64,000 nucleotides of DNA, from the NCBI GenBank assembly GCA_028709785.1, contig JAQUTK010000013.1, positions 1 to 64,000 of the forward strand, in the 5' to 3' direction. This DNA comes from Bacteroidales bacterium. Lineage in GTDB: Bacteria; Bacteroidota; Bacteroidia; Bacteroidales; JAQUTK01. Made by a program: the position numbers and the translations under genes. Under the pieces are notes generated by a model. It made no database searches, was not told the origin of the DNA, and worked only from the letters and a program-made list of their open reading frames with translations. Within the stretch, counting starts at the first letter, position 1; every line of letters starts with the position of its first letter. Below are positions 1 through 64,000 of the stretch, piece after piece.

Positions 1-2
1 GT

Positions 3-1676
3 GAACTGATGAAATGGGAGGCTGCTTTCATTACCACTATTCCGGCAAACACATTCAAGGACAACACTGTTATAACCACGTTGAGCGATCTTAGTAAGTT
101 AGTTAATCTGATCTCTATCGGGAACTACGCTTTCCAGAATTGTACAAAGATCACTTCTGCTGACATACCGGCTACGGTTACTACAATCGGAAATAGCGCT
201 TTTGCAGGATGTAATGCTTTGACGCAATTTGTTGTGGCATCTGCTAATACTGCATTTAAGACGGTAAACGGGGTGTTGTATAACTTTGCAATTACTGAGC
301 TTATTTCGTATCCGAACGGAAAGACAAGCACATCATTGAATATACCTGAAACGGTTACATCAATAAGGGATTACGCCTTCAAAGGTGATAATAAATTAGC
401 CGTAATTAATGCTAAGACATCAACTCCTGCAACGGCTACGACAAACTCTTTTGACAGCGTAAATAAGACAACCTGTAAGATTACCGTATTGACCTCAGCA
501 GCAATTACTACTTATCGAGCAGCAACAGGTTGGTCGGCATTTACCACCATTGAGCAGTTTATCTCAATTGTAACAGTTAATGTGGCAACTGCCGGAACTC
601 TTTCGTCTTTGTTAGAGACTGATCCGTTACAAATAACGGAATTAAATATCTCAGGTTATCTGAATGGAAGCGATATTCTGCTGATAAGAAATATGGGTAT
701 TAATGGTAGTCTTGCGAAGTTAGATATTGAGGGAGCTTCTATTGTAACAGGAGGACAACCTTATTATAACAGTGAAGTAACAGCTATTAATACAATAGGA
801 AACTACATGTTTTCGTCTATGGTAAAACTAACAAGAGTATATCTTCCTCTAACGGTTACAACAATAGGTAATCTTGCTTTCCAGAATTGTAGTTTGCTTA
901 CAACTGTATATTGTAATATACTTGCTGTTCCTTCAATAGGGACTACTATTTTCAATGGATGTTCTACTCTTACTAAGATATGGGTTGCTTCATCTTCTTA
1001 TGGAACTTACAAGAGCGCCTCTGGTAACTGGAGTAGTTACAGCAGTCTGATTGATAGCACCATTGAGTTTGCTGATCCAGTTGTTTTGGCAAAATGCGTT
1101 GAGAACGGGTGGATCATTAATACAAGTGGAAAAATGTATGCCTCTGAAGCAGCAGCAGTTACTTCATTTTCAAAATGCTTTAAAGGATCTGCTATGACAT
1201 CGTTCGATGAACTTAAATTTTTCAGGGGAGTAACAAGTTATAGTTACGTCGAGTTTGCCGATTGCTTACAATTAACGTCAGCAACGATACCAAATACAGT
1301 TACGAATACCGGTCCGGATTCTTTTTCAAGTTGTCCTAATTTAGTGAGTTTGAAATTCGAAGATGGCAACGATAGCGTACCTCTTAGCACGGGTTCTAGT
1401 TTTGTCAACAATAGTAAAATAGCTACTTTGGTATTCCCGAAAAGAACTGTCACAATTAATAATTACTTGAATCGAGAGCTAGCAACACTATCAAAAATAT
1501 ATTGTAAGGCAACTACACCGCCTTCTTTGAATCTTGGCTATGGCGATGATATGACAGTGATAGATTTATTTGTGCCTATTGGTTGTTATGCTGTATATGC
1601 AGCAGCAACTAACTGGAAATCGGCTAGATCAATTACCGAATATAATTTCACTACAAATCCACATAATGTACATTAA
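3..1676 (+). CDS. BspA-type leucine-rich-repeat protein, 5' end outside window (prophage)
   Basis: The frame is open from the first bases, so the true start lies upstream and only the last ~557 codons are visible; the first internal ATG is at 9. The protein is built of BspA/TpLRR (LRR_5) repeats: blocks such as 'IGNYAFQNCTKI', 'IGNSAFAGCNAL' and 'IGNLAFQNCSLL', each preceded by a strand like 'IPATVTT' or 'LPLTVTT'. BspA proteins of Bacteroidetes are usually surface adhesins. Here the gene sits one base before a small ORF and a giant tail protein and belongs to the prophage, so I infer a virion-associated receptor-binding or baseplate-distal protein. A lysogenic-conversion surface protein is the alternative. 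No signal peptide can be judged because the N-terminus is missing. Confidence 0.75.
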   Translation, partial: ELMKWEAAFITTIPANTFKDNTVITTLSDLSKLVNLISIGNYAFQNCTKITSADIPATVTTIGNSAFAGCNALTQFVVASANTAFKTVNGVLYNFAITELISYPNGKTSTSLNIPETVTSIRDYAFKGDNKLAVINAKTSTPATATTNSFDSVNKTTCKITVLTSAAITTYRAATGWSAFTTIEQFISIVTVNVATAGTLSSLLETDPLQITELNISGYLNGSDILLIRNMGINGSLAKLDIEGASIVTGGQPYYNSEVTAINTIGNYMFSSMVKLTRVYLPLTVTTIGNLAFQNCSLLTTVYCNILAVPSIGTTIFNGCSTLTKIWVASSSYGTYKSASGNWSSYSSLIDSTIEFADPVVLAKCVENGWIINTSGKMYASEAAAVTSFSKCFKGSAMTSFDELKFFRGVTSYSYVEFADCLQLTSATIPNTVTNTGPDSFSSCPNLVSLKFEDGNDSVPLSTGSSFVNNSKIATLVFPKRTVTINNYLNRELATLSKIYCKATTPPSLNLGYGDDMTVIDLFVPIGCYAVYAAATNWKSARSITEYNFTTNPHNVH

Positions 1677-1677
1677 T

Positions 1678-1881
1678 ATGAAAATAGAAACGATTGAACA
1701 AATAAAAATTACAGCCGAAGATGGTAAGGTTCTACGACGTATCTTAGATAACCAGATTTGCGGTAATGTTGTTTACTTAGGGTACACTTACTATTTAGGT
1801 GGAGCTAAACTAGCACAACCTATAAAAGAAGTACCTGAATTTTACGAGGAGATAGATGCACCAATAGAAAAAGAAAAATAA
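1678..1881 (+). CDS. Small phage protein of unknown function (67 aa)
   Basis: The ATG at 1678 lies one base after the stop of the leucine-rich-repeat gene, and the ORF ends one base before the ATG of the tail protein, so it is translationally packed between two structural genes. The 67-residue product begins 'MKIETIEQIKI', is acidic at the C-terminus ('EEIDAPIEKEK') and has no membrane segment. The frame remains open upstream to 1570, but that part overlaps the LRR gene. I do not recognise a family. Position suggests a tail-fibre accessory or assembly protein, which is inference from synteny only. Confidence 0.6.
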   Translation: MKIETIEQIKITAEDGKVLRRILDNQICGNVVYLGYTYYLGGAKLAQPIKEVPEFYEEIDAPIEKEK

Positions 1882-1882
1882 A

Positions 1883-4800
1883 ATGGGATACTTATTAAGC
1901 ACAACGATAAAGGGATGGATCGGTTCATTAGAAACATTCATCTCCGGATTCGCAGGCGAAGGCTGGAGGATCTGGAATAATTACACTGACGCTTCAGGTA
2001 AGAAACGCTGGAAGGCTAGTTTTGACGACCTAGAAGTCAGGGGAAGTTTTAATGTCTTTGAACTGATCGTTTCGAAGATTCGAGCCATCATAGGTGCATT
2101 AGGAATTACTCAGGCATGTGGTAAAATTAAAGAAGTCACGCTATTAAACGGTTATTACAGGATCAAAGTAGAGGATGAAATGTCTTTTATGCAAAATGAT
2201 TTTATCCGGTATCAGAGATTCAGTTCCGATACACTCAAACAGCGTAGTTATTGGGTGAAGGTCTTTGTAGTCGTCAATGATGAAATTCTAATTCCTTACG
2301 AAGAATTTACCGTCGGAGAGATTCACACAGCTCCGCAGGTAGGTGATGATATTGTACAGTTCGGCAATGAGACGAACACTGCCAGACAGTCTGCTATATA
2401 TATTCATGCCGACGAAGATGGTTCGCCGGCTATTGATATCCTATATGGTATCAATAGTAAATCTTTCGAAGGTTGTGTGAAAGTTAAACTAGGAACTTTT
2501 ATTGACAATAATGTATCTCATGTAGGTCTTATGTGTGTCAATGGGCTGTTGAAGTCCGTGAATGTAGCCGGAGAAGAGATCTACAAGATCAATCCGGATG
2601 GATCAGCTTTTTTCGCAAAAGGTCAGGTAGGTGTCAATTCCGACGGTAGCGGTTACATATTCAAGAAAACCGTCGACGGAGTTACGAAATACGGCGTGCA
2701 TTGGGATTCAGTGAATGGTTTCGTGTTTGGAGAAGATGTCAAACTATCGTGGAATAATCTGAGTGCTGAAGCTCAAACGAACCTGAAAGGAGATCCGGGA
2801 CAAAAGCAGCCCTATTATCAATATGACTTTTCAAATTCAACCAGCACAACAGCGACAGGAGAACCTGCCGGAGTCACTTGGACGGATGCCCCGCCTGCTC
2901 CTGTGACCGGACAGTATCTATGGATGCGAACGACTGTTTTTACTCCTAAAGAGGATAACACAGGTTGGGATGCTTCATTACCTTCTTATACACGCCTTAG
3001 CGGACTCAATGGAAGTGCAGCTCCACAGGTAAGGGCACAATATAGCATTAATGGTGTGGATTATTGGCATACAGTTTTTGTCGCAGCAGATATCTATATG
3101 CGTTTGTCGTACGATAATGGTTCGACATGGACGTCTGCTGTAAGGATAGTCGGCGAAAAGGGATCAAATGCCCCGGCAGCAAAACCACAATACAGCACGG
3201 ACGCTACATCATGGCATGACACATTCACTCAAGGTGATATCTGGATGCACTTGTCTGTTGACGGCGGAACTACCTACGGATCAGCCGTCCGTATTGTCGG
3301 AGAAAAAGGAGACGTTGGAGCTGACGGAAAGAAACAGATCTACTACAAGTACGATTTCTCATATTCACCTTCTTTATCCGGAACACCTACTGGTGTCACA
3401 TGGGTGGATGCTCCTCCCGCTGCCGTTACAGGTCAATACCTTTGGATGCGAACGACTATCTACACACCGAAAGCAGACAATAGCGGTTGGGATGCCGGAA
3501 CGCCTACCTATTCCAGACTAGGAGGAGAAAAGGGCACCAATGCTCCTGCAGCAAAACCGCAATATAGCGTCGATGGATCTACATTGTGGCATGACACATT
3601 CACTCAAGGTGATGTTTGGATGCACTTGTCAGTTGACGGCGGAACTACCTACGGATCGGCCGTCCGTATTGTCGGCGAGAAAGGAGACGTTGGAGCCAAC
3701 GGACAGAAACAGATCTATTATAAGTACGACTTTTCCTACTCAGCGTCGCTGACAGGAACTCCCACCGGAGTCACTTGGGTAGATGCCCCGCCCGCTGCTG
3801 TAGCAGGTCAGTACCTTTGGATGCGTACCACGATCTACACACCGAAAGCAGATAACAGCGGTTGGGATGCCGGTACACCCACCTATTCAAGACTCGGAGG
3901 AGAAAAAGGCACAAATGCTCCTGCAGCAAAACCACAATATAGCGTCGATGGATCTACTTCCTGGCATGACACATTTGCGCAGGGTGACATTTGGATGCAC
4001 CTGTCTGTTGACGGTGGAACTACCTACGGATCGGCCGTCCGTATTGTCGGCGAGAAAGGAGATATTGGAGCTGACGGTCAGAAACAGATCTATTACAAAT
4101 ATGATTTCTCTTATTCACCTTCCCTGTCCGGAACACCTACGGGTGTCACTTGGGTCGATGCTCCGCCCGCTGCTGTGGCCGGTCAGTATCTTTGGATGCG
4201 CACGACCATCTACACTCCGAAAGCGGACAATACCGGATGGGATGCCGGTACCCCTACGTACTCAAGACTTGGAGGCGAAAACGGTTCTAACGGAACTTCG
4301 CCATATCAGCTGATACTTTCTAACCAAATGGCGAGCATAGTATTAAAGTCTGACGGTACTCTGGATTATTCTGATGCAGTGACTACTCCGACACTCTATT
4401 ATGGTCTTAACACTGTTCCGAACGTGACTTATGCGGTTACTGCTCAGGAAGGGGTAGCAGCTTCAATAACGAACGGGGTAGTATCTGTTACGAGTGTGAC
4501 GAATGATTATACCAACATCGAGATCACTGCAACATTACAGGGTGGATCCACGCCTGTTGCTAAAATACTGTTCAAAGTTGTAAAGGTAAAGAATGGGGTG
4601 TACTACCAGATTATCCCTTCTGTACGACAGGTAAAGAAGGATAAGACGGGGTCTTATTCTGTCCCTACTATATCCTTTAATGTGTACAAGATTGAGGGGA
4701 ATGTAAGGAAGCAGGTGACGAATGTTACTACCGACAAAGTAAAGATGGTAATACAGAGGGACGGGGTTAATCGTATAACAATAGACGGATACGGCGGAAA

Positions 4801-5617
4801 CTCGTACAACTTCGCAGACGCTGTTGTCTTAACAGCTCCAGAGGGTTCTCCAATGACATCATCTATCGTTGCAAAACTATATCCGAACACAGGAACATGG
4901 AATGACGCTGATATGCTGGATATGCAGACTATTCCGCTCCTTATTGATGGGGCGGATGGAAATCCCGGATCTGATGCCAATCTACTCCCGTGGGTACAGG
5001 AGTGGAATTCAAATCAAACTGAAGTCGGTTCTGATCATCTTATTTCGCCAAAGATATTCTCAGGCACTAAAGATGAAACGACTGGAGCGCTGACAGGAGT
5101 AGCTTTAGGTCGTGAAGTAGTTATGATTAATGGAGTTGCCAAGACCGGTGTGTTTGGTCTTAAAAACGGAGTCCTTACATTCTTTGTAGATTCCGAAACA
5201 GGGGATGTTGGCGGCAATGGTACTTTCTCTGCCGGCGATACAAACGGAAAAGTCGTCCTGGATCCTACACGAAAAGGAGCGATTCTGTATGATTCTTCAA
5301 GCAAGGAAATAGGACGCTTTGGATTCAAAGAAACGAGTAGTAATAACTTCGACTTCAGTGCCGGAGAAATGGATCTTTATCTGTACACAAATGGAGTACT
5401 TACCGGAACAGCAAAGGTTACATTCGACGAGCTTCTGATTCAGGCATACGGCACTACGTGGTTTCATGTAAAAAGATGCACCACAGACTTAGGAACATGG
5501 AGTGAGGTATATGCTAACTATCCAGTATATCCAACGGTTGCATTAGGAGATATACCGATCGGAGCTTCATTTGTTGATGCGAATAGTTCCTATGTAGTAA
5601 AAGTTAGACACACATAA
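1883..5617 (+). CDS. Giant phage tail/fibre protein with internal repeats (1244 aa)
   Basis: N-terminal ~290 residues ('MGYLLSTTIKGWIGSLETF' onward) look like the conserved base of Bacteroides phage tail proteins. Residues ~300-800 contain alternating modules: A, 'YYKYDFS..TGVTW.DAPPA...QYLWMRTT.YTP', and B, 'KPQYS.D...WHDTF.QGD.WMHLS.D', joined by Gly-rich linkers such as 'GEKGDVGADG' that resemble collagen-like turns. The order is A-B-B-A-B-A-B-A. The C-terminal part ('GREVVMINGVAKTGVFGL', 'DSETGDVGGNGTFSAG') resembles distal fibre regions. It is followed 13 bp later by the amidase gene. Inferred role: adhesion or tail-tip fibre. An exact family name would need an HMM search. Confidence 0.75.
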   Translation: MGYLLSTTIKGWIGSLETFISGFAGEGWRIWNNYTDASGKKRWKASFDDLEVRGSFNVFELIVSKIRAIIGALGITQACGKIKEVTLLNGYYRIKVEDEMSFMQNDFIRYQRFSSDTLKQRSYWVKVFVVVNDEILIPYEEFTVGEIHTAPQVGDDIVQFGNETNTARQSAIYIHADEDGSPAIDILYGINSKSFEGCVKVKLGTFIDNNVSHVGLMCVNGLLKSVNVAGEEIYKINPDGSAFFAKGQVGVNSDGSGYIFKKTVDGVTKYGVHWDSVNGFVFGEDVKLSWNNLSAEAQTNLKGDPGQKQPYYQYDFSNSTSTTATGEPAGVTWTDAPPAPVTGQYLWMRTTVFTPKEDNTGWDASLPSYTRLSGLNGSAAPQVRAQYSINGVDYWHTVFVAADIYMRLSYDNGSTWTSAVRIVGEKGSNAPAAKPQYSTDATSWHDTFTQGDIWMHLSVDGGTTYGSAVRIVGEKGDVGADGKKQIYYKYDFSYSPSLSGTPTGVTWVDAPPAAVTGQYLWMRTTIYTPKADNSGWDAGTPTYSRLGGEKGTNAPAAKPQYSVDGSTLWHDTFTQGDVWMHLSVDGGTTYGSAVRIVGEKGDVGANGQKQIYYKYDFSYSASLTGTPTGVTWVDAPPAAVAGQYLWMRTTIYTPKADNSGWDAGTPTYSRLGGEKGTNAPAAKPQYSVDGSTSWHDTFAQGDIWMHLSVDGGTTYGSAVRIVGEKGDIGADGQKQIYYKYDFSYSPSLSGTPTGVTWVDAPPAAVAGQYLWMRTTIYTPKADNTGWDAGTPTYSRLGGENGSNGTSPYQLILSNQMASIVLKSDGTLDYSDAVTTPTLYYGLNTVPNVTYAVTAQEGVAASITNGVVSVTSVTNDYTNIEITATLQGGSTPVAKILFKVVKVKNGVYYQIIPSVRQVKKDKTGSYSVPTISFNVYKIEGNVRKQVTNVTTDKVKMVIQRDGVNRITIDGYGGNSYNFADAVVLTAPEGSPMTSSIVAKLYPNTGTWNDADMLDMQTIPLLIDGADGNPGSDANLLPWVQEWNSNQTEVGSDHLISPKIFSGTKDETTGALTGVALGREVVMINGVAKTGVFGLKNGVLTFFVDSETGDVGGNGTFSAGDTNGKVVLDPTRKGAILYDSSSKEIGRFGFKETSSNNFDFSAGEMDLYLYTNGVLTGTAKVTFDELLIQAYGTTWFHVKRCTTDLGTWSEVYANYPVYPTVALGDIPIGASFVDANSSYVVKVRHT
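2813..4280 (+). repeat. 375-bp direct repeats inside the tail gene
   Basis: Module A begins at about 2813, 3341, 3716 and 4091. The last three are exactly 375 bp (125 codons) apart and nearly identical at the DNA level, while the first A module and first B module are diverged. The in-frame period allows whole modules to be gained or lost without breaking the gene. Seen directly in the sequence. Confidence 0.9.
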
Positions 5618-5630
5618 TATAAAAGAAAAT

Positions 5631-6083
5631 ATGAGAACTATCAACCTTATTGTGATTCACTGTAGCGCCACAAAAGAAACAAGCGCTTATACCGTCGAAG
5701 ATTTAAAAAGGGATCATTTGTCCCGAGGCTTTAATGAAATAGGATATCATTTCTATATCCGAAGAAACGGAATCATTGAAGTGTGTAGAGCAATATCCAA
5801 GCCCGGTGCACACGTCATTGGATACAATGCTCACAGCATTGCAATCTGTTATGAAGGCGGATTGGACTCTTCCGGAAAGCCGAAAGATACCCGAACAGGC
5901 CCTCAAAAAGCCAGTATGCAAGAACTCGTTACCACTCTAAAGGCAAAATACAAAATAACACGTATTTGTGGCCACCGAGATTTAAGTCCTGATCTCAATG
6001 GCAATAGCACAGTAGAGCCATCAGAGTGGATTAAAGCCTGCCCCTGTTTTGACGTAAGTTCCGACCCTAGTCTTCGTCTTTAG
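5631..6083 (+). CDS. N-acetylmuramoyl-L-alanine amidase (phage endolysin)
   Basis: 150 residues matching the Amidase_2/PGRP (T7 lysozyme-like) fold: 'LIVIHCSATKE' supplies the first Zn-ligand His, 'GYHFYIRRNG' the substrate-groove motif, 'AICYEGG' a core strand, and 'ICGHRDLSPD' plus 'CPCFDV' the second His and the Cys ligand. It cleaves the bond between N-acetylmuramic acid and L-Ala in peptidoglycan. Length is typical for a single-domain enzyme. There is no signal peptide, so release would need a holin, which is not visible here. It starts 13 bp after the tail gene and its last 4 bp overlap the convergent integrase gene, ending the structural/lysis module. Confidence 0.9.
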   Translation: MRTINLIVIHCSATKETSAYTVEDLKRDHLSRGFNEIGYHFYIRRNGIIEVCRAISKPGAHVIGYNAHSIAICYEGGLDSSGKPKDTRTGPQKASMQELVTTLKAKYKITRICGHRDLSPDLNGNSTVEPSEWIKACPCFDVSSDPSLRL

Positions 6084-7237
6084 AACTTCCCTTCATAATT
6101 CTTGATCAAAGGATTAGCTGCCTGTATATCGTGCGGGGTATAGATGTCTGTCATAAGAATACTCGAGTGACGCGCCTGATCCCGCACGGTCAGCGTATCA
6201 CAACTCCGTAGCATATTGGTGATTCCGGAATCCTTGAGAGAATAAAATTTTATATTGGAGCTCAGTTTCAGATTTGTTCGAACGTATGTCGACCAGAAGT
6301 CTCTAAATTGTTTTTCTGAGCGCTGTACCTCTCCAGGCATACAGCCGTCCGAGAATAAATAATAATCCGAAGGATATTTGAACACATCCAGATCAAGCAT
6401 CAGATGTATCACTTTTGCCGGGAGAGTAATAATTCCATCACACCGGTTCTTTGTTATATCACCTTGTAAATATATGGACTGATCTTTCAGATTAAAATTT
6501 GAAAGTTTGAGCCTGCTCATTTCCTTTGGCCGTATAAAACAGTAATACAGGATATAGCATGCCAGTAGGTAATGTTTGTTTTTCTCTTGAAGATAATCTG
6601 CTATCCGTGTCAAGTCTGATTCTGTAATACACGCTCTTTGTTTTTTCCGGTATCGTTTTCCTAAACGTGATATTCCTGCAGTTGGATCCGTTTTTAGGAA
6701 GCATCTGTTCAAACAATAGTTGGAGAATGTTTTAAGCCATGACAGATAGTTATCTCTTGTAACAGCCGCATTATCTCTTCCAACATACATCTCCTCCAGG
6801 AAACGTGCACAAAAGTCCATATCCATTTGATATATGTAGGTTATGGGGACTTTCAGAGAATCATTCCAGTTATAGAGAGTATTTGTATAAGACAGATAGG
6901 CCGTGTATGTTTCTTCCCGGTAGATATTATCACGAAACAATTTCTCAATGTAACCTTTATATAAGGTAATCACTTCCAGAAAACTCTTGTATGCATTCAC
7001 ATTTTCACCTTCTATCCAGGGATTCCACCCTTTCTCAAGCTTAAGAATAATGCGCTTCAAGAGATCATTGGTATATTTCTTCTTGTCAGCAGCAGTTCCT
7101 TTAAGATGATTTAACTTGATTTTCTTCCGTTTGAGCTTCCCAGTGAGTGGGTCAAATGCGCGAAAAGCGATGTAAGTTTCTTTTCCTCTCTTCAATTCAG
7201 GAAGAGTATAGGCTTTAATTTCGTGGATTGTAGACAT
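6080..7237 (-). CDS. Tyrosine-type phage integrase
   Basis: 385 residues from the ATG at 7237 (a TTG five codons upstream would add residues). An N-terminal arm-binding domain and SAM-like core domain precede a tyrosine-recombinase catalytic domain: Arg in 'CYILYYCFIRPKEM', Lys in 'GDITKN', 'YSLKDSG' at the HxxR box, 'ARHSS' at the H/W position and the nucleophile in 'MTDIYTPH'. The HxxR box therefore reads Y-x-x-K, a form I associate with Bacteroidetes integrases. The gene points into the prophage and its 5' end is 136 bp from the 3' end of tRNA-Pro, the normal arrangement for tRNA-targeted integration. It probably catalyses integration and excision. An inverted repeat covers its leader. Confidence 0.9.
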   Translation of the reverse strand: MSTIHEIKAYTLPELKRGKETYIAFRAFDPLTGKLKRKKIKLNHLKGTAADKKKYTNDLLKRIILKLEKGWNPWIEGENVNAYKSFLEVITLYKGYIEKLFRDNIYREETYTAYLSYTNTLYNWNDSLKVPITYIYQMDMDFCARFLEEMYVGRDNAAVTRDNYLSWLKTFSNYCLNRCFLKTDPTAGISRLGKRYRKKQRACITESDLTRIADYLQEKNKHYLLACYILYYCFIRPKEMSRLKLSNFNLKDQSIYLQGDITKNRCDGIITLPAKVIHLMLDLDVFKYPSDYYLFSDGCMPGEVQRSEKQFRDFWSTYVRTNLKLSSNIKFYSLKDSGITNMLRSCDTLTVRDQARHSSILMTDIYTPHDIQAANPLIKNYEGKF

Positions 7238-7241
7238 TTTT

Positions 7242-7277
7242 TTTCTTTTCAAGTCAGCCTCCCGCCTTGAAAAGAAA
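7242..7277. promoter_or_regulatory. 12-bp perfect inverted repeat upstream of integrase
   Basis: Arms TTTCTTTTCAAG (7242-7253) and CTTGAAAAGAAA (7266-7277) are perfect complements separated by 12 bases. The proximal arm ends 5 bp before the integrase ATG, so as RNA it could occlude the ribosome-binding region, and as DNA it could be an operator or a recombinase/excisionase site. Function is inferred. Confidence 0.6.
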
Positions 7278-7320
7278 GATTTCTACTGTATTTTTCTTGT
7301 CTCTTTTCTGTCCCGACCAA

Positions 7321-7350
7321 TTATCAAAACAGCTTATAACTGTTTGATAA
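7321..7350. repeat. Imperfect palindrome next to tRNA-Pro (terminator or att arm)
   Basis: TTATCAAAACAG and CTGTTTGATAA form a stem with one bulged A around a 7-base loop, 23 bp from the tRNA 3' end. On the minus strand it could end the tRNA transcript. Because it lies between integrase and tRNA it could also be an integrase arm site. Confidence 0.4.
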
Positions 7351-7372
7351 TTAGAAGGTTACAGAGAAATTG

Positions 7373-7445
7373 TCGGAATGAGGCGACTCGAACGCCCGAC
7401 CCCTACGTCCCGAACGTAGTACGCTACCAACTGCGCTACATTCCG
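7373..7445 (-). tRNA. tRNA-Pro (anticodon CGG), probable prophage attachment site
   Basis: Minus-strand cloverleaf: acceptor stem CGGAATG/CATTCCG, D-arm with AGTTGGTA, anticodon stem CTACG/CGTAG with loop TTCGGGA (anticodon CGG), T-loop TTCGAGT, discriminator A. CCA is not encoded and must be added enzymatically; a CCA-adding-type gene lies at 43362-44798. The 3' end faces the integrase, so this is the likely bacterial attachment site, restored by the phage end. The other att copy lies outside the window. Confidence 0.93.
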
Positions 7446-7655
7446 ATTCTTTTCGGGTGACAAAATTAGTTCTTTTCCGTCACATACAAAACATTTACCG
7501 GTTGTTTTTTCTTTTTTTACACTTTCAGTCCTATCTGAAAGAGAGAATGGAAAGAATGTATTCCGATTGACATCAATTATTCGCATAAACACAACAAGGT
7601 TACCATTTCTTTTTGCTTACTTTGTGATACTATAAATTTTAATCCGAATACGGAT

Positions 7656-9794
7656 ATGGGAAATAATAATGACAAAAAAGTAGCACGCGTCAAGAAACGT
7701 GATCTGGAAAACATGATCATTGCGGTACTGAACGAAGCCCCGGAAGAGGGATTGAACTACAAACAAATATGCACAGTACTGGGACTGAAAAAAGATATCC
7801 AGAAAGCGATGGTTGTCGAATGGCTGAACATTCTGAAAGATGAAGACCGCATTACAGAAACATCAGGAGGCAAGTGCAAGATAAATAACCGGGGAAAGTT
7901 TGTGACCGGCATTTTTGAACGGAAGAAAAGAGGTATTAACCAGCTCGTTCCGGATGAAGGCGGTGAACCGATCTTTGTCGCCGAACGAAACTCCGGACAT
8001 GCCATGAACAAAGACAAGGTAAAGATTCTGATATATGCAAAACGCAAGGGGAAAGAACTGGAAGGTGAAGTGGTTGAGATCCTGGAGCGTTCACAAGATA
8101 CCTTTGTCGGTACATTGCAAGTAGTCAAGAATTATGCCTTTCTGGTAACGGAGAGCAAGACTCTTGCAAATGACATATTCATCCCAACAAATAAATTAAA
8201 GGGCGGTAAAGATGGAGACAAAGCGGTAGTCCGCGTTGTGGAATGGCCTGATAAAGCGAAAAATCCTCTTGGAGAAGTGATTGATGTGTTAGGGAAAGCC
8301 GGCGAGAATGATACAGAAGTACATGCAATCCTTGCCGAATATGGTCTTCCGTACAAATATCCGGTAGCGGTGGAAAAAGCAGCGGATGTGATTCCCGACG
8401 ACATTACCCAGGAAGAGATTAGTAAACGCGAAGACTTCCGCAACATAGTTACCTTCACGATTGACCCGAAGGATGCGAAAGACTTTGATGATGCGCTTTC
8501 TATTCGCACACTTGAGAATGGTCTCTATGAGGTGGGTGTTCATATTGCCGATGTGACTCATTATGTCAAGGCTGAATCAATCATTGACAAGGAGGCGCAA
8601 GAGCGTGCCACCTCTATTTATCTGGTGGACCGTACCATCCCGATGTTGCCGGAGAGACTTTCCAACGGTCTCTGTTCTTTGCGTCCGAATGAAGAGAAAC
8701 TCTGCTTCTCTTGTATCTTTAATTTAAATGAAAAAGCGGAGATTCAGAGTTACCGTATCGCGCGTACTGTAATTAAGTCTGACCGTCGCTTTACCTACGA
8801 AGAGGCTCAGAATATCATTGAAACTGGTGAAGGGGATTTTAATAAAGAGATGCTCCAACTGGACAAATTGGCCAAATTACTTCGGAAGAGAAGATTTGAC
8901 AAGGGGTCTATCAACTTTGATCGTTTCGAAGTTAAGATCGAAGTGGATGAAAAAGGAAAACCGATCGGCGTGACGTTTAAAGTATCGAAAGACTCCAACA
9001 AACTGGTGGAAGAGTTTATGCTTCTTGCCAACAAGAGAGTGGCTGAGTTTGTAGGTAAAGTGCCTAAAGGCAAGGCTGCAAAGACATTCGTCTATCGTAT
9101 TCACGACCTTCCTAATCCGGATAAGCTCGATAACTTCGCGGAATTCATCCGTCGTTTTGGATACAAACTGAAAACCGAAGGGAAAGGAACTGAGATATCC
9201 AAGTCTATCAACCGTTTGCTGGATGAGGTACAAGGGAAACGGGAAGAGAACGTGATTGAGACGATTGCAATCCGCGCCATGGCTAAAGCCGTTTATTCGA
9301 CTGTAAATATTGGTCACTACGGACTCGGTTTTGATTACTACACTCACTTTACTTCCCCCATCCGACGCTATCCGGATATGATGGTGCACCGTCTGCTGGA
9401 ACGTTATATGGCGGATGGACGCTCGGCGAGCAAGAGCAAGTTTGAAGATCTTTGCCGCCACAGTTCGGATATGGAACAGCTTGCCGCGGATGCTGAACGT
9501 GCTTCGGTGAAGTACAAGCAGGTAGAGTTTATGAAAGACCGTCTTGGAGAGACCTTTGAGGGTATTATCTCGGGTGTTACCGAATGGGGACTTTATGTGC
9601 AGCTCAATGAGAATAAATGTGAGGGAATGATTCCTATCCGTGACCTGGATGATGATTATTATGAGTTTGATGAAAAGAGCTACTGTCTGGTGGGACGCCG
9701 CAAAAGACGGATGTATCGTCTGGGAGATCCGCTGACCATCCGCGTGGCACGTGCCAATCTGGAGAAGAAACAGCTGGACTTCGAACTTATTTGA
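7656..9794 (+). CDS. rnr: Ribonuclease R
   Basis: 712 residues, the usual length for this RNase II-family 3'-5' exoribonuclease that degrades structured RNA. Order: N-terminal winged-helix-like part (~1-75), cold-shock domains (~80-230), RNB catalytic domain beginning with 'TIDPKDAKDFDDAL' (about residues 268-281, metal-binding Asp cluster) and containing 'DYYTHFTSPIRRYPD', then a C-terminal S1 domain ('GETFEGIISGVTEWGLYV'). The start follows a -7-like TTACTTTG about 30 bp upstream. The stop overlaps an in-frame TTG of the next gene, suggesting a three-gene transcript with the YgjP-like peptidase and the EamA transporter. Confidence 0.96.
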   Translation: MGNNNDKKVARVKKRDLENMIIAVLNEAPEEGLNYKQICTVLGLKKDIQKAMVVEWLNILKDEDRITETSGGKCKINNRGKFVTGIFERKKRGINQLVPDEGGEPIFVAERNSGHAMNKDKVKILIYAKRKGKELEGEVVEILERSQDTFVGTLQVVKNYAFLVTESKTLANDIFIPTNKLKGGKDGDKAVVRVVEWPDKAKNPLGEVIDVLGKAGENDTEVHAILAEYGLPYKYPVAVEKAADVIPDDITQEEISKREDFRNIVTFTIDPKDAKDFDDALSIRTLENGLYEVGVHIADVTHYVKAESIIDKEAQERATSIYLVDRTIPMLPERLSNGLCSLRPNEEKLCFSCIFNLNEKAEIQSYRIARTVIKSDRRFTYEEAQNIIETGEGDFNKEMLQLDKLAKLLRKRRFDKGSINFDRFEVKIEVDEKGKPIGVTFKVSKDSNKLVEEFMLLANKRVAEFVGKVPKGKAAKTFVYRIHDLPNPDKLDNFAEFIRRFGYKLKTEGKGTEISKSINRLLDEVQGKREENVIETIAIRAMAKAVYSTVNIGHYGLGFDYYTHFTSPIRRYPDMMVHRLLERYMADGRSASKSKFEDLCRHSSDMEQLAADAERASVKYKQVEFMKDRLGETFEGIISGVTEWGLYVQLNENKCEGMIPIRDLDDDYYEFDEKSYCLVGRRKRRMYRLGDPLTIRVARANLEKKQLDFELI

Positions 9795-9808
9795 TACCGG
9801 TTGTTCTC

Positions 9809-10516
9809 ATGATTACAGAAGAGAAGAAGTACATCGACGCGGAACTCGGTCCTGTTTCGATCTACAAGAAGACTCTCAACAGATCTGTCACATTACGTAT
9901 TAAAGAGACAGGGATCGTCGTCGCGATCCCTGCCTTTTATTCGTTTTCGAAAGGAGAACAGATCCTTGAGCAGTACAGAGAGAAACTGAAAACCAAACTG
10001 CTGAAAAAGCAAGAAAAGTTCCGATTCGAAGAGGGCAGCAAACTGAAAACATACAGTTTTACGGCTTTCATCTCACGAACCTCGCTGCAAAAGAGCTATT
10101 ACTCGCTGAAAGACGGAGAACTTCACATTGCCTTGAAAGAAACTACGGACTTTACGAATCCGGAGATACAACGGGTCATAAAGAAAATCATTGAGGGTTG
10201 TATGCGCAAAGAAGCCCAACGCGTACTTCCTGATTTACTCCGATCTGTGGCTGCAAAGCACCACTTCACTGTCAATGAAATCAAGATCAATAGCAGCAAA
10301 GGACGTTGGGGAAGCTGTTCGGGAAAAAAGAATATCAACCTCTCTTTCTATGTCATGCTCCTTCCCCCTCATCTGGTCGAGTTGATTCTCCTCCATGAGT
10401 TGTGTCATACGATAGAGATGAACCACAGTCCGCGATTCTGGAAGGAACTGGATCGGGTGACCGGAGGAAAGGCCAAACTCCTGACCAAAGAATTAAAGAC
10501 GCACCATACCTGGTAA
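9809..10516 (+). CDS. YgjP-like (DUF45) zinc metallopeptidase
   Basis: 235 residues from the ATG at 9809; an in-frame TTG at 9791 overlapping the rnr stop would add six residues. The C-terminal half has 'GRWGSC' and the zinc motif 'HELCH' (H196, E197, H200 from the ATG) with a third ligand in 'MNHSPRFW' (H206), the signature of the M48-related YgjP/SprT-like group. Family members are small cytoplasmic putative metal-dependent hydrolases with unsettled substrates. It is translationally close to rnr and 17 bp from the transporter gene. The family call is firm; the substrate is unknown. Confidence 0.88.
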   Translation: MITEEKKYIDAELGPVSIYKKTLNRSVTLRIKETGIVVAIPAFYSFSKGEQILEQYREKLKTKLLKKQEKFRFEEGSKLKTYSFTAFISRTSLQKSYYSLKDGELHIALKETTDFTNPEIQRVIKKIIEGCMRKEAQRVLPDLLRSVAAKHHFTVNEIKINSSKGRWGSCSGKKNINLSFYVMLLPPHLVELILLHELCHTIEMNHSPRFWKELDRVTGGKAKLLTKELKTHHTW

Positions 10517-10533
10517 TCCTCAAGAGGCCACCC

Positions 10534-11415
10534 ATGAATAATCGATTTATCAAGCTCCATATCTCCATACTGCTGGCAGGCTTTACGGGATTATTTGGCA
10601 AACTGATTTCTCTGAATGAAGGTTTGTTAGTCTGGTACCGCATGCTCTTTGCCGCGGCTGTGTTCTACTGTATTCTGCTGATCGGGAATAAACTGGAGAA
10701 GATCCCCTGGCGTGAAAAACTGAAGATATGTGGTGTCGGAGTATTACTGGCACTTCACTGGGTTTCCTTTTTTGGGAGTATCAAACTGGCCAATATCTCC
10801 ATCGGTGTTGTTTGTTTCTCTACCACCAGTTTCTTTACGGCTTTATGGGAACCATTGATCATCCGACGGCGATTTGCAGTCAGGGAATTATTTTTCAGTC
10901 TGATTGCAGTAGCCGGTATCGCACTGATCTTCCAGTTTGACACCCGCTATCGAACTGGCATTAGCATTGGTATTCTCTCTGCGGCACTCGCGGCACTGTT
11001 TACCATTACCAATAAGAAAGTCGGGGCTCAGCATAATACACGAACGGTTCTGCTCTATGAGTTGGCCGGTGGATTTCTCGGACTGACTTGTCTCTTTCCT
11101 TTCTATCTTCATTATTTCCCTGTGGATACGATTCTTCCAAGTCTTCCGGACTTTCTCTATCTGCTGATTCTGGCAGTCATTTGTACGATTGGTCTACAGA
11201 TCTTGCAGATTCAGGCATTGAAGAGCATCTCCGCTTTTACGGTCAACCTGAGCTATAACCTCGAACCGATCTACAGCATAATCCTTGCTATTATGTTTTT
11301 TGGCGAAGCAAAAGAGCTGAACTACGCCTTTTATATTGGTTTGAGCATGATCTTTCTTTCCGTATTACTCCAAACCAGAAAAGCAGTGCACATCCAAACC
11401 GGTCAGGAGCAATAA
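10534..11415 (+). CDS. EamA/DMT-family transporter
   Basis: 293 residues from the ATG at 10534 (the frame is open further upstream but overlaps the peptidase gene). About ten hydrophobic helices in two EamA halves; typical features are 'LNEGLLVWYRMLFAAAVF' in the first half and 'NLEPIYSIILAIMFFGE' in the last. DMT permeases move amino acids or other metabolites across the inner membrane, mostly by export. The substrate cannot be read from the sequence. It is the third gene of the rnr cluster and ends 9 bp from the convergent epimerase gene with no strong hairpin between them. Confidence 0.9.
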   Translation: MNNRFIKLHISILLAGFTGLFGKLISLNEGLLVWYRMLFAAAVFYCILLIGNKLEKIPWREKLKICGVGVLLALHWVSFFGSIKLANISIGVVCFSTTSFFTALWEPLIIRRRFAVRELFFSLIAVAGIALIFQFDTRYRTGISIGILSAALAALFTITNKKVGAQHNTRTVLLYELAGGFLGLTCLFPFYLHYFPVDTILPSLPDFLYLLILAVICTIGLQILQIQALKSISAFTVNLSYNLEPIYSIILAIMFFGEAKELNYAFYIGLSMIFLSVLLQTRKAVHIQTGQEQ

Positions 11416-11424
11416 AAACCGCCC

Positions 11425-12297
11425 TTATCTCTGCAACAAATTATCCAACGCGGATGAAAAGGTGGGATAGGCAAATGTGAAATCTGAATCAATCAACTTC
11501 TTTGGAAATGCACTTTTATCATCTGTCAGCACTACATGTCCCGGACCAATACCTATCCGAAGAATCCATGTAGGAATAAGAACCTTCAAGATTATCGAAA
11601 ATCGTTTGGATAACAGTAAAGTTACAACCTTATTTGTCGGAGCATCGGGCGCAACAATATTCACTGCATCCCGAAGATGCTCATTATGAATGATCGCTTC
11701 GAAGGCGTACACAAGATCAGAGATATGTACCCATGACAAACGCTGTTTGCCGGAACCCAAAACGGTCGCCAATCCGAATCTGAAAGGAAAAATTAACTGA
11801 GGAAATGCACCCTGATCTGATGAAAGCACCACCCCTAAACGAGTACGAACCACCCGAATATCACCCTCCAATTTATCAAAAGCCCCCTCCCAAGCCTTAC
11901 AGAGCTGAGCCAGAAAGTCCTCTCCGGCCTCACCTTCTTCTTCGGTAACCTCTTTGCTCCCTATAGAATAGTAACCAACAGCTGATGCCGTGATAATAAG
12001 CTTGGGTTTATTGTCTGATGCTAACATGTTAATGGCTTTCACAAGCATAGATGTTGTTTCTGTTCTGCTATCGCATATCTCTTTTTTATACTTAGCTGTC
12101 CACCGCCCGGATATACTAGCTCCGGCAAGATTAATCAATACATCATAATCAGATAAGGTATGAGAGACTTCCAACACAGAGCCATTAGCAAACAAACTCC
12201 GTCCAAAGAGAGTTACATCATGACCTTTCTCCGAGAAATGTTTGTTGAGAGCTCCTCCAACAAATCCGGTGCCACCGATAATTGCTATTCTTTTCAT
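11425..12297 (-). CDS. TIGR01777-family NAD(P)-dependent epimerase/oxidoreductase
   Basis: 290 residues with an N-terminal Rossmann motif 'IIGGTGFVGGAL', then 'DVLINLAGASISGRWT', the SDR active-site region 'ASAVGYYS' and the terminal domain typical of the SulA/YfcH-like TIGR01777 family ('SFPFRFG...'-like 'LIFPFRFGLATVLGSG', 'WVHISDLV'). Biological substrate unknown in the family. The ATG overlaps the stop of the DUF4491 gene by 4 bp (ATGA), so the two are translationally coupled. Confidence 0.9.
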   Translation of the reverse strand: MKRIAIIGGTGFVGGALNKHFSEKGHDVTLFGRSLFANGSVLEVSHTLSDYDVLINLAGASISGRWTAKYKKEICDSRTETTSMLVKAINMLASDNKPKLIITASAVGYYSIGSKEVTEEEGEAGEDFLAQLCKAWEGAFDKLEGDIRVVRTRLGVVLSSDQGAFPQLIFPFRFGLATVLGSGKQRLSWVHISDLVYAFEAIIHNEHLRDAVNIVAPDAPTNKVVTLLLSKRFSIILKVLIPTWILRIGIGPGHVVLTDDKSAFPKKLIDSDFTFAYPTFSSALDNLLQR

Positions 12298-12593
12298 TCG
12301 TACTTACGTTTTGGATTACGGGGAAACCATCCTTTGTTCACTCTCTCTCTTTGTTCAAAGACCTCTTTGATGGTCCAAAAAGAAGAGAAAGAAAAAACTC
12401 CCAGCAATGCTGAAATAAAAACATTTTCAACAAATAACGAAGCTATAACTCCGATAGTACCTAAAACAAGAAATATCCACCAACATTTTGTTCCCCAGTA
12501 ATACTCCGCCTTAATGACTACCGGATGAAAGAGTCCGATAATCAGAAATGTAGCAAGCCCAATGCCTAAACCGGTAAAAGCAGTCAGTTCCAT
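12294..12593 (-). CDS. DUF4491 small membrane protein
   Basis: 99 residues with three predicted membrane helices ('GLGIGLATFLIIGLF', 'WWIFLVLGTIGVIASLF', 'ISALLGVFSFSSFWT') and a basic tail ending 'GWFPRNPKRKYE'. This is the DUF4491 pattern common in Bacteroidales; its role is unknown. It is first in a two-gene operon with the TIGR01777 gene and has a TAnnTTTG promoter about 77 bp upstream. Confidence 0.85.
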   Translation of the reverse strand: MELTAFTGLGIGLATFLIIGLFHPVVIKAEYYWGTKCWWIFLVLGTIGVIASLFVENVFISALLGVFSFSSFWTIKEVFEQRERVNKGWFPRNPKRKYE

Positions 12594-12669
12594 ACGTAAA
12601 TTTTATGTATAGGTTTGTCATCACTCCTTCCCTTCAATGATCTCTGAAGAACCACGAAATGGGTGAAAG

Positions 12670-12677
12670 CAAAAGTA
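12670..12677 (-). promoter_or_regulatory. -7 box TACTTTTG for DUF4491/TIGR01777 operon
   Basis: Minus-strand TACTTTTG matches TAnnTTTG and lies in the gap upstream of 12593. Confidence 0.55.
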
Positions 12678-12715
12678 CAAATAAAATACGATTATCCGTC
12701 CTGATGCAAATCCTT

Positions 12716-12883
12716 TTACATTTTTTTGTCCTCACCACTTTTACCACATGAGCTCTTTAACTTACAACCGGAACAACCTGCACATGCAGATGAGTGTTTG
12801 GATGTGATTGTTTTAATCAATGAATAAAGGAGATAGCCTATTGCCCAAAAAACAATACAGAAAACAATAATTGATTGTGTCAT
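12716..12883 (-). CDS. FeoB-associated Cys-rich membrane protein
   Basis: 55 residues from the ATG at 12883 ('MTQSIIVFCIVFWAIGYLL'); eight upstream codons in frame overlap the feoAB stop. One N-terminal transmembrane helix is followed by a Cys-rich tail, 'ACAGCSGCKLKSSCG', five Cys in CxxCxxC-like spacing. Such proteins accompany FeoB in many anaerobes and are thought to assist ferrous iron transport, perhaps as an iron or cluster ligand at the inner face. It follows feoAB by 16 bp, or overlaps it with the longer start, so it is the last gene of that operon. Confidence 0.85.
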   Translation of the reverse strand: MTQSIIVFCIVFWAIGYLLYSLIKTITSKHSSACAGCSGCKLKSSCGKSGEDKKM

Positions 12884-12899
12884 ATCTTCACACGTTAAG

Positions 12900-15386
12900 T
12901 TACACAAACAGACTGCCCACCTGATAAGTCAGGAAAGCAACAACCCAGGCAATAGCAGTGGTATATGTCATGGTAAACAAAGCCCATTTCCAGTTTGACT
13001 CCTTCTTAATAGCAGCAATAACGGCTATACAAGGGAAATAGACCAGGACAAAGAGCATAAAACCAAAGGCAACCAGTGGTGTAAATACTTTTTGTCCTTT
13101 TAAGACACCATTGGTATGTACCTGCTGCTGAAGCTTCTCGACCAGACTGCCGGAGTTTTCGTCTGCCTCCAGATCCGCATGGTACAAAATGCCCATCGAC
13201 CCAACGACAATCTCTTTCGCCGCAAGTCCGGTAATCAGACTAATTCCTATTTTCCAGTCAAATCCCAGTGGCTGGATGACCGGCTCGATGAATCGTCCTA
13301 ACTGTCCGATGTAGGATTGCTCCTGATGCTCCGAGGCTTTTAGAAGTTCCAGACTCTTTACCTGTGACTGAGCCACGGAATCCGCCAATATTTTATCAGA
13401 CTGAACAGTTGTGATCTGCGCATCATAATCTGTCGAATAGTTCACATCCTGGGGATAATAACTGAGCGCCCAGATCAGAATAGAAGCCACCAGAATAACG
13501 CTACCCATCTTATGCAAATACTGCGAACCTTTATGCCACATATGCATCACTGTATTTTTTAGTGTTGGTATCCGGTAAGGAGGTAGCTCCATCACGAAAG
13601 GAACATCTTGTTTGTGAAACACGGTATTCTTCAATACCAACGCCACCAGCACAGCAATGACAACTCCAATCAGATAAATTGAAAACAGTACCACTCCCTG
13701 ATAGTGAGGAAAAAAAGCAGAGATCAGAAGAACATAAACTGGCAACCGCGCACTACATGACATAAAAGGTGAGATCAGCATGGTAATAATGCGGTCTTTT
13801 CGGTTTTCAAGTGTTCGGGTCGCCATGATTGAAGGCACATTGCACCCAAATCCCATAAGAAGCGGAATAAATGATTTACCATGCAGTCCCATCTTATGCA
13901 TCAGACGATCCATAATAAAGGAGACTCTTGCCATATATCCCGTATCTTCCATCAAAGAGATGAAGAAGAAAAGAATCAGAATATTGGGTAAAAAGATAAT
14001 CACTCCACCTACCCCACCAATAATTCCATCCACCAGCAGAGCACGCAAAGCCCCTTCCTGCATCGAGGAACTGATCAGATCACTCAACAAACCGACTCCG
14101 GCATCAATCCACTCCATCGGATAGCCTCCCACGGTAAAAGTAGTCTGAAACATCAGCCACATAAAGAAAAAGAAAATAGGGAATCCCCATATCCGATGAG
14201 TCAGCAGGTAATCAAAATCACGCTTCTTACCTATCTGTTTCTCTTTCAGTTGAGCACACGTTTCCCGAAGAGCTCCTGATATAAACCCATATTTACTATC
14301 CGTAAGGATTGTTTCGGACTTTTCCCCATACTCTTTTTCCAACTTGCTTATCTCAAACTGACATATCTTGATGATCGTCTCATAGTTGCTACATTCCCGA
14401 AGTAAATTACGGGTGGTTTGATCGTTCTCCAACAGTTTAATGGAGAGGTAACGGGTCGAATTCAGGACAGAAACATCCACATTCTTTCGGATCTCTGTCT
14501 GAATTCTCCGAATAGAATCCTCGATCATCGTACCATAATTGATATGGATATGTCGGAGTGTAGGTTCTTTATCTTCATACACTTCAATCACTTTATCCAT
14601 CAACTCGTCAATCCCCACCCCTTTTACAGCAACGGTCGGCACAATTGGAATACCAATCATCTTCCCCAGTTCCTGATAATTCAGCTTCGTACCTTTTTGT
14701 TCCAGTTCATCGTACATATTTAAAGCCATCACCACTTTCATGTTCATGTCAATAAGCTGAGTGGTAAGAAACAAGTTTCGTTCCAGATTGGATGCATCCA
14801 CCACGTTAATCACCACATCGGGTTTTTGTTCGCTGATATGCGACCTCACATACAACTCTTCAGGCGTATATTCAGTAATAGAGTACGTACCGGGTAAGTC
14901 GGACATCTTTATTTTATAGTCGCCTCTTTTTACCGTCGCTTCTTTTACATCAACTGTCACACCCCCATAATTGCCAACCCGCTCACGCGAACCCGATGCA
15001 TAATTAAACAAGGTCGTTTTCCCGCAATTCGGATTACCTACCAGTGCGACTTGAATGATATTGCTCCATTCACGTGCTGAAGTTTTCAACCGATCTTCGA
15101 TCAGCGTACCTTCAAAAGCTGCAATCTCCTGTTGTTGCGCAGTATCTTCCGAGACCACTTCGACTAAAGAAGCCTCACTGCGACGTAATGATACATTGTA
15201 TCCCATGATACTATACTCTACAGGATCTTTCAATGGTGCATTTTTAATAACAGTAACCAATTTGCCTTTGACAAAACCCATTTCTGTCATTCTCTTGCGA
15301 AATGCTCCGTATCCGATAACCTTTGTGATTACCCCTTTTTCACCGTCTCTCAATTCAGAGAGCAGTCCGGTTTTTATCTGTGTCAT
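12900..15386 (-). CDS. feoB: FeoA-FeoB fusion, ferrous iron transporter
   Basis: 828 residues. Residues ~1-80 are a FeoA/SH3-like domain ('GAFRKRMTEMGFVKG'). A linker leads to the FeoB GTPase with G1 GNPNCGKT (117-124), G3 DLPG (163-166) and G4 NMYD (223-226). Then come the helical insertion domain and the polytopic permease with two Gate motifs, including 'GCNVPSIMATRT' and 'SCSARLPVYVLL'. It imports Fe2+ across the inner membrane under anaerobic conditions. The FeoA fusion is usual in Bacteroidetes. It lies 12 bp downstream of the porin gene and just upstream of the Cys-rich partner, so porin-feoAB-Cys-rich forms one operon. Confidence 0.97.
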   Translation of the reverse strand: MTQIKTGLLSELRDGEKGVITKVIGYGAFRKRMTEMGFVKGKLVTVIKNAPLKDPVEYSIMGYNVSLRRSEASLVEVVSEDTAQQQEIAAFEGTLIEDRLKTSAREWSNIIQVALVGNPNCGKTTLFNYASGSRERVGNYGGVTVDVKEATVKRGDYKIKMSDLPGTYSITEYTPEELYVRSHISEQKPDVVINVVDASNLERNLFLTTQLIDMNMKVVMALNMYDELEQKGTKLNYQELGKMIGIPIVPTVAVKGVGIDELMDKVIEVYEDKEPTLRHIHINYGTMIEDSIRRIQTEIRKNVDVSVLNSTRYLSIKLLENDQTTRNLLRECSNYETIIKICQFEISKLEKEYGEKSETILTDSKYGFISGALRETCAQLKEKQIGKKRDFDYLLTHRIWGFPIFFFFMWLMFQTTFTVGGYPMEWIDAGVGLLSDLISSSMQEGALRALLVDGIIGGVGGVIIFLPNILILFFFISLMEDTGYMARVSFIMDRLMHKMGLHGKSFIPLLMGFGCNVPSIMATRTLENRKDRIITMLISPFMSCSARLPVYVLLISAFFPHYQGVVLFSIYLIGVVIAVLVALVLKNTVFHKQDVPFVMELPPYRIPTLKNTVMHMWHKGSQYLHKMGSVILVASILIWALSYYPQDVNYSTDYDAQITTVQSDKILADSVAQSQVKSLELLKASEHQEQSYIGQLGRFIEPVIQPLGFDWKIGISLITGLAAKEIVVGSMGILYHADLEADENSGSLVEKLQQQVHTNGVLKGQKVFTPLVAFGFMLFVLVYFPCIAVIAAIKKESNWKWALFTMTYTTAIAWVVAFLTYQVGSLFV

Positions 15387-15398
15387 ACCTTTGATTCT

Positions 15399-16532
15399 TT
15401 AGAATGTGATGCCGAAACGAAGATTAGCCGTCAGGCAATTATCAAGATTGCCACCCGTAGCTGCCGGATGGATGATATACTGAAAGTCAGGTTGAATATA
15501 AATATGCTTTGTCAGAGGGTAGTTATAGGTTAGTTCAATTGTTGTCTCGTGATCAGGCATCTCATTAAAGTGATTATAGGCAAACGCTAGTCCCAGCACA
15601 TCATCACCCTCCTTGCGAAGCAATCCATTATAATTGATGCCACCACCTATATATACATCCGTAGTGCTGACTTTGCTCGGGCTATAACCCAATTGGGCAA
15701 ACACTCTAAGACTCTTTGTGCCCTGCTGCCAGACTTTCTGATCCACAATGGAATAGAAACTGAAAATGGTATGATTCAGCGAATCCGGAATATCCTGATC
15801 GATGAAGTGACTGTGAGAAAATGCCCCCAGTTTGTAGGTACCGGGGAGCTCTCTGATGTTCAGATTGTATTGAAGTTCGGAGATTGCCAGGATGCCGTCG
15901 GCAGTATGGTATCCCCAGGTTAAGTTGTGCGGATTATGCTCAAAGTCGGTCGGACTACCATCATATAACGCATTCAGCCAGGTAATTTTCTCATTCATGT
16001 TCCACTTTACCGTCAGTCCCAGAGAAGTCAGAGGAAATATCGGTGCCGCAATATTCGCAGAGATAAGCGGCATGATGCCAAAGGAGCTGTTCATGAAGAC
16101 CGCCCCGTTTTCTGTATTGGCAAATTCCACATTCAGGTCCTGCAAACCGGCAATCAGATCCACCTGACCCATTGTCTGCTTAAACCATAATTCTTGCACG
16201 TAGGTATGATCACCGGCCTCAATATTGGACACCACCTGAGCATCGCCAAGCATATCTGCCGATGGAGTCGCGCCATGCGTGTTTGCAGCATTCAGATAGA
16301 AGGATCCTCCCTTCCACAGTCCGGCATTTTGTGTATCAAATAATACCCGGAGATTGGCCATCCCTAAATAGGACGAACCTCTTTTGATCCCTCCCGAAAA
16401 ATTATTGATATTATCACCAATGTATGAAGCCTCGAAAGTGAAAGCTTCTTCTTTTGTTTTTGTCGCATCCTGTGCCGACAATTTAAACATGATACCCGAT
16501 AACAGAGTAAATGTAAGTACTATTCTTCTCAT
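15399..16532 (-). CDS. Outer-membrane porin (OprB-like carbohydrate-selective fold)
   Basis: 377 residues with a signal peptide ('MRRIVLTFTLLSGIMFKLSAQ') and a beta-rich sequence ending in Phe ('LRFGITF'), as expected for an outer-membrane barrel. The stretches 'GGSFYLNAANTHGA', 'QDLNVEFANTENG' and 'GAVFMNSSFG' resemble OprB-family porins. The substrate is not known. Being the promoter-proximal gene of the feoAB operon suggests a role in outer-membrane passage of ferrous iron or a ligand of it, which is inference from operon structure. A -7 box lies 29 bp upstream. Confidence 0.8.
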   Translation of the reverse strand: MRRIVLTFTLLSGIMFKLSAQDATKTKEEAFTFEASYIGDNINNFSGGIKRGSSYLGMANLRVLFDTQNAGLWKGGSFYLNAANTHGATPSADMLGDAQVVSNIEAGDHTYVQELWFKQTMGQVDLIAGLQDLNVEFANTENGAVFMNSSFGIMPLISANIAAPIFPLTSLGLTVKWNMNEKITWLNALYDGSPTDFEHNPHNLTWGYHTADGILAISELQYNLNIRELPGTYKLGAFSHSHFIDQDIPDSLNHTIFSFYSIVDQKVWQQGTKSLRVFAQLGYSPSKVSTTDVYIGGGINYNGLLRKEGDDVLGLAFAYNHFNEMPDHETTIELTYNYPLTKHIYIQPDFQYIIHPAATGGNLDNCLTANLRFGITF

Positions 16533-16560
16533 CTTTTGTAATGTTACTGATTTGACAGTA

Positions 16561-16568
16561 CAAAAGTA
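16561..16568 (-). promoter_or_regulatory. -7 box TACTTTTG for porin-feoAB operon
   Basis: Minus-strand TACTTTTG 29 bp upstream of the porin ATG, matching TAnnTTTG. Confidence 0.65.
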
Positions 16569-16657
16569 GTGCTGTTAAGCAAGAGCGAAAATCCCTATAA
16601 ATAGTGATTCGTTACGCCGCCCCTCATTAGAAATAAGGATAAAAACGCTTTTTTCAC

Positions 16658-17254
16658 TCATTGAATCTCACTTTGTTCTATCATCTTGTTCAATAAAGCA
16701 TAGACGGCAAGTCCGGATATTGACTTTATTCCTGTCTTTCTGGAAATATTCTTTCGGTGGGAAATCACCGTATGAATAGATATATTATGTAACGCGGCTA
16801 TCTCTTTATTTATCATCCCCTTAGCCACAGCAACAAGGATCTCTTTTTCACGTTCCGACAGATCATTCCCTTCGGATACAAGTTCATCCTGCTCATTATT
16901 AACAATGACTGCCTCTCTGAGTTTGGAGTCGATCTTGCTCTGATCATCATATATATCTATCACGGAAGCAAACTGTTTCAGCATTTCATGATCTGTATAG
17001 CTATACACAAGGGCTACCAATACCACTCCTTCAAACATATTCTTCACCGTATTGCGTCTGTGAAATTCTATCAGAGCTGGATTAAGTACAACGATATCCG
17101 CTCGCATCATTGCCAGATATTCCTCCTGATGATGCATGTCATACACCGAACCGACTACCTCAAAGCCACGGCAATGAGATATGACAGCTTTGAGCCCTTC
17201 CTGCACGATTGGTGAAGGCTCTATAAGTACGACCCGATAGGTTTTACTCTTCAT
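16658..17254 (-). CDS. LuxR-type regulator with degenerate receiver domain
   Basis: 198 residues from the ATG at 17254 ('MKSKTYRVVLIEPSPIVQEG'); this start overlaps the stop of the upstream hemerythrin gene by 11 bp. Residues ~5-120 have a receiver-like fold, but the phosphoacceptor strand reads 'ADIVVLNPALIE', with Asn where Asp is expected, and the acidic pocket is weak. The C-terminus is a LuxR/GerE helix-turn-helix ('LSEREKEILVAVAKGMINKEIAALHNISIHTV', shown here only as a region at ~130-165). Architecture and context recall CdhR, the orphan LuxR-family regulator linked to haemin in Porphyromonas gingivalis; homology is my inference. It probably acts without phosphorylation and may control the adjacent iron genes. 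Confidence 0.85.
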   Translation of the reverse strand: MKSKTYRVVLIEPSPIVQEGLKAVISHCRGFEVVGSVYDMHHQEEYLAMMRADIVVLNPALIEFHRRNTVKNMFEGVVLVALVYSYTDHEMLKQFASVIDIYDDQSKIDSKLREAVIVNNEQDELVSEGNDLSEREKEILVAVAKGMINKEIAALHNISIHTVISHRKNISRKTGIKSISGLAVYALLNKMIEQSEIQ

Positions 17255-17954
17255 ATTTCTTCTCCATCTCTTCCACAAAAGGCACCAGAATCTTATCTTC
17301 AATCAGAGAGTGTTTATTCAGATCTTCTTCAAACAAGAAGATATCAAAGAGCACATCTGTTCGTTCTTTCGACGAACAGCTTTCCGGGAGGTACTTGATA
17401 ATGATATTCTTCAGATCACCCAGTTTATCTTCTATGTTACTGTGATTCTGTTCATACTGCTGTATATGATAACCAACTTTCGTTTCCCCTTTCATCAGGG
17501 CTATGATATACGGGAAAACCACTTCCTCTTCATAGTTAAAATGATTGACTACCTCTTTTTCATATTCCTTGAAGAATGAATGGATGATATCATGATGCAT
17601 TCCGGAGCAACAACTCCGCATCAGTTCCAGTTTTTGTTTGATGGAAGCGATCCGATCCTCCATATAATAGCGGTGTGAACGCTTCAAATAGCCGATCAGA
17701 CTCTCTATATCCAGTGTAGAGATCTCTATTTTGTCGGGAAGATACTCATGAAAGGTGTAGACATTGCAAACAAGCAGGAAAAAGGTCTCATTCACATTGT
17801 ACTTGCGACAGATCTCGGACAGACTCTTCTCTCCAAACCCCAACTGAATATCAAATCGGGGCAATACGGTCAGCAACGCATAATTGGAAAGCAATATGTC
17901 CGCCAGTTTCATCGAAGGAGAAAATAACGTATGCCTTTTATCCGTCGTATTCAT
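17244..17954 (-). CDS. Hemerythrin-domain protein, RIC/YtfE-like
   Basis: 236 residues. The C-terminal two-thirds are a hemerythrin-like four-helix bundle with candidate di-iron ligands in 'MHHDIIHSF', 'NHFNYEEEVVFPYI', 'QYEQNHSNIE' and 'NKHSLIEDKILVPFVEE'. The N-terminal ~60 residues ('LADILLSNYALLTVLPRFDI...SLSEICRKYNV') match the outline of the DUF542 domain of RIC (YtfE/ScdA) iron-sulfur repair proteins, but the usual Cys-Cys pair is absent. RIC proteins handle iron under NO or oxidative stress. It is co-transcribed and overlaps the LuxR-type regulator, so a sensor role for O2, NO or iron is plausible. Family call good, function inferred. Confidence 0.8.
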   Translation of the reverse strand: MNTTDKRHTLFSPSMKLADILLSNYALLTVLPRFDIQLGFGEKSLSEICRKYNVNETFFLLVCNVYTFHEYLPDKIEISTLDIESLIGYLKRSHRYYMEDRIASIKQKLELMRSCCSGMHHDIIHSFFKEYEKEVVNHFNYEEEVVFPYIIALMKGETKVGYHIQQYEQNHSNIEDKLGDLKNIIIKYLPESCSSKERTDVLFDIFLFEEDLNKHSLIEDKILVPFVEEMEKKYEE

Positions 17955-17996
17955 ACTCTTTTATCGTTAAAAGTGGAACCCGAAGCGGGTGTAGTG

Positions 17997-18004
17997 CAAA
18001 TATA
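17997..18004 (-). promoter_or_regulatory. -7 box TATATTTG for hemerythrin-luxR operon
   Basis: Minus-strand TATATTTG 43 bp upstream of the hemerythrin ATG. The leader between them can form two small hairpins (CTTTTA/TAAAAG and ACCCG/CGGGT), a possible control point. Confidence 0.6.
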
Positions 18005-18048
18005 GCAAATATTGTATCGGAAGATGCTCCATAATCCCTGTTTTTATC

Positions 18049-18056
18049 TAAGTTTG
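18049..18056 (+). promoter_or_regulatory. -7 box TAAGTTTG for ABM gene
   Basis: TAAGTTTG lies 29 bp upstream of the ATG at 18085 and fits TAnnTTTG. It is divergent from the hemerythrin promoter 45 bp away. Confidence 0.6.
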
Positions 18057-18084
18057 TATCTGTATAATAATAAAAAACATCATT

Positions 18085-18360
18085 ATGATTCGACTAAATG
18101 TATTTCTCTTAGTAGAAGATGCAAACCGTGCCAAGGTATTGGAAGCATCCAAGGAGTTGACCGCTAATTCGGTAAAAGAAGAAGGATGTGTTGCTTATGA
18201 CGTGTTTGAAAGTGCAACCCGTCCAAATGTTTTGATGATTTGCGAAACATGGAAAAACGCAGAAACACTGGCTAACCACGAAAAGGGAAGCGTGTTCATC
18301 AAAAACATAGCTATTCTCAAAGAGTTTGCCTCTATCAAAATTGAGAAATTTGACTTTTAA
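18085..18360 (+). CDS. ABM-domain (antibiotic biosynthesis monooxygenase-type) protein
   Basis: 91 residues forming one dimeric alpha-beta barrel ABM domain: 'MIRLNVFLLVEDANRAKVLE', 'EGCVAYDVFESATRPNVLMI', 'CETWKNAETLANHEKGSVF'. Such small proteins include quinol monooxygenases (YgiN), haem-degrading IsdG types and enzymes of unknown role. No distinguishing Asn-Trp-His haem-degradation triad is obvious. It is monocistronic, divergent from the hemerythrin-luxR operon, and followed by a small hairpin at 18397-18416. Given the iron neighbours a redox or haem role is possible but unproven. Confidence 0.85.
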   Translation: MIRLNVFLLVEDANRAKVLEASKELTANSVKEEGCVAYDVFESATRPNVLMICETWKNAETLANHEKGSVFIKNIAILKEFASIKIEKFDF

Positions 18361-18396
18361 GTCTCTTCTTCATTTGTGCGGGGTTTGCATGAATGA

Positions 18397-18416
18397 GGCA
18401 TGGGATAAGCCATGCC
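18397..18416 (+). terminator. Hairpin after ABM gene
   Basis: GGCATGG and CCATGCC pair perfectly around a 6-base loop 37 bp after the stop. No good T-run follows, so a weak terminator or 3' stabiliser. Confidence 0.35.
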
Positions 18417-18426
18417 GTGCGTAGAA

Positions 18427-18461
18427 TAAAAAAGTCCCGAAGACTAAACATCTTCAGGACT
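18427..18461 (-). terminator. Rho-independent terminator of tRNA-Asp
   Basis: On the minus strand AGTCCTGAAGA pairs with TCTTCGGGACT (one G-T pair) and runs into TTTTTT. It sits 13 bases after the tRNA CCA. Confidence 0.8.
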
Positions 18462-18473
18462 CTTTTGCTTTGT

Positions 18474-18550
18474 TGGCGGTGCGGACGGGACTCGAACCCG
18501 CGACCCCATGCGTGACAGGCATGTATTCTAACCAACTGAACTACCACACC
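18474..18550 (-). tRNA. tRNA-Asp (anticodon GTC), CCA encoded
   Basis: Minus-strand cloverleaf: acceptor GGTGTGG/CCGCACC with one G-T pair, discriminator G, encoded CCA (18474-18476), D-loop AGTTGGTTA, anticodon loop CTGTCAC (GTC) and T-arm GCGGGTTCGAGTCCCGT. A T-rich terminator follows. Confidence 0.95.
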
Positions 18551-18631
18551 AGCTTCTTTTCGAAAGCGATGCAAAGGTAGTGCTTGTAATTGAATTTGCA
18601 AATTATTCCGCTCACTTTTTTGATTTTTTCT

Positions 18632-18639
18632 TAACTTTG
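18632..18639 (+). promoter_or_regulatory. -7 box TAACTTTG for aminotransferase
   Basis: TAACTTTG 28 bp upstream of the ATG at 18668. Confidence 0.65.
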
Positions 18640-18667
18640 TCTCTCAAATATAATAACAAGAAGAAAT

Positions 18668-19984
18668 ATGAGTAATACACCGATAGACCCGGTAATTGCA
18701 GAAGAAGTTATCAGTCAGTTCAATATCCCCAGTTTTGGTAAAGCAACCATCCGTGAAGTAGTCGCCATTGCTTCTGAGATCGAAAAGAAAACAGGCGAAG
18801 AATTTATTCATATGGAGATGGGAGTACCTGGACTCAAGCCTGCTCAGATTGGTGTAGATGCAGAAATTGCAGCTTTAAGAAATGGAGTCGCTGCCATTTA
18901 TCCGATCATTGACGGTCTGCCCGAACTGAAAAAGGAGACTTCCCGTTTTATCAAGGCGTTCATCGACATCAATATCTCACCCGAGTGTTGTGTCCCTGTA
19001 GTCGGTTCGATGCAGGGCACCTTTGCCTCGTTCCTCACTTGCGGACAGTGCGAAAAAGGGAAAGACACCATTTTATTCATTGATCCGGGCTTCCCTGTTC
19101 AGAAACAGCAGATCACGGTATTGGGACTGAAATATGAGTCGTTTGATGTCTATGACTTCCGCGGAGCCAAACTGGAAGCGAAGCTGGAATCTTTTCTGGC
19201 AAAGGGAAATATTGCGGCAATCATCTATTCCAACCCTAACAATCCCTCCTGGATCTGTTTAAATGAAGAGGAACTGGCGATTATCGGTAAACTATCGAAC
19301 AAATATGATACAATCATCCTCGAAGACCTTGCTTATTTCGGGATGGACTTCCGGAAAGACTTCGGCACTCCGTTCCAGCCACCTTATATACCTACAGTCG
19401 CAAGATATACTGAAAATTATGCGCTACTTATCTCCGGATCAAAGGCTTTCAGCTATGCCGGACAACGTATCGCAGTGGTTGCCATGTCCGACAAGTTGTA
19501 CAACCGTGAGTATCCGGGCCTGACTGAAAAATATGGTAACGGTGCCTATGGAAGGGTGTTTATTCACCGTGTCTTATATGCTATATCATCCGGTACCTGC
19601 CACTCTGCACAATATGCGCTGGCGGCTATGTTTAAAGGAGCAAGCGATGGCGCTTTCAACTTTGTGGAAGAGGTGAAGGAATATGGCAAGAGAGCGAAAC
19701 AACTGAAGGAGATATTCTGCAACAACGGATTTTATATTGTCTATGACAAAGATCTGGGTGAAGATATTGCCGATGGGTTTTACTTCACGATCGGCTATCC
19801 GGGTATGACGGGAGGTGAATTGATGAAAGAGCTGATCTATTATGGTGTCAGCGCCATTTCACTGGAGACCACCGGAAGTAATCAAAAAGGATTGAGAGCC
19901 TGCACATCGTTTATCAAAGATCATCAATATGATCTTCTGAATGAACGAATGCAACAGTTCAGAATATACCATCCAATCGATTAA
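18668..19984 (+). CDS. PLP-dependent class I/II aminotransferase
   Basis: 438 residues of fold-type I aminotransferase: 'YPIIDGLPELKKE' (substrate/cofactor region), 'SNPNNPSW' (PLP Asn), 'EDLAYFGMD' (PLP Asp and Tyr) and 'SGSKAFSYAGQRIAV' with the Schiff-base Lys, with a C-terminal Arg region 'GLRACTSFI'. It transfers amino groups between amino and 2-oxo acids in the cytoplasm. Substrate is not evident; alanine/valine- or aspartate-type activities are possible. It is preceded by its own -7 box and followed 26 bp later by the GH2 gene, so co-transcription is possible though metabolically unexplained. Confidence 0.92.
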   Translation: MSNTPIDPVIAEEVISQFNIPSFGKATIREVVAIASEIEKKTGEEFIHMEMGVPGLKPAQIGVDAEIAALRNGVAAIYPIIDGLPELKKETSRFIKAFIDINISPECCVPVVGSMQGTFASFLTCGQCEKGKDTILFIDPGFPVQKQQITVLGLKYESFDVYDFRGAKLEAKLESFLAKGNIAAIIYSNPNNPSWICLNEEELAIIGKLSNKYDTIILEDLAYFGMDFRKDFGTPFQPPYIPTVARYTENYALLISGSKAFSYAGQRIAVVAMSDKLYNREYPGLTEKYGNGAYGRVFIHRVLYAISSGTCHSAQYALAAMFKGASDGAFNFVEEVKEYGKRAKQLKEIFCNNGFYIVYDKDLGEDIADGFYFTIGYPGMTGGELMKELIYYGVSAISLETTGSNQKGLRACTSFIKDHQYDLLNERMQQFRIYHPID

Positions 19985-20001
19985 TAATAATTATCTAATA
20001 A

Positions 20002-24072
<4,071 letters not shown>

Positions 24073-24129
24073 GTGCTAAATATATTGCTTTTTAATAATT
24101 TTCGGACAAGGAAACAAAAAGGAGTAAAA

Positions 24130-24621
24130 ATGAAAAGAGCATTGGTAGTAATAGATATCCAAAATGATATCACAAAGAATTACAAGGATATCATTGATAA
24201 TATAAACAAATCCATCGATTGGGCAGTTGACAATGATATGCATGTGGTTTATATACGTCATGAAAATTTATCAGAAGGCACAAGGACTTTTAAGCCCAAT
24301 ACACGTGGGTCTGAATTAGTTCCGGATTTAAAGCGGGTATCTAATCATGTTTTTACAAAATACAAAGGAAACGCATTAAGTTGTGAGGAATTTGCAGACT
24401 TTATCACTAAAAATGAGATAGGTGAGTTCTACCTGACAGGGGCAGATGCAATTGCTTGTGTTAAATCAACCTGTTTCAATCTATGTAAGGCAAATTATAA
24501 AGTAATTGTCATCTCTGATTGCATAACAAGCTATGACAAAAAGAAAATCGACGAAATGCTGCATTACTATGAGAGTAAAGGCAGCATAATCGTTCGTTTA
24601 AATGACCTGCTCTGTCAATAG
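24130..24621 (+). CDS. Isochorismatase-like cysteine hydrolase
   Basis: 163 residues from the ATG at 24130, preceded by GGAG at a good distance; 19 extra in-frame codons upstream begin right after the GH2 stop but lack support. The fold is shown by 'RALVVIDIQNDI' (catalytic Asp), 'VVYIRHEN', 'FTKYKGNAL' (Lys region) and 'LTGADAIACVKSTC', where the nucleophilic Cys is expected. The family includes nicotinamidases and isochorismatases; the substrate is unknown. It is convergent with the sensor kinase gene 7 bp away. Confidence 0.88.
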   Translation: MKRALVVIDIQNDITKNYKDIIDNINKSIDWAVDNDMHVVYIRHENLSEGTRTFKPNTRGSELVPDLKRVSNHVFTKYKGNALSCEEFADFITKNEIGEFYLTGADAIACVKSTCFNLCKANYKVIVISDCITSYDKKKIDEMLHYYESKGSIIVRLNDLLCQ

Positions 24622-24628
24622 AAATAAA

Positions 24629-26590
24629 TTATTCAACAAACGTTTCTGTTGTTGAATAAGGCAATGTGAAATAAAACGTTGATCCTTTATGCTGTTCGCT
24701 TTCTACCCACATTGTTCCACCCATTAACTCCACATAAGCCTTAGAGATGGAAAGGCCCAGGCCTGCTCCCTCTCTGGCTTGTTCATCAAAAACGTCAGCC
24801 TGTATAAAACGCTCAAAGATGGCTTTCTGACGATTCTTTGGAATCCCTATACCAGTATCGGCAATATAAAATTGCAAACAGTCAAGATTATCTTTATTTA
24901 CTTTCTTATAACCGACTTCTATTTCACCCTGATCAGTATATTTCAGTGCATTATTGATAAGGTTCAGAAGAACTGCATCCAATTTTTCACGATCGGTCTT
25001 TATCACTGCTTGAGAGCCGGACAAAGTTGTTTTGAGAATCAGTTGAATTCCTTTCTTGTCAGCCTGAGATTTGAAGAATTTGTACGCAGCTTCCAGTTGC
25101 GCATTGATATTCGTATCCAGGATTTTCAGTTCAACCATACCCGATTCTATTTTCGAGAAATCGACAATCTCGTTGATGATATTGAGCATGCGTTCTCCGC
25201 TTTGTTCGATAATCTTGATATATTCATTTTGCTCATCACCTGTTAGATCGCCTTCTTTAAGCAACTCTGCAAACCCTAATATCCCGTTCATCGGCGTCCG
25301 TATTTCATGGCTGACATTGGCCAAAAAAGCTGTTTTAAGACGGTCGCTTTCTTCCGCCTTTTCTTTGGCAATGATCAGATCATCAATCATCTTCTTCTTT
25401 TCGGTAATATCTCTGGTAACACCTAAAATGCCGATATACTTATTATTCTCGTCTCTGATCAGCGATGCTTTTACTTCGACCCAAACAGTGGTCAGATCTT
25501 TGCGGATCATCTCCAACTCTAAGGTTCTCTGCGGAACAACATCTTCCCTGTTATTTGTATTCTTTGAAAGGATTTCGGATAACACATTCAATGCCTTTTG
25601 GTAGGAATCGGGTGTTAATGCCTCTGTTATTTTCTGTTTCAATGCTTCTTCAGGATCATACCCCCTTAAAAACCTTATCGCAGGACTAATGTACGTGTAG
25701 TTTAAATCCATATCGAGCACAAAAATCACGTCGCCGGAATTATCAGCTAAGAGGCGGTATTTAGACTCACTTTCCAGGAGAGCATCCTGCTTCCTTTTTA
25801 ATTCATAATGTTGATATGAATTTATGATGACTGAAGGAAGTTTGTATAAATATTTTTCGCTCTTTGTCAGATAATCATTTGCCCCTAATTTCATGGCCTG
25901 CACAGCCAGCTCTTCATTTCCCTGACCGGTAACCAATATGATGGGAATATGCTGTTTGAAGTTCTGCCGAAGGGTCTTAATCAATTCCAGCGCATCCATT
26001 CCAGGCAAACGATAATCCATCAGAATTACATTATAATGCGTTAGCAATTCGGATGTTCCTACTTCTAATTTTGCTAAAGCTTCTTCAGCTGTTGTTACCG
26101 TATCAATATGAATATATGGAGCATATTGTGCCAGATGACGGAGTGTAAGATCAATGTCAACAGCGTGCTGCTCTATATACAGCACATGAATCACCTCTGA
26201 TTTATACAATCCATTTTCCTTGTAATTAGCAATGGCTAAACTTATCAGATCGGGGAGATGGGAAATATATTCTGATCGTTTTACGATATAGTCATCAGCA
26301 CCGGATTTAAGAGCTGTAACCGCAGCATCTTCATCTCCATTACCGGTTAACATGATGACCGGAAAGCTTAAATCCCGTTGCCTGATTTCAACAAGAAATT
26401 CAAGACCGTTACCATCAGGCAGATTTACATCAAGTAAAGCGATATCAAATGAATGATCTGCAACAAGCAGCTTCCTTGCTTGTTGCAATGTGGAAGCATG
26501 CTCTATGATACAACCGGGAACAGACCCAATAAGACCTCTTCTTGTCAAATCGGCATCCATAAAATTATCTTCAAGAAGTAGAATTCTCAT
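24629..26590 (-). CDS. Hybrid signalling protein REC-REC-PAS-HisKA-HATPase
   Basis: 653 residues. Two receivers open the protein: the first has D54 in 'IALLDVNLPDG', the second has 'VILMDYRLPGMD'. A PAS/PAC domain follows (~275-395, 'YRLLADNSGDVIFVLD'), then HisKA with H428 in 'NVSHEIRTPMNG' and HATPase_c with 'NLINNALKY', 'DTGIGIP' and 'GAGLGLS'. Receivers at the N-terminus suggest it accepts phosphate from upstream partners before its own kinase acts. It has no DNA-binding domain. It is the last gene of a four-gene minus-strand cluster, 34 bp after the single receiver. Confidence 0.93.
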   Translation of the reverse strand: MRILLLEDNFMDADLTRRGLIGSVPGCIIEHASTLQQARKLLVADHSFDIALLDVNLPDGNGLEFLVEIRQRDLSFPVIMLTGNGDEDAAVTALKSGADDYIVKRSEYISHLPDLISLAIANYKENGLYKSEVIHVLYIEQHAVDIDLTLRHLAQYAPYIHIDTVTTAEEALAKLEVGTSELLTHYNVILMDYRLPGMDALELIKTLRQNFKQHIPIILVTGQGNEELAVQAMKLGANDYLTKSEKYLYKLPSVIINSYQHYELKRKQDALLESESKYRLLADNSGDVIFVLDMDLNYTYISPAIRFLRGYDPEEALKQKITEALTPDSYQKALNVLSEILSKNTNNREDVVPQRTLELEMIRKDLTTVWVEVKASLIRDENNKYIGILGVTRDITEKKKMIDDLIIAKEKAEESDRLKTAFLANVSHEIRTPMNGILGFAELLKEGDLTGDEQNEYIKIIEQSGERMLNIINEIVDFSKIESGMVELKILDTNINAQLEAAYKFFKSQADKKGIQLILKTTLSGSQAVIKTDREKLDAVLLNLINNALKYTDQGEIEVGYKKVNKDNLDCLQFYIADTGIGIPKNRQKAIFERFIQADVFDEQAREGAGLGLSISKAYVELMGGTMWVESEQHKGSTFYFTLPYSTTETFVE

Positions 26591-26624
26591 ATCGCTTCAT
26601 TTTAAGGGTTATTTTAGAGATCTT

Positions 26625-27053
26625 TTAAACAGGTTTATTTATGACACGCCAATACAAGTCTATATGATTGGCCACCTCAATAAATTTACCAAAATCGACC
26701 GGTTTAACAATATATGAATTGGCCCCTAATTGGTAGGCGGACTGTAAATCAGACGATTCTGACGATGTAGTCAGTATGACAATGGGTATTGATTTAAAAT
26801 CAGGGCGAGATTTGATGATTCTAAGTACCTCCAACCCGCTGACTTTAGGCATATTGAGATCAAGCAGAATGACAACCGGCTTCGCTTCCCCCTTCTCCCA
26901 TCGTTCTATATATTGCAGAGCCTCTTCACCATCCCTTGCTACCTGTATAGGGTTAGAGAGTTTTTTCGCGGCAAATGCCCGCAGGGTAAGATCTAGGTCG
27001 ATAGGATTATCTTCAACAAGTAAGATGGGGTTGTTTGTGTTTTCTGTAAGCAT
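26625..27053 (-). CDS. Single-domain response regulator (Rcp1-like)
   Basis: 142 residues from the ATG at 27053; 25 upstream in-frame codons overlap the kinase gene and are unlikely. A lone receiver: acidic pair in 'ILLVEDNPIDLD', phosphoacceptor D65 in 'VILLDLNMPK', Thr in 'ILTTSSE' and Lys in 'YIVKPVDF'. The spacing resembles the Rcp1/CheY-like regulators found next to bacteriophytochrome-type kinases. It has no output domain and probably shuttles phosphate from the histidine kinase (1 bp upstream) to the hybrid protein downstream. Confidence 0.93.
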   Translation of the reverse strand: MLTENTNNPILLVEDNPIDLDLTLRAFAAKKLSNPIQVARDGEEALQYIERWEKGEAKPVVILLDLNMPKVSGLEVLRIIKSRPDFKSIPIVILTTSSESSDLQSAYQLGANSYIVKPVDFGKFIEVANHIDLYWRVINKPV

Positions 27054-27054
27054 A

Positions 27055-28401
27055 TTATTTGTTTTTAGGAATTTCGAGATAAAAAGTAGAACCCATACCC
27101 GGTGTACTATCAGCCCATGTCCTTCCACACATTCTTTGCATCGCTTTATTGACCATTGCCAAACCTATGCCTGTACCGGGAAAATCTTCGACTCTTTGCA
27201 GACGCTGGAAGATTTCAAAGATCTTTTGGTGATATTTCATATCAAAACCAATACCATTGTCTTTGACACTTATAATCCATGAGAACTCATTATCTTCAAC
27301 TTTGATTTGAATGGAAGGATCACTCTTACCTTTTGAAAATTTAATTGCATTCTCCAGAAGATTACGAAGTGCAATGGTAAGTCCCTTGCGATCTGCTACA
27401 AGTTCGATATCCGGTATATTCATATCTATTCCAAAACGGCCGGTTTCCAGCTCATTCATATAAAGATCCAATACAGAATGAATCAACTCTTTGATTCTTA
27501 TAGGCTCAATACTCAACTGACTCCGTTCTAAACGTGAATAGTCTAAAAGATCATCAATAAGTTGGTTCATCTGGAGCGTGGAACTCCGAATTGTTTCAAT
27601 AAATAGTTGGGCCTCCTCATTCAGGCTTGATTTGTACAAATCGGATAATAATTTGCTGTAACCATCAATACCACGGAGAGGTGCTTTAAGGTCGTGTGAT
27701 ACTGAATAGGTAAATGTTTCCAGCTCTTTGTTGATGGCTTGCAGTTGCAACGTTCGCTCAATGACCCGCTGTTCCAGTTCCGCGTTGAGCTTCTGCACCT
27801 CATTTTTCGCCTCCTTTTGGTCTTCAAGCACACTCAGCAGCGTCTGTCGAGAGCGGTTGGAGACATCGAGTGCCTCTTTTAATCGTTTCTGCGACTCCAA
27901 AATGAGTAACTCTGACTGCTTACGGTCAGTGATATCCCACACGGTAGAAATCATCAGAGACTTACCGGTCACCTGTATATTAGAGGCATTGATGTATGTT
28001 GTTTTCTCTCCTTTACGAGTGATAGGGATATCTTCCCAATGCATCCGCTCCGGTTTTCCGGAAGCAATATCATCCAACACTCTCTTTCGCATCTCTTCAC
28101 GAAAGACCGGATCTTCATATACGGCATTCCAGAAGTTATCCTCAATGGCCAGAGCCTCTCTTGTTGTACGGTACAACGATGGAAAGTTATCATTCATGTA
28201 GTTGAATTTGACCAAAGGGTCCACCGAGTTCACAGCCAGACCGATTGGCAAGTTATCCATGACAACTTTAATAAAATCTACAGGAAAAAACATATCCGGA
28301 ACATTTTCATACAAGTTGACGAACTTTTCCTCTGAAAGCTTCCGGGTAGAGATTTCATCATCCAAATCTGATGTGTGGCTTTTTACCTCTTCTTCATTCA
28401 T
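27055..28401 (-). CDS. PAS-domain histidine kinase
   Basis: 448 residues from the ATG at 28401, which overlaps the stop of the PocR-PAS gene by 8 bp; 32 in-frame codons further upstream lie inside that gene. A short N-terminal helix, a PAS/PAC domain (~35-165, 'VVMDNLPIGLAVNSV'), a long coiled coil ('AELEQRVIERTLQLQAINK'), HisKA with H236 in 'SVSHDLKAPLRG' and HATPase_c with 'LLENAIKF', 'DNGIGFD' and 'GTGIGLAM'. No transmembrane segments, so it is cytoplasmic. The coupling suggests it is the catalytic subunit for the kinase-less sensor upstream. Confidence 0.93.
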   Translation of the reverse strand: MNEEEVKSHTSDLDDEISTRKLSEEKFVNLYENVPDMFFPVDFIKVVMDNLPIGLAVNSVDPLVKFNYMNDNFPSLYRTTREALAIEDNFWNAVYEDPVFREEMRKRVLDDIASGKPERMHWEDIPITRKGEKTTYINASNIQVTGKSLMISTVWDITDRKQSELLILESQKRLKEALDVSNRSRQTLLSVLEDQKEAKNEVQKLNAELEQRVIERTLQLQAINKELETFTYSVSHDLKAPLRGIDGYSKLLSDLYKSSLNEEAQLFIETIRSSTLQMNQLIDDLLDYSRLERSQLSIEPIRIKELIHSVLDLYMNELETGRFGIDMNIPDIELVADRKGLTIALRNLLENAIKFSKGKSDPSIQIKVEDNEFSWIISVKDNGIGFDMKYHQKIFEIFQRLQRVEDFPGTGIGLAMVNKAMQRMCGRTWADSTPGMGSTFYLEIPKNK

Positions 28402-29881
28402 AATCCAATGTATTAATCTCATCCTTTGATTGGCTCTGCAACGCTTTCTCCTCAGAAGCATATCGCAAAGGCATTCCCGCCTTTGCAAGCAGTTCATTTA
28501 CTTCTTTCTTCAATTCCAGCACCCTGTCCTCTCTGTCGAGAGTTACCTCATACCAACGGCGCAGTTCGTCGAGTTGTGTTCGAACTTCTTCCTCGGCATG
28601 TTTGCGTTGAGTAATATCTTCGACCATCGCCAACGAATAATACGTCTTGTTTTTTTCGCTAAAAATTTTTGTGAGTGCCAATGATCCCCAAATTATCTCC
28701 CCATTCTTTTTGATATATCGTTTCTCTGCTTTGTATACCTCGGTTTTCCCTTCATACAACTCCTTTAACGATTCGATATCTTTACTGCGATCGTCAGGAT
28801 GAGTGATGCTTGAAAATGTTAAGGTAAGCAGTTCTTCTTTGGTATATCCAAGCATCGTACAAACTGCCTTATTGACATTAAACATTATTCCGGTTGTCAG
28901 GTTGGCCATAACCATACCTATCGGACCTTCATCAAAGACTTTACGAAAACGTTCTTCACTCTCTTTCAGCAAATCTTCCGCATTCTTTATCTCAGTAATA
29001 TCACTTGAAATACCTCCAACCGCATACACCTCATTGTTCAAATCAAATAATGGAAACTTCTGCGTCAGGTAATAATGGATACCATCCGATTCAATGTTTG
29101 TCTCCTCAAATTGGATGGAGTGTTTTGATTTTATAACTTTCAGATCGTTGTTCCGGTGTTGTCTTGCAATTTTGGGGGGCATGAATGCTTCTCTGGGCTT
29201 ACCGACAAGTTCCTCTTTCGGGACGTTAAACAAGTATTCATACCGCTTATTCGCGAGTTGAATTTTCCCATCCGTATTAACCAAATAAAACAAGGAGGTC
29301 GTATTATCGATAATATTATGAATCAACCTATTGCTTTTTGTCAAGGCATCATTCAGTTCTATTTGTTCCAATCTTTGATAGGTCATTTCACTAATCAACA
29401 GGGTCATTTCCTTCAGAAAACCCATTGTTACCTGAACCTTTTCCATTGAAACTACAGGAACCTTTTCAAGAGCTTCCAAGTATTTTTCTTCATCAAAACC
29501 ATATTTCTTTGCTTGCTTTTTAAAGAATTCCATATCCGGTTCTTCAAAAAAGAATTGTCCGGAAAACAGATTGGCAATGTGTTCCCCGTTAACTACAATG
29601 GGAACAGCCACGTCAACCAATCCGTTCAAACATTTGTAAAAATGATATTTCTCACCTTCAGCTAAGGCCCCGGCCAGTTCCGTATCGCTGATGGTACATC
29701 TTTGAGAGGTTTGGGGATTTACACGATGAAAATCAGTGCATATTTGTCTCCATCCGGATCTGAATAGCACCTTTCCATCAAGGTCAAGAACGGCTGTGAC
29801 AAATCCTGTTGCTTTGTTGAAACCTTCAAGCAGGATATCTACTTTCTCAAAATCGATTAAGGAGAGAATGTTATTTTTCAT
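28394..29881 (-). CDS. PocR-PAS-PAS sensory protein without kinase domain
   Basis: 495 residues. The first ~165 residues match the PocR sensory domain: 'GFNKATGFVTAVLDLDG', 'HRVNPQTSQRCTISD' and 'YHFYKCLNGLVDVAVPI', with conserved Cys, then 'NLFSGQFFF'. Two PAS/PAC domains follow (~190-310 and ~320-440). The protein ends with 'QLDELRRWYEVTLDREDRV' and 'NELLAKAGMPLRYAS', a tail seen on PAS proteins that pair with separate kinases. PocR domains bind small organic ligands such as diols in known members. With no HisKA or HATPase it must signal through the overlapping kinase gene. First gene of the relay. Confidence 0.88.
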   Translation of the reverse strand: MKNNILSLIDFEKVDILLEGFNKATGFVTAVLDLDGKVLFRSGWRQICTDFHRVNPQTSQRCTISDTELAGALAEGEKYHFYKCLNGLVDVAVPIVVNGEHIANLFSGQFFFEEPDMEFFKKQAKKYGFDEEKYLEALEKVPVVSMEKVQVTMGFLKEMTLLISEMTYQRLEQIELNDALTKSNRLIHNIIDNTTSLFYLVNTDGKIQLANKRYEYLFNVPKEELVGKPREAFMPPKIARQHRNNDLKVIKSKHSIQFEETNIESDGIHYYLTQKFPLFDLNNEVYAVGGISSDITEIKNAEDLLKESEERFRKVFDEGPIGMVMANLTTGIMFNVNKAVCTMLGYTKEELLTLTFSSITHPDDRSKDIESLKELYEGKTEVYKAEKRYIKKNGEIIWGSLALTKIFSEKNKTYYSLAMVEDITQRKHAEEEVRTQLDELRRWYEVTLDREDRVLELKKEVNELLAKAGMPLRYASEEKALQSQSKDEINTLDYE

Positions 29882-30247
29882 AATTCCATGGCTTTGAGTG
29901 TCTGTTCATAAGTAAACATTAATGCGTTTCAGCCGGAAAGAAAATCTATATAGGTCTGATTATATCAGATTTATGTTTGTAAAGATATATATTCTTTTTT
30001 ATAAATCATCCTAAGTGAAAAATATTTTTATACAAGCTCGTTCAACCACATGCTTACATTTTTCTTGGTTGTTCTTTTTCCTGTCTGATACAATAGTTCT
30101 TTAGAAAATGAGTTGAATTCTCCTTTTTTTGTAATACTTTTCATCGTAAAAGAGAATCTATTTTCTACTTTTGTACGGTTGTTGAATTTCATCCATGAAA
30201 AGCCACAACACTCATACTAAACTACTAATAGCTCAGAACAATTACTC
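29882..30247. other. Intergenic region between divergent relay operon and GH35 gene
   Basis: 366 AT-rich bases. It holds the GH35 -7 box (30166-30173), a palindrome TCTGAT-TAT-ATCAGA at 29955-29969 that lies in the relay leader, and a near-consensus minus-strand -7 (TATCTTTA, 29980-29987). No ORF or RNA gene seen. Confidence 0.6.
30166..30173 (+). promoter_or_regulatory. -7 box TACTTTTG for GH35 gene
   Basis: TACTTTTG 74 bp upstream of the ATG at 30248, giving a leader of about 70 bases. Confidence 0.6.
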
Positions 30248-32119
30248 ATGAAAAAAAGACTTTCTGCCTTGCTTGCAGTTCTCATGCTGATAAGCGGTAC
30301 TGCTTTCTCAAAAGAAGCGAAACACTCCTTTGCCATTGCAAACGGAAACTTCCTGTATGATGGCAAGCCTATTCAAATCCATTCCGGTGAAATGCATTTT
30401 GCACGTGTCCCGGCTCCTTACTGGCGCCATCGTCTGAAGATGATGAAGGCTATGGGACTGAATGCGGTGGCCACCTATGTATTCTGGAATTATCATGAAA
30501 CGGCTCCCGGTGTCTGGGACTTTAAGAGTGAAAACCGCAACATCGCTGAGTTTATAAAGATTGCCAGCGAAGAGGGATTGATGGTGATCATGCGGCCGGG
30601 TCCGTATGCTTGTGCGGAATGGGAATTTGGCGGATATCCCTGGTGGTTGCAAAAGACTCCGGGACTGGTTATTCGTACGGACAATAAACTGTTTCTCGAT
30701 TCGTGTAAAGTCTATATCAACAAACTGGCCGACCAGGTGCGCGACCTGCAGATTACAAAAGGTGGTCCGCTGATTATGGTTCAGGCTGAGAATGAATTCG
30801 GTTCTTATGTGGCTCAACGTCCTGACATTCCTTTGGAGACTCATAAAAAATATAGTGCCGCAATCCGTCAGCAACTGATTGATGCAGGTCTGGACATTCC
30901 GATGTTTACGTCAGATGGTAGTTCGTTGTTTGAAGGAGGCTCTATCGAAGGAGCTCTTCCTACGGCCAACGGAGAAAGTAACATCAAGAATCTGAAACAG
31001 ATTGTCAATAAGTACAACGGTGGGAAAGGTCCATACATGGTTGCGGAGTTCTATCCCGGATGGTTGGATCATTGGGCTGAACCATTTCAAAAGTCTTCAG
31101 CGAAAAGTGTGGCGAACCAAACGGCGAAATATCTGAGAGATACTGTCAGCTTCAACTTTTATATGGTACATGGCGGTACAAACTTTGGATTTACTGCGGG
31201 TGCAAACTACAGCACAGACAAGAATATCCAGCCTGACATAACCAGCTATGATTATGACGCTCCTATCAGCGAAGCGGGTTGGGCGACGGAGAAATACAGG
31301 GCTATCCGCGATACCATGAGAAAGTATGTGAAGTATGAGATTCCGGCGATTCCTGAACAACTGCCTGTCATTGAGATCCCCGCTATCACGCTGAGCAAGA
31401 GTGTCAACCTATTTGATATGATCAGTAACATGACTCCGGTAGAAAATGATACTGTCATGAGCTTCGAGGATTTGAATCAGGGACATGGATATGTGCTCTA
31501 TCGCAGACATTTCAATCAACCGATTAAAGGGGAACTCAAGATTGCCGGTATCCGCGATTATGGATTGGTGTATGTGAATGGAAAGAAAGTCGGCGAACTG
31601 AACCGTGTATTCGAGAAGGACAGTATGCAAATTGATATTCCTTTTAACGGCACACTGGATATCCTGGTGGAAAATATGGGACGTATCAATTATGGGGCAA
31701 GCATCCTCTATAACAGAAAGGGGATTATCTCTCCGGTGAAGATCAACGGCATCGAAATGACAGGTAGTTGGGAGATGTACAAACTTCCGATGAGCAGTGT
31801 GCCGGATCTGAAAGATCTGAAAGTTGGCTACACTCCGGGGATGCCTGTCATATATGAAGGTGAGTTTAGCCTTGATAAAGTGGGTGACACATTTCTTGAT
31901 ATGGACAAATGGGGCAAAGGTATCGTCTTTGTGAATGGTTTCAATCTGGGACGTTACTGGAAAGTGGGACCTCAACAGACGCTTTACTTGCCGGGCTGCT
32001 TGCTGAAAAAAGGAAGTAACAAGATTGTGATCTTCGAACAGCAGAATGACACCAAACAGACAACTATCTCAGGAGTGAAAGTACCTGTAGTGGATCAACT
32101 GAAACTGGATCGGAAATAA
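30248..32119 (+). CDS. Secreted GH35 beta-galactosidase
   Basis: 623 residues with a signal peptide ('KRLSALLAVLMLISGTAFS'). GH35 TIM barrel: 'PIQIHSGEMHFARVP' at the start, 'MRPGPYACAEWEFGGYPWWL', acid/base E183 in 'VQAENEFGSY' and nucleophile E267 in 'VAEFYPGWLD', then 'YMVHGGTNFGFTAGA'. The C-terminal ~200 residues are beta domains with 'GKGIVFVNGFNLGRYW'. It removes terminal beta-linked galactose from glycans in the periplasm or at the surface. Monocistronic, ended by a strong bidirectional terminator. Like the GH2 gene it is not beside SusC/D genes. Confidence 0.95.
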   Translation: MKKRLSALLAVLMLISGTAFSKEAKHSFAIANGNFLYDGKPIQIHSGEMHFARVPAPYWRHRLKMMKAMGLNAVATYVFWNYHETAPGVWDFKSENRNIAEFIKIASEEGLMVIMRPGPYACAEWEFGGYPWWLQKTPGLVIRTDNKLFLDSCKVYINKLADQVRDLQITKGGPLIMVQAENEFGSYVAQRPDIPLETHKKYSAAIRQQLIDAGLDIPMFTSDGSSLFEGGSIEGALPTANGESNIKNLKQIVNKYNGGKGPYMVAEFYPGWLDHWAEPFQKSSAKSVANQTAKYLRDTVSFNFYMVHGGTNFGFTAGANYSTDKNIQPDITSYDYDAPISEAGWATEKYRAIRDTMRKYVKYEIPAIPEQLPVIEIPAITLSKSVNLFDMISNMTPVENDTVMSFEDLNQGHGYVLYRRHFNQPIKGELKIAGIRDYGLVYVNGKKVGELNRVFEKDSMQIDIPFNGTLDILVENMGRINYGASILYNRKGIISPVKINGIEMTGSWEMYKLPMSSVPDLKDLKVGYTPGMPVIYEGEFSLDKVGDTFLDMDKWGKGIVFVNGFNLGRYWKVGPQQTLYLPGCLLKKGSNKIVIFEQQNDTKQTTISGVKVPVVDQLKLDRK

Positions 32120-32138
32120 CTTTGGATCAATTATACAG

Positions 32139-32177
32139 ACAAATAAAGCCCGCTTCATCGAAGCGGGCTTTATTTGT
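32139..32177. terminator. Bidirectional terminator between GH35 and blaR1-like genes
   Basis: ACAAATAAAGCCCGCTTC and its exact complement form an 18-bp perfect stem around ATC, with T-runs on both strands inside the outer stem. It serves both convergent genes. Confidence 0.92.
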
Positions 32178-32195
32178 TTCATACCTGTCAGGAGA

Positions 32196-34406
32196 TTACT
32201 TATAAATCTTTGCTCCTTTTTTATCAGTAGGCTTCTTGTATTTACTGATTTCTACATCCTTAAAGCTAAAAGGCTTTCCGTTGTCTCCATCAAAACCTGA
32301 GGAAATATTTTGATTTGTATCTGACACTCTCATGATATCCACCTTCTTGACAGATGACTTCAACGGTGGGTATATTAATGTAAATTCGACCATTTTACCC
32401 CGATTGCCATTGATAAATATCTTTTGATTGACAGAATAACCACCTTCTATTCCTCTCAATTGATACTGATCTCCACTTTTCTTATCAATGATTGAAAAGT
32501 CATCTTCAAATCGATACCAGTGTGAGTCAAAATCAATTGAAGCAACAAATGTGACCAGTGTTTCCTCTTTTTGCTTGTCGATATAAAGCACATGCATCGT
32601 TCCTTGTTGATAAGGCTCTGGGCTCATCTTCAAATTCTGTGCTACGGTATAAGGATCTGAGTCAATACTGGCTGTATCTACAATCATATCTTCTGCTTCA
32701 TCAACCTCCACTGCGTCATCTGCATCTTCAGCATCTACTGCGTTTGCAAAGGGCATAAAAGCTTTAGTGACCTTTCCTATTTCATTCGCATTTTTTACAC
32801 CAAATCCTTCCATCATCGTCTGCATGCTACCCATCAGAGTTTCCATCATGACAGGCATTATATTCCCTATCAGATTGGAAAACAATTCATCTTGCATGAT
32901 CTTCATCACTTGCGACGACATTGCCACACCCTTTTCCATAGGAGAAGATTTGGCACTCTTGATTTTCAGAACATCTTTTCGGATTTGAGTCAGATTATTG
33001 ATACTTTTATCCAGATCCACTCCTTCAAAAGACTTCTTCAACGCCTCCGACATTCCGGGTGTCATCTCTTCTACTCCTTGTCCGTTAAACTGAATATTAA
33101 GCAATTTGAGAAGCTTCTTGCCATTCATATCGTTGGCACCACCAGACTTCTTGATCTCTTTGAGAGCATCAACCATGATACCCAGTTGGTCCGCAACACT
33201 GTCGATAGATTTTTCGACACTTTTCTCTGTCATAGCTGCCATAGACGGCATTGAAGCAGCAGTATCAACAACGTTAGTTTTAATTGTATACGTCATATCC
33301 ATGCCATTGGGCAACTTCTTGACGTAGGATGTATCAGGAAGCGTCATCGCTTCGGAGTCTGCAACAGGTTTTTCCACATAGCGAACTTCAGCTTTCCCTG
33401 TGGTAAAAGAAAACAAGGCAAACAGGATTGCTACATACGGTACAATCATCGCCTGGCGGAGTTTGGTAAAACGGATCTTTGAGTTGTTCTTCATAATGAT
33501 AAAACGTTTTTTGATAAATGAACTATTAAAACCATTTGCTAAATAGGGGTTACCTTCCATCACTTCTTCAAGAAGAGTGGTCTGATATTGATATATTTCC
33601 TGACCGTCATCAAGCAGACTCCGATCTGTTTGAAACTCGTCAATGTTACGAAGTTCTTTGCGCACCCACCACAACACTGGATTGAACCAGAAAATGCGGA
33701 CAAGCAGTTCAATCGCTATAGCGTCAATATAATGACGGTGACGGATATGCCAACTTTCATGTTTGACGATGATATCCAGTTTGTTGCCCGACAAGTTTGT
33801 GCCGATAAAAATAAAAGTAAGAAAGGAGAAGGGGGTCGGCACTGCCGGATGCACTATGACATTATACCCGCCAATCATCTTACGCTCTCCACGATGACGA
33901 ATATACAGGATGCGGAAAAGTTGAACAATCAACAGAACAAACAAGAAAGCCGTTACCAATAGATAAACCACTCCTGCAATCTGGGGAATCGTAAGGGACC
34001 TTATCCAGCCGTACTGATCTTGTGTCAACTCAGATTCCTTTAATGTGTCAGTAGTTGCGGAAGATACTGGTTCTATTGTGGATGAGACTTCAGACACCGC
34101 GGCAGAACTTACTGTTGGAGATGTCACATCTGGAGAAACAGTCTGAGAAATAGGCGTTCCACCAATGGTCAGTACCGCAGGGAGTACCGATTGCTTGGGA
34201 GCAACTTCTACTACACGTACCGGAGGAGTAAATACCTCAATCTGGAATTGGGATACCAGAAGAGAGACAAACACGATCGAAAGGAGAAATATACGCGCAT
34301 GAGTATAGGTTGACTTCTCACGAAAAAGCAGCAGATAAAAAAGAGCCAGCAAGGCTGATGCTACCACAAACTTGAAAACCGGCAAGAACAGAGCGAATGT
34401 TTCCAT
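32196..34406 (-). CDS. BlaR1/MecR1-like M56 membrane metallopeptidase
   Basis: 736 residues. Membrane helices at ~8-25, ~38-52 and ~145-170 flank a cytoplasmic zinc-protease domain with 'HESWHIRHRH' (H216, E217, H220) and 'NIDEFQTDRSLLD' supplying further ligand residues; another helix lies at ~310 ('AMIVPYVAILFALFSF'). The remaining ~400 periplasmic residues are not a penicillin-binding domain; they contain Met-rich helices ('IMPVMMETLMGSMQTMMEG') and a beta-rich end. BlaR1 proteins sense a signal and cleave the paired BlaI repressor. Here the signal is unlikely to be a beta-lactam. It starts 9 bp after blaI. Confidence 0.9.
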   Translation of the reverse strand: METFALFLPVFKFVVASALLALFYLLLFREKSTYTHARIFLLSIVFVSLLVSQFQIEVFTPPVRVVEVAPKQSVLPAVLTIGGTPISQTVSPDVTSPTVSSAAVSEVSSTIEPVSSATTDTLKESELTQDQYGWIRSLTIPQIAGVVYLLVTAFLFVLLIVQLFRILYIRHRGERKMIGGYNVIVHPAVPTPFSFLTFIFIGTNLSGNKLDIIVKHESWHIRHRHYIDAIAIELLVRIFWFNPVLWWVRKELRNIDEFQTDRSLLDDGQEIYQYQTTLLEEVMEGNPYLANGFNSSFIKKRFIIMKNNSKIRFTKLRQAMIVPYVAILFALFSFTTGKAEVRYVEKPVADSEAMTLPDTSYVKKLPNGMDMTYTIKTNVVDTAASMPSMAAMTEKSVEKSIDSVADQLGIMVDALKEIKKSGGANDMNGKKLLKLLNIQFNGQGVEEMTPGMSEALKKSFEGVDLDKSINNLTQIRKDVLKIKSAKSSPMEKGVAMSSQVMKIMQDELFSNLIGNIMPVMMETLMGSMQTMMEGFGVKNANEIGKVTKAFMPFANAVDAEDADDAVEVDEAEDMIVDTASIDSDPYTVAQNLKMSPEPYQQGTMHVLYIDKQKEETLVTFVASIDFDSHWYRFEDDFSIIDKKSGDQYQLRGIEGGYSVNQKIFINGNRGKMVEFTLIYPPLKSSVKKVDIMRVSDTNQNISSGFDGDNGKPFSFKDVEISKYKKPTDKKGAKIYK

Positions 34407-34415
34407 GATTGATTA

Positions 34416-34793
34416 TTATTTATTTTTGTTATCGTCCAGAATCTCTACAATCTCTTTTATCTCTTTCGAAGAAAGTTTCTCCTTTTCAGCAAAGAAGGAT
34501 ATCATCGAAGCAAAGGAGCCTCTGAAGAAGGTATTCTTCACGCTGGTCAGATAGGAATCCATATATGCTTCCCGGGTAATTAAAGGATAGTAGCGATGAC
34601 TCTTGCCAAAGCTCGTATATCCGACAAAGTCCTTGGAAACCAGAATTCGCATAAAAGTAGATACGGTGTTGTACGCAGGCTTCGGTTCGGGAAGTTCTGC
34701 CAAAATATCATTCACAAAGCCCTCTTTTATATCCCAGAGGACGTTCATCAGTTGTAACTCAACCTTTGTTAGTTCTTTATTTTCTGCCATCAT
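34416..34793 (-). CDS. BlaI/MecI/CopY-family repressor
   Basis: 125 residues from the ATG at 34793 (an adjacent ATG gives 124; an ATT/ATC-type start further up is unlikely). Winged helix-turn-helix: 'LTKVELQLMNVLWDIKEGFV', 'PAYNTVSTFMRILVSKDFV', 'GKSHRYYPLITREAY', followed by a dimerisation helix region. It binds palindromic DNA as a dimer and is inactivated by proteolysis by the downstream M56 protein. The palindromes at 34828-34863 directly upstream are its probable autoregulatory operator. Confidence 0.93.
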   Translation of the reverse strand: MMAENKELTKVELQLMNVLWDIKEGFVNDILAELPEPKPAYNTVSTFMRILVSKDFVGYTSFGKSHRYYPLITREAYMDSYLTSVKNTFFRGSFASMISFFAEKEKLSSKEIKEIVEILDDNKNK

Positions 34794-34818
34794 ATTTCTT
34801 TCTTTAAGTATCACGATG

Positions 34819-34826
34819 CAAACATA
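34819..34826 (-). promoter_or_regulatory. -7 box TATGTTTG of blaI-blaR1 operon
   Basis: Minus-strand TATGTTTG 26 bp upstream of the blaI ATG, immediately next to the palindrome cluster. Confidence 0.7.
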
Positions 34827-34827
34827 T

Positions 34828-34863
34828 AACTAATAGTTTAGTTTTCAAACTAAATGTTTAGTT
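34828..34863. promoter_or_regulatory. Cluster of three overlapping BlaI-type operators
   Basis: AACTAATAGTT (34828-34838), TTTAGTTT-TC-AAACTAAA (34837-34854) and AACTAAA-TG-TTTAGTT (34848-34863) are palindromes tiled with shared half-sites of the form TTTAGT/ACTAAA. They abut the -7 box and cover the -33 region, as expected for BlaI-type repression. Confidence 0.8.
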
Positions 34864-34963
34864 ATTTCATACAGACGCACATATTTAACTATTCTTTGCA
34901 AAAAGAACATTTTCATCAACCGTACTATATCTATTCGTAATCTGTTTATGTTATCACAAAAAG

Positions 34964-35295
34964 GTGACCGTCGGACCAGATTCCTTATTTGGTTGTATCG
35001 GCTGTGGTCATTGTATGGCGGTTTGTCCTACCGGTGCGATTGAGATTCGGGGAAGAAAGTTGTCATCGGATGACTTGTATGCGCTGCCTCCTAAAGAGGA
35101 TGCGGCAAGCTACGAACAACTTCTGGCTTTGATGCAAAGAAGGCGGAGCATCCGGGAATTTACAGACAAAGAAGTGTCTCCGGAACAAATTGAGCAAAAA
35201 TACTTTTCGCTGCGCGATGTGCTCCCATGGGTTTGCATCTGAAACATACCTTCCTGATCGGGAGTGAGTATCAAACAAACAGATCTTCTTATTGA
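34964..35295 (+). pseudogene. Decayed ferredoxin-nitroreductase fusion gene
   Basis: The frame from the GTG at 34964 gives a ferredoxin-like '[4Fe-4S]' motif 'GCIGCGHCMAVCPTGAI' and then the start of a nitroreductase domain ('LLALMQRRRSIREFTDKEV'). At the A-run at 35196-35200 the frame breaks: the expected continuation 'ILFAARCAPMGL' is found in the next frame (35200 onward), which stops at 35295. Most of the nitroreductase domain, normally ~150 more residues, is missing. The N-terminus also lacks a good start and a second cluster motif. The remnant runs into the tail of the GNAT gene. Confidence 0.85.
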
Positions 35296-35552
35296 TATTC
35301 CGGATGACGCTTCAGCCAGATGGCGGCAAATGGACAAGTTGCCTTTGGCTTTAATCCGTTGTCAACAGCGTATTGATATGCAAAACGTACAAGTGAAGTG
35401 CCTACACCTCTTCCTTCCAATGGTTGTGGAACTTGGGTGCTGACAATATCAAACGAATCTCCTTTCACTTGATATTCCACATAAGCAACTACGCACTCCT
35501 GTTCTGTTTCAAAACGTTGTTTCTCAGGAACATGTACAATCTTATAATCCAT
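35289..35552 (-). CDS. Small GNAT-family N-acetyltransferase (YjdJ/COG2388 type)
   Basis: 87 residues from the ATG at 35552 ('MDYKIVHVPEKQRF'); ten upstream codons in frame are unlikely. The half-length GNAT fold has the acetyl-CoA loop 'PLEGRGVGTSLVRFAYQYA' and the conserved end 'KATCPFAAIWLKRHPEY', typical of the small YjdJ-like group whose members include human GCN5-related hydroxy-acid detoxification-type proteins. Substrate unknown. It ends inside the remnant of the nitroreductase pseudogene and is 48 bp downstream of the peptidase gene. Confidence 0.85.
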   Translation of the reverse strand: MDYKIVHVPEKQRFETEQECVVAYVEYQVKGDSFDIVSTQVPQPLEGRGVGTSLVRFAYQYAVDNGLKPKATCPFAAIWLKRHPEYQ

Positions 35553-35600
35553 AACATTCGTTTTTACAGTCCATCTGATCAATATTAAAAATACAATCGG

Positions 35601-37838
35601 TTAGCGGCCACCTGCCGGAAGATTCTTTAACCAGTATGCCTCCATCGTTTTGCGTACATGCAGAGAAGTTCCTTCCCGCTCACTGATGCCGTGACTTCGC
35701 ATCGGATAGGATACCTGTGAAAAGATCTTCCCCTGACGGATAAGTTCATTGACAAGAAGTTCGCAGTTCTGATAATGCACATTATCATCTCCGGTACCAT
35801 GCATGAGCAGCAGATTACCTTTGAGCCCGGCCACATAGCTGATTGGCGAACCTTTCTTATATCCTTCCGGATTATTTTGCGGCGTATTCATGTACCGTTC
35901 CTGATAGATCGTATCATACAACTTCTGGTCTGCGACGAAAGCAACCGCAATACCCGTATGAAACACATCCGGATAACGGAACATACAGTTAAGAGTCTGG
36001 CTACCTCCTCCACTCCATCCCGTGATACCAATTCGGGAGAGATCAATAAAAGAGTGCCTGCGACCCAGATCTAGTATCGCCCGACATTGGTCTTCACTGG
36101 CATGTGTGCCAACTTCTCCATAAATGCATTTTCTCCATTCCCTGCCTCTTGGCACATTCGCCCCACGATTATCAATACTAATGACAATATAACCCTGATT
36201 AGCCATATATTGATTCCATAAGTCACCACCTTGCCATACATCCTGCACGGTCGAGGAAGCCGGTTCGCCATAGACTTCAATGATAACCGGATACTTTTTG
36301 GTAGAATCAAATCCAATGGGTTTAATCATCCAGCAATCCAGGGTAAGATCTCCGGAGGTCGCTTTGACAAACTCCTTCGGATTGATTCCCAACGCCTTAT
36401 ATTGCTCAAGCCCTTTAGCATTGTCAGTAATCAGACGCACCGATTGATGTTTCGGGAAAGAAACCATGTCAATCACCGGAGGAGTAGCCGCGTTACTGAA
36501 CGTATGCACAGCCCATTTGCCGGTAGGCGACATATTGTAAGCATGCTGACCCGCTTGACTTCCGGCACTCAGACGTTCTATTTTACCTTTCCCGTTGAGA
36601 TCCGCCCGATAAAGATAACGCTGTGTGAAATTGTCCGGTGAAGCAATGAAATAGACCCATCCCTTTTCCTGATCCATACCTACGGAAGAGATATAATCAA
36701 ATTTCCCGCTGGTAATTGGAATGACTTCTTTGCCATCACGACTCACACGATACAGATGGCGATAGCCACTGCGTTCACTCTCCCATGTAAAGTAGCGGTT
36801 ACCTTTCACCCATTTGATATGGTCATTCGTTTCCAGCCAGGCAGCATCGGTCTCGGTAAGAATAAGACGAAGTTGCGAGGTGCCGACTGTAGCGATCCAT
36901 ACTTTATTCGTATTCTGTTCACGATTCATCTGTTGGATCAACAGTTCGTTGCTCTCCGGTATAAAATCCATGCGGGGAAGGTAATTTGCACGGGGATCAC
37001 CCGGAAGTGGCAACCAGCTAGTTGGGCCACCGGAGACAGAGACTGTTCCAATCCTAACTGCTGAATTAAGAGTTCCTGCCTTCGGATATGGAAACTTTGT
37101 CACCTTTGGATAGAGTGAATCCACATTGTTTATTATATCAAAGACACCTGTGCCTTTGGTATCGGACTGCCAGTAAGCAAGGTACTTGCCATCGGGACTC
37201 CAGCGGAAGCCGTCACGACAGTCAAACTCCTCTTCATACACCCAGTCAAACGTCCCATTAACAATATGATCGTTCCCATCTGTGGTGAGCGGAACAATCC
37301 TGGCAGTAGACAGCTCTTCTACATACAAGTTATTGCCCGAAACGTAGGCAACTTTGGTTCCATCAGGTGCAAACTTGGCAAACATCAATGAAGATTCCGG
37401 CAGAGAAGTCCCCAGCCGGCGCAGCGAATGATCCGTGAGTGACAGCACCCAATAATCGCCGCGGGTATCGTAACGCCAAACTCTGCGGGTATTGGTATAA
37501 ATAAGGAGTTGTTTGTTATCGGTACTCCAGGAAATGCTTCGCACCTGCAGGGAACGTCCGGTCTCTGGATTAATCAACAGAGAATCGGGTACCAGCACCT
37601 TGCGAATATTATCTTTGGCGGTATATGCGACAATCTCTGTTTTGCCATCTTTATTTCTTTCTATGGATGTATAGCGTTCCCCATCTTTCAACCAGCTGAT
37701 ACTTCCCATCCCGGTTGTTTGGATGATATTCCCTTGCACTACCCGATCCAACACAAGCGCCTGTTGCGCAGTTACTCCTGTTTCCCATCCACACAAAAGA
37801 AGAGCGGAGAGAACCAAATGCAATCCATTTATTTTCAT
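35601..37838 (-). CDS. S9B dipeptidyl peptidase IV-like enzyme
   Basis: 745 residues with a signal peptide ('NGLHLVLSALLLCGWETGVTAQ'). An eight-bladed propeller domain (~40-490) contains the 'DWVYEEEFDCRDGF' element with the Glu pair that anchors the substrate N-terminus. The C-terminal alpha/beta hydrolase has nucleophile S609 in 'GWSGGGSQT', Asp in 'HGTGDDNVH' and His in 'RSHGISE'. It removes X-Pro or X-Ala dipeptides from oligopeptides, probably in the periplasm. Monocistronic, with a -7 box 48 bp upstream. Confidence 0.95.
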   Translation of the reverse strand: MKINGLHLVLSALLLCGWETGVTAQQALVLDRVVQGNIIQTTGMGSISWLKDGERYTSIERNKDGKTEIVAYTAKDNIRKVLVPDSLLINPETGRSLQVRSISWSTDNKQLLIYTNTRRVWRYDTRGDYWVLSLTDHSLRRLGTSLPESSLMFAKFAPDGTKVAYVSGNNLYVEELSTARIVPLTTDGNDHIVNGTFDWVYEEEFDCRDGFRWSPDGKYLAYWQSDTKGTGVFDIINNVDSLYPKVTKFPYPKAGTLNSAVRIGTVSVSGGPTSWLPLPGDPRANYLPRMDFIPESNELLIQQMNREQNTNKVWIATVGTSQLRLILTETDAAWLETNDHIKWVKGNRYFTWESERSGYRHLYRVSRDGKEVIPITSGKFDYISSVGMDQEKGWVYFIASPDNFTQRYLYRADLNGKGKIERLSAGSQAGQHAYNMSPTGKWAVHTFSNAATPPVIDMVSFPKHQSVRLITDNAKGLEQYKALGINPKEFVKATSGDLTLDCWMIKPIGFDSTKKYPVIIEVYGEPASSTVQDVWQGGDLWNQYMANQGYIVISIDNRGANVPRGREWRKCIYGEVGTHASEDQCRAILDLGRRHSFIDLSRIGITGWSGGGSQTLNCMFRYPDVFHTGIAVAFVADQKLYDTIYQERYMNTPQNNPEGYKKGSPISYVAGLKGNLLLMHGTGDDNVHYQNCELLVNELIRQGKIFSQVSYPMRSHGISEREGTSLHVRKTMEAYWLKNLPAGGR

Positions 37839-37885
37839 TTATCTCTTATTTAAGCCATGGTTACACAGAACCATACATTCAGTTT

Positions 37886-37893
37886 CAAAAGTA
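37886..37893 (-). promoter_or_regulatory. -7 box TACTTTTG for DPP-IV gene
   Basis: Minus-strand TACTTTTG 48 bp upstream of the ATG at 37838. Confidence 0.6.
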
Positions 37894-38056
37894 ATATTAT
37901 TTCATGAATGGCAGAATAGAATTCTCTAACTTTCAGCTTTTGTCCTCTTTACGAAAGAATGTTCGTAACTTTTCTCTGTATTGCTTGTATCTTTCGGCCG
38001 TTTTGACGAATTTCGCCCCGGTTTAAAAATAACAATCACATAATACAGACAAACGA

Positions 38057-38680
38057 ATGAATTTGTTTTCAAAAATTTTCAAGAACAAAGGCGATAAAGA
38101 AACTGAAGCAAAAGGTAACACGGAGGAATATGTCACTCTGATCCGTATTTATCTCCAGTCAGTAATGGCATTACAGTTAGGAATTACCAACCTGAATTAC
38201 TTACCCGATCTGGCTAGATTCAAGCGGACCATGGGAGTAACCACCGTTAACGGGAAAGTCGGTGTGGCAGAAAAATCGCGTTCACGCAAGATTTTATCAC
38301 AATATTATGGCATGTCAGACTCATTCTTCATCGAGATCGATGCATCAGTAAAGAAGAATTGCAAAAACATCAACAGTCTCAATTCCTATTTCTTCCAGTT
38401 TCAAGGTTTCTCCAACGACCTCTTATTATTAATGGGCAACCTGATGCAATGGAAATTCAGGGTACCTTCGATCTTCAAGAGTGTGTTGCGGGGAATGACA
38501 GAGAAAACCATCCATGATATTCTGACTAAACCGAGTTTCAAGGCTGTAGACGTACAAAAGACAGCTGGTAACGTACGTAAGTACAAAGAAACACTTGGTT
38601 TCTCCGAAGCATGGATTGTCGAATTTGTCTATAACGTGATCATGCTGGCCAAGAAAGAGAAGAAAAGCGACCAAAACTAA
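38057..38680 (+). CDS. Conserved hypothetical protein (207 aa)
   Basis: 207 residues, largely helical and basic, without signal peptide or membrane helices. It begins 'MNLFSKIFKNKGDKETE', a charged N-terminus, and has 'FFFQF..FSNDLLLLMGNLMQW'-like aromatic helices in the middle and ends 'LAKKEKKSDQN'. I do not recognise a domain. It is convergent with mutY and ends in a strong terminator, so it is a single-gene unit with ordinary codon use; probably a Bacteroidales-specific cytoplasmic protein. Confidence 0.75.
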   Translation: MNLFSKIFKNKGDKETEAKGNTEEYVTLIRIYLQSVMALQLGITNLNYLPDLARFKRTMGVTTVNGKVGVAEKSRSRKILSQYYGMSDSFFIEIDASVKKNCKNINSLNSYFFQFQGFSNDLLLLMGNLMQWKFRVPSIFKSVLRGMTEKTIHDILTKPSFKAVDVQKTAGNVRKYKETLGFSEAWIVEFVYNVIMLAKKEKKSDQN

Positions 38681-38709
38681 CCGTTTTGATCCTCTGACTT
38701 ATTTACATA

Positions 38710-38759
38710 CAAACTCCCGAAGATCGTGTTTCACTATCACTTCGGGAGTTTGATTTTTT
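38710..38759. terminator. Terminator between hypothetical gene and mutY
   Basis: CAAACTCCCGAAG (38710-38722) pairs with CTTCGGGAGTTTG (38740-38752), followed by TTTTTT on the plus strand. Convergent genes flank it. Confidence 0.88.
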
Positions 38760-39864
38760 AGTATACATCCAACAACTCCGGATGACAATGTTCTAAAAAC
38801 AGGTGAATCAATCGGGATACAGGATAACTCTCAAGTTCCTCTTTGCGTATTTCCCTAGCACCTTCCACCGATACTTCGCCGGAGATTTCAAGTTCATAAA
38901 ACGAAGCATGAATCACCTGGTGTGAAAGCACATGCTTGATCTGATAGGCAGGTGAAGGGAGCACTCTTCCTTCAAGCCATTTTTTCACCGGTTCCGCGTT
39001 GGAAAGAAAAGCTTCATCAACAGGAGTATCCGTCTCGACCAATGGCAACTCATATAGATTCTTCCAAACATCATTCCCTATCCGTTTCTGAATATAAAGA
39101 GTCTCTCCTTTCGACAGGAAGAAATAGGCAAAGTAGCGCGCCCTTGTTTTGGTCTTATGCATCTTGACCGGCAATTGGTCAACACATGCATTGTAATAGG
39201 CATAACAACGGTTGGCAAAAGGACATTGAGTACAGGAAGGAGAAACAGCAACACACTGTATGGCACCCATCTCCATCATGGCCTGATTATGAAGACCGGG
39301 AGATTTCAGATCAAGAAGCTGCTGTGCCAGATATGAAAAAAGTTTTTTTCCGGAAACAGAATCGATAGGATCATCGATACCCAGCAGACGAGAGAGAAAA
39401 CGATAGACATTACCGTCAACCACCGCATAAGGAGCACCGTATGCAAACGAACAGATCGCCGCGGCAGTGTAATCTCCCACACCCTTCAAAGAAAGCACAT
39501 CTTTATGCAATTCAGGAAACTTTCCTCCAAACTGATTCTTGATGGTAAGTGCCGCCTGATGCAGATTTCGGGCACGGCTATAATACCCCAGACCCTGCCA
39601 GTATTTGAGCACTTCATCCTCCTCAGCCTCTGCCAGAGAAAGAACATCAGGGAAACGGCCGATAAATCTGACATAGTAATCAAAACCTTGCGCGACACGC
39701 GTTTGCTGAAGAATAATTTCCGAAATCCATATGCGGTAAGGGTCATCCGTCTCTCTCCAGGGCAAGGCTCGTTTATTCTCTTCAAACCAAACCCACAACG
39801 TCTCGCAAAACTCCTGTTTATAATCTGCAGGAATCAGTATATCAGATGGTTCTTGTTTTTGCAT
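38758..39864 (-). CDS. mutY: A/G-specific adenine glycosylase MutY
   Basis: 368 residues. Glycosylase core with 'LPWRETDDPYRIWISEI', helix-hairpin-helix 'LKGVGDYTAAAI', catalytic Asp in 'AVVDGNVYRFL' and the [4Fe-4S] loop C-X6-C-X2-C-X5-C in 'CVAVSPSCTQCPFANRC'. The C-terminal third is the Nudix-like 8-oxoG recognition domain. It removes adenine mispaired with 8-oxoguanine in base excision repair. It is divergent from the HU gene, an arrangement usual in Bacteroidales. Confidence 0.96.
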   Translation of the reverse strand: MQKQEPSDILIPADYKQEFCETLWVWFEENKRALPWRETDDPYRIWISEIILQQTRVAQGFDYYVRFIGRFPDVLSLAEAEEDEVLKYWQGLGYYSRARNLHQAALTIKNQFGGKFPELHKDVLSLKGVGDYTAAAICSFAYGAPYAVVDGNVYRFLSRLLGIDDPIDSVSGKKLFSYLAQQLLDLKSPGLHNQAMMEMGAIQCVAVSPSCTQCPFANRCYAYYNACVDQLPVKMHKTKTRARYFAYFFLSKGETLYIQKRIGNDVWKNLYELPLVETDTPVDEAFLSNAEPVKKWLEGRVLPSPAYQIKHVLSHQVIHASFYELEISGEVSVEGAREIRKEELESYPVSRLIHLFLEHCHPELLDVY

Positions 39865-39892
39865 TTTTATATATTGATATCTATTGAGGTTA

Positions 39893-39900
39893 CAAAACTA
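39893..39900 (-). promoter_or_regulatory. -7 box TAGTTTTG for mutY
   Basis: Minus-strand TAGTTTTG 29 bp upstream of the mutY ATG. Confidence 0.6.
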
Positions 39901-39974
39901 CTTGAAATATAGGGGATGAGGAGCAATTTTGCAGAAAAAAAGATGAAAGCGATAGCTATGAGAGAAAAAAAATA

Positions 39975-39982
39975 TATCTTTG
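39975..39982 (+). promoter_or_regulatory. -7 box TATCTTTG for HU gene
   Basis: TATCTTTG 45 bp upstream of the ATG at 40027. Confidence 0.65.
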
Positions 39983-40026
39983 CAGCTCAATTAAAAAGAT
40001 GTGTTTAACGAAATAATTTTATAGAA

Positions 40027-40299
40027 ATGACTAAAGCAGACATTGTGAACGAAATTTCAAAAAGTACAGGTATCGACAAGGCTACTGTTCTTTCAACTGT
40101 TGAGGCTTTCATGGAGACAGTTAAGAACTCTCTCTCTTCAGAAGAAAACGTGTATTTAAGAGGGTTTGGCAGTTTCATTGTAAAAGAAAGAGCTGAAAAA
40201 ACTGCTCGCAACATCTCTAAGAATACGACGATTGTGATTCCTGCTCACAGCATTCCGGCTTTCAAACCGGCTAAGTCGTTTATCATAAAGAAGAAATAA
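40027..40299 (+). CDS. HU-family DNA-binding protein
   Basis: 90 residues, the standard HU length: 'MTKADIVNEISKSTGIDKAT' dimerisation helices, 'VYLRGFGSFIVKERAEKTARN' leading to the beta-arm with 'TTIVIPAHSIPAFKPAKSF'. In the arm 'IPAHSIPAFKP' replaces the E. coli 'IPAAKVPAFKA' type, as in Bacteroidetes. It binds and bends DNA as a nucleoid protein. Co-transcribed with the 29-residue basic protein 34 bp downstream. Confidence 0.95.
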   Translation: MTKADIVNEISKSTGIDKATVLSTVEAFMETVKNSLSSEENVYLRGFGSFIVKERAEKTARNISKNTTIVIPAHSIPAFKPAKSFIIKKK

Positions 40300-40333
40300 T
40301 CAAGGTTATATATTTAAAATAGGAGATTAAGTA

Positions 40334-40423
40334 ATGCCAAGCGGAAAAAAAAGAAAGAGACATAAAATGTCTACTCACAAGCGCAAGAAGAGACTAAAGA
40401 AAAACAGACATAAGAAGAAATAA
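40334..40423 (+). CDS. bS22-like/AURKAIP1-COX24-domain ribosomal peptide (29 aa)
   Basis: A 29-codon ORF starting at ATG 40334 behind AGGAG (spacing about 8): 'MPSGKKRKRHKMSTHKRKK' then 'RLKKNRHKKK'. Twenty of the residues are Lys, Arg or His. The pattern KKRKR-KM-HK-KK-RK-R matches the DUF1713 (COX24/AURKAIP1, mS38) motif of actinobacterial bS22 and mitochondrial mS38, which bind 16S-type rRNA in the small subunit. It lies between HU and RNase G and ahead of a terminator. Too short for most gene finders. Confidence 0.88.
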   Translation: MPSGKKRKRHKMSTHKRKKRLKKNRHKKK

Positions 40424-40444
40424 GTCTTGTGGTTCTAAAGTGAT

Positions 40445-40492
40445 AAAAAGAACAAACTTCAAAGTCTGATCTAAGAGGTTTGTTCTTTTTTT
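40445..40492 (+). terminator. Terminator of HU-bS22-like operon
   Basis: AAAAAGAACAAAC (40445-40457) pairs with GTTTGTTCTTTTT (40478-40490), with T-tract extending to 40492. Confidence 0.85.
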
Positions 40493-40519
40493 ATTTTGTA
40501 AATTAATCAGAAAACATCA

Positions 40520-42094
40520 GTGAACAGTGAATTAATCGTAGAAGTTAAGCCCAAAGAAGTCTCCATTGCCATTCTGGAAGATAAAAATCTGGTAGAATTA
40601 CATAAAGAGGCGCGGAATATTTCATTCTCTGTGGGCGACATTTATCTGGGAAAAGTGAAAAAGCTTATGCCAGGTTTGAATGCAGCTTTTGTCGATGTAG
40701 GTTACGAGAAAGATGCTTTTCTTCATTATTTGGATCTTAGTCCTCAGTTTCAGTCCACCAACAAGTTCATGAAACAACTGTTGAGTGACAGAAAGAGGCC
40801 CCTATCCCTGCCAAAGTTCTCACTTCTGCCTGAATCAGATAAAAACGGCTCGATTGCCGAAATCTTGAAAGTAGGTCAGGAAGTGGTCGTTCAGATTGCG
40901 AAAGAGCCGATCTCAACCAAAGGTCCGAGACTCTCCGCTGAACTCTCTTTTGCAGGACGTTTCTTAGTGCTCATCCCTTTTACAGATAAAGTATCGGTAT
41001 CACAAAAAATTAAATCGGCAGAAGAAAGATCCCGGTTAAAACAGTTGATTCAAAGCATTAAACCGAAGAATTTCGGTGTAATTGTGCGTACCGTAGCCGA
41101 AGAAAAAAGAGTAGCAGAGCTGGATAACGAGCTAAAGGTTCTAGTCAAAGAATTCGAAGATTCCATCACACGGATACAAAAGAGTAAAAAGACTCCTTCT
41201 TTGATTTTTGAAGAGACCGGTCGTACAGTCGGTATTATCCGCGACATCTTCAACCCATCCTTCCAGAGCATCTATATCGATGACAAGGATGTATATAATG
41301 AGGTTTTGAACTATGTCACGCTCATATCGCCAAGCAGCGCTCCAATCGTCAAATTTTATTCGGAAGACGAGCCCATCTTTGACCATTTTGCAATTACCAA
41401 ACAGATAAAATCTTCGTTTGGCAAAACGGTTTCTTTCAAAGGGGGTGCCTATCTGATTATTGAGCACACAGAAGCATTACACGTCATTGACGTAAACAGT
41501 GGCAACCGTTCCAGAGTATCCAGCGGACAAGAAGAAAATGCCATCGATGTAAATCTGTTGGCAGCCAATGAAATTAGCCGCCAGCTGAGATTAAGAGATC
41601 TGGGAGGTATTATTATTGTCGACTTTATAGACATGGCTTCACCTGAACACCGGCAACAACTTTTTGACCGGATGCGTGACAACATGGCTAACGATCGGGC
41701 ACGCCACAACATCCTGCCCTTATCAAAGTTTGGATTACTTCAGATAACCAGACAACGGGTTCGTCCGGAACTTTCGATCACTACATCTGAAGAGTGTCCT
41801 ACTTGTCATGGGAAAGGTGAAATACAGCCCTCTTTATTGTTTACAGACGTGTTGGAAAATAAGATCGAATATATGGTGGAAACGCTTCATATCAAGCAAT
41901 TCAGTATGCATGTACATCCGTACATAGCAGCCTATATCAACAAAGGAGTCATCTCGCTGAAAACGCAGTGGAAGCTTAAGTATGGAATGGGGATCAAAAT
42001 AATTCCCAATCAGAATCTGGCCTATCTGGAGTATCAGTTCTTTGATAAAGATCGGAATGAAATAGATCTCAAAGAAGAGAAAGACTTGAAATAA
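40520..42094 (+). CDS. rng: Ribonuclease G (RNase E/G family)
   Basis: 524 residues from a GTG start at 40520; no better ATG precedes the conserved N-terminus 'NSELIVEVKPKEVSIAILED'. S1 domain ('GDIYLGKVKKLMPGLNAAFVDVG') with a Bacteroidetes-type insertion, RNase H-like part, catalytic Asp residues in 'LHVIDVNSG' and 'IIIVDFIDM', and the zinc-link 'CPTCHGKG'. It is an endoribonuclease for rRNA 5' maturation and mRNA decay. The gene starts 28 bp after the HU-operon terminator; readthrough may contribute to expression. Confidence 0.95.
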   Translation: MNSELIVEVKPKEVSIAILEDKNLVELHKEARNISFSVGDIYLGKVKKLMPGLNAAFVDVGYEKDAFLHYLDLSPQFQSTNKFMKQLLSDRKRPLSLPKFSLLPESDKNGSIAEILKVGQEVVVQIAKEPISTKGPRLSAELSFAGRFLVLIPFTDKVSVSQKIKSAEERSRLKQLIQSIKPKNFGVIVRTVAEEKRVAELDNELKVLVKEFEDSITRIQKSKKTPSLIFEETGRTVGIIRDIFNPSFQSIYIDDKDVYNEVLNYVTLISPSSAPIVKFYSEDEPIFDHFAITKQIKSSFGKTVSFKGGAYLIIEHTEALHVIDVNSGNRSRVSSGQEENAIDVNLLAANEISRQLRLRDLGGIIIVDFIDMASPEHRQQLFDRMRDNMANDRARHNILPLSKFGLLQITRQRVRPELSITTSEECPTCHGKGEIQPSLLFTDVLENKIEYMVETLHIKQFSMHVHPYIAAYINKGVISLKTQWKLKYGMGIKIIPNQNLAYLEYQFFDKDRNEIDLKEEKDLK

Positions 42095-42106
42095 AAATTA
42101 CTTAAC

Positions 42107-42142
42107 AGAAAGCCCCGCATCGTCACTGATGCGGGGCTTTCT
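42107..42142. terminator. Bidirectional terminator after rng
   Basis: AGAAAGCCCCGCATC and GATGCGGGGCTTTCT are perfect 15-bp arms around a 6-base loop, shared by convergent genes. Confidence 0.88.
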
Positions 42143-42146
42143 GCTG

Positions 42147-43343
42147 TTATCTGCCTATAGGCTGAATCTTTCGGCGAATATCTTTGGAGATCTCCAGAAA
42201 CATGTAAAAGGGTTCGCGGTTCTTCAGTTTCTCATAATTCTTGTGATACTGCAGGTTGGCATACTCTTTGGATTTTTTATACGTGTACTGAGAGACCTGA
42301 CCACGTGACTTACCGACTATCGTTGAGTCCAGTTTCTGATCCGGGAAATAATCTTCCAGGTTAACATCACCGACAATACTTGTCTCCAGAAAATCAATTT
42401 TCTTATGTCCCTTATCCAGATAATAGCCCACAAACATATGAGTCGGTGTCTTTACAAGAATCGGATCAATATTGATTGCTTTCAGTAGGGATGCAAACAA
42501 TACGCTGCCATCCACACAATTTATCTGAGAGAACTCCAGAGAGTTATCAAGCGTACGAACCCGCTGCGAATAAACCACATTGGAGGAGAGGCTGGAATTG
42601 GACACCGAACTGTACTTGAACTTACGCGACTGCAACACATACCACAACGCATAGACCTGCTTGTCAACATAGGTCGTATCACTACTCTGATACCCCATGA
42701 ATCGATTGACGATGCGACTATCCAGTGCTTCACGAAGCAGTTGATCGATCATCGGATGCTCTTCGTTCACATACGCGGCAAAGAAAATACCGGTGTCTTT
42801 AAATTTGCGACCGGCATCGCGGTAACCAAGCAGACACTCATTGATACTTCGTACCGAGAAGGTTCGGACACGCTGTCCGATATCGTCGCCGTTCAACTCA
42901 ACCTGAATCGAGATACTGACAGGAATGGGCTGATTATTGCCTTTTAAGGCGTCATATTTCCACACAATATCGGGATAGACCTGATAGACCTGCCATGCTT
43001 TTTCCAATACAAACTCGGATATTGACTCTTCAAAAAACGGAGTGCCGGCCACTTTAATACGCACTTTTGAGTTTGGCCGGTATGATTTTACCTTTACCGA
43101 GATACACGACTTGGGATTTCCTACATAGACAGAATCGGCCGGTTGAATCACCTGTTCATCGGTCGTTGCCAAAGAAAGAATCACTGAAGGGAAAATATTT
43201 CCCCCAAGGTCATCACATATTTCAAAACGGGTTCCAAAACCGGAACAACGGGTTACGTAAAAGAACAAAACCGTACAGAGCAAGACGATCGTTGCAATAG
43301 CAACAATTTTCTTTCTCTTCGTTAAAAATATTTTCCTTCGCAT
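42147..43343 (-). CDS. Membrane-anchored transglutaminase-like protein
   Basis: 398 residues with a basic start and one N-terminal membrane helix ('IVAIATIVLLCTVLFFYVT'). The N-terminal half is beta-rich. The C-terminal half has 'FSQINCVDGSVLFASLLKAI' followed by 'TPTHMFVGYYLDKG' and 'IDFLETSIVGD', which fit the Cys-His-Asp order of a transglutaminase/arylamine-type core. So it may be a periplasm-facing enzyme or a catalytically modified relative. It follows the CCA-adding-type gene by 18 bp, suggesting co-transcription without an obvious functional link. Confidence 0.7.
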   Translation of the reverse strand: MRRKIFLTKRKKIVAIATIVLLCTVLFFYVTRCSGFGTRFEICDDLGGNIFPSVILSLATTDEQVIQPADSVYVGNPKSCISVKVKSYRPNSKVRIKVAGTPFFEESISEFVLEKAWQVYQVYPDIVWKYDALKGNNQPIPVSISIQVELNGDDIGQRVRTFSVRSINECLLGYRDAGRKFKDTGIFFAAYVNEEHPMIDQLLREALDSRIVNRFMGYQSSDTTYVDKQVYALWYVLQSRKFKYSSVSNSSLSSNVVYSQRVRTLDNSLEFSQINCVDGSVLFASLLKAINIDPILVKTPTHMFVGYYLDKGHKKIDFLETSIVGDVNLEDYFPDQKLDSTIVGKSRGQVSQYTYKKSKEYANLQYHKNYEKLKNREPFYMFLEISKDIRRKIQPIGR

Positions 43344-43361
43344 CGTGTTCTCTTTTAGAAA

Positions 43362-44798
43362 CTATTTGACAGCTTTCAATCCCATCTTCTCCGCCATCTT
43401 AAACATCAACGCCCGCGCCTCCTCTTGTTCATTAGGAATCAGGCCATCGAGAATTGCATCTTTGATATGGCTTTTTATCTGTCCGACCTCTTTACACGGA
43501 GGCAGGCCAAAAGTCTCCATGATCTCTTCCCCGCTTACCGGAGGTTGGAAATTGCGCAGACGATCTTTCTCTTCGATCTCTTTCAGTTTCCTGCGCACCA
43601 GCTGAAAGTTGTTGCGAAAGCGACGCACCTTCTCCGAGTTACGGGAAGTGATGTCTGCATCACAAAGCATCATCAGATCATCAATATCATCACCGGCATC
43701 AAACAGGAGACGTCGCACCGCAGAATCTGTTACAATCTCTTCGGCTAGCACGATGGGACGCATGTGCAGAGAAACCATCTTCTGTACATATTTCATTTTT
43801 TCATTCATCGGAAGCTTCATACGTCGAAATATATCCGGTATCATCTTCTCTCCTATGAAGTTGTGATTATGAAACGTCCAGCCCGCACCCTCTTCCCATC
43901 GTTTGGTAACCGGTTTGGCAATGTCATGCAGTAAGGCAGACCACCGCAACCAAAGATTATCGGTCTGTTGCGACAGATTATCCAGCACCTGCAGCGTATG
44001 GTGAAAATTATCTTTATGTCCTACTCCTCTTTTTACATCCACCCCTTTCAAGGCAGCAAGTTCCGGAAAGACAATATCCAGAAGTCCGCAGGCATCCATC
44101 AGATACAGCCCTTCGGAAGGTTTGGGCGAAAGTATAATCTTATTCATTTCATCCGCAATACGTTCGGCGGAAATGATACTGATTCGTTCTCTGTTTTGTC
44201 GGATAGACTCAAACGTCGATGGATAAATTTCAAAACGAAGCTGAGCTGCAAAACGAACCGCCCGCATCATCCGCAAAGGATCATCACTGAATGTTACGTC
44301 AGGATCAAGCGGTGTACGAATGATCATGTTACGCATATCCTCCATACCATTAAACGGATCTACCAGTTCGCCGAAACGATCCTTATTCATACAGATAGCC
44401 AGCGCGTTGATTGTAAAATCACGTCTGTTCTGATCATCTTCGAGCGTACCATCCTCCACGATGGGTTTGCGTGAATCCCGTTGATAAGACTCGCGGCGTG
44501 CTCCGACAAACTCGACCTCGATGCCGCCCCATTTTACCTGTGCCGTACCAAAAGTGTGATAAACGGCAAGTGAAGTATCAGGAGCTCCGATCTTCCGGAT
44601 CAGTGCTTTTGCCACCTTGATACCACTTCCCACCACAACGACATCAATATCTTTGGAGGGGCGCTTCAAAAAGATATCCCTCACATAACCACCTATAACA
44701 TATCCTTCGATATTGAGTTCATCAAGCACTTGTGACAGCAATGAAAAGATCTGATCACCGAAATGCTTGTTTATCTGTTCCTCGTTTAACTTCATCAT
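43362..44798 (-). CDS. CCA tRNA nucleotidyltransferase/poly(A) polymerase-type protein with HD domain
   Basis: 478 residues. The nucleotidyltransferase head has 'GYVIGGYVRDIFLKRPSKDIDVVVVG' (GG-x-VRD and DxD, positions ~32-58), then 'RRDFTINALAICM' and the RNA-binding neck 'LRMMRAVRFAAQL', followed by an HD domain with 'LLHDIAKP'. The size and HD domain fit bacterial tRNA CCA-adding enzymes, needed because tRNA-Pro in this window lacks encoded CCA. Two adjacent ATGs could start it. The promoter region is shared with the divergent lipoprotein gene. Confidence 0.93.
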   Translation of the reverse strand: MMKLNEEQINKHFGDQIFSLLSQVLDELNIEGYVIGGYVRDIFLKRPSKDIDVVVVGSGIKVAKALIRKIGAPDTSLAVYHTFGTAQVKWGGIEVEFVGARRESYQRDSRKPIVEDGTLEDDQNRRDFTINALAICMNKDRFGELVDPFNGMEDMRNMIIRTPLDPDVTFSDDPLRMMRAVRFAAQLRFEIYPSTFESIRQNRERISIISAERIADEMNKIILSPKPSEGLYLMDACGLLDIVFPELAALKGVDVKRGVGHKDNFHHTLQVLDNLSQQTDNLWLRWSALLHDIAKPVTKRWEEGAGWTFHNHNFIGEKMIPDIFRRMKLPMNEKMKYVQKMVSLHMRPIVLAEEIVTDSAVRRLLFDAGDDIDDLMMLCDADITSRNSEKVRRFRNNFQLVRRKLKEIEEKDRLRNFQPPVSGEEIMETFGLPPCKEVGQIKSHIKDAILDGLIPNEQEEARALMFKMAEKMGLKAVK

Positions 44799-44816
44799 TT
44801 ACCGCTATTGTGACTG

Positions 44817-44824
44817 CAAAATTA
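44817..44824 (-). promoter_or_regulatory. -7 box TAATTTTG for CCA-type gene
   Basis: Minus-strand TAATTTTG 19 bp upstream of the start. Confidence 0.55.
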
Positions 44825-44837
44825 CAAATAAAACCCG

Positions 44838-44845
44838 TACATTTG
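44838..44845 (+). promoter_or_regulatory. -7 box TACATTTG for lipoprotein gene
   Basis: TACATTTG 24 bp upstream of the ATG at 44869, divergent from the box at 44817-44824. Confidence 0.65.
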
Positions 44846-44868
44846 CCACACGATTAAAAGCATTTGCT

Positions 44869-45726
44869 ATGAAAATAAATAATTACAAATCCATTGTCCT
44901 ACTGACACTTTGCATTAGTTTGCTCTTCGCCTGCAGCAATTCAGATAAGAAAGCGAATGAACAGCTGGAAATCGCCCGCGCACTCTATGAGTCCAACGAT
45001 CTGAATCAGGCCAAACTGGAAGTAGATAATATCCGCAATTTCTACCCAAAAGCATACAAAGTGATCAAACGGGGTAATCGTCTGATGCGTGACATTGAGC
45101 TGAAAGAGCAGCGACGCACCGTTGCCTATTGCGATAGCACCCTCAAGATCAAGGAATCGGAGGTAGCCCCCCTGACAGAAGGATTCATTCTTGAAAAAGA
45201 CACCGCCTATGAAGAGGTTGGCAACTGGGTCTATAAGACGCAGGTCATTGAAAAGAATGTCAATCGTAATTACCTGCGCACCACCGTCAACGAAAAAGGG
45301 AAGATTGTACTTTCCAGTATATATCGTGGCAGTGCGCCTCTCAAACACTCTTCGGTTAAGATCGAAGGAACGAGCGGAGAATTTGCGAAAACTCTGACAG
45401 TGGCAGAAGATGGAGCGAACAACTACACCTTTAATGACGGAGGAGTCTATAACGAAATCGTCACATATAAAAATGGAACAGACAACGGTGTCATCAACTT
45501 CATCAATAATAATCAGAACCAGACCTTAAAGGTTACCTTTATCGGAAAAAGGAATCTGAAAACAACGCTGAGTAAAGAGGATAAGATTGCATTGGAAAAG
45601 TCGTTCAATCTTGCAGCAACCCTTTCTGACATCGAACGGATGAAAAAGGAAATTAAAATGGCTCAGGCAAAGATTGAGTTTCTGACAAAGAAAAACATGG
45701 AAAGCGACAGTCTCAAGAAAGAGTAA
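44869..45726 (+). CDS. Putative lipoprotein with coiled-coil end
   Basis: 285 residues from the ATG at 44869, chosen because it directly precedes a lipoprotein signal peptide ('KSIVLLTLCISLLFACSNS', lipobox LLFAC) and follows a -7 box; the frame is open upstream without support. Early residues ('EQLEIARALYESNDLNQAK') look like a TPR-type helical pair, the middle is beta-rich ('NYTFNDGGVYNEIVTYKN') and the end is a coiled coil ('DIERMKKEIKMAQAKIEFL'). I do not recognise the family. Likely anchored in the periplasm-facing outer or inner membrane leaflet. Confidence 0.78.
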   Translation: MKINNYKSIVLLTLCISLLFACSNSDKKANEQLEIARALYESNDLNQAKLEVDNIRNFYPKAYKVIKRGNRLMRDIELKEQRRTVAYCDSTLKIKESEVAPLTEGFILEKDTAYEEVGNWVYKTQVIEKNVNRNYLRTTVNEKGKIVLSSIYRGSAPLKHSSVKIEGTSGEFAKTLTVAEDGANNYTFNDGGVYNEIVTYKNGTDNGVINFINNNQNQTLKVTFIGKRNLKTTLSKEDKIALEKSFNLAATLSDIERMKKEIKMAQAKIEFLTKKNMESDSLKKE

Positions 45727-45743
45727 GTACTACCTCACAGACT

Positions 45744-45787
45744 GACACAAAGAAGGCCACCCATACCCGGGCGGCCTTCTTTGTGTC
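45744..45787. terminator. Terminator between lipoprotein and fadL-like genes
   Basis: GACACAAAGAAGGCC (45744-45758) pairs with GGCCTTCTTTGTGTC (45773-45787) around a 14-base loop, convergent genes on both sides. Confidence 0.85.
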
Positions 45788-45800
45788 TGAAAACTACAGA

Positions 45801-47243
45801 TCAGAACTTGTAATCAAAACCTACGCCAAAAACTTTGTTGGTACGGGAATACACATTAGAGCCTGGAACTGCATTTGCAGCAACTGTGGCACCGTTGTAA
45901 TTAGCTATAGTTTCAGAATCATGGTTATAAATAGTCTCAAAGTAAGCAACATTCATTCTTAGTTTCTCGCTCAACTTAAAAGCAAACCCACCACCAATCG
46001 AATAAGAGTCCAGTGAGAAGCTCATGTCTGTTTGATAGTTATCACTTACATCATAATCAGTAATCTGACCACCACAACTTACTGTCATCCAATCATTAAT
46101 ATCATATTCCAAACCGCCAAGATACTCATTTGTTCCGTTACCCGTGTATTTATTTTTACGAGTTGATACTTTTGTAATAGGGTCAGTTATATCAGCCATC
46201 TGAGCATCAGAATCAAAGAAATGGTGATAGCCAGCTGAAACGCGAAGCGAAGGAAGAATAGCATATTCTGCACCAAAAGTAAGTAGAGCCGGGATATCAT
46301 TTGGTGTATTTACTCCATCCGTAAACAGTCCGGTATCATCTATTTTGGTATCATTCTCTATATTCAATTTGGTCATAAATTCGCATTTCACACCTACATT
46401 CAAGCGATCTTGCGCATAATGAAGTCCAATGATCGGAGTTATCCCCCAACCAGTCTGTTCACAATCCAACTCTCTATCAGCTACAGCGTTTGCTTTTGCC
46501 TGAACAGCTGCTGCCTGAGGAAGCATACCGGCAGCGGTATATGCTGCAGCTACTCCTGTAAGATAGGCATTTACATTCGTCATATTTCCACCGATGTTTG
46601 CCTCTATATCACGAATGTGTCCAATATAACTATTGCTTACAATATTTGTGCGAAAACCACCGAATGCTGATAAATAGTCTGTAATCTTATAGGAAGCACC
46701 CAACTGAATCCCATAAATAATTTGTGATCCTTCCATAAAAGCATCGACACTATACTTATTTGCCGCAATTCCTGAAGCGGTCAACATAGCCGGAACTAAT
46801 GATACTCCTGATTCAAAAGATCCCAGACCTCTGTTAAAAGTAGCCTTTCCTCCACCTCCGGTAATTGCAAAGCTACCGGAAAAAGCCCAGTCTCCTTTTT
46901 TATAAACTGCAAATACACTCGGGATAATTGGCACAGAAGCAGTACCCTTAAACTCTTTAGTTGCATTACCCAGATTATCCACATTACCGGCAAATGGAGC
47001 AAAAGTAGAGCGAATAGTACGCGTCTGATATGCACTCTGATTATTCAGTGACAGATAAAATCCCTCTTCCATGAAAGCAAGACCGGCCGGATTGGAATAA
47101 ACGCCATCAATCTGTCTGGTTGCTTCACGAGCAAAATTGCGGTTGAAAGCAATATGCTGATTCGTATTGGTCAATAGTCCACCTGCAAAAGAGGTAAACG
47201 AAAACGCTGTCAGCATGGCGCCGACTAAAGTAGTTTTTCTCAT
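45801..47243 (-). CDS. OmpP1/FadL-family outer-membrane transporter
   Basis: 480 residues with a signal peptide ('KTTLVGAMLTAFSFTSFAGG'). The N-terminal hatch region has 'ARQIDGVYSNPAGLAFMEEGFYLSL'-type sequence (NPAGL near residue 52, the family hallmark) and the barrel ends in Phe ('VFGVGFDYKF'). An Ala-rich loop at ~225-260 ('AAAYTAAGMLPQAAAVQAKA') is longer than usual. FadL-type proteins let hydrophobic compounds such as long-chain fatty acids cross the outer membrane. Monocistronic, own -7 box. Confidence 0.92.
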   Translation of the reverse strand: MRKTTLVGAMLTAFSFTSFAGGLLTNTNQHIAFNRNFAREATRQIDGVYSNPAGLAFMEEGFYLSLNNQSAYQTRTIRSTFAPFAGNVDNLGNATKEFKGTASVPIIPSVFAVYKKGDWAFSGSFAITGGGGKATFNRGLGSFESGVSLVPAMLTASGIAANKYSVDAFMEGSQIIYGIQLGASYKITDYLSAFGGFRTNIVSNSYIGHIRDIEANIGGNMTNVNAYLTGVAAAYTAAGMLPQAAAVQAKANAVADRELDCEQTGWGITPIIGLHYAQDRLNVGVKCEFMTKLNIENDTKIDDTGLFTDGVNTPNDIPALLTFGAEYAILPSLRVSAGYHHFFDSDAQMADITDPITKVSTRKNKYTGNGTNEYLGGLEYDINDWMTVSCGGQITDYDVSDNYQTDMSFSLDSYSIGGGFAFKLSEKLRMNVAYFETIYNHDSETIANYNGATVAANAVPGSNVYSRTNKVFGVGFDYKF

Positions 47244-47270
47244 TCGTCCTTTTGTTTAAAATTCAGCGGA

Positions 47271-47278
47271 CAAAGGTA
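47271..47278 (-). promoter_or_regulatory. -7 box TACCTTTG for fadL-like gene
   Basis: Minus-strand TACCTTTG 28 bp upstream of the start. Confidence 0.65.
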
Positions 47279-47514
47279 AAATAAATATGCACACATAAAC
47301 GACATATGTGCACGAAATTTAATAAAGAGGGCTCAAACAGGTTCCAAACGATACATATTATTGACTTATGCGCACCAAACCCCTAATAAATGTGTACAAA
47401 ACAAAGAGAATAACAGGAACTTGATAAAGAAATAAGGTGTGGCTTTTGAAGAATCAGCTCGAACGGATACAAGATACTATCGGATAGAAAACCTCCTGAT
47501 TCAAGAATAATTTG

Positions 47515-47522
47515 TATTTTTG
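47515..47522 (+). promoter_or_regulatory. -7 box TATTTTTG for ABC importer operon
   Basis: TATTTTTG 27 bp upstream of the ATG at 47549. Confidence 0.6.
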
Positions 47523-47548
47523 TACCTCAAACAAATCTGAATAGGATC

Positions 47549-48682
47549 ATGGACATTTACCCCCGACAATGGGCTTTCCTGCTTTCTGTTTTACTGATTG
47601 TGCTTTCGGGTTGTAAGAAAACGGCCGGTGGCGAGGATAAACCGGCAGATATCGTTCGCATCTCTTATGCAACCGGCTTTACGATCAATCACTATGCTGA
47701 TTATACAAAAGTCACCGTCAGGAGTCCGTGGGACTCCTCACAGTTATTGCACACCTATATACTGATAGACCGCAACAAACCTGTTCCGAAAAATCATCCA
47801 GAGGGAACCCTCGTCAAGGTACCCGTACAAAATGTGGCTTGCCTCTACTGTATCCATGTGGGAATTCTTGAACAACTTGGCAAACTTGACAAGATCAATG
47901 CGGTAGCCGAACCGGAATTTATCAATATCCCCGCCATACAGGAAGGTGTTCGCAACAAAAAGATCAGAAGTCTGGGCATGGCCTCATCGGTTAACGTCGA
48001 ACAGCTCATGGAAGCAGCCCCCGAATTGGTCTTTGCAGCTCCGTTTGAGGGTATGGGGTACGGAAATATGGGAAAAAGTGGCATTCCTATCGCTGAAGAT
48101 GCCAGTTACATGGAGAGTACTCCTTTGGGCAGGGCCGAGTGGATCAAGTTTATCGCGGCTTTTATGGGAGAAGAGGAAAAAGGGAACCAACTCTTTGAAT
48201 CCATAGAAAAGAAGTATAACGGTTTGAAAGAGCTTACCAAAAGTGTTTCTCATCCGACTGTCTTTGCAGAGAAGCGATACGGACAGGTATGGTACGTGCC
48301 CGGCGGACAAAGCTATATGGGCCGGCTCTTTGCGGATGCCGGACTGGACTATCTGTGGAAAGAGACTCCTGAGACAGGTTCACTTTCTCTTTCCCCCGAG
48401 AGTGTGTTTGAGAAAGCTGAAAACAGCGATTTCTGGGTCATCAAAGATGCTGATCGGGATCGCAACAAAACCTATCAGACGTTTGCGGCAGAAAACGACA
48501 GTTACAAGCATTTCAAAGCCTGGAAGCAACGAAAGATTATCTATACAAACACGACCTATAGCGGATATTACGAAAGAGGTATTCTGCAACCGGACGTGTT
48601 ACTGGCCGATTTGATCCGTCTGATACATCCTGAACTGCTCCCAACTCACCAGCCTGTTTATTTTCAAATGATGGAAGAATGA
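47549..48682 (+). CDS. ABC importer substrate-binding lipoprotein (Peripla_BP_2 type)
   Basis: 377 residues with a lipoprotein signal ('FLLSVLLIVLSGCKK'). The class III binding-protein fold has 'VACLYCIHVGILEQLGKLD', 'SLGMASSVNVEQLMEAAPELVFA', 'PLGRAEWIKFIAAFMGEEEKG'-type helices and a long central helix, like FecB/BtuF. It captures an iron-siderophore, haem or cobalamin-type ligand in the periplasm and delivers it to the permease. Its stop overlaps the permease ATG (ATGA), so the three importer genes are one operon. Ligand cannot be decided from the sequence. Confidence 0.92.
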   Translation: MDIYPRQWAFLLSVLLIVLSGCKKTAGGEDKPADIVRISYATGFTINHYADYTKVTVRSPWDSSQLLHTYILIDRNKPVPKNHPEGTLVKVPVQNVACLYCIHVGILEQLGKLDKINAVAEPEFINIPAIQEGVRNKKIRSLGMASSVNVEQLMEAAPELVFAAPFEGMGYGNMGKSGIPIAEDASYMESTPLGRAEWIKFIAAFMGEEEKGNQLFESIEKKYNGLKELTKSVSHPTVFAEKRYGQVWYVPGGQSYMGRLFADAGLDYLWKETPETGSLSLSPESVFEKAENSDFWVIKDADRDRNKTYQTFAAENDSYKHFKAWKQRKIIYTNTTYSGYYERGILQPDVLLADLIRLIHPELLPTHQPVYFQMMEE

Positions 48683-49719
48683 GAACACGATCACAAATGA
48701 ACCGTATCTATCTGCTGCTGTCAATGCTGACAGTAGTACTTTTACTGGCCAACATTTTTATCGGTTCGGTAACCATCCCGTTCCAATCCGTGCTTCGTGT
48801 ACTCTTCGGAGGTGAGGCGGATAAAAATGCCTGGACCCTCATCATCCTTCAGTCCCGGATCCCTCAGGCGTGGACAGCCCTACTTTCGGGTGCGGCACTG
48901 GCTGTGTCGGGATTGATCCTGCAAACCCTCTTCCGCAATCCGCTGGCTGATCCTTCCATACTCGGCATCAGTGCCGGAGCCAATCTGGGGGTCGCTCTGG
49001 TGATCTTATCTACCGGAGGAATCCTGGGCAGCATGGGTGCACTCTCACTGTTGGGCAGTCTGGCTGTGATTACCGCGGCTTTCATCGGGGCTTTCGTTGT
49101 ACTGATCCTCATTCTTTTCTTTGCTTCAAGGGTAACCAGCAACGTACTGCTGCTTATCATTGGTATCATGATCGGTTACATCGCCTCATCGGCCATTTCT
49201 TTCCTTAACTTTTTTGCTACCAGCACGCACATACAGTCGTTCGTTCTGTGGGGAATGGGCGATTTCTCGGGCGTATCTTCGGCACAGATCCCGCTGTTTA
49301 CGTTTGTCACACTGGCCGGGATTGTTGCTTCGCTGCTCCTTATCAAACCGTTAAATGCCTTGTTGCTCGGTGAAAACTATGCGGCAAACTTAGGCATCCG
49401 TGTCAAGCAAGCACGGTGGATGATCCTGCTGACTGCCGGACTGCTTACCGCTGTGGTTACCGCCTACTGCGGACCCATCTCCTTCATAGGACTATCTGTA
49501 CCACACATAGCCAGACTTCTACTAGGCACATCCAATCATAAGCAGCTGTTGCCCGTCACCATTCTTACCGGAGGAGTGACCGCCTTGCTTTGCAACCTCA
49601 TCAGTGCGATGCCCGGACATCTCGGCGTACTGCCACTTAATGCGATTACTCCGCTGATAGGCGCACCGGTGATTATCTATGTAATCATGAACCGGAAGAA
49701 CATCCATTACTTCAATTAG
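48679..49719 (+). CDS. FecCD-family ABC permease
   Basis: 346 residues, about ten membrane helices, with hallmark 'LILQTLFRNPLADPSILGIS' region, 'SFVLWGMGDFSG' and the C-terminal 'GPISFIGLSVPHIARLLLG' coupling segment. It is the membrane channel of a type II (BtuC-like) importer. A second ATG six codons downstream could be used. It overlaps the binding-protein gene by 4 bp and ends 4 bp before the ATPase start. Confidence 0.94.
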   Translation: MRTRSQMNRIYLLLSMLTVVLLLANIFIGSVTIPFQSVLRVLFGGEADKNAWTLIILQSRIPQAWTALLSGAALAVSGLILQTLFRNPLADPSILGISAGANLGVALVILSTGGILGSMGALSLLGSLAVITAAFIGAFVVLILILFFASRVTSNVLLLIIGIMIGYIASSAISFLNFFATSTHIQSFVLWGMGDFSGVSSAQIPLFTFVTLAGIVASLLLIKPLNALLLGENYAANLGIRVKQARWMILLTAGLLTAVVTAYCGPISFIGLSVPHIARLLLGTSNHKQLLPVTILTGGVTALLCNLISAMPGHLGVLPLNAITPLIGAPVIIYVIMNRKNIHYFN

Positions 49720-49723
49720 CATT

Positions 49724-50731
49724 ATGAGATCTGTCACAAGCATACGAACGGAGAACCTCTCCATTGGTTACCGTCTCCAGAACAATGGTGAGACCGTGAT
49801 ACACAAAGCACTCAATCTGGAACTGGAGCAAGGTGAACTGACCTGCCTCCTGGGACTTAACGGTTCGGGCAAATCAACCCTGCTTCGCACCTTATCCGGT
49901 TCGCAGAAACCACTCTCGGGTCATGTCTATTGGATGGAGAAAGAAGTTTCCAGATACCCGGACGCGGAACGTGCGCTGATGGTCGGTGTCGTACTTACAG
50001 AAAAGATAAACGCCGGTGGATTAACCGTCTATGAGATGGTTGCTTTGGGAAGATACCCACATACCGGTTTCTTCGGTCAACTGACCGCTAATGATGACAA
50101 AGAAATTTACCGGGCCATGGAGTTTACAGGGATATCCAACATGGCTACCCGCTATTACTCCGAACTGAGTGACGGCGAACGACAGAAAGTGCTGATCGCA
50201 AAAGCCCTGGCTCAGGAATGTCCGATCATCTTACTCGATGAACCCACAGCCTTTCTGGATATCAACAGCCGGTTGGAAACCATGTCGCTCTTGCTGCGGC
50301 TGACACGTATCGGAAAGAGTATTCTTCTTTCCACACACGACATTGATCTTGCCATTCAGATGAGCGATTCCATCTGGATGCTCGACAAGGACAAAGATTT
50401 TGTATGTGGAGCACCCGAAGATCTGATACTCGATGGCACCTTCAACCGCTTCTTTGGCAAGAATGGTATCTCGATGGATCTTGAGACAGGAGCCATCCAT
50501 TTCGAGCACCCCAAAGCAGAGCCCATCTATGTCAACGCGGCCAAAAGTATCACGTACTGGATCAACAACGCACTGGTCAGAAACGGCTATCGGGCCGTGT
50601 ATACACCCGAAGAAAGCGATATTCATATCACAGTCAAGGAGTTTCCGGAGATGGAGATTCACAAGATCAATGACTTTACGCTGACTGTCTATTCGATGGA
50701 AGAGTTGATTCGTCGAATGCGCCTTTTATAA
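49724..50731 (+). CDS. ABC importer ATPase with C-terminal extension
   Basis: 335 residues. Walker A 'GLNGSGKST', Q-loop region, signature 'LSDGERQK', Walker B 'IILLDEPTA' and switch His in 'LLSTHDIDLA' lie in the first ~215 residues, as in FecE/BtuD. The remaining ~85-90 residues ('GAIHFEHPKAEPIYVNAAKS' onward) are an extra domain that ordinary FecE proteins of ~255 residues lack; it may regulate transport. It powers the permease encoded just upstream. Confidence 0.94.
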   Translation: MRSVTSIRTENLSIGYRLQNNGETVIHKALNLELEQGELTCLLGLNGSGKSTLLRTLSGSQKPLSGHVYWMEKEVSRYPDAERALMVGVVLTEKINAGGLTVYEMVALGRYPHTGFFGQLTANDDKEIYRAMEFTGISNMATRYYSELSDGERQKVLIAKALAQECPIILLDEPTAFLDINSRLETMSLLLRLTRIGKSILLSTHDIDLAIQMSDSIWMLDKDKDFVCGAPEDLILDGTFNRFFGKNGISMDLETGAIHFEHPKAEPIYVNAAKSITYWINNALVRNGYRAVYTPEESDIHITVKEFPEMEIHKINDFTLTVYSMEELIRRMRLL

Positions 50732-50735
50732 GGTT

Positions 50736-52034
50736 TTAGTTGCAACTTCCGTAGATAGCTTTTTTCGCCCAGATGGTGAGCATGATTCCTCTCAGTGAGA
50801 GATAAAGAAGAAATGCAAGCCAAAGCGCATGATTTCCCCAATAGGAATGGATCAGAAAATAGCATACAAAGAAAATCGATGTAGCAATAAACATAGCACT
50901 TCTCATCTCTTTTGAGGCAGTCGCTCCGACAAAAATTCCATCCCAGAGAAATGCGGCAAAACCGGCAAACGGAACCGCAAGTACCCAGTAAAAGTAAGTT
51001 GCCGAAAGTGCCAGCACCTCCTTATCGTTGGTCAGGAACCGGAGGAACTGATCTCCCCACAGGAAATACAAAAGAGTAAAAAATACGGAGAGTCCGAACC
51101 CCCAACGGAAGATAAGACGCACTGTCCGTTTCAGGAAAGGCAGATTATTGGCTCCGACATACCGTCCGGTAAGTGCCTCGCCAGCAAAAGCAAAGCCATC
51201 CATGATATAGGAAAAGAGAGTAAAAAGTTGCATCAGCAAGGTATTGACAGCCAATACAGTATCACCCATCGCCGCACCTGTCGAAGTAAAAAAGCTGGTG
51301 ACTGCAACCAGGCACAAGGTACGAAAGAAGATATCACGATTGACAACAAAAAAACGTTTCATGCGGTCCAGCCGCAGGCTCTCACGCACATGAATCCGTG
51401 TGCGGAAACGTCCGTAATAAATGATCCAAAGTGTGACAGACATGAATAGTCCGAAGTACTGAGCGATTAAGGTACCCAAAGCCACCCCTTCCACCTTCAT
51501 GTGAAGCACGTAAACAAAGAAAAGACTACACAAAATATTGACACAATTGATCACAATGGCAATATACATCGGGAAACGTGAGTTTTGCATACCGATAAAC
51601 CATCCCTTAAATCCATACAGTCCCAACACAGCCGGAGCCCCCCATATACCAATAAAGAAATAGATAGAGGCATTCCGTTCAACCTCCTCACCGGCCTTCA
51701 GAAAATAGAAAACAGTCCGCGCCAGTGGATATTGTAGTATCAAAAGTAAGAGAGCGATAAAGAAACCGACAGCCACAGACCGTACCAGAATACGAACGAC
51801 CTCATCAAAATCACGCTGTCCGTAGGCTTGTGCGGTAAATCCGCTGGTACCCATCCGAAGAAAGCCAAAGTTCCAATAAATGATATTGAAGATCATACTG
51901 CCTATCGCAATAGCCCCGATATATCTTTTATCACCCAGATGTCCTACGATAGCCATATCGACGATGCCAAGAAGTGGAACGGTAATATTGGAGATTATAC
52001 TAGGGATGGCCAGACGGAGAATCTTTTGGTTCAT
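50736..52034 (-). CDS. MATE-family efflux transporter (DinF-like)
   Basis: 432 residues with about twelve membrane helices in two MATE halves; conserved pieces include 'PSIISNITVPLLGIVDMAIVGHLG' region at the start and 'GFAFAGEALTGRYVGA' in the second half. MATE proteins export cationic compounds or metabolites using Na+ or H+ gradients. DinF-like members are common next to housekeeping genes in Bacteroidetes. Convergent with the ABC operon 4 bp away and divergent from mnmA. Confidence 0.92.
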   Translation of the reverse strand: MNQKILRLAIPSIISNITVPLLGIVDMAIVGHLGDKRYIGAIAIGSMIFNIIYWNFGFLRMGTSGFTAQAYGQRDFDEVVRILVRSVAVGFFIALLLLILQYPLARTVFYFLKAGEEVERNASIYFFIGIWGAPAVLGLYGFKGWFIGMQNSRFPMYIAIVINCVNILCSLFFVYVLHMKVEGVALGTLIAQYFGLFMSVTLWIIYYGRFRTRIHVRESLRLDRMKRFFVVNRDIFFRTLCLVAVTSFFTSTGAAMGDTVLAVNTLLMQLFTLFSYIMDGFAFAGEALTGRYVGANNLPFLKRTVRLIFRWGFGLSVFFTLLYFLWGDQFLRFLTNDKEVLALSATYFYWVLAVPFAGFAAFLWDGIFVGATASKEMRSAMFIATSIFFVCYFLIHSYWGNHALWLAFLLYLSLRGIMLTIWAKKAIYGSCN

Positions 52035-52060
52035 ACAACAATGGCATTATAAAATTGAGA

Positions 52061-52068
52061 CAAAGATA
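52061..52068 (-). promoter_or_regulatory. -7 box TATCTTTG for MATE gene
   Basis: Minus-strand TATCTTTG 27 bp upstream of the MATE ATG. Confidence 0.65.
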
Positions 52069-52080
52069 GAGAAAAAGCAG

Positions 52081-52088
52081 TACATTTG
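52081..52088 (+). promoter_or_regulatory. -7 box TACATTTG for mnmA operon
   Basis: TACATTTG 27 bp upstream of the mnmA ATG, divergent from the box at 52061-52068; a TTG 23 bp further upstream could be the -33 element. Confidence 0.65.
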
Positions 52089-52114
52089 CAGTCTGACAGT
52101 AGAATGAAAAGAGC

Positions 52115-53188
52115 ATGAATATTGCCGCGTTAGTATCGGGAGGAGTAGATAGCTCCGTTGTGGTGCATCAATTGAAAGAGCAGGGATATGATCCTACCAT
52201 CTTCTATATCCGTATCGGAATGGAAGACAAGGATGGCTACATCGATTGTCCTGCTGAGGAAGATATTGAGATTACCACTTTCATCGCCCGCAAATATGGC
52301 TGTAAGATGGAAGTCGTTTCACTCCACGAAGAGTATTGGGAGCATGTGGTCAGCTACACCATTGACGCCGTCAAGCGGGGACTCACCCCAAATCCGGATA
52401 TGATGTGCAACAAGCTGATCAAGTTCGGCTGTTTCAATGACAAGTGGGGCAAGGACTTTGACAAGATCGCAACCGGTCATTATGCCACTACCACCGAACT
52501 GAATGGAAAGACCTGGCTCTCCACGGCTAAAGATCCGGTGAAAGACCAGACCGACTTTCTCGCTCAGGTCACTTATCTGCAAGTCGCCAAACTGATGTTT
52601 CCCATCGGACATATGATGAAACGTGAAGTTCGCGCCATCGCCGCACAGCAACAACTCCCCAGTGCCACACGAAAAGACAGTCAGGGAATTTGTTTTCTGG
52701 GAAAGATCAACTACAACGACTTTATCAAACGCTATCTGGGCGAACGACCCGGTAAGATCATCGAACTGGAGACCGGCAAGGTACTCGGGCAGCACCGCGG
52801 TTACTGGTTTCACACCATCGGACAGCGCAAAGGACTGTATCTGAGCGGCGGACCGTGGTTTGTGATTCAGAAGGATATCCACCGTAACATTATCTACGTA
52901 TCCAACGGCTATGATCCGGAGACACAATACGGGAAAGTGATCAATCTGCATGGATTTGACTTTATCACCGAAGATCCCTGGGGCGACTTTGAAGGAAAGA
53001 AAGAAATTACATTCAAGATTCGCCACACCCCCGAGTTTACCAAAGGAACAGTGGAAAAGATCGGCGGCATCTACCGCATCTCCTCCGAAAACAAGATACA
53101 AGGCATCGCTCCCGGTCAATATGGAGTCATCTACGACAAAGAGGCGCACCTCTGTCTGGGCAGCGGCATGATCACCGAAGAAGAGTAA
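52115..53188 (+). CDS. mnmA: tRNA 2-thiouridine(34) synthase MnmA
   Basis: 357 residues. N-terminal PP-loop '[13 protein letters not shown]', tRNA/ATP region '[15 protein letters not shown]' with catalytic Cys98, and '[10 protein letters not shown]' with the second Cys193, followed by the C-terminal beta domains. It thiolates U34 of tRNA-Lys, -Glu and -Gln in the cytoplasm. The start is fixed by the conserved first residues and a -7 box 27 bp upstream. The next gene starts 21 bp later, so it may share the transcript with the MetY-type and threonine aldolase genes. Confidence 0.94.
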
Positions 53189-53209
53189 TCATTCATAACA
53201 ATACATACG

Positions 53210-54505
53210 ATGAGTAAGAAAACATTGCATTTCGAAACATTAATGGTACATGCAGGTTATCAACCTGATCAGAACAATTCACGTTCGATACCTATTTATC
53301 CCACGACAGCGTATACATTCAACAACGCCGAGCATGGCGCTGATTTGTTTAATCTGGATTTCAAAGAGGGTGTTTCTCCGTATATATACACGCGTCTGAA
53401 CAACCCGACCAATGCCGTTTTCGAACAGCGTATGGCCGCCCTCGAAGGGGGTGTTGCCGCCGTTGCAGTAGCATCCGGCCAGTCTGCTCAGATGACCACG
53501 ATCATGAACATCATGAAGTGCGGCGATAACTTCGTCACTTCACCTTATTTATATGGAGGCACTTACAACCAGTTTTTTGTCTCTTTCAAAGATCTGGGCA
53601 TTGAAGCGCGCAAGGCAGCCAGTGACAGTGCGGAAGACATGGAGAAACTGATTGATAAAAACACCAAAGCACTCTATACCGAAAACATCGGCAATCCCTT
53701 CTTCAACGTGCCGGACTTTGAGAAACTGGCAGCTCTGGCTCAGAAATATGAGATTCCACTGATCGTGGATAACACCTTCGGCTGTGGCGGATACCTGTGT
53801 CAGCCCATCAAGTTTGGCGCAAACATCGTGGTTGAGAGTGCAACCAAATGGATCGGCGGTCATGGCAACAGCATGGGTGGTGTGATTGTGGATGGTGGAA
53901 ACTTCAACTGGGGCAATGGTAAATTTCCCAAGTACACCGAACCATCAGAAGGATATCACGGACTGGTGTTCTGGGAGAAGTTTGGCGCGGCGGCTTTTGC
54001 CATGCGCTGCGTAGCTGAAAACTTGCGCGACATGGGTGCGGCGATCAGTCCGTTCAACTCCTGGTTGCTCTGTCAGGGTCTTGAAACCTTATCAGTAAGA
54101 GTAGATAAGATGTGCCAAAACACCTTGGAGATCGCTGAATGGTTACAGACACTTCCTGAAATAGAAGGCGTCTCTTACCTTGGTTTGCCTAACAACAAAT
54201 ATCACGCGTTAGCCAAAAAATATCTGAGAAACGGCTTTGGCTGCGTGCTCACCTTCCGTGTAAAAGGCGGCGTCAAACAGACAGTCCTGTTTATCGAACA
54301 CCTTGAATTGATCAGTCACCTGACAAATATCGGCGATGTACGTACGTTGATCACACACCCGGCAAGCACGACGCACCGTCAGATGAGCGAAGAGGCTCAG
54401 ATCGCAGCCGGTGTTTATCCCAACCTCTGTCGTCTCTCTTTAGGTCTCGAACATTTGGATGATGTCAAAGAGGATATTTTACAGGCATTGAAAGCAATTA
54501 AGTAA
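53210..54505 (+). CDS. O-acetylhomoserine sulfhydrylase-type PLP enzyme (MetY-like)
   Basis: 431 residues of the Cys/Met metabolism PLP family: 'FETLMVHAGYQPDQNNSRS', 'SPYIYTRLNNPTNAVFEQRMA', PLP Asp in 'PLIVDNTFGCG' and Schiff-base Lys in 'VESATKWIGGHGNS'. Length fits O-acetylhomoserine aminocarboxypropyltransferase, which makes homocysteine from O-acetylhomoserine and sulfide. Cystathionine gamma-synthase-type enzymes are ~40 residues shorter. 21 bp lies between it and the aldolase gene. Confidence 0.92.
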   Translation: MSKKTLHFETLMVHAGYQPDQNNSRSIPIYPTTAYTFNNAEHGADLFNLDFKEGVSPYIYTRLNNPTNAVFEQRMAALEGGVAAVAVASGQSAQMTTIMNIMKCGDNFVTSPYLYGGTYNQFFVSFKDLGIEARKAASDSAEDMEKLIDKNTKALYTENIGNPFFNVPDFEKLAALAQKYEIPLIVDNTFGCGGYLCQPIKFGANIVVESATKWIGGHGNSMGGVIVDGGNFNWGNGKFPKYTEPSEGYHGLVFWEKFGAAAFAMRCVAENLRDMGAAISPFNSWLLCQGLETLSVRVDKMCQNTLEIAEWLQTLPEIEGVSYLGLPNNKYHALAKKYLRNGFGCVLTFRVKGGVKQTVLFIEHLELISHLTNIGDVRTLITHPASTTHRQMSEEAQIAAGVYPNLCRLSLGLEHLDDVKEDILQALKAIK

Positions 54506-54526
54506 CCCAAACAATCTCCGATTGAG

Positions 54527-55546
54527 ATGAGAAGTTTCGCATCAGATAATAATTCGGGCGTACATACCCTGGTCATGGAGGCTCTGAACAGAGCCAACCA
54601 TGACCATGCTTTTGGGTATGGAGACGACCCATGGACAGAAGAAGCAGTTGCAAAAGTACGTGAGCAGTTCACGCCCACCTGTTCGCCTCTGTTTGTTTTC
54701 AACGGCACAGGCAGCAACATCGTTGCCCTGCAACTGCTTACCCGTCCGTTTCATTCCATTATCTGTGCCGAAACAGCTCATATCTATGTCGATGAATGCG
54801 GTTCGCCGGTCAAGTCAACCGGTTGTCAGATCCGTCCGATTGCAACGACCGACGGCAAACTGACACCGGAACTGATCCTGCCCCATCTCCATGGGTTTGG
54901 CGATCACCATCACTCCCAACCCGGAGCCATATACATCTCACAGTGCACCGAACTCGGCACCGTATATACGACCGATGAAATCAAGGCCCTCACCACACTG
55001 GCACATACCTACAACATGTATGTACACATGGACGGAGCCCGCATCGCCAATGCCGCGGAGAGTCTGGGCAAGTCGCTCAAAGAGATCACCGTCGATTGCG
55101 GCATTGATGTCTTAAGTTTTGGAGGCACAAAGAACGGATTGATGATGGGCGAATGTGTGGTAATCTTCAACGAAGCACTGATACAGAACGCCCGCTTTGT
55201 ACGGAAGCAATCAGCACAGCTGGCTTCCAAGCTGAGATACCTCTCCTGCCAGTTCACCGCATACCTCACCGATGATCTTTGGTTAAAGAATGCCCGGCAA
55301 GCAAACCGGATGGCTCAGTTGCTCGCTACCGAACTGGCTCAGATCCCATGCGTCCGTTTTACGCAGAAAGTTGAATCCAATCAACTCTTCCTGACCATGC
55401 CACGCGACCGCATTGATAAAATGCTGGAGAGCTACTTCTTCTATTTCTGGGACGAGACAAACAATGAGATCCGTTTAGTCACCTCTTTTGACACAACAGA
55501 AGAAGATGTCCTGACATTTATCAAGACACTGAAAGGTATCCTCTGA
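54527..55546 (+). CDS. ltaE: Low-specificity L-threonine aldolase
   Basis: 339 residues: 'SFASDNNSGVHTLVMEAL', 'FGYGDDPWTEEAVAKVREQF', PLP-binding 'HMDGARIANAAESL' and Schiff-base Lys in 'DVLSFGGTKNGLMMGE'. It splits L-threonine or allo-threonine to glycine and acetaldehyde. Glycine/threonine and methionine enzymes next to each other may share the mnmA promoter. Bacteroidetes members are sometimes annotated as beta-eliminating lyases of the same fold. Confidence 0.9.
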   Translation: MRSFASDNNSGVHTLVMEALNRANHDHAFGYGDDPWTEEAVAKVREQFTPTCSPLFVFNGTGSNIVALQLLTRPFHSIICAETAHIYVDECGSPVKSTGCQIRPIATTDGKLTPELILPHLHGFGDHHHSQPGAIYISQCTELGTVYTTDEIKALTTLAHTYNMYVHMDGARIANAAESLGKSLKEITVDCGIDVLSFGGTKNGLMMGECVVIFNEALIQNARFVRKQSAQLASKLRYLSCQFTAYLTDDLWLKNARQANRMAQLLATELAQIPCVRFTQKVESNQLFLTMPRDRIDKMLESYFFYFWDETNNEIRLVTSFDTTEEDVLTFIKTLKGIL

Positions 55547-55581
55547 TTCTGACATCAAAGGCAATCGTATGCGTAAGTTGT

Positions 55582-56343
55582 TTAAGCGTAAGCGATGATT
55601 GCAAGTTCCGAAAACAGTTCCGGTTTCAACAACGCCAATTGATTGTGAATAGTCTTTCCCAGCGGAATACGTCCGCCACAGTCATATCCCAGTTTCTCTA
55701 CTTTGGAAAATCCGCACCGTTCGGTCAGCATCAAGGACAAAGAGCGGAATGTGAAATAGTGAAGATGCCCTTCATCGTACAGATCCACAGGCTGGTTGTA
55801 ATAGGTGGTAAGTCCTTCATTCTTAGAAGCCGTGGAAGGAAACTTTCCCCTTAGTAACTTAAACCTGGAGTCGTATTTGGCAATGTTTGGGGTATCAATA
55901 TACACAATGCCACCCGGCTTCAGAAGTGCACGAATTCGTTGCATAGCCCGTAACGGATCGACCAAATGCTCAATCAAAGCAATCATTATCACAGCGTCAT
56001 AGGTACCTTCTATCGCAGACACATCATCGGCATCAATTTCCACGATATCGATTCTTGCATCATTGAGATTCTCCCGAACTCCATTTAAACGCGGTCTGCT
56101 AATATCGCCAAGCGTATATTTCTTTATAGACTGATCTTTTTGCAGGAGCGCCTTTGCAACACGGCCGTCGCCCGCTCCCAGTTCGAGAATCTCCTCCCCC
56201 TTAAAATACTTCGGAAAGAATTTGAGCGCGGCTTCAAACCGGTCACGCGGTATATCCACGTCGTTGATGGAAGGGATCGACTCAACAATATTTTCTTCCT
56301 GATATTTTCGTTCGTAATGCTCTTTAAGAGAAAGATTACTCAT
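55582..56343 (-). CDS. Class I SAM-dependent methyltransferase
   Basis: 253 residues. SAM motif I 'EEILELGAGDGRVAKAL', motif II acidic 'YTLGDISRPRL' and 'VEIDADDVSAI', motif III 'YDAVIMIALIEHLVDPLRA' and 'LLKPGGIVYIDTPN'. The sequence layout resembles Methyltransf_11/UbiE-like and SAM-dependent sugar or polysaccharide-associated methyltransferases. Substrate unknown. Single gene with a -7 box 28 bp upstream. Confidence 0.9.
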   Translation of the reverse strand: MSNLSLKEHYERKYQEENIVESIPSINDVDIPRDRFEAALKFFPKYFKGEEILELGAGDGRVAKALLQKDQSIKKYTLGDISRPRLNGVRENLNDARIDIVEIDADDVSAIEGTYDAVIMIALIEHLVDPLRAMQRIRALLKPGGIVYIDTPNIAKYDSRFKLLRGKFPSTASKNEGLTTYYNQPVDLYDEGHLHYFTFRSLSLMLTERCGFSKVEKLGYDCGGRIPLGKTIHNQLALLKPELFSELAIIAYA

Positions 56344-56370
56344 GGCGCTTTATTTTTGAATTTTAATCCG

Positions 56371-56378
56371 CAAATATA
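56371..56378 (-). promoter_or_regulatory. -7 box TATATTTG for methyltransferase gene
   Basis: Minus-strand TATATTTG 28 bp upstream of the start. Confidence 0.6.
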
Positions 56379-56507
56379 GCACATCTTTTAAGAACACACA
56401 AAATTATAGGTCACAATGGGCTGCCCACTCAAAAAATTAACCTGCACATACAGACTGCTCTGATGCACAGGTTAACACCCGACGAAATAAGAAGAGATGC
56501 AAGTCAC

Positions 56508-56945
56508 TTACAAATTCACACCTTTTTTGTCTTTCTCTTTTGTCAGCTGGATTTCAATAACAAAAGCAATAATCAGACCCAGTCCGCCAAACAGCAAAGT
56601 ACAGGCACTATAGACAATCCCGGCCAATTCTCTCAGATTCCAACTAGCATCACCACCTGATGTATAATACGCCATTGAATTGGCACATATCAGGTATCCG
56701 ATCAACAGTCCGAGACCAATTCCCATAATCAGACATCCTGCTTTGAGTGCTCCGAAAGAGCCTATCTTAACAGAAGATAGCATCGGGAACGAGAATTTGT
56801 TTTCGATCATCGAAGCGTCAAACTTCTCGCCCATCTTCTCTATAATACGCAGACGCTCCGCTTTTCGTACAAAGAGTTCAAATAACTTGTAAATTCCCAA
56901 GGTAACTATCCCCACTACCAAAGGGATTGTAATAAACTCAAACAT
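56508..56945 (-). CDS. DUF6249-like membrane protein
   Basis: 145 residues with three membrane helices ('TIPLVVGIVTLGIYKLFEL', 'CLIMGIGLGLLIGYLICAN', 'LFGGLGLIIAFVIEIQL') and a short basic tail. The layout is that of the Bacteroidetes DUF6249 proteins often found beside ECF sigma/anti-sigma genes. It is divergent from the sigma gene with 145 bp between starts, so it may belong to that regulon. Function unknown. Confidence 0.8.
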   Translation of the reverse strand: MFEFITIPLVVGIVTLGIYKLFELFVRKAERLRIIEKMGEKFDASMIENKFSFPMLSSVKIGSFGALKAGCLIMGIGLGLLIGYLICANSMAYYTSGGDASWNLRELAGIVYSACTLLFGGLGLIIAFVIEIQLTKEKDKKGVNL

Positions 56946-57046
56946 AATTTCTTGTTTTTAGAATGTGAATAAATTCGTTCGTTTGTCTATTTGACGCAAC
57001 GCAGGAAGAAAGGTTACACTTGCAGAAACAAATAAATAAACTTATC

Positions 57047-57054
57047 TAACTTTG
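57047..57054 (+). promoter_or_regulatory. -7 box TAACTTTG for sigma-factor operon
   Basis: TAACTTTG 37 bp upstream of the ATG at 57091. Confidence 0.65.
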
Positions 57055-57090
57055 TAACCATTCGCACATCCTTGCGTCTAAATAAGTGTC

Positions 57091-57663
57091 ATGGAACAAA
57101 GGGAAGAAACAGCAATAATAACACGTATCCGGGAAGGAGAGATCAATCAGTACTCCTATTTCCTGGATTGCTATTCCCGCCCTATCCATACACTTATCGT
57201 GCGGATCGTCCAGAACAGGGAAGACGCGGAAGAGCTTACTCAGGATGTCTTTCTGAAAGCGTTCAAAAAGCTGGATTCCTTCAAAGGAGATTGCAGCTTT
57301 TCTACCTGGCTCTATCAGATTGCCTATCACACGGCGATCTCTGCTACCAGAAAGCAGAAAAGAGAATCTCTCTCATTGGATGACTACACGCTCAACAGTA
57401 TTACCGATGAAGAAGTAGATCAGGCACTTGATAAGGCAAACGATGAAGAAATCATGCAGAGACTGGAGCAAATTGTGACCAGAGATCTGAATGGAGAAGA
57501 GAGAGCACTGATCTCACTGTTTTACAACGAAGAGAAGTCGGTCGGCGAACTGGCAGCCATCCTCAACCTGACCGTTGTAAACGTAAAAGTAAAACTGCAC
57601 CGTATCCGCAAGAAGATCTATGCATTGATGAAAAAAGAGGAGGAAGAAAACAATGGAAAATAA
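57091..57663 (+). CDS. ECF-type RNA polymerase sigma factor
   Basis: 190 residues. Sigma-2 with 'YFLDCYSRPIHTLIVRIVQN', 'EDAEELTQDVFLKAFKKLD' and 'STWLYQIAYHTAISATRK', then sigma-4 helix-turn-helix 'EKSVGELAAILNLTVVNVKV' and 'KLHRIRKKIYALMK'. It directs RNA polymerase to a specific regulon, probably a membrane or stress response. Its stop overlaps the next gene's start by 11 bp, pointing to a cognate membrane partner. Target promoters not identified. Confidence 0.94.
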   Translation: MEQREETAIITRIREGEINQYSYFLDCYSRPIHTLIVRIVQNREDAEELTQDVFLKAFKKLDSFKGDCSFSTWLYQIAYHTAISATRKQKRESLSLDDYTLNSITDEEVDQALDKANDEEIMQRLEQIVTRDLNGEERALISLFYNEEKSVGELAAILNLTVVNVKVKLHRIRKKIYALMKKEEEENNGK

Positions 57664-58015
57664 GGACAAAGCACTCAGTAAAGTGGTGAATAATCTCCCG
57701 GTAGGAGAACTCCCGAGCAATTTCACCTTTCAGATGATGAACAAGATCCAGGCAGAGGTTCAAAAGGAAAAAGCAAGAGCCGAGAAGCTCGGATATATCC
57801 TGTTGGTTGCGACTTCCATCGGACTGATCGCAATTATGGTATTCGTTCTGACCTATTTTTATGCATTCAATCCATGGGAGAGTCTTCGGAACATAGAATT
57901 CAATGCTCAGAACGAAAGCTCCTTCTGCTTCTATATCTCCATTGCAACAGCAGCACTTGCCTTGCTTGGATTGGACTACTGGTTAAGACGTTACAGAGAA
58001 AAACATTTAAAATAA
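57653..58015 (+). CDS. Putative anti-sigma-like membrane protein
   Basis: 120 residues. An N-terminal cytoplasmic helical segment ('LSKVVNNLPVGELPSNFTFQ') is followed by two membrane helices ('ILLVATSIGLIAIMVFVLTY' and 'FYISIATAALALLGLDYWL'). It overlaps the ECF sigma gene by 11 bp, the normal position of an anti-sigma factor. It lacks a recognisable zinc-binding anti-sigma motif (HxxxCxxC), so the role is inferred from position. Confidence 0.78.
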   Translation: MENKDKALSKVVNNLPVGELPSNFTFQMMNKIQAEVQKEKARAEKLGYILLVATSIGLIAIMVFVLTYFYAFNPWESLRNIEFNAQNESSFCFYISIATAALALLGLDYWLRRYREKHLK

Positions 58016-58037
58016 TTCATCGTATCAGATAATTCTG

Positions 58038-58045
58038 TATCTTTG
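58038..58045 (+). promoter_or_regulatory. -7 box TATCTTTG for enolase
   Basis: TATCTTTG 47 bp upstream of the enolase ATG. Confidence 0.7.
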
Positions 58046-58082
58046 GGAACATTCATAAAAAGAAGTATTAACCACCTAATAA

Positions 58083-59372
<1,290 letters not shown>

Positions 59373-59382
59373 CGCCGCGCAC

Positions 59383-59446
59383 CCGTCATTGCGGGCTTGA
59401 CCCGATTATCACAAACGCATCCGTCATTGCGGGCTTGACCCGCAAT
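59383..59446. repeat. Two REP-like palindromic repeats after enolase
   Basis: A 22-bp unit CCGTCATTGCGGGCTTGACCCG occurs at 59383-59404 and again at 59421-59442, 38 bp apart. The second continues to CAAT, so ATTGCGGG-CTTGA-CCCGCAAT forms a stem. A related inverted copy lies at 62880-62909. Confidence 0.85.
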
Positions 59447-59466
59447 CTCCATCCCCTACAATAACG

Positions 59467-59505
59467 AAATCAGCCGAGCCCAGACAGGTTCGGCTGATTC
59501 TTTTA
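59467..59505 (+). terminator. Terminator downstream of enolase
   Basis: AATCAGCCGA (59468-59477) pairs with TCGGCTGATT (59490-59499), followed by CTTTTAT. It is the first strong hairpin with a T-run after eno. Confidence 0.78.
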
Positions 59506-59615
59506 TAAGAGGGAGCATCGCACGCTTTAGTTCACCCGTAAAGTTTTCTCCTCTTACAGGAAGAATTGTCTGGACGATCAGATTGAAAAAGTGGACGCGT
59601 ACAGACGGATTATTC

Positions 59616-59678
59616 ATTCTGAAGTTCAGAACAATCATCCTGAAGTTCAGAACGATTATCCTGAAGTTTAGAACGATC
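59616..59678. repeat. Three tandem copies of a 21-bp repeat
   Basis: Units at 59616-59636, 59637-59657 and 59658-59678, of the form ATCCTGAAGTTCAGAACGATT with few changes. Each contains the palindrome CTGAAGTTCAG. Both strands are open through it, but I consider both ORFs spurious. Confidence 0.85.
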
Positions 59679-59720
59679 ATTTCACGGTTTGAAATGAAAA
59701 ATCCATTCCTATTGCCTCGA

Positions 59721-59777
59721 TTTATCTTCCTGTTTGCCTTCATTATCTACCTTCATCAAAAAGGGTATTCTCCCAAT
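59721..59777 (+). repeat. 57-bp dispersed repeat, copy 1
   Basis: 52 of 57 bases match 61140-61196, from TTTATCTTCC to TTCTCCCAAT. The copies flank the unknown secreted-protein gene. The 493-bp stretch between eno and that gene (59373-59865) otherwise holds the REP units, terminator, 21-bp repeats and promoter only. Confidence 0.85.
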
Positions 59778-59838
59778 AATCTCAGTAATTAGTTTGTAGA
59801 AAGTTGGCCAGGCATACAATAATTCCTTAATTTTGAAT

Positions 59839-59846
59839 TACTTTTG
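59839..59846 (+). promoter_or_regulatory. -7 box TACTTTTG for unknown secreted-protein gene
   Basis: TACTTTTG 19 bp upstream of the ATG at 59866. Confidence 0.6.
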
Positions 59847-59865
59847 TACTAAAGGAAACATTGAT

Positions 59866-61086
59866 ATGGCGCTAATGGATACTTTTACGAAAAACAGAAC
59901 CACCTATATGTCAAAATTAGTATTATCACTATTTTACATATTATTCTTTCAAACAGCAGCCAATGCACAAACCGTTCATGAATGTGTGCAATATATTAAG
60001 GAAAAGGGTAAGGAGCCTAAAGAGTATATATTCGATACATTTAAGGATGTCGATGTTATTATTATAGGTGAAAGAGACCACCGAGATACAACTCAATATG
60101 AGCTTATAGTAGATATACTCAAAGATCCACGTTTTGCAGAAGAAATAGGCTATGTATATACGGAGGTGGGAGTTACCAATATGACAGATAGCGCAAACAA
60201 GTTAATTAAAGGAGAGTATGCCAATCACGATGAGTTCTATTCCAGTTTTCTAAAATTCTATCGTGATTTTGACTACGAGATTCTGTGGGAAAAATACAAT
60301 GGTTATAAGTTTATAAAGGGATTATACGATATAAATCGTAAATTACCAACTGACAAGAAAATTACTTGGGGGCTGACAGACCGCCCTTGGGTTTGGACTG
60401 AGGCAACCTATGAAAGTGGTATATATAATTATTACCGTGTATACCAAAACCGGGACAAATATATGGCTGATAATTTCCTCAGATTATACCAACAGCAACC
60501 ACTAAAAAATGGACGACGAAAGGCATTAGTAATTACAAATATCAATCACGCTTTGAAAATTAAAAAGAACATGTCTGCTCCAAAGTCTTATGTAGAGACA
60601 GCACAAGGCTATCACATTGCAAAGGCATTAGGGGGAAATAATGTAAATATTCTATTATTCAACTACTTCAACCCAAGTTTATTCAAAGTGAATGAAAAGC
60701 TATTTGCAGACGGCGAGTGGGATGCAGCATTTGAACTAACTGACTGCAAGCCTGTGGCGGTTAGTTTCCATCATTCACCATTTGGTAAGTATAAAGAAAA
60801 GCATCTGGGTAAGAAATGGGAGAAACTGGCTGACGGACTCTTGTTTTATGTTCCTTTTTATCAATTGAAGTATGTGGTAGGAATCCCCAGATTGTTTGAG
60901 GACGATTTCATTGATGAGTACCAAAGAAGAGACAGCATTACACGCAATAAAGCAGTACCTTTAAATATTCAAGATTTGCAGAAATGGTACAATACGACAC
61001 GTGAAACATCTCGCAGTGAGTTTGAAGAAAAACAAAAAGAACAAATGCAAAAAGCTATCAGACTATATAAAGAAAATGAGCATTAG
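59866..61086 (+). CDS. Secreted protein of unknown function, TIKI/erythromycin-esterase-like outline
   Basis: 406 residues from the ATG at 59866, preceded by AAAGGAAA; an ATG at 59908 (392 residues) just before the signal peptide 'KLVLSLFYILFFQTAANAQ' is an alternative, and an in-frame ATG at 59833 would fall within the -7 region. After the signal peptide comes 'VDVIIIGERDHRDTTQYELI', then 'IGYVYTEVGVTNMTDSANKL', 'TWGLTDRPWVWTEA' and 'RKALVITNINHALKIK'. The GE-x-H-start and mid-protein NxNHA recall TIKI/ChaN/EreA-like folds, but I cannot place it firmly. AT-rich codon use differs from the enolase region and it lies among repeats, suggesting acquisition. Confidence 0.65.
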   Translation: MALMDTFTKNRTTYMSKLVLSLFYILFFQTAANAQTVHECVQYIKEKGKEPKEYIFDTFKDVDVIIIGERDHRDTTQYELIVDILKDPRFAEEIGYVYTEVGVTNMTDSANKLIKGEYANHDEFYSSFLKFYRDFDYEILWEKYNGYKFIKGLYDINRKLPTDKKITWGLTDRPWVWTEATYESGIYNYYRVYQNRDKYMADNFLRLYQQQPLKNGRRKALVITNINHALKIKKNMSAPKSYVETAQGYHIAKALGGNNVNILLFNYFNPSLFKVNEKLFADGEWDAAFELTDCKPVAVSFHHSPFGKYKEKHLGKKWEKLADGLLFYVPFYQLKYVVGIPRLFEDDFIDEYQRRDSITRNKAVPLNIQDLQKWYNTTRETSRSEFEEKQKEQMQKAIRLYKENEH

Positions 61087-61139
61087 CTTTCTACATATTT
61101 ATACAGAAAAAATATAAGCACTCAAAACAAAAGCTCAGT

Positions 61140-61196
61140 TTTATCTTCCTGTTTACCTTAATTTTCTCCCTTTATCAAAAAGGGTATTCTCCCAAT
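61140..61196 (+). repeat. 57-bp dispersed repeat, copy 2
   Basis: Matches 59721-59777 at 52 of 57 positions; it is fused to the KilA-N remnant. Confidence 0.85.
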
Positions 61197-61427
61197 GAAC
61201 TTACTTCAGTTATTGAGATATGCGATGAGGACTATATAAGCCTAACTGACATGTTAAAGACCAGGGATGGGGAGTTCTTCTTTTTTAATTGGTTGAGAAA
61301 CCGAAATACGGTTGAGTTTCTTGGCATATGGGAGAAACTGAACAATCCTAATTTTAATTGTGCCGAATTCGACATAATTAAAAGTCAAGCTGGGTTGAAT
61401 AGTTATCGCTTAAGTGCAAGGGAATAG
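61140..61427 (+). pseudogene. KilA-N domain gene remnant
   Basis: In one frame, from about 61197, the sequence reads 'ELTSVIEICDEDYISLTDML', then 'RDGEFFFFNWLRNRNTVEFL', 'GIWEKLNNPNFNCAEFDIIK' and 'SQAGLNSYRLSARE' before TAG at 61425-61427. This matches the N-terminal half of Bacteroides KilA-N (phage-type DNA-binding) proteins. There is no proper start: the frame runs back into the 57-bp repeat (61140-61196). The stop replaces the expected 'W' after 'RE', and the rest of the domain is absent. The whole 505-bp gap 61087-61591 holds this remnant, repeat copies and a promoter. Confidence 0.8.
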
Positions 61428-61432
61428 ATGAA

Positions 61433-61509
61433 ATGTATTAAAAAGGCCCTTTTTACAAATAAAATTGGATGCAAAAATCGGGGAGAAAGTTTTTTTTGAA
61501 GGAAACAGA
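61433..61509 (+). repeat. 77-bp direct repeat, copy 1
   Basis: 74 of 77 bases match 62957-63032, from ATGTATTAAAAAGGCCC to GAAACAGA. The pair brackets the AAA/DUF4143 gene. It begins 6 bp after the KilA-N remnant stop. Confidence 0.9.
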
Positions 61510-61560
61510 GTGAATAATCAATCTTTTCATTGATTTCCATACTCTACTCGGGAAAAAGTG

Positions 61561-61568
61561 TAATTTTG
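61561..61568 (+). promoter_or_regulatory. -7 box TAATTTTG for AAA/DUF4143 gene
   Basis: TAATTTTG 23 bp upstream of the ATG at 61592. Confidence 0.6.
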
Positions 61569-61591
61569 CAGTAAACTCCGAATTAAGTAAT

Positions 61592-62854
61592 ATGGCAACA
61601 TACATTAATAGGCAGTTATATCTGCAAAAGCTCGTAAATCGTCGTGACAATGGTGAGGTTAAGATTATCACAGGTTCACGTCGGTGTGGTAAGTCTTGGC
61701 TACTCAAAAAGATTTATCGGGATTATCTTATATCCGATGGTGTGCCAGAGGAAAATATCATTATAGTTTCTTTTGACATGGATGATGATACCAACAACGA
61801 AGATTTTCTGAACCCTCAGCAACTTAAAAAACATCTTTATGATCTAATAATTTCTGATAGCGAGCACTACTATGTGTTTCTTGATGAAGTTCAACTGGTG
61901 GAAGGGTTTGAACGGATTGTAAACGGATTGAATGCTCGTGAGAATGTTGATGTCTACATAACTGGTAGCAATTCAAAATTCCTTTCGAATGATATTCGTA
62001 CTATCTTTCGTGGAAGAGGTGATGAAATCAGGGTATATCCTTTCTCTTTTAAAGAGTTTTCTGCAGACCGAACAGAACCTATCAATGAAATTTGGAAGGA
62101 ATATTACACCTATGGTGGCATGCCTGCACTACTGAACCAGCGAACGCCAGAACAGAAAATAAACTATCTGCAACGTTTATGGCAAAAAACCTACATAGAC
62201 GATGTGGTGGAACGTAACAATGTAAAGAATCGTAATGCTCTTGAATCTTTAGTCGATGCTTTGTGCTCAGCTATTGGTTCACTAACTAATCCAAGTCGGA
62301 TCAAAAACACATTACAAAGCGTTCAACATGTTAAGATTGATGAGGAGACGGTGAATGGTTATATGGGATATTTGGAAAATGCTTTCCTATTTGAAGGTGC
62401 CAGACGGTATAATATTAAAGGTCAGAAGTATTACGAGACGATCAAGAAGTATTATTCTGTTGATATCGGTTTGAGAAATGCCAGATTGAATTTCCGCCAA
62501 CAAGAAATTACCCATATCATGGAGAATGTCATTTACAATGAATTGCGTATTCGTGGTTATTTAGTCGATGTGGGAGTTATTGAGAGTAGGGAAATGCGTG
62601 ATGGGAAATCGGCATACGTGCAGCATGAAGTGGATTTCATTGCTACAAATGGAATGGATAAGTACTACATTCAGTCCGCGTATGCTTTGCCGACAGAAGA
62701 AAAACGCCAACAGGAGTTAGCTTCTTTCCGTAAGATTGATGACTCGTTCAGGAAAATAGTAATCACAGGAGATGATATTGCGACATATACTGATGAACAA
62801 GGCATCATCTTCATGGGATTATTTCAATTCTTGAAGAGTGATAATATCCTCTGA
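61592..62854 (+). CDS. AAA_14/DUF4143 ATP-binding protein
   Basis: 420 residues. Walker A 'GSRRCGKSWLLKK' (~residues 29-41), Walker B 'YYVFLDEVQLV' (~90-100), sensor 'VYITGSNSKFLS', the 'FSFKEF' and 'YGGMPALL' motifs typical of the family, and a C-terminal DUF4143 PD-(D/E)xK-like part ('ENVIYNELRIRGY', 'QHEVDFIA'). Such proteins are numerous in Bacteroides genomes; function is unknown, with defence, toxin-antitoxin or plasmid-related roles suggested. It is the only intact gene between the two 77-bp direct repeats, with its own promoter. Confidence 0.92.
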   Translation: MATYINRQLYLQKLVNRRDNGEVKIITGSRRCGKSWLLKKIYRDYLISDGVPEENIIIVSFDMDDDTNNEDFLNPQQLKKHLYDLIISDSEHYYVFLDEVQLVEGFERIVNGLNARENVDVYITGSNSKFLSNDIRTIFRGRGDEIRVYPFSFKEFSADRTEPINEIWKEYYTYGGMPALLNQRTPEQKINYLQRLWQKTYIDDVVERNNVKNRNALESLVDALCSAIGSLTNPSRIKNTLQSVQHVKIDEETVNGYMGYLENAFLFEGARRYNIKGQKYYETIKKYYSVDIGLRNARLNFRQQEITHIMENVIYNELRIRGYLVDVGVIESREMRDGKSAYVQHEVDFIATNGMDKYYIQSAYALPTEEKRQQELASFRKIDDSFRKIVITGDDIATYTDEQGIIFMGLFQFLKSDNIL

Positions 62855-62879
62855 TTCAGATTGCATCGAATGGGGCTGA

Positions 62880-62909
62880 GGAGATTGCGGGTTAAGTCCG
62901 CAATGGCGG
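62880..62909. repeat. REP-like palindrome, inverted copy
   Basis: GGAGATTGCGG and CCGCAATGGCGG around GTTAAGT is the reverse orientation of the units at 59383-59446, so related palindromes bracket the accessory segment. Confidence 0.75.
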
Positions 62910-62956
62910 CAAAGAGAGTCGCCTTTGACGGTGTGGGAGATGCTCAGCAATGAAAG

Positions 62957-63032
62957 ATGTATTAAAAAGGCCCTTTTAGCAAATAAAATTGGATGCAAAA
63001 ATCGGGGAGAAAGTTTTTTTTGAAGAAACAGA
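62957..63032 (+). repeat. 77-bp direct repeat, copy 2 (76 bp)
   Basis: Two substitutions and one missing G relative to 61433-61509. It continues directly into the hairpin at 63033-63060, which copy 1 lacks. Confidence 0.9.
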
Positions 63033-63641
63033 CATGCCTTACAGCATACTCTAAGGCATGCATAAGGTGCAGGGGTGTAGCAAAATAGTACTTTTTTACT
63101 ACTTTCAAATTCGAAATTCAAAAAAACAACAGAAATACAAAACGGCCAACAGATGAATGAGAAAGATTCATTTATCGGGAAACGTCTCTTTAATGTTACG
63201 CTATCCTTTAAAAACTGAAGAATTTCCATTTGAAAACGACAGGCTGATCCATAATAAAAAAAATTTCTACAGTAGAATTATCACGATGTCCATTGAGCAG
63301 AATATATCCCTCATCTGCAAACAAACGAATTTGGTACCCTTTAGTTGTCGACCATTTATAACACAGATTAAGATAGTTCTCATGCTGCAAAACTTCATTT
63401 TTATATCTCGGGACAAAACCATCCCCTTCCAGTTTCAAGGCCACTTTACGCAACAACTCCACATTCTGTTTCTGACTCAAGCCATTATCCCATCTAATCA
63501 GTTTTAACCGTAATCTCATATAAAAGAGAGCTAATGCTCCAGGAACAACAAAGAGAATAAAGAGAGAGAGCATCAAGAGGATATTTTCATGCCATAATAT
63601 CATAAAAAACAATCCTAAGGCACAATATAATCCATAATTAG

Positions 63642-63680
63642 AGTATGTCACTACTATATCCAGACTATCCCATCTATACC
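63642..63680. repeat. 39-bp perfect direct repeat, copy 1
   Basis: Identical to 63708-63746, begins AGTATGTCACTACTATATCC, offset 66 bp. Confidence 0.95.
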
Positions 63681-63707
63681 AGAAAGAATGGGTGAAGAAC
63701 AAGACCT

Positions 63708-63746
63708 AGTATGTCACTACTATATCCAGACTATCCCATCTATACC
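63708..63746. repeat. 39-bp perfect direct repeat, copy 2
   Basis: Identical to 63642-63680. The 27 bases between the copies are unlike sequence on either flank, so this is not a simple tandem duplication. Confidence 0.95.
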
Positions 63747-63799
63747 CCTTCTTGAATTCAGCTAATGTCATCATTCCGTTTGCTTTATTGCATCAACTA

Positions 63800-64000
63800 T
63801 CAGTGACCTGCCATCCTTCCAAATCCGAGAATGCCATAAAATAAGATAATGATAAACCCAATTGCAAAAGAGACAATTGTCCATTTCTTTGCATTCTGAG
63901 AAGCACGGATGGCCCCTTCATAATCTTTAGCGAAAAAGCGCGATTCTACTCTTGAGGCATTAACAATACCGGCAATACCAAAAGGCAGACAACAAAAAAG
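63800..64000 (-). CDS. CD225/dispanin-like membrane protein, 5' end outside window
   Basis: The minus-strand frame is open at the window edge and ends at 63800. The last 66 residues read 'LFCCLPFGIAGIVNASRVES', 'RFFAKDYEGAIRASQNAKKW', then a membrane helix 'TIVSFAIGFIIILFYGILGF'. The CCLPFGI-start followed by 'A..SN/QNAKKW' is the CD225/dispanin (interferon-induced transmembrane-like) signature. Such small proteins are common in Bacteroidetes and of unknown role. It precedes the interrupted membrane-protein gene by 26 bp and probably shares a transcript with it. Confidence 0.85.
   Translation of the reverse strand, partial: LFCCLPFGIAGIVNASRVESRFFAKDYEGAIRASQNAKKWTIVSFAIGFIIILFYGILGFGRMAGH

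Follow-up and report, generated by a model that had tools for sequence, protein, structure and literature searches.

The window analysed here, a stretch of 64,000 nucleotides of Bacteroidales contig JAQUTK010000013.1, carries on its minus strand a run of genes in the order hemerythrin, regulator, OprB porin, FeoA-FeoB fusion and FeoB-associated Cys peptide. The coordinates, strand and order of these genes, as given in the original prediction, were all confirmed by open reading frames and Pfam matches, and so was the reported overlap of the first two, which spans 11 bp (17244-17254) between the LuxR ATG and the stop codon of the hemerythrin. The genes and the predicted regulatory elements of the locus are as follows:

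17244..17954, minus strand: hemerythrin-like di-iron protein, 236 aa, predicted sensor (PF01814, E 6e-10)
16658..17254, minus strand: NarL/LuxR-type regulator with pseudo-receiver, 198 aa, ATG at 17254 (PF00196, E 2e-14)
15399..16532, minus strand: OprB-family porin, 377 aa, predicted target (PF04966, E 2.6e-53)
12900..15386, minus strand: FeoA-FeoB fusion, 828 aa, ferrous iron transporter, predicted target (FeoA, FeoB_N, FeoB_Cyto, Gate and FeoB_C; TIGR00437, 628 bits)
12716..12907, minus strand: FeoB-associated Cys-rich membrane peptide, 63 aa (PF12669, 29.8 bits, cut-off 27)
16591..16608, minus strand: predicted operator ATCACTATTTATAGGGAT, a 7-2-7 palindrome upstream of the porin-feoAB operon (PWM, 19.7 bits)
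16561..16568, minus strand: predicted -7 element TACTTTTG of the porin-feoAB promoter, 22 nt downstream of the operator
17997..18004, minus strand: predicted -7 element TATATTTG of the hemerythrin-luxR operon, with no strong operator upstream

The Feo system of the window has FeoA, FeoB and the FeoB-associated Cys peptide, all recognised by Pfam and TIGRFAM-type profiles. A second FeoB is encoded on a different contig of the same genome, and the window hemerythrin is the sole PF01814 match in that genome. Two neighbouring genes are recorded as side observations. Next to the feo operon is a gene for a DUF4491 membrane protein (12294-12593); members of this family also occur near the hemerythrin-luxR pair at L179, L188, L195, L216 and L224 and, at L362, directly after a composite operator of the type described below, and they may be part of the iron response. 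At 18085-18360, a gene of the ABM family (antibiotic biosynthesis monooxygenase) is divergent from the hemerythrin-luxR operon.

Conservation of the hemerythrin-regulator pair

Besides the window, the survey took in 100 genomes of Bacteroidales, representing almost as many genera, and yielded 102 hemerythrin genes at 101 loci. The original prediction had set conserved pairing beforehand as one of its refutation tests; 97 of the 102 genes are paired with a regulator or fused to it, two of them in reversed order. In 90 cases, the regulator lies directly downstream on the same strand with a gap near zero, whereas in the two reversed cases it lies directly upstream. Five genes encode single fused hemerythrin-HTH proteins from which the receiver is absent. 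One locus (L069) is truncated where its contig stops, and no regulator was found at four others (L045, L108, L112 and L123; 4/102). This arrangement is well beyond chance. The order regulator, porin, FeoAB and Cys peptide was seen at three loci (the window, L062 and L129). More generally, FeoAB lies within about 8 kb of the pair at 10 of 101 loci, representing eight families and at least four arrangements (p 6e-8); among 80 named relatives, 21 have it no more than 9 kb away (p 5e-22). Both p-values are rough chance estimates that are inflated by genome relatedness. Several apparent FEO neighbours were left uncounted, as their matches are weak (E about 1e-4 to 1e-17) and look like other GTPases.

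The six YtfE-type di-iron ligands of the hemerythrin (H94, H138, E142, H171, H215 and E219) are invariant in 102 of 102 homologues. The regulator matches the LuxR HTH model in Pfam and none of the receiver-domain models, with the HTH being strongly conserved across the family. In the window protein, N58 occupies the phosphoacceptor position, E12-P13 lies in the acidic pocket, and D103 is found near the usual Lys position. The substitution of Asn for the phosphoacceptor Asp, which had been claimed for this protein, extends to the whole family: this column holds N in 55, D in 9 and S in 9 of the 90 partners, while the acidic-pair columns are mostly Glu-Pro and the Lys column is mostly Asp. Read from these columns, the regulator is a pseudo-receiver protein family-wide.

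A predicted 7-2-7 operator at a set distance from the promoter

In a subset of genomes, the non-coding DNA upstream of hemerythrin contains ATACCTAT-NN-ATAGGTAT or variants thereof, described by the palindrome ATMCCYAT-NN-ATRGGKAT, which is of the NarL-like 7-2-7 type. An earlier motif (AAAATGGC and others) reflected codon conservation round the hemerythrin start, arising from 60 coding bases, and was replaced by this non-coding-only search. When a position weight matrix (PWM) trained solely on regions upstream of hemerythrin was applied elsewhere, its best window site was 16591-16608 in the regulator-porin gap (19.7 bits; next window site, 12.2 bits), which is also the only exact pattern match in the window genome. 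The hemerythrin-luxR promoter of the window genome has no strong operator upstream. Among the genes directly downstream of the pair that possess an upstream gap of their own, six sites exceed 15 bits, all of which precede either an OprB porin or an exported protein of about 400 aa. The latter proteins gave no Pfam match, and we call them porin-like only since some of their relatives weakly match porin models. At the loci of the first set, the operator precedes an OprB porin in four of five cases. In 78 held-out loci, sites of at least 14.5 bits were found for 18 of 75 hemerythrin genes (p 3e-15) and 4 of 19 FeoAB genes (p 7e-5), compared with 8 of 846 other genes, and permuted matrices gave about 0.1. 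A loose whole-genome pattern (ATMMCYATNNATRGKKAT) produced about 84 matches versus about 62 for the reversed control, so that most single matches are due to chance; the claims made here rest only on tightened and composite patterns.

The operator stands at a fixed distance from the promoter. For 44 of 127 distinct sites, the distance downstream to TAnnTTTG, the -7 element of the Bacteroidota, is exactly 22 nt, and for 57 it is 21-24 nt; the reversed control shows no distance peak. The window conforms to this geometry, with exactly 22 nt between the operator and TACTTTTG and the porin ATG 28 nt further on. Given the usual position of the -7 element, a spacing of 22 nt means that the operator spans about -34 to -51, a position from which an activator would contact the polymerase. 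Most composite sites have TG after the palindrome, giving ATTG, which is consistent with an overlap between the palindrome end and the -33 TTG. NarL uses a similar promoter position at napF, and its model site (TACCCCTAAAGGGGTA) shows the 7-2-7 form (PMC4549865). The 127 sites also show a second distance peak, at 53-55 nt to TAnnTTTG, which suggests that some promoters carry tandem operators spaced by about 32 bp.

Operator and -7 element were then combined into a composite pattern, ATNCCNANNNNTNGGNAT-N22-TANNTTTG, which occurs 102 times in 295 genomes, compared with a single occurrence of the reversed pattern. It is present in 70 of 203 hemerythrin-positive and 8 of 92 hemerythrin-negative genomes (p 8e-7, a value that overstates independence given related genomes, with hemerythrin presence or absence read from the survey and sites tallied by hand). 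The strict operator alone yields 64 sites versus 12 for the control in hemerythrin-positive genomes and 8 versus 7 in negative ones. Because strict and composite sites track the presence of hemerythrin, the distribution argues for the hemerythrin-linked regulator, rather than a universal iron repressor, as the probable user of the site. A strict composite site is found in only about a third of the genomes with the pair. Conversely, eight genomes without detected hemerythrin carry the composite; some are incomplete and two are about 99% complete. Composite operators were noted in the hemerythrin-negative genomes G075, G178 and G209, which may have a diverged sensor. In the window genome (3.55 Mb), the porin-feoAB promoter (16561-16608) is the single best composite match, with 1 mismatch; own-genome matches at 3 mismatches are noise (58 vs 46) save for this one.

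FeoAB forms the largest target class, with 29 of 87 classified downstream proteins, mostly on other contigs than the pair. It is followed by porin-like outer-membrane proteins or barrels, DUF1858/DUF2249 proteins, TonB receptors, TetR regulators and flavodoxin, with hemerythrin itself, cation efflux and PepSY proteins as further classes; AhpC and thioredoxin are also among the site-bearing genes. The original prediction had the LuxR-type protein regulate ferrous iron uptake and flagged the gap at 16533-16657 as its binding region. With the genome-best operator situated in this gap and feoAB as the most frequent target, the regulatory link to ferrous iron uptake is strongly supported, and the LuxR-type protein is the predicted binder. 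Individual targets merit separate mention. DUF1858/DUF2249 proteins, some of them ferredoxin-fused, are encoded at L304, L305, L356, L369-L371, L375, L376, L380, L409, L410 and L412. A small His-containing membrane protein (about 100-122 aa) with no Pfam match repeatedly lies just downstream of the operator (L244, L295, L299, L359, L366 and L400). A 20.9-bit site precedes the HmuY-HmuR operon at L258, HmuY promoters showing one clear operator among 30 loci; HmuY is absent from the window genome.

Iron status as the candidate signal

Taken together, these results make it likely that the products of the hemerythrin and LuxR genes work together as sensor and activator in response to iron status, via the 7-2-7 operator. 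We infer that the LuxR-type protein is the binder, that it is controlled by the adjacent hemerythrin through a di-iron centre held by the latter, and that iron is the signal. The phosphate-refractory receiver would probably serve as a docking and dimerisation surface, and in some lineages the hemerythrin is joined straight to the DNA-binding domain, with no receiver left. Under iron scarcity, the di-iron site would presumably be empty or altered and the regulator active. It would then bind as a dimer to the palindrome, whose centre lies about 42 bp before the transcription start and by the -33 region, thereby activating the porin, FeoAB and further genes for iron uptake or iron sparing. The clearest target in the window genome would be the porin-feoAB-Cys-peptide operon immediately downstream.

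Hemerythrin-CdhR operons have already been described in Porphyromonas gingivalis (hemerythrin PG1236, CdhR PG1237) and B. thetaiotaomicron (BT0519-BT0520), where iron depletion induces them about 7-fold and 16-20-fold, respectively (PMC10434189). The same work includes a fused hemerythrin-HTH form, Prevotella intermedia PIN17_RS10465, links CdhR to hmu haem uptake and states its mechanism to be unclear (PMC10434189); according to other reports, CdhR activates hmu genes (PMC10101095; PMC9666725). Several operator target classes, namely flavodoxin, TetR-ABC, hmu and TonB, are also represented where iron depletion causes the strongest gene induction in B. thetaiotaomicron, P. gingivalis or P. intermedia (PMC10434189). 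These published data favour iron status as the signal (PMC10434189), and a switch responding to iron status is the simplest reading by analogy with eukaryotic iron-sensing hemerythrin domains (PMC12022348), although another regulator could be responsible for the response of the operon to iron. Our additions to this published picture are the operator, the promoter spacing, the FeoAB/porin regulon, the loss of the receiver in fusions and the family-wide conservation of the ligands; no earlier report of the operator, of an FeoAB regulon or link, or of receiver loss in the fusion was found in a search of mainly open-access papers. More tentatively, the hemerythrin may be a direct cytoplasmic iron sensor, a bacterial counterpart of FBXL5/BRUTUS, that gates a pseudo-receiver activator, which would then be a main iron-starvation activator across the Bacteroidales via the 7-2-7 operator, acting together with a ferrous-sensing Fur or instead of one.

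A serious rival retains the same pair and operator and has the hemerythrin sense O2, NO or redox, with the iron genes as one arm of an oxygen/nitrosative stress response. Hemerythrin-fold proteins do bind O2 or NO, YtfE reacts with NO (PMC9268430), and cdhR is reported to be down under microaerophilic conditions (PMC10101095), in line with the DUF1858/DUF2249, AhpC and thioredoxin genes among those bearing a site. However, the largest target classes concern iron uptake, flavodoxin is also represented, the operon responds strongly to iron depletion (PMC10434189), and H-HxxxE-H-HxxxE sites, as in FBXL5 and BRUTUS, can report iron itself (PMC12022348). We regard this alternative as unlikely, if the strongest of its kind.

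A lower probability still attaches to the idea that the operator is owned by a different iron regulator, with the hemerythrin-luxR operon simply among the genes it controls. This operon and many iron genes do have the site upstream, and the LuxR-type protein is a predicted binder, but the strict motif rises above its control only in the presence of hemerythrin, and the palindrome has the shape of the NarL-family 7-2-7 type, which we take to be unlike Fur or DtxR boxes. Fur-family proteins exist in such bacteria, yet the P. gingivalis Fur orthologue is devoid of the ferrous sensor site (PMC4222909).

For the proposed sensor-activator pair, the predicted regulon comprises feoAB, the porin, flavodoxin, and haem and TonB receptors. 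Iron sensing in the Bacteroidales is poorly understood, and an operator with fixed spacing makes the question open to binding and reporter tests.

Comparison with known systems

The AlphaFold model of the hemerythrin (pLDDT 91.5) has its nearest folds in the RIC/YtfE proteins (Z 14.5-15.3), with Z 15.3 for S. aureus ScdA (9j47) and 14.8 for E. coli YtfE (5fny); these two superpose at an rmsd of 3.2-3.4 over 146-152 residues, and unrelated helical bundles reach Z 12.9. The di-iron ligands of E. coli YtfE are H84, H129, E133, H160, H204 and E208 (PMC9268430), and the six ligands of the window protein match them in order and spacing. E134 corresponds to the conserved E125 of YtfE, whereas Asn170 replaces E159. 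Thus, the window hemerythrin shares the four-helix bundle and the six di-iron ligands with RIC, YtfE and ScdA. At the same time, the DUF542 Cys pair is missing, as originally claimed: the DfCCgG pair is absent from the family (CC in 0 of 102 homologues), LGFG stands in place of CCGG in the window protein, and a profile search for ScdA_N (PF04405) gave no match anywhere in the window genome. Cys49 (codon 17808-17810), which is not a RIC cysteine, is near-invariant (100/102) in the degenerate ScdA_N-like N-domain and is possibly a redox, NO or contact residue. This N-domain is also weakly similar to a small solved fold, 2k53 (Z 8.5). Against the RIC family model TIGR03652, the protein scores 57.7 bits, compared with a curated cut-off of 204.7. 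The label RIC-like therefore holds for the fold and metal site, yet the protein does not qualify as a RIC, because it has no Cys pair and scores far below the cut-off; for the same reasons, the earlier framing in terms of RIC and NO damage is weakened and the NO-repair reading was rejected. A RIC-kind enzyme for iron-centre repair or iron donation, co-expressed with an unrelated regulator, would fit the ligands and fold of YtfE and ScdA, but it is very improbable in view of the Cys pair missing in all 102 homologues and the low family score, and of the near-universal pairing with, or in five loci fusion to, a transcription regulator, which in itself sets this hemerythrin apart from RIC.

The regulator model (pLDDT 91.3) finds VraR (E 5e-10), LiaR (9e-10) and NarL (7e-9) in Foldseek and thus shares the receiver-plus-HTH fold of these response regulators, and its putative operator is a 7-2-7 palindrome, as for NarL. 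It differs from them in having Asn for Asp, in the loss of the acidic pair and Lys, and in that the receiver is dispensable in the hemerythrin-HTH fusions, natural single-chain proteins that are useful for structural work. We likewise give little credence to the idea that phosphorylation still switches the LuxR-type protein, for instance via the tyrosine phosphorylation pathway linked to CdhR, which acts downstream of Ltp1/Ptk1 in P. gingivalis (PMC4082711), and that the hemerythrin modulates only the stability of the LuxR-type protein, since the family as a whole has lost the canonical Asp, the acidic pair and the Lys, and fusions exist without any receiver.

The closest described system is that of CdhR, in which the hemerythrin is upstream or fused, as here, a likeness drawn from the published description of that operon. 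Beyond bacteria, FBXL5 and BRUTUS likewise tie an H-HxxxE-H-HxxxE di-iron site to the control of iron uptake, a comparison confined to the way these proteins work. Their output is eukaryotic ubiquitin ligation, whereas the predicted output here is transcription activation. If iron is indeed the signal, iron sensing by hemerythrin domains would extend from eukaryotic ubiquitin ligases to the control of bacterial transcription.
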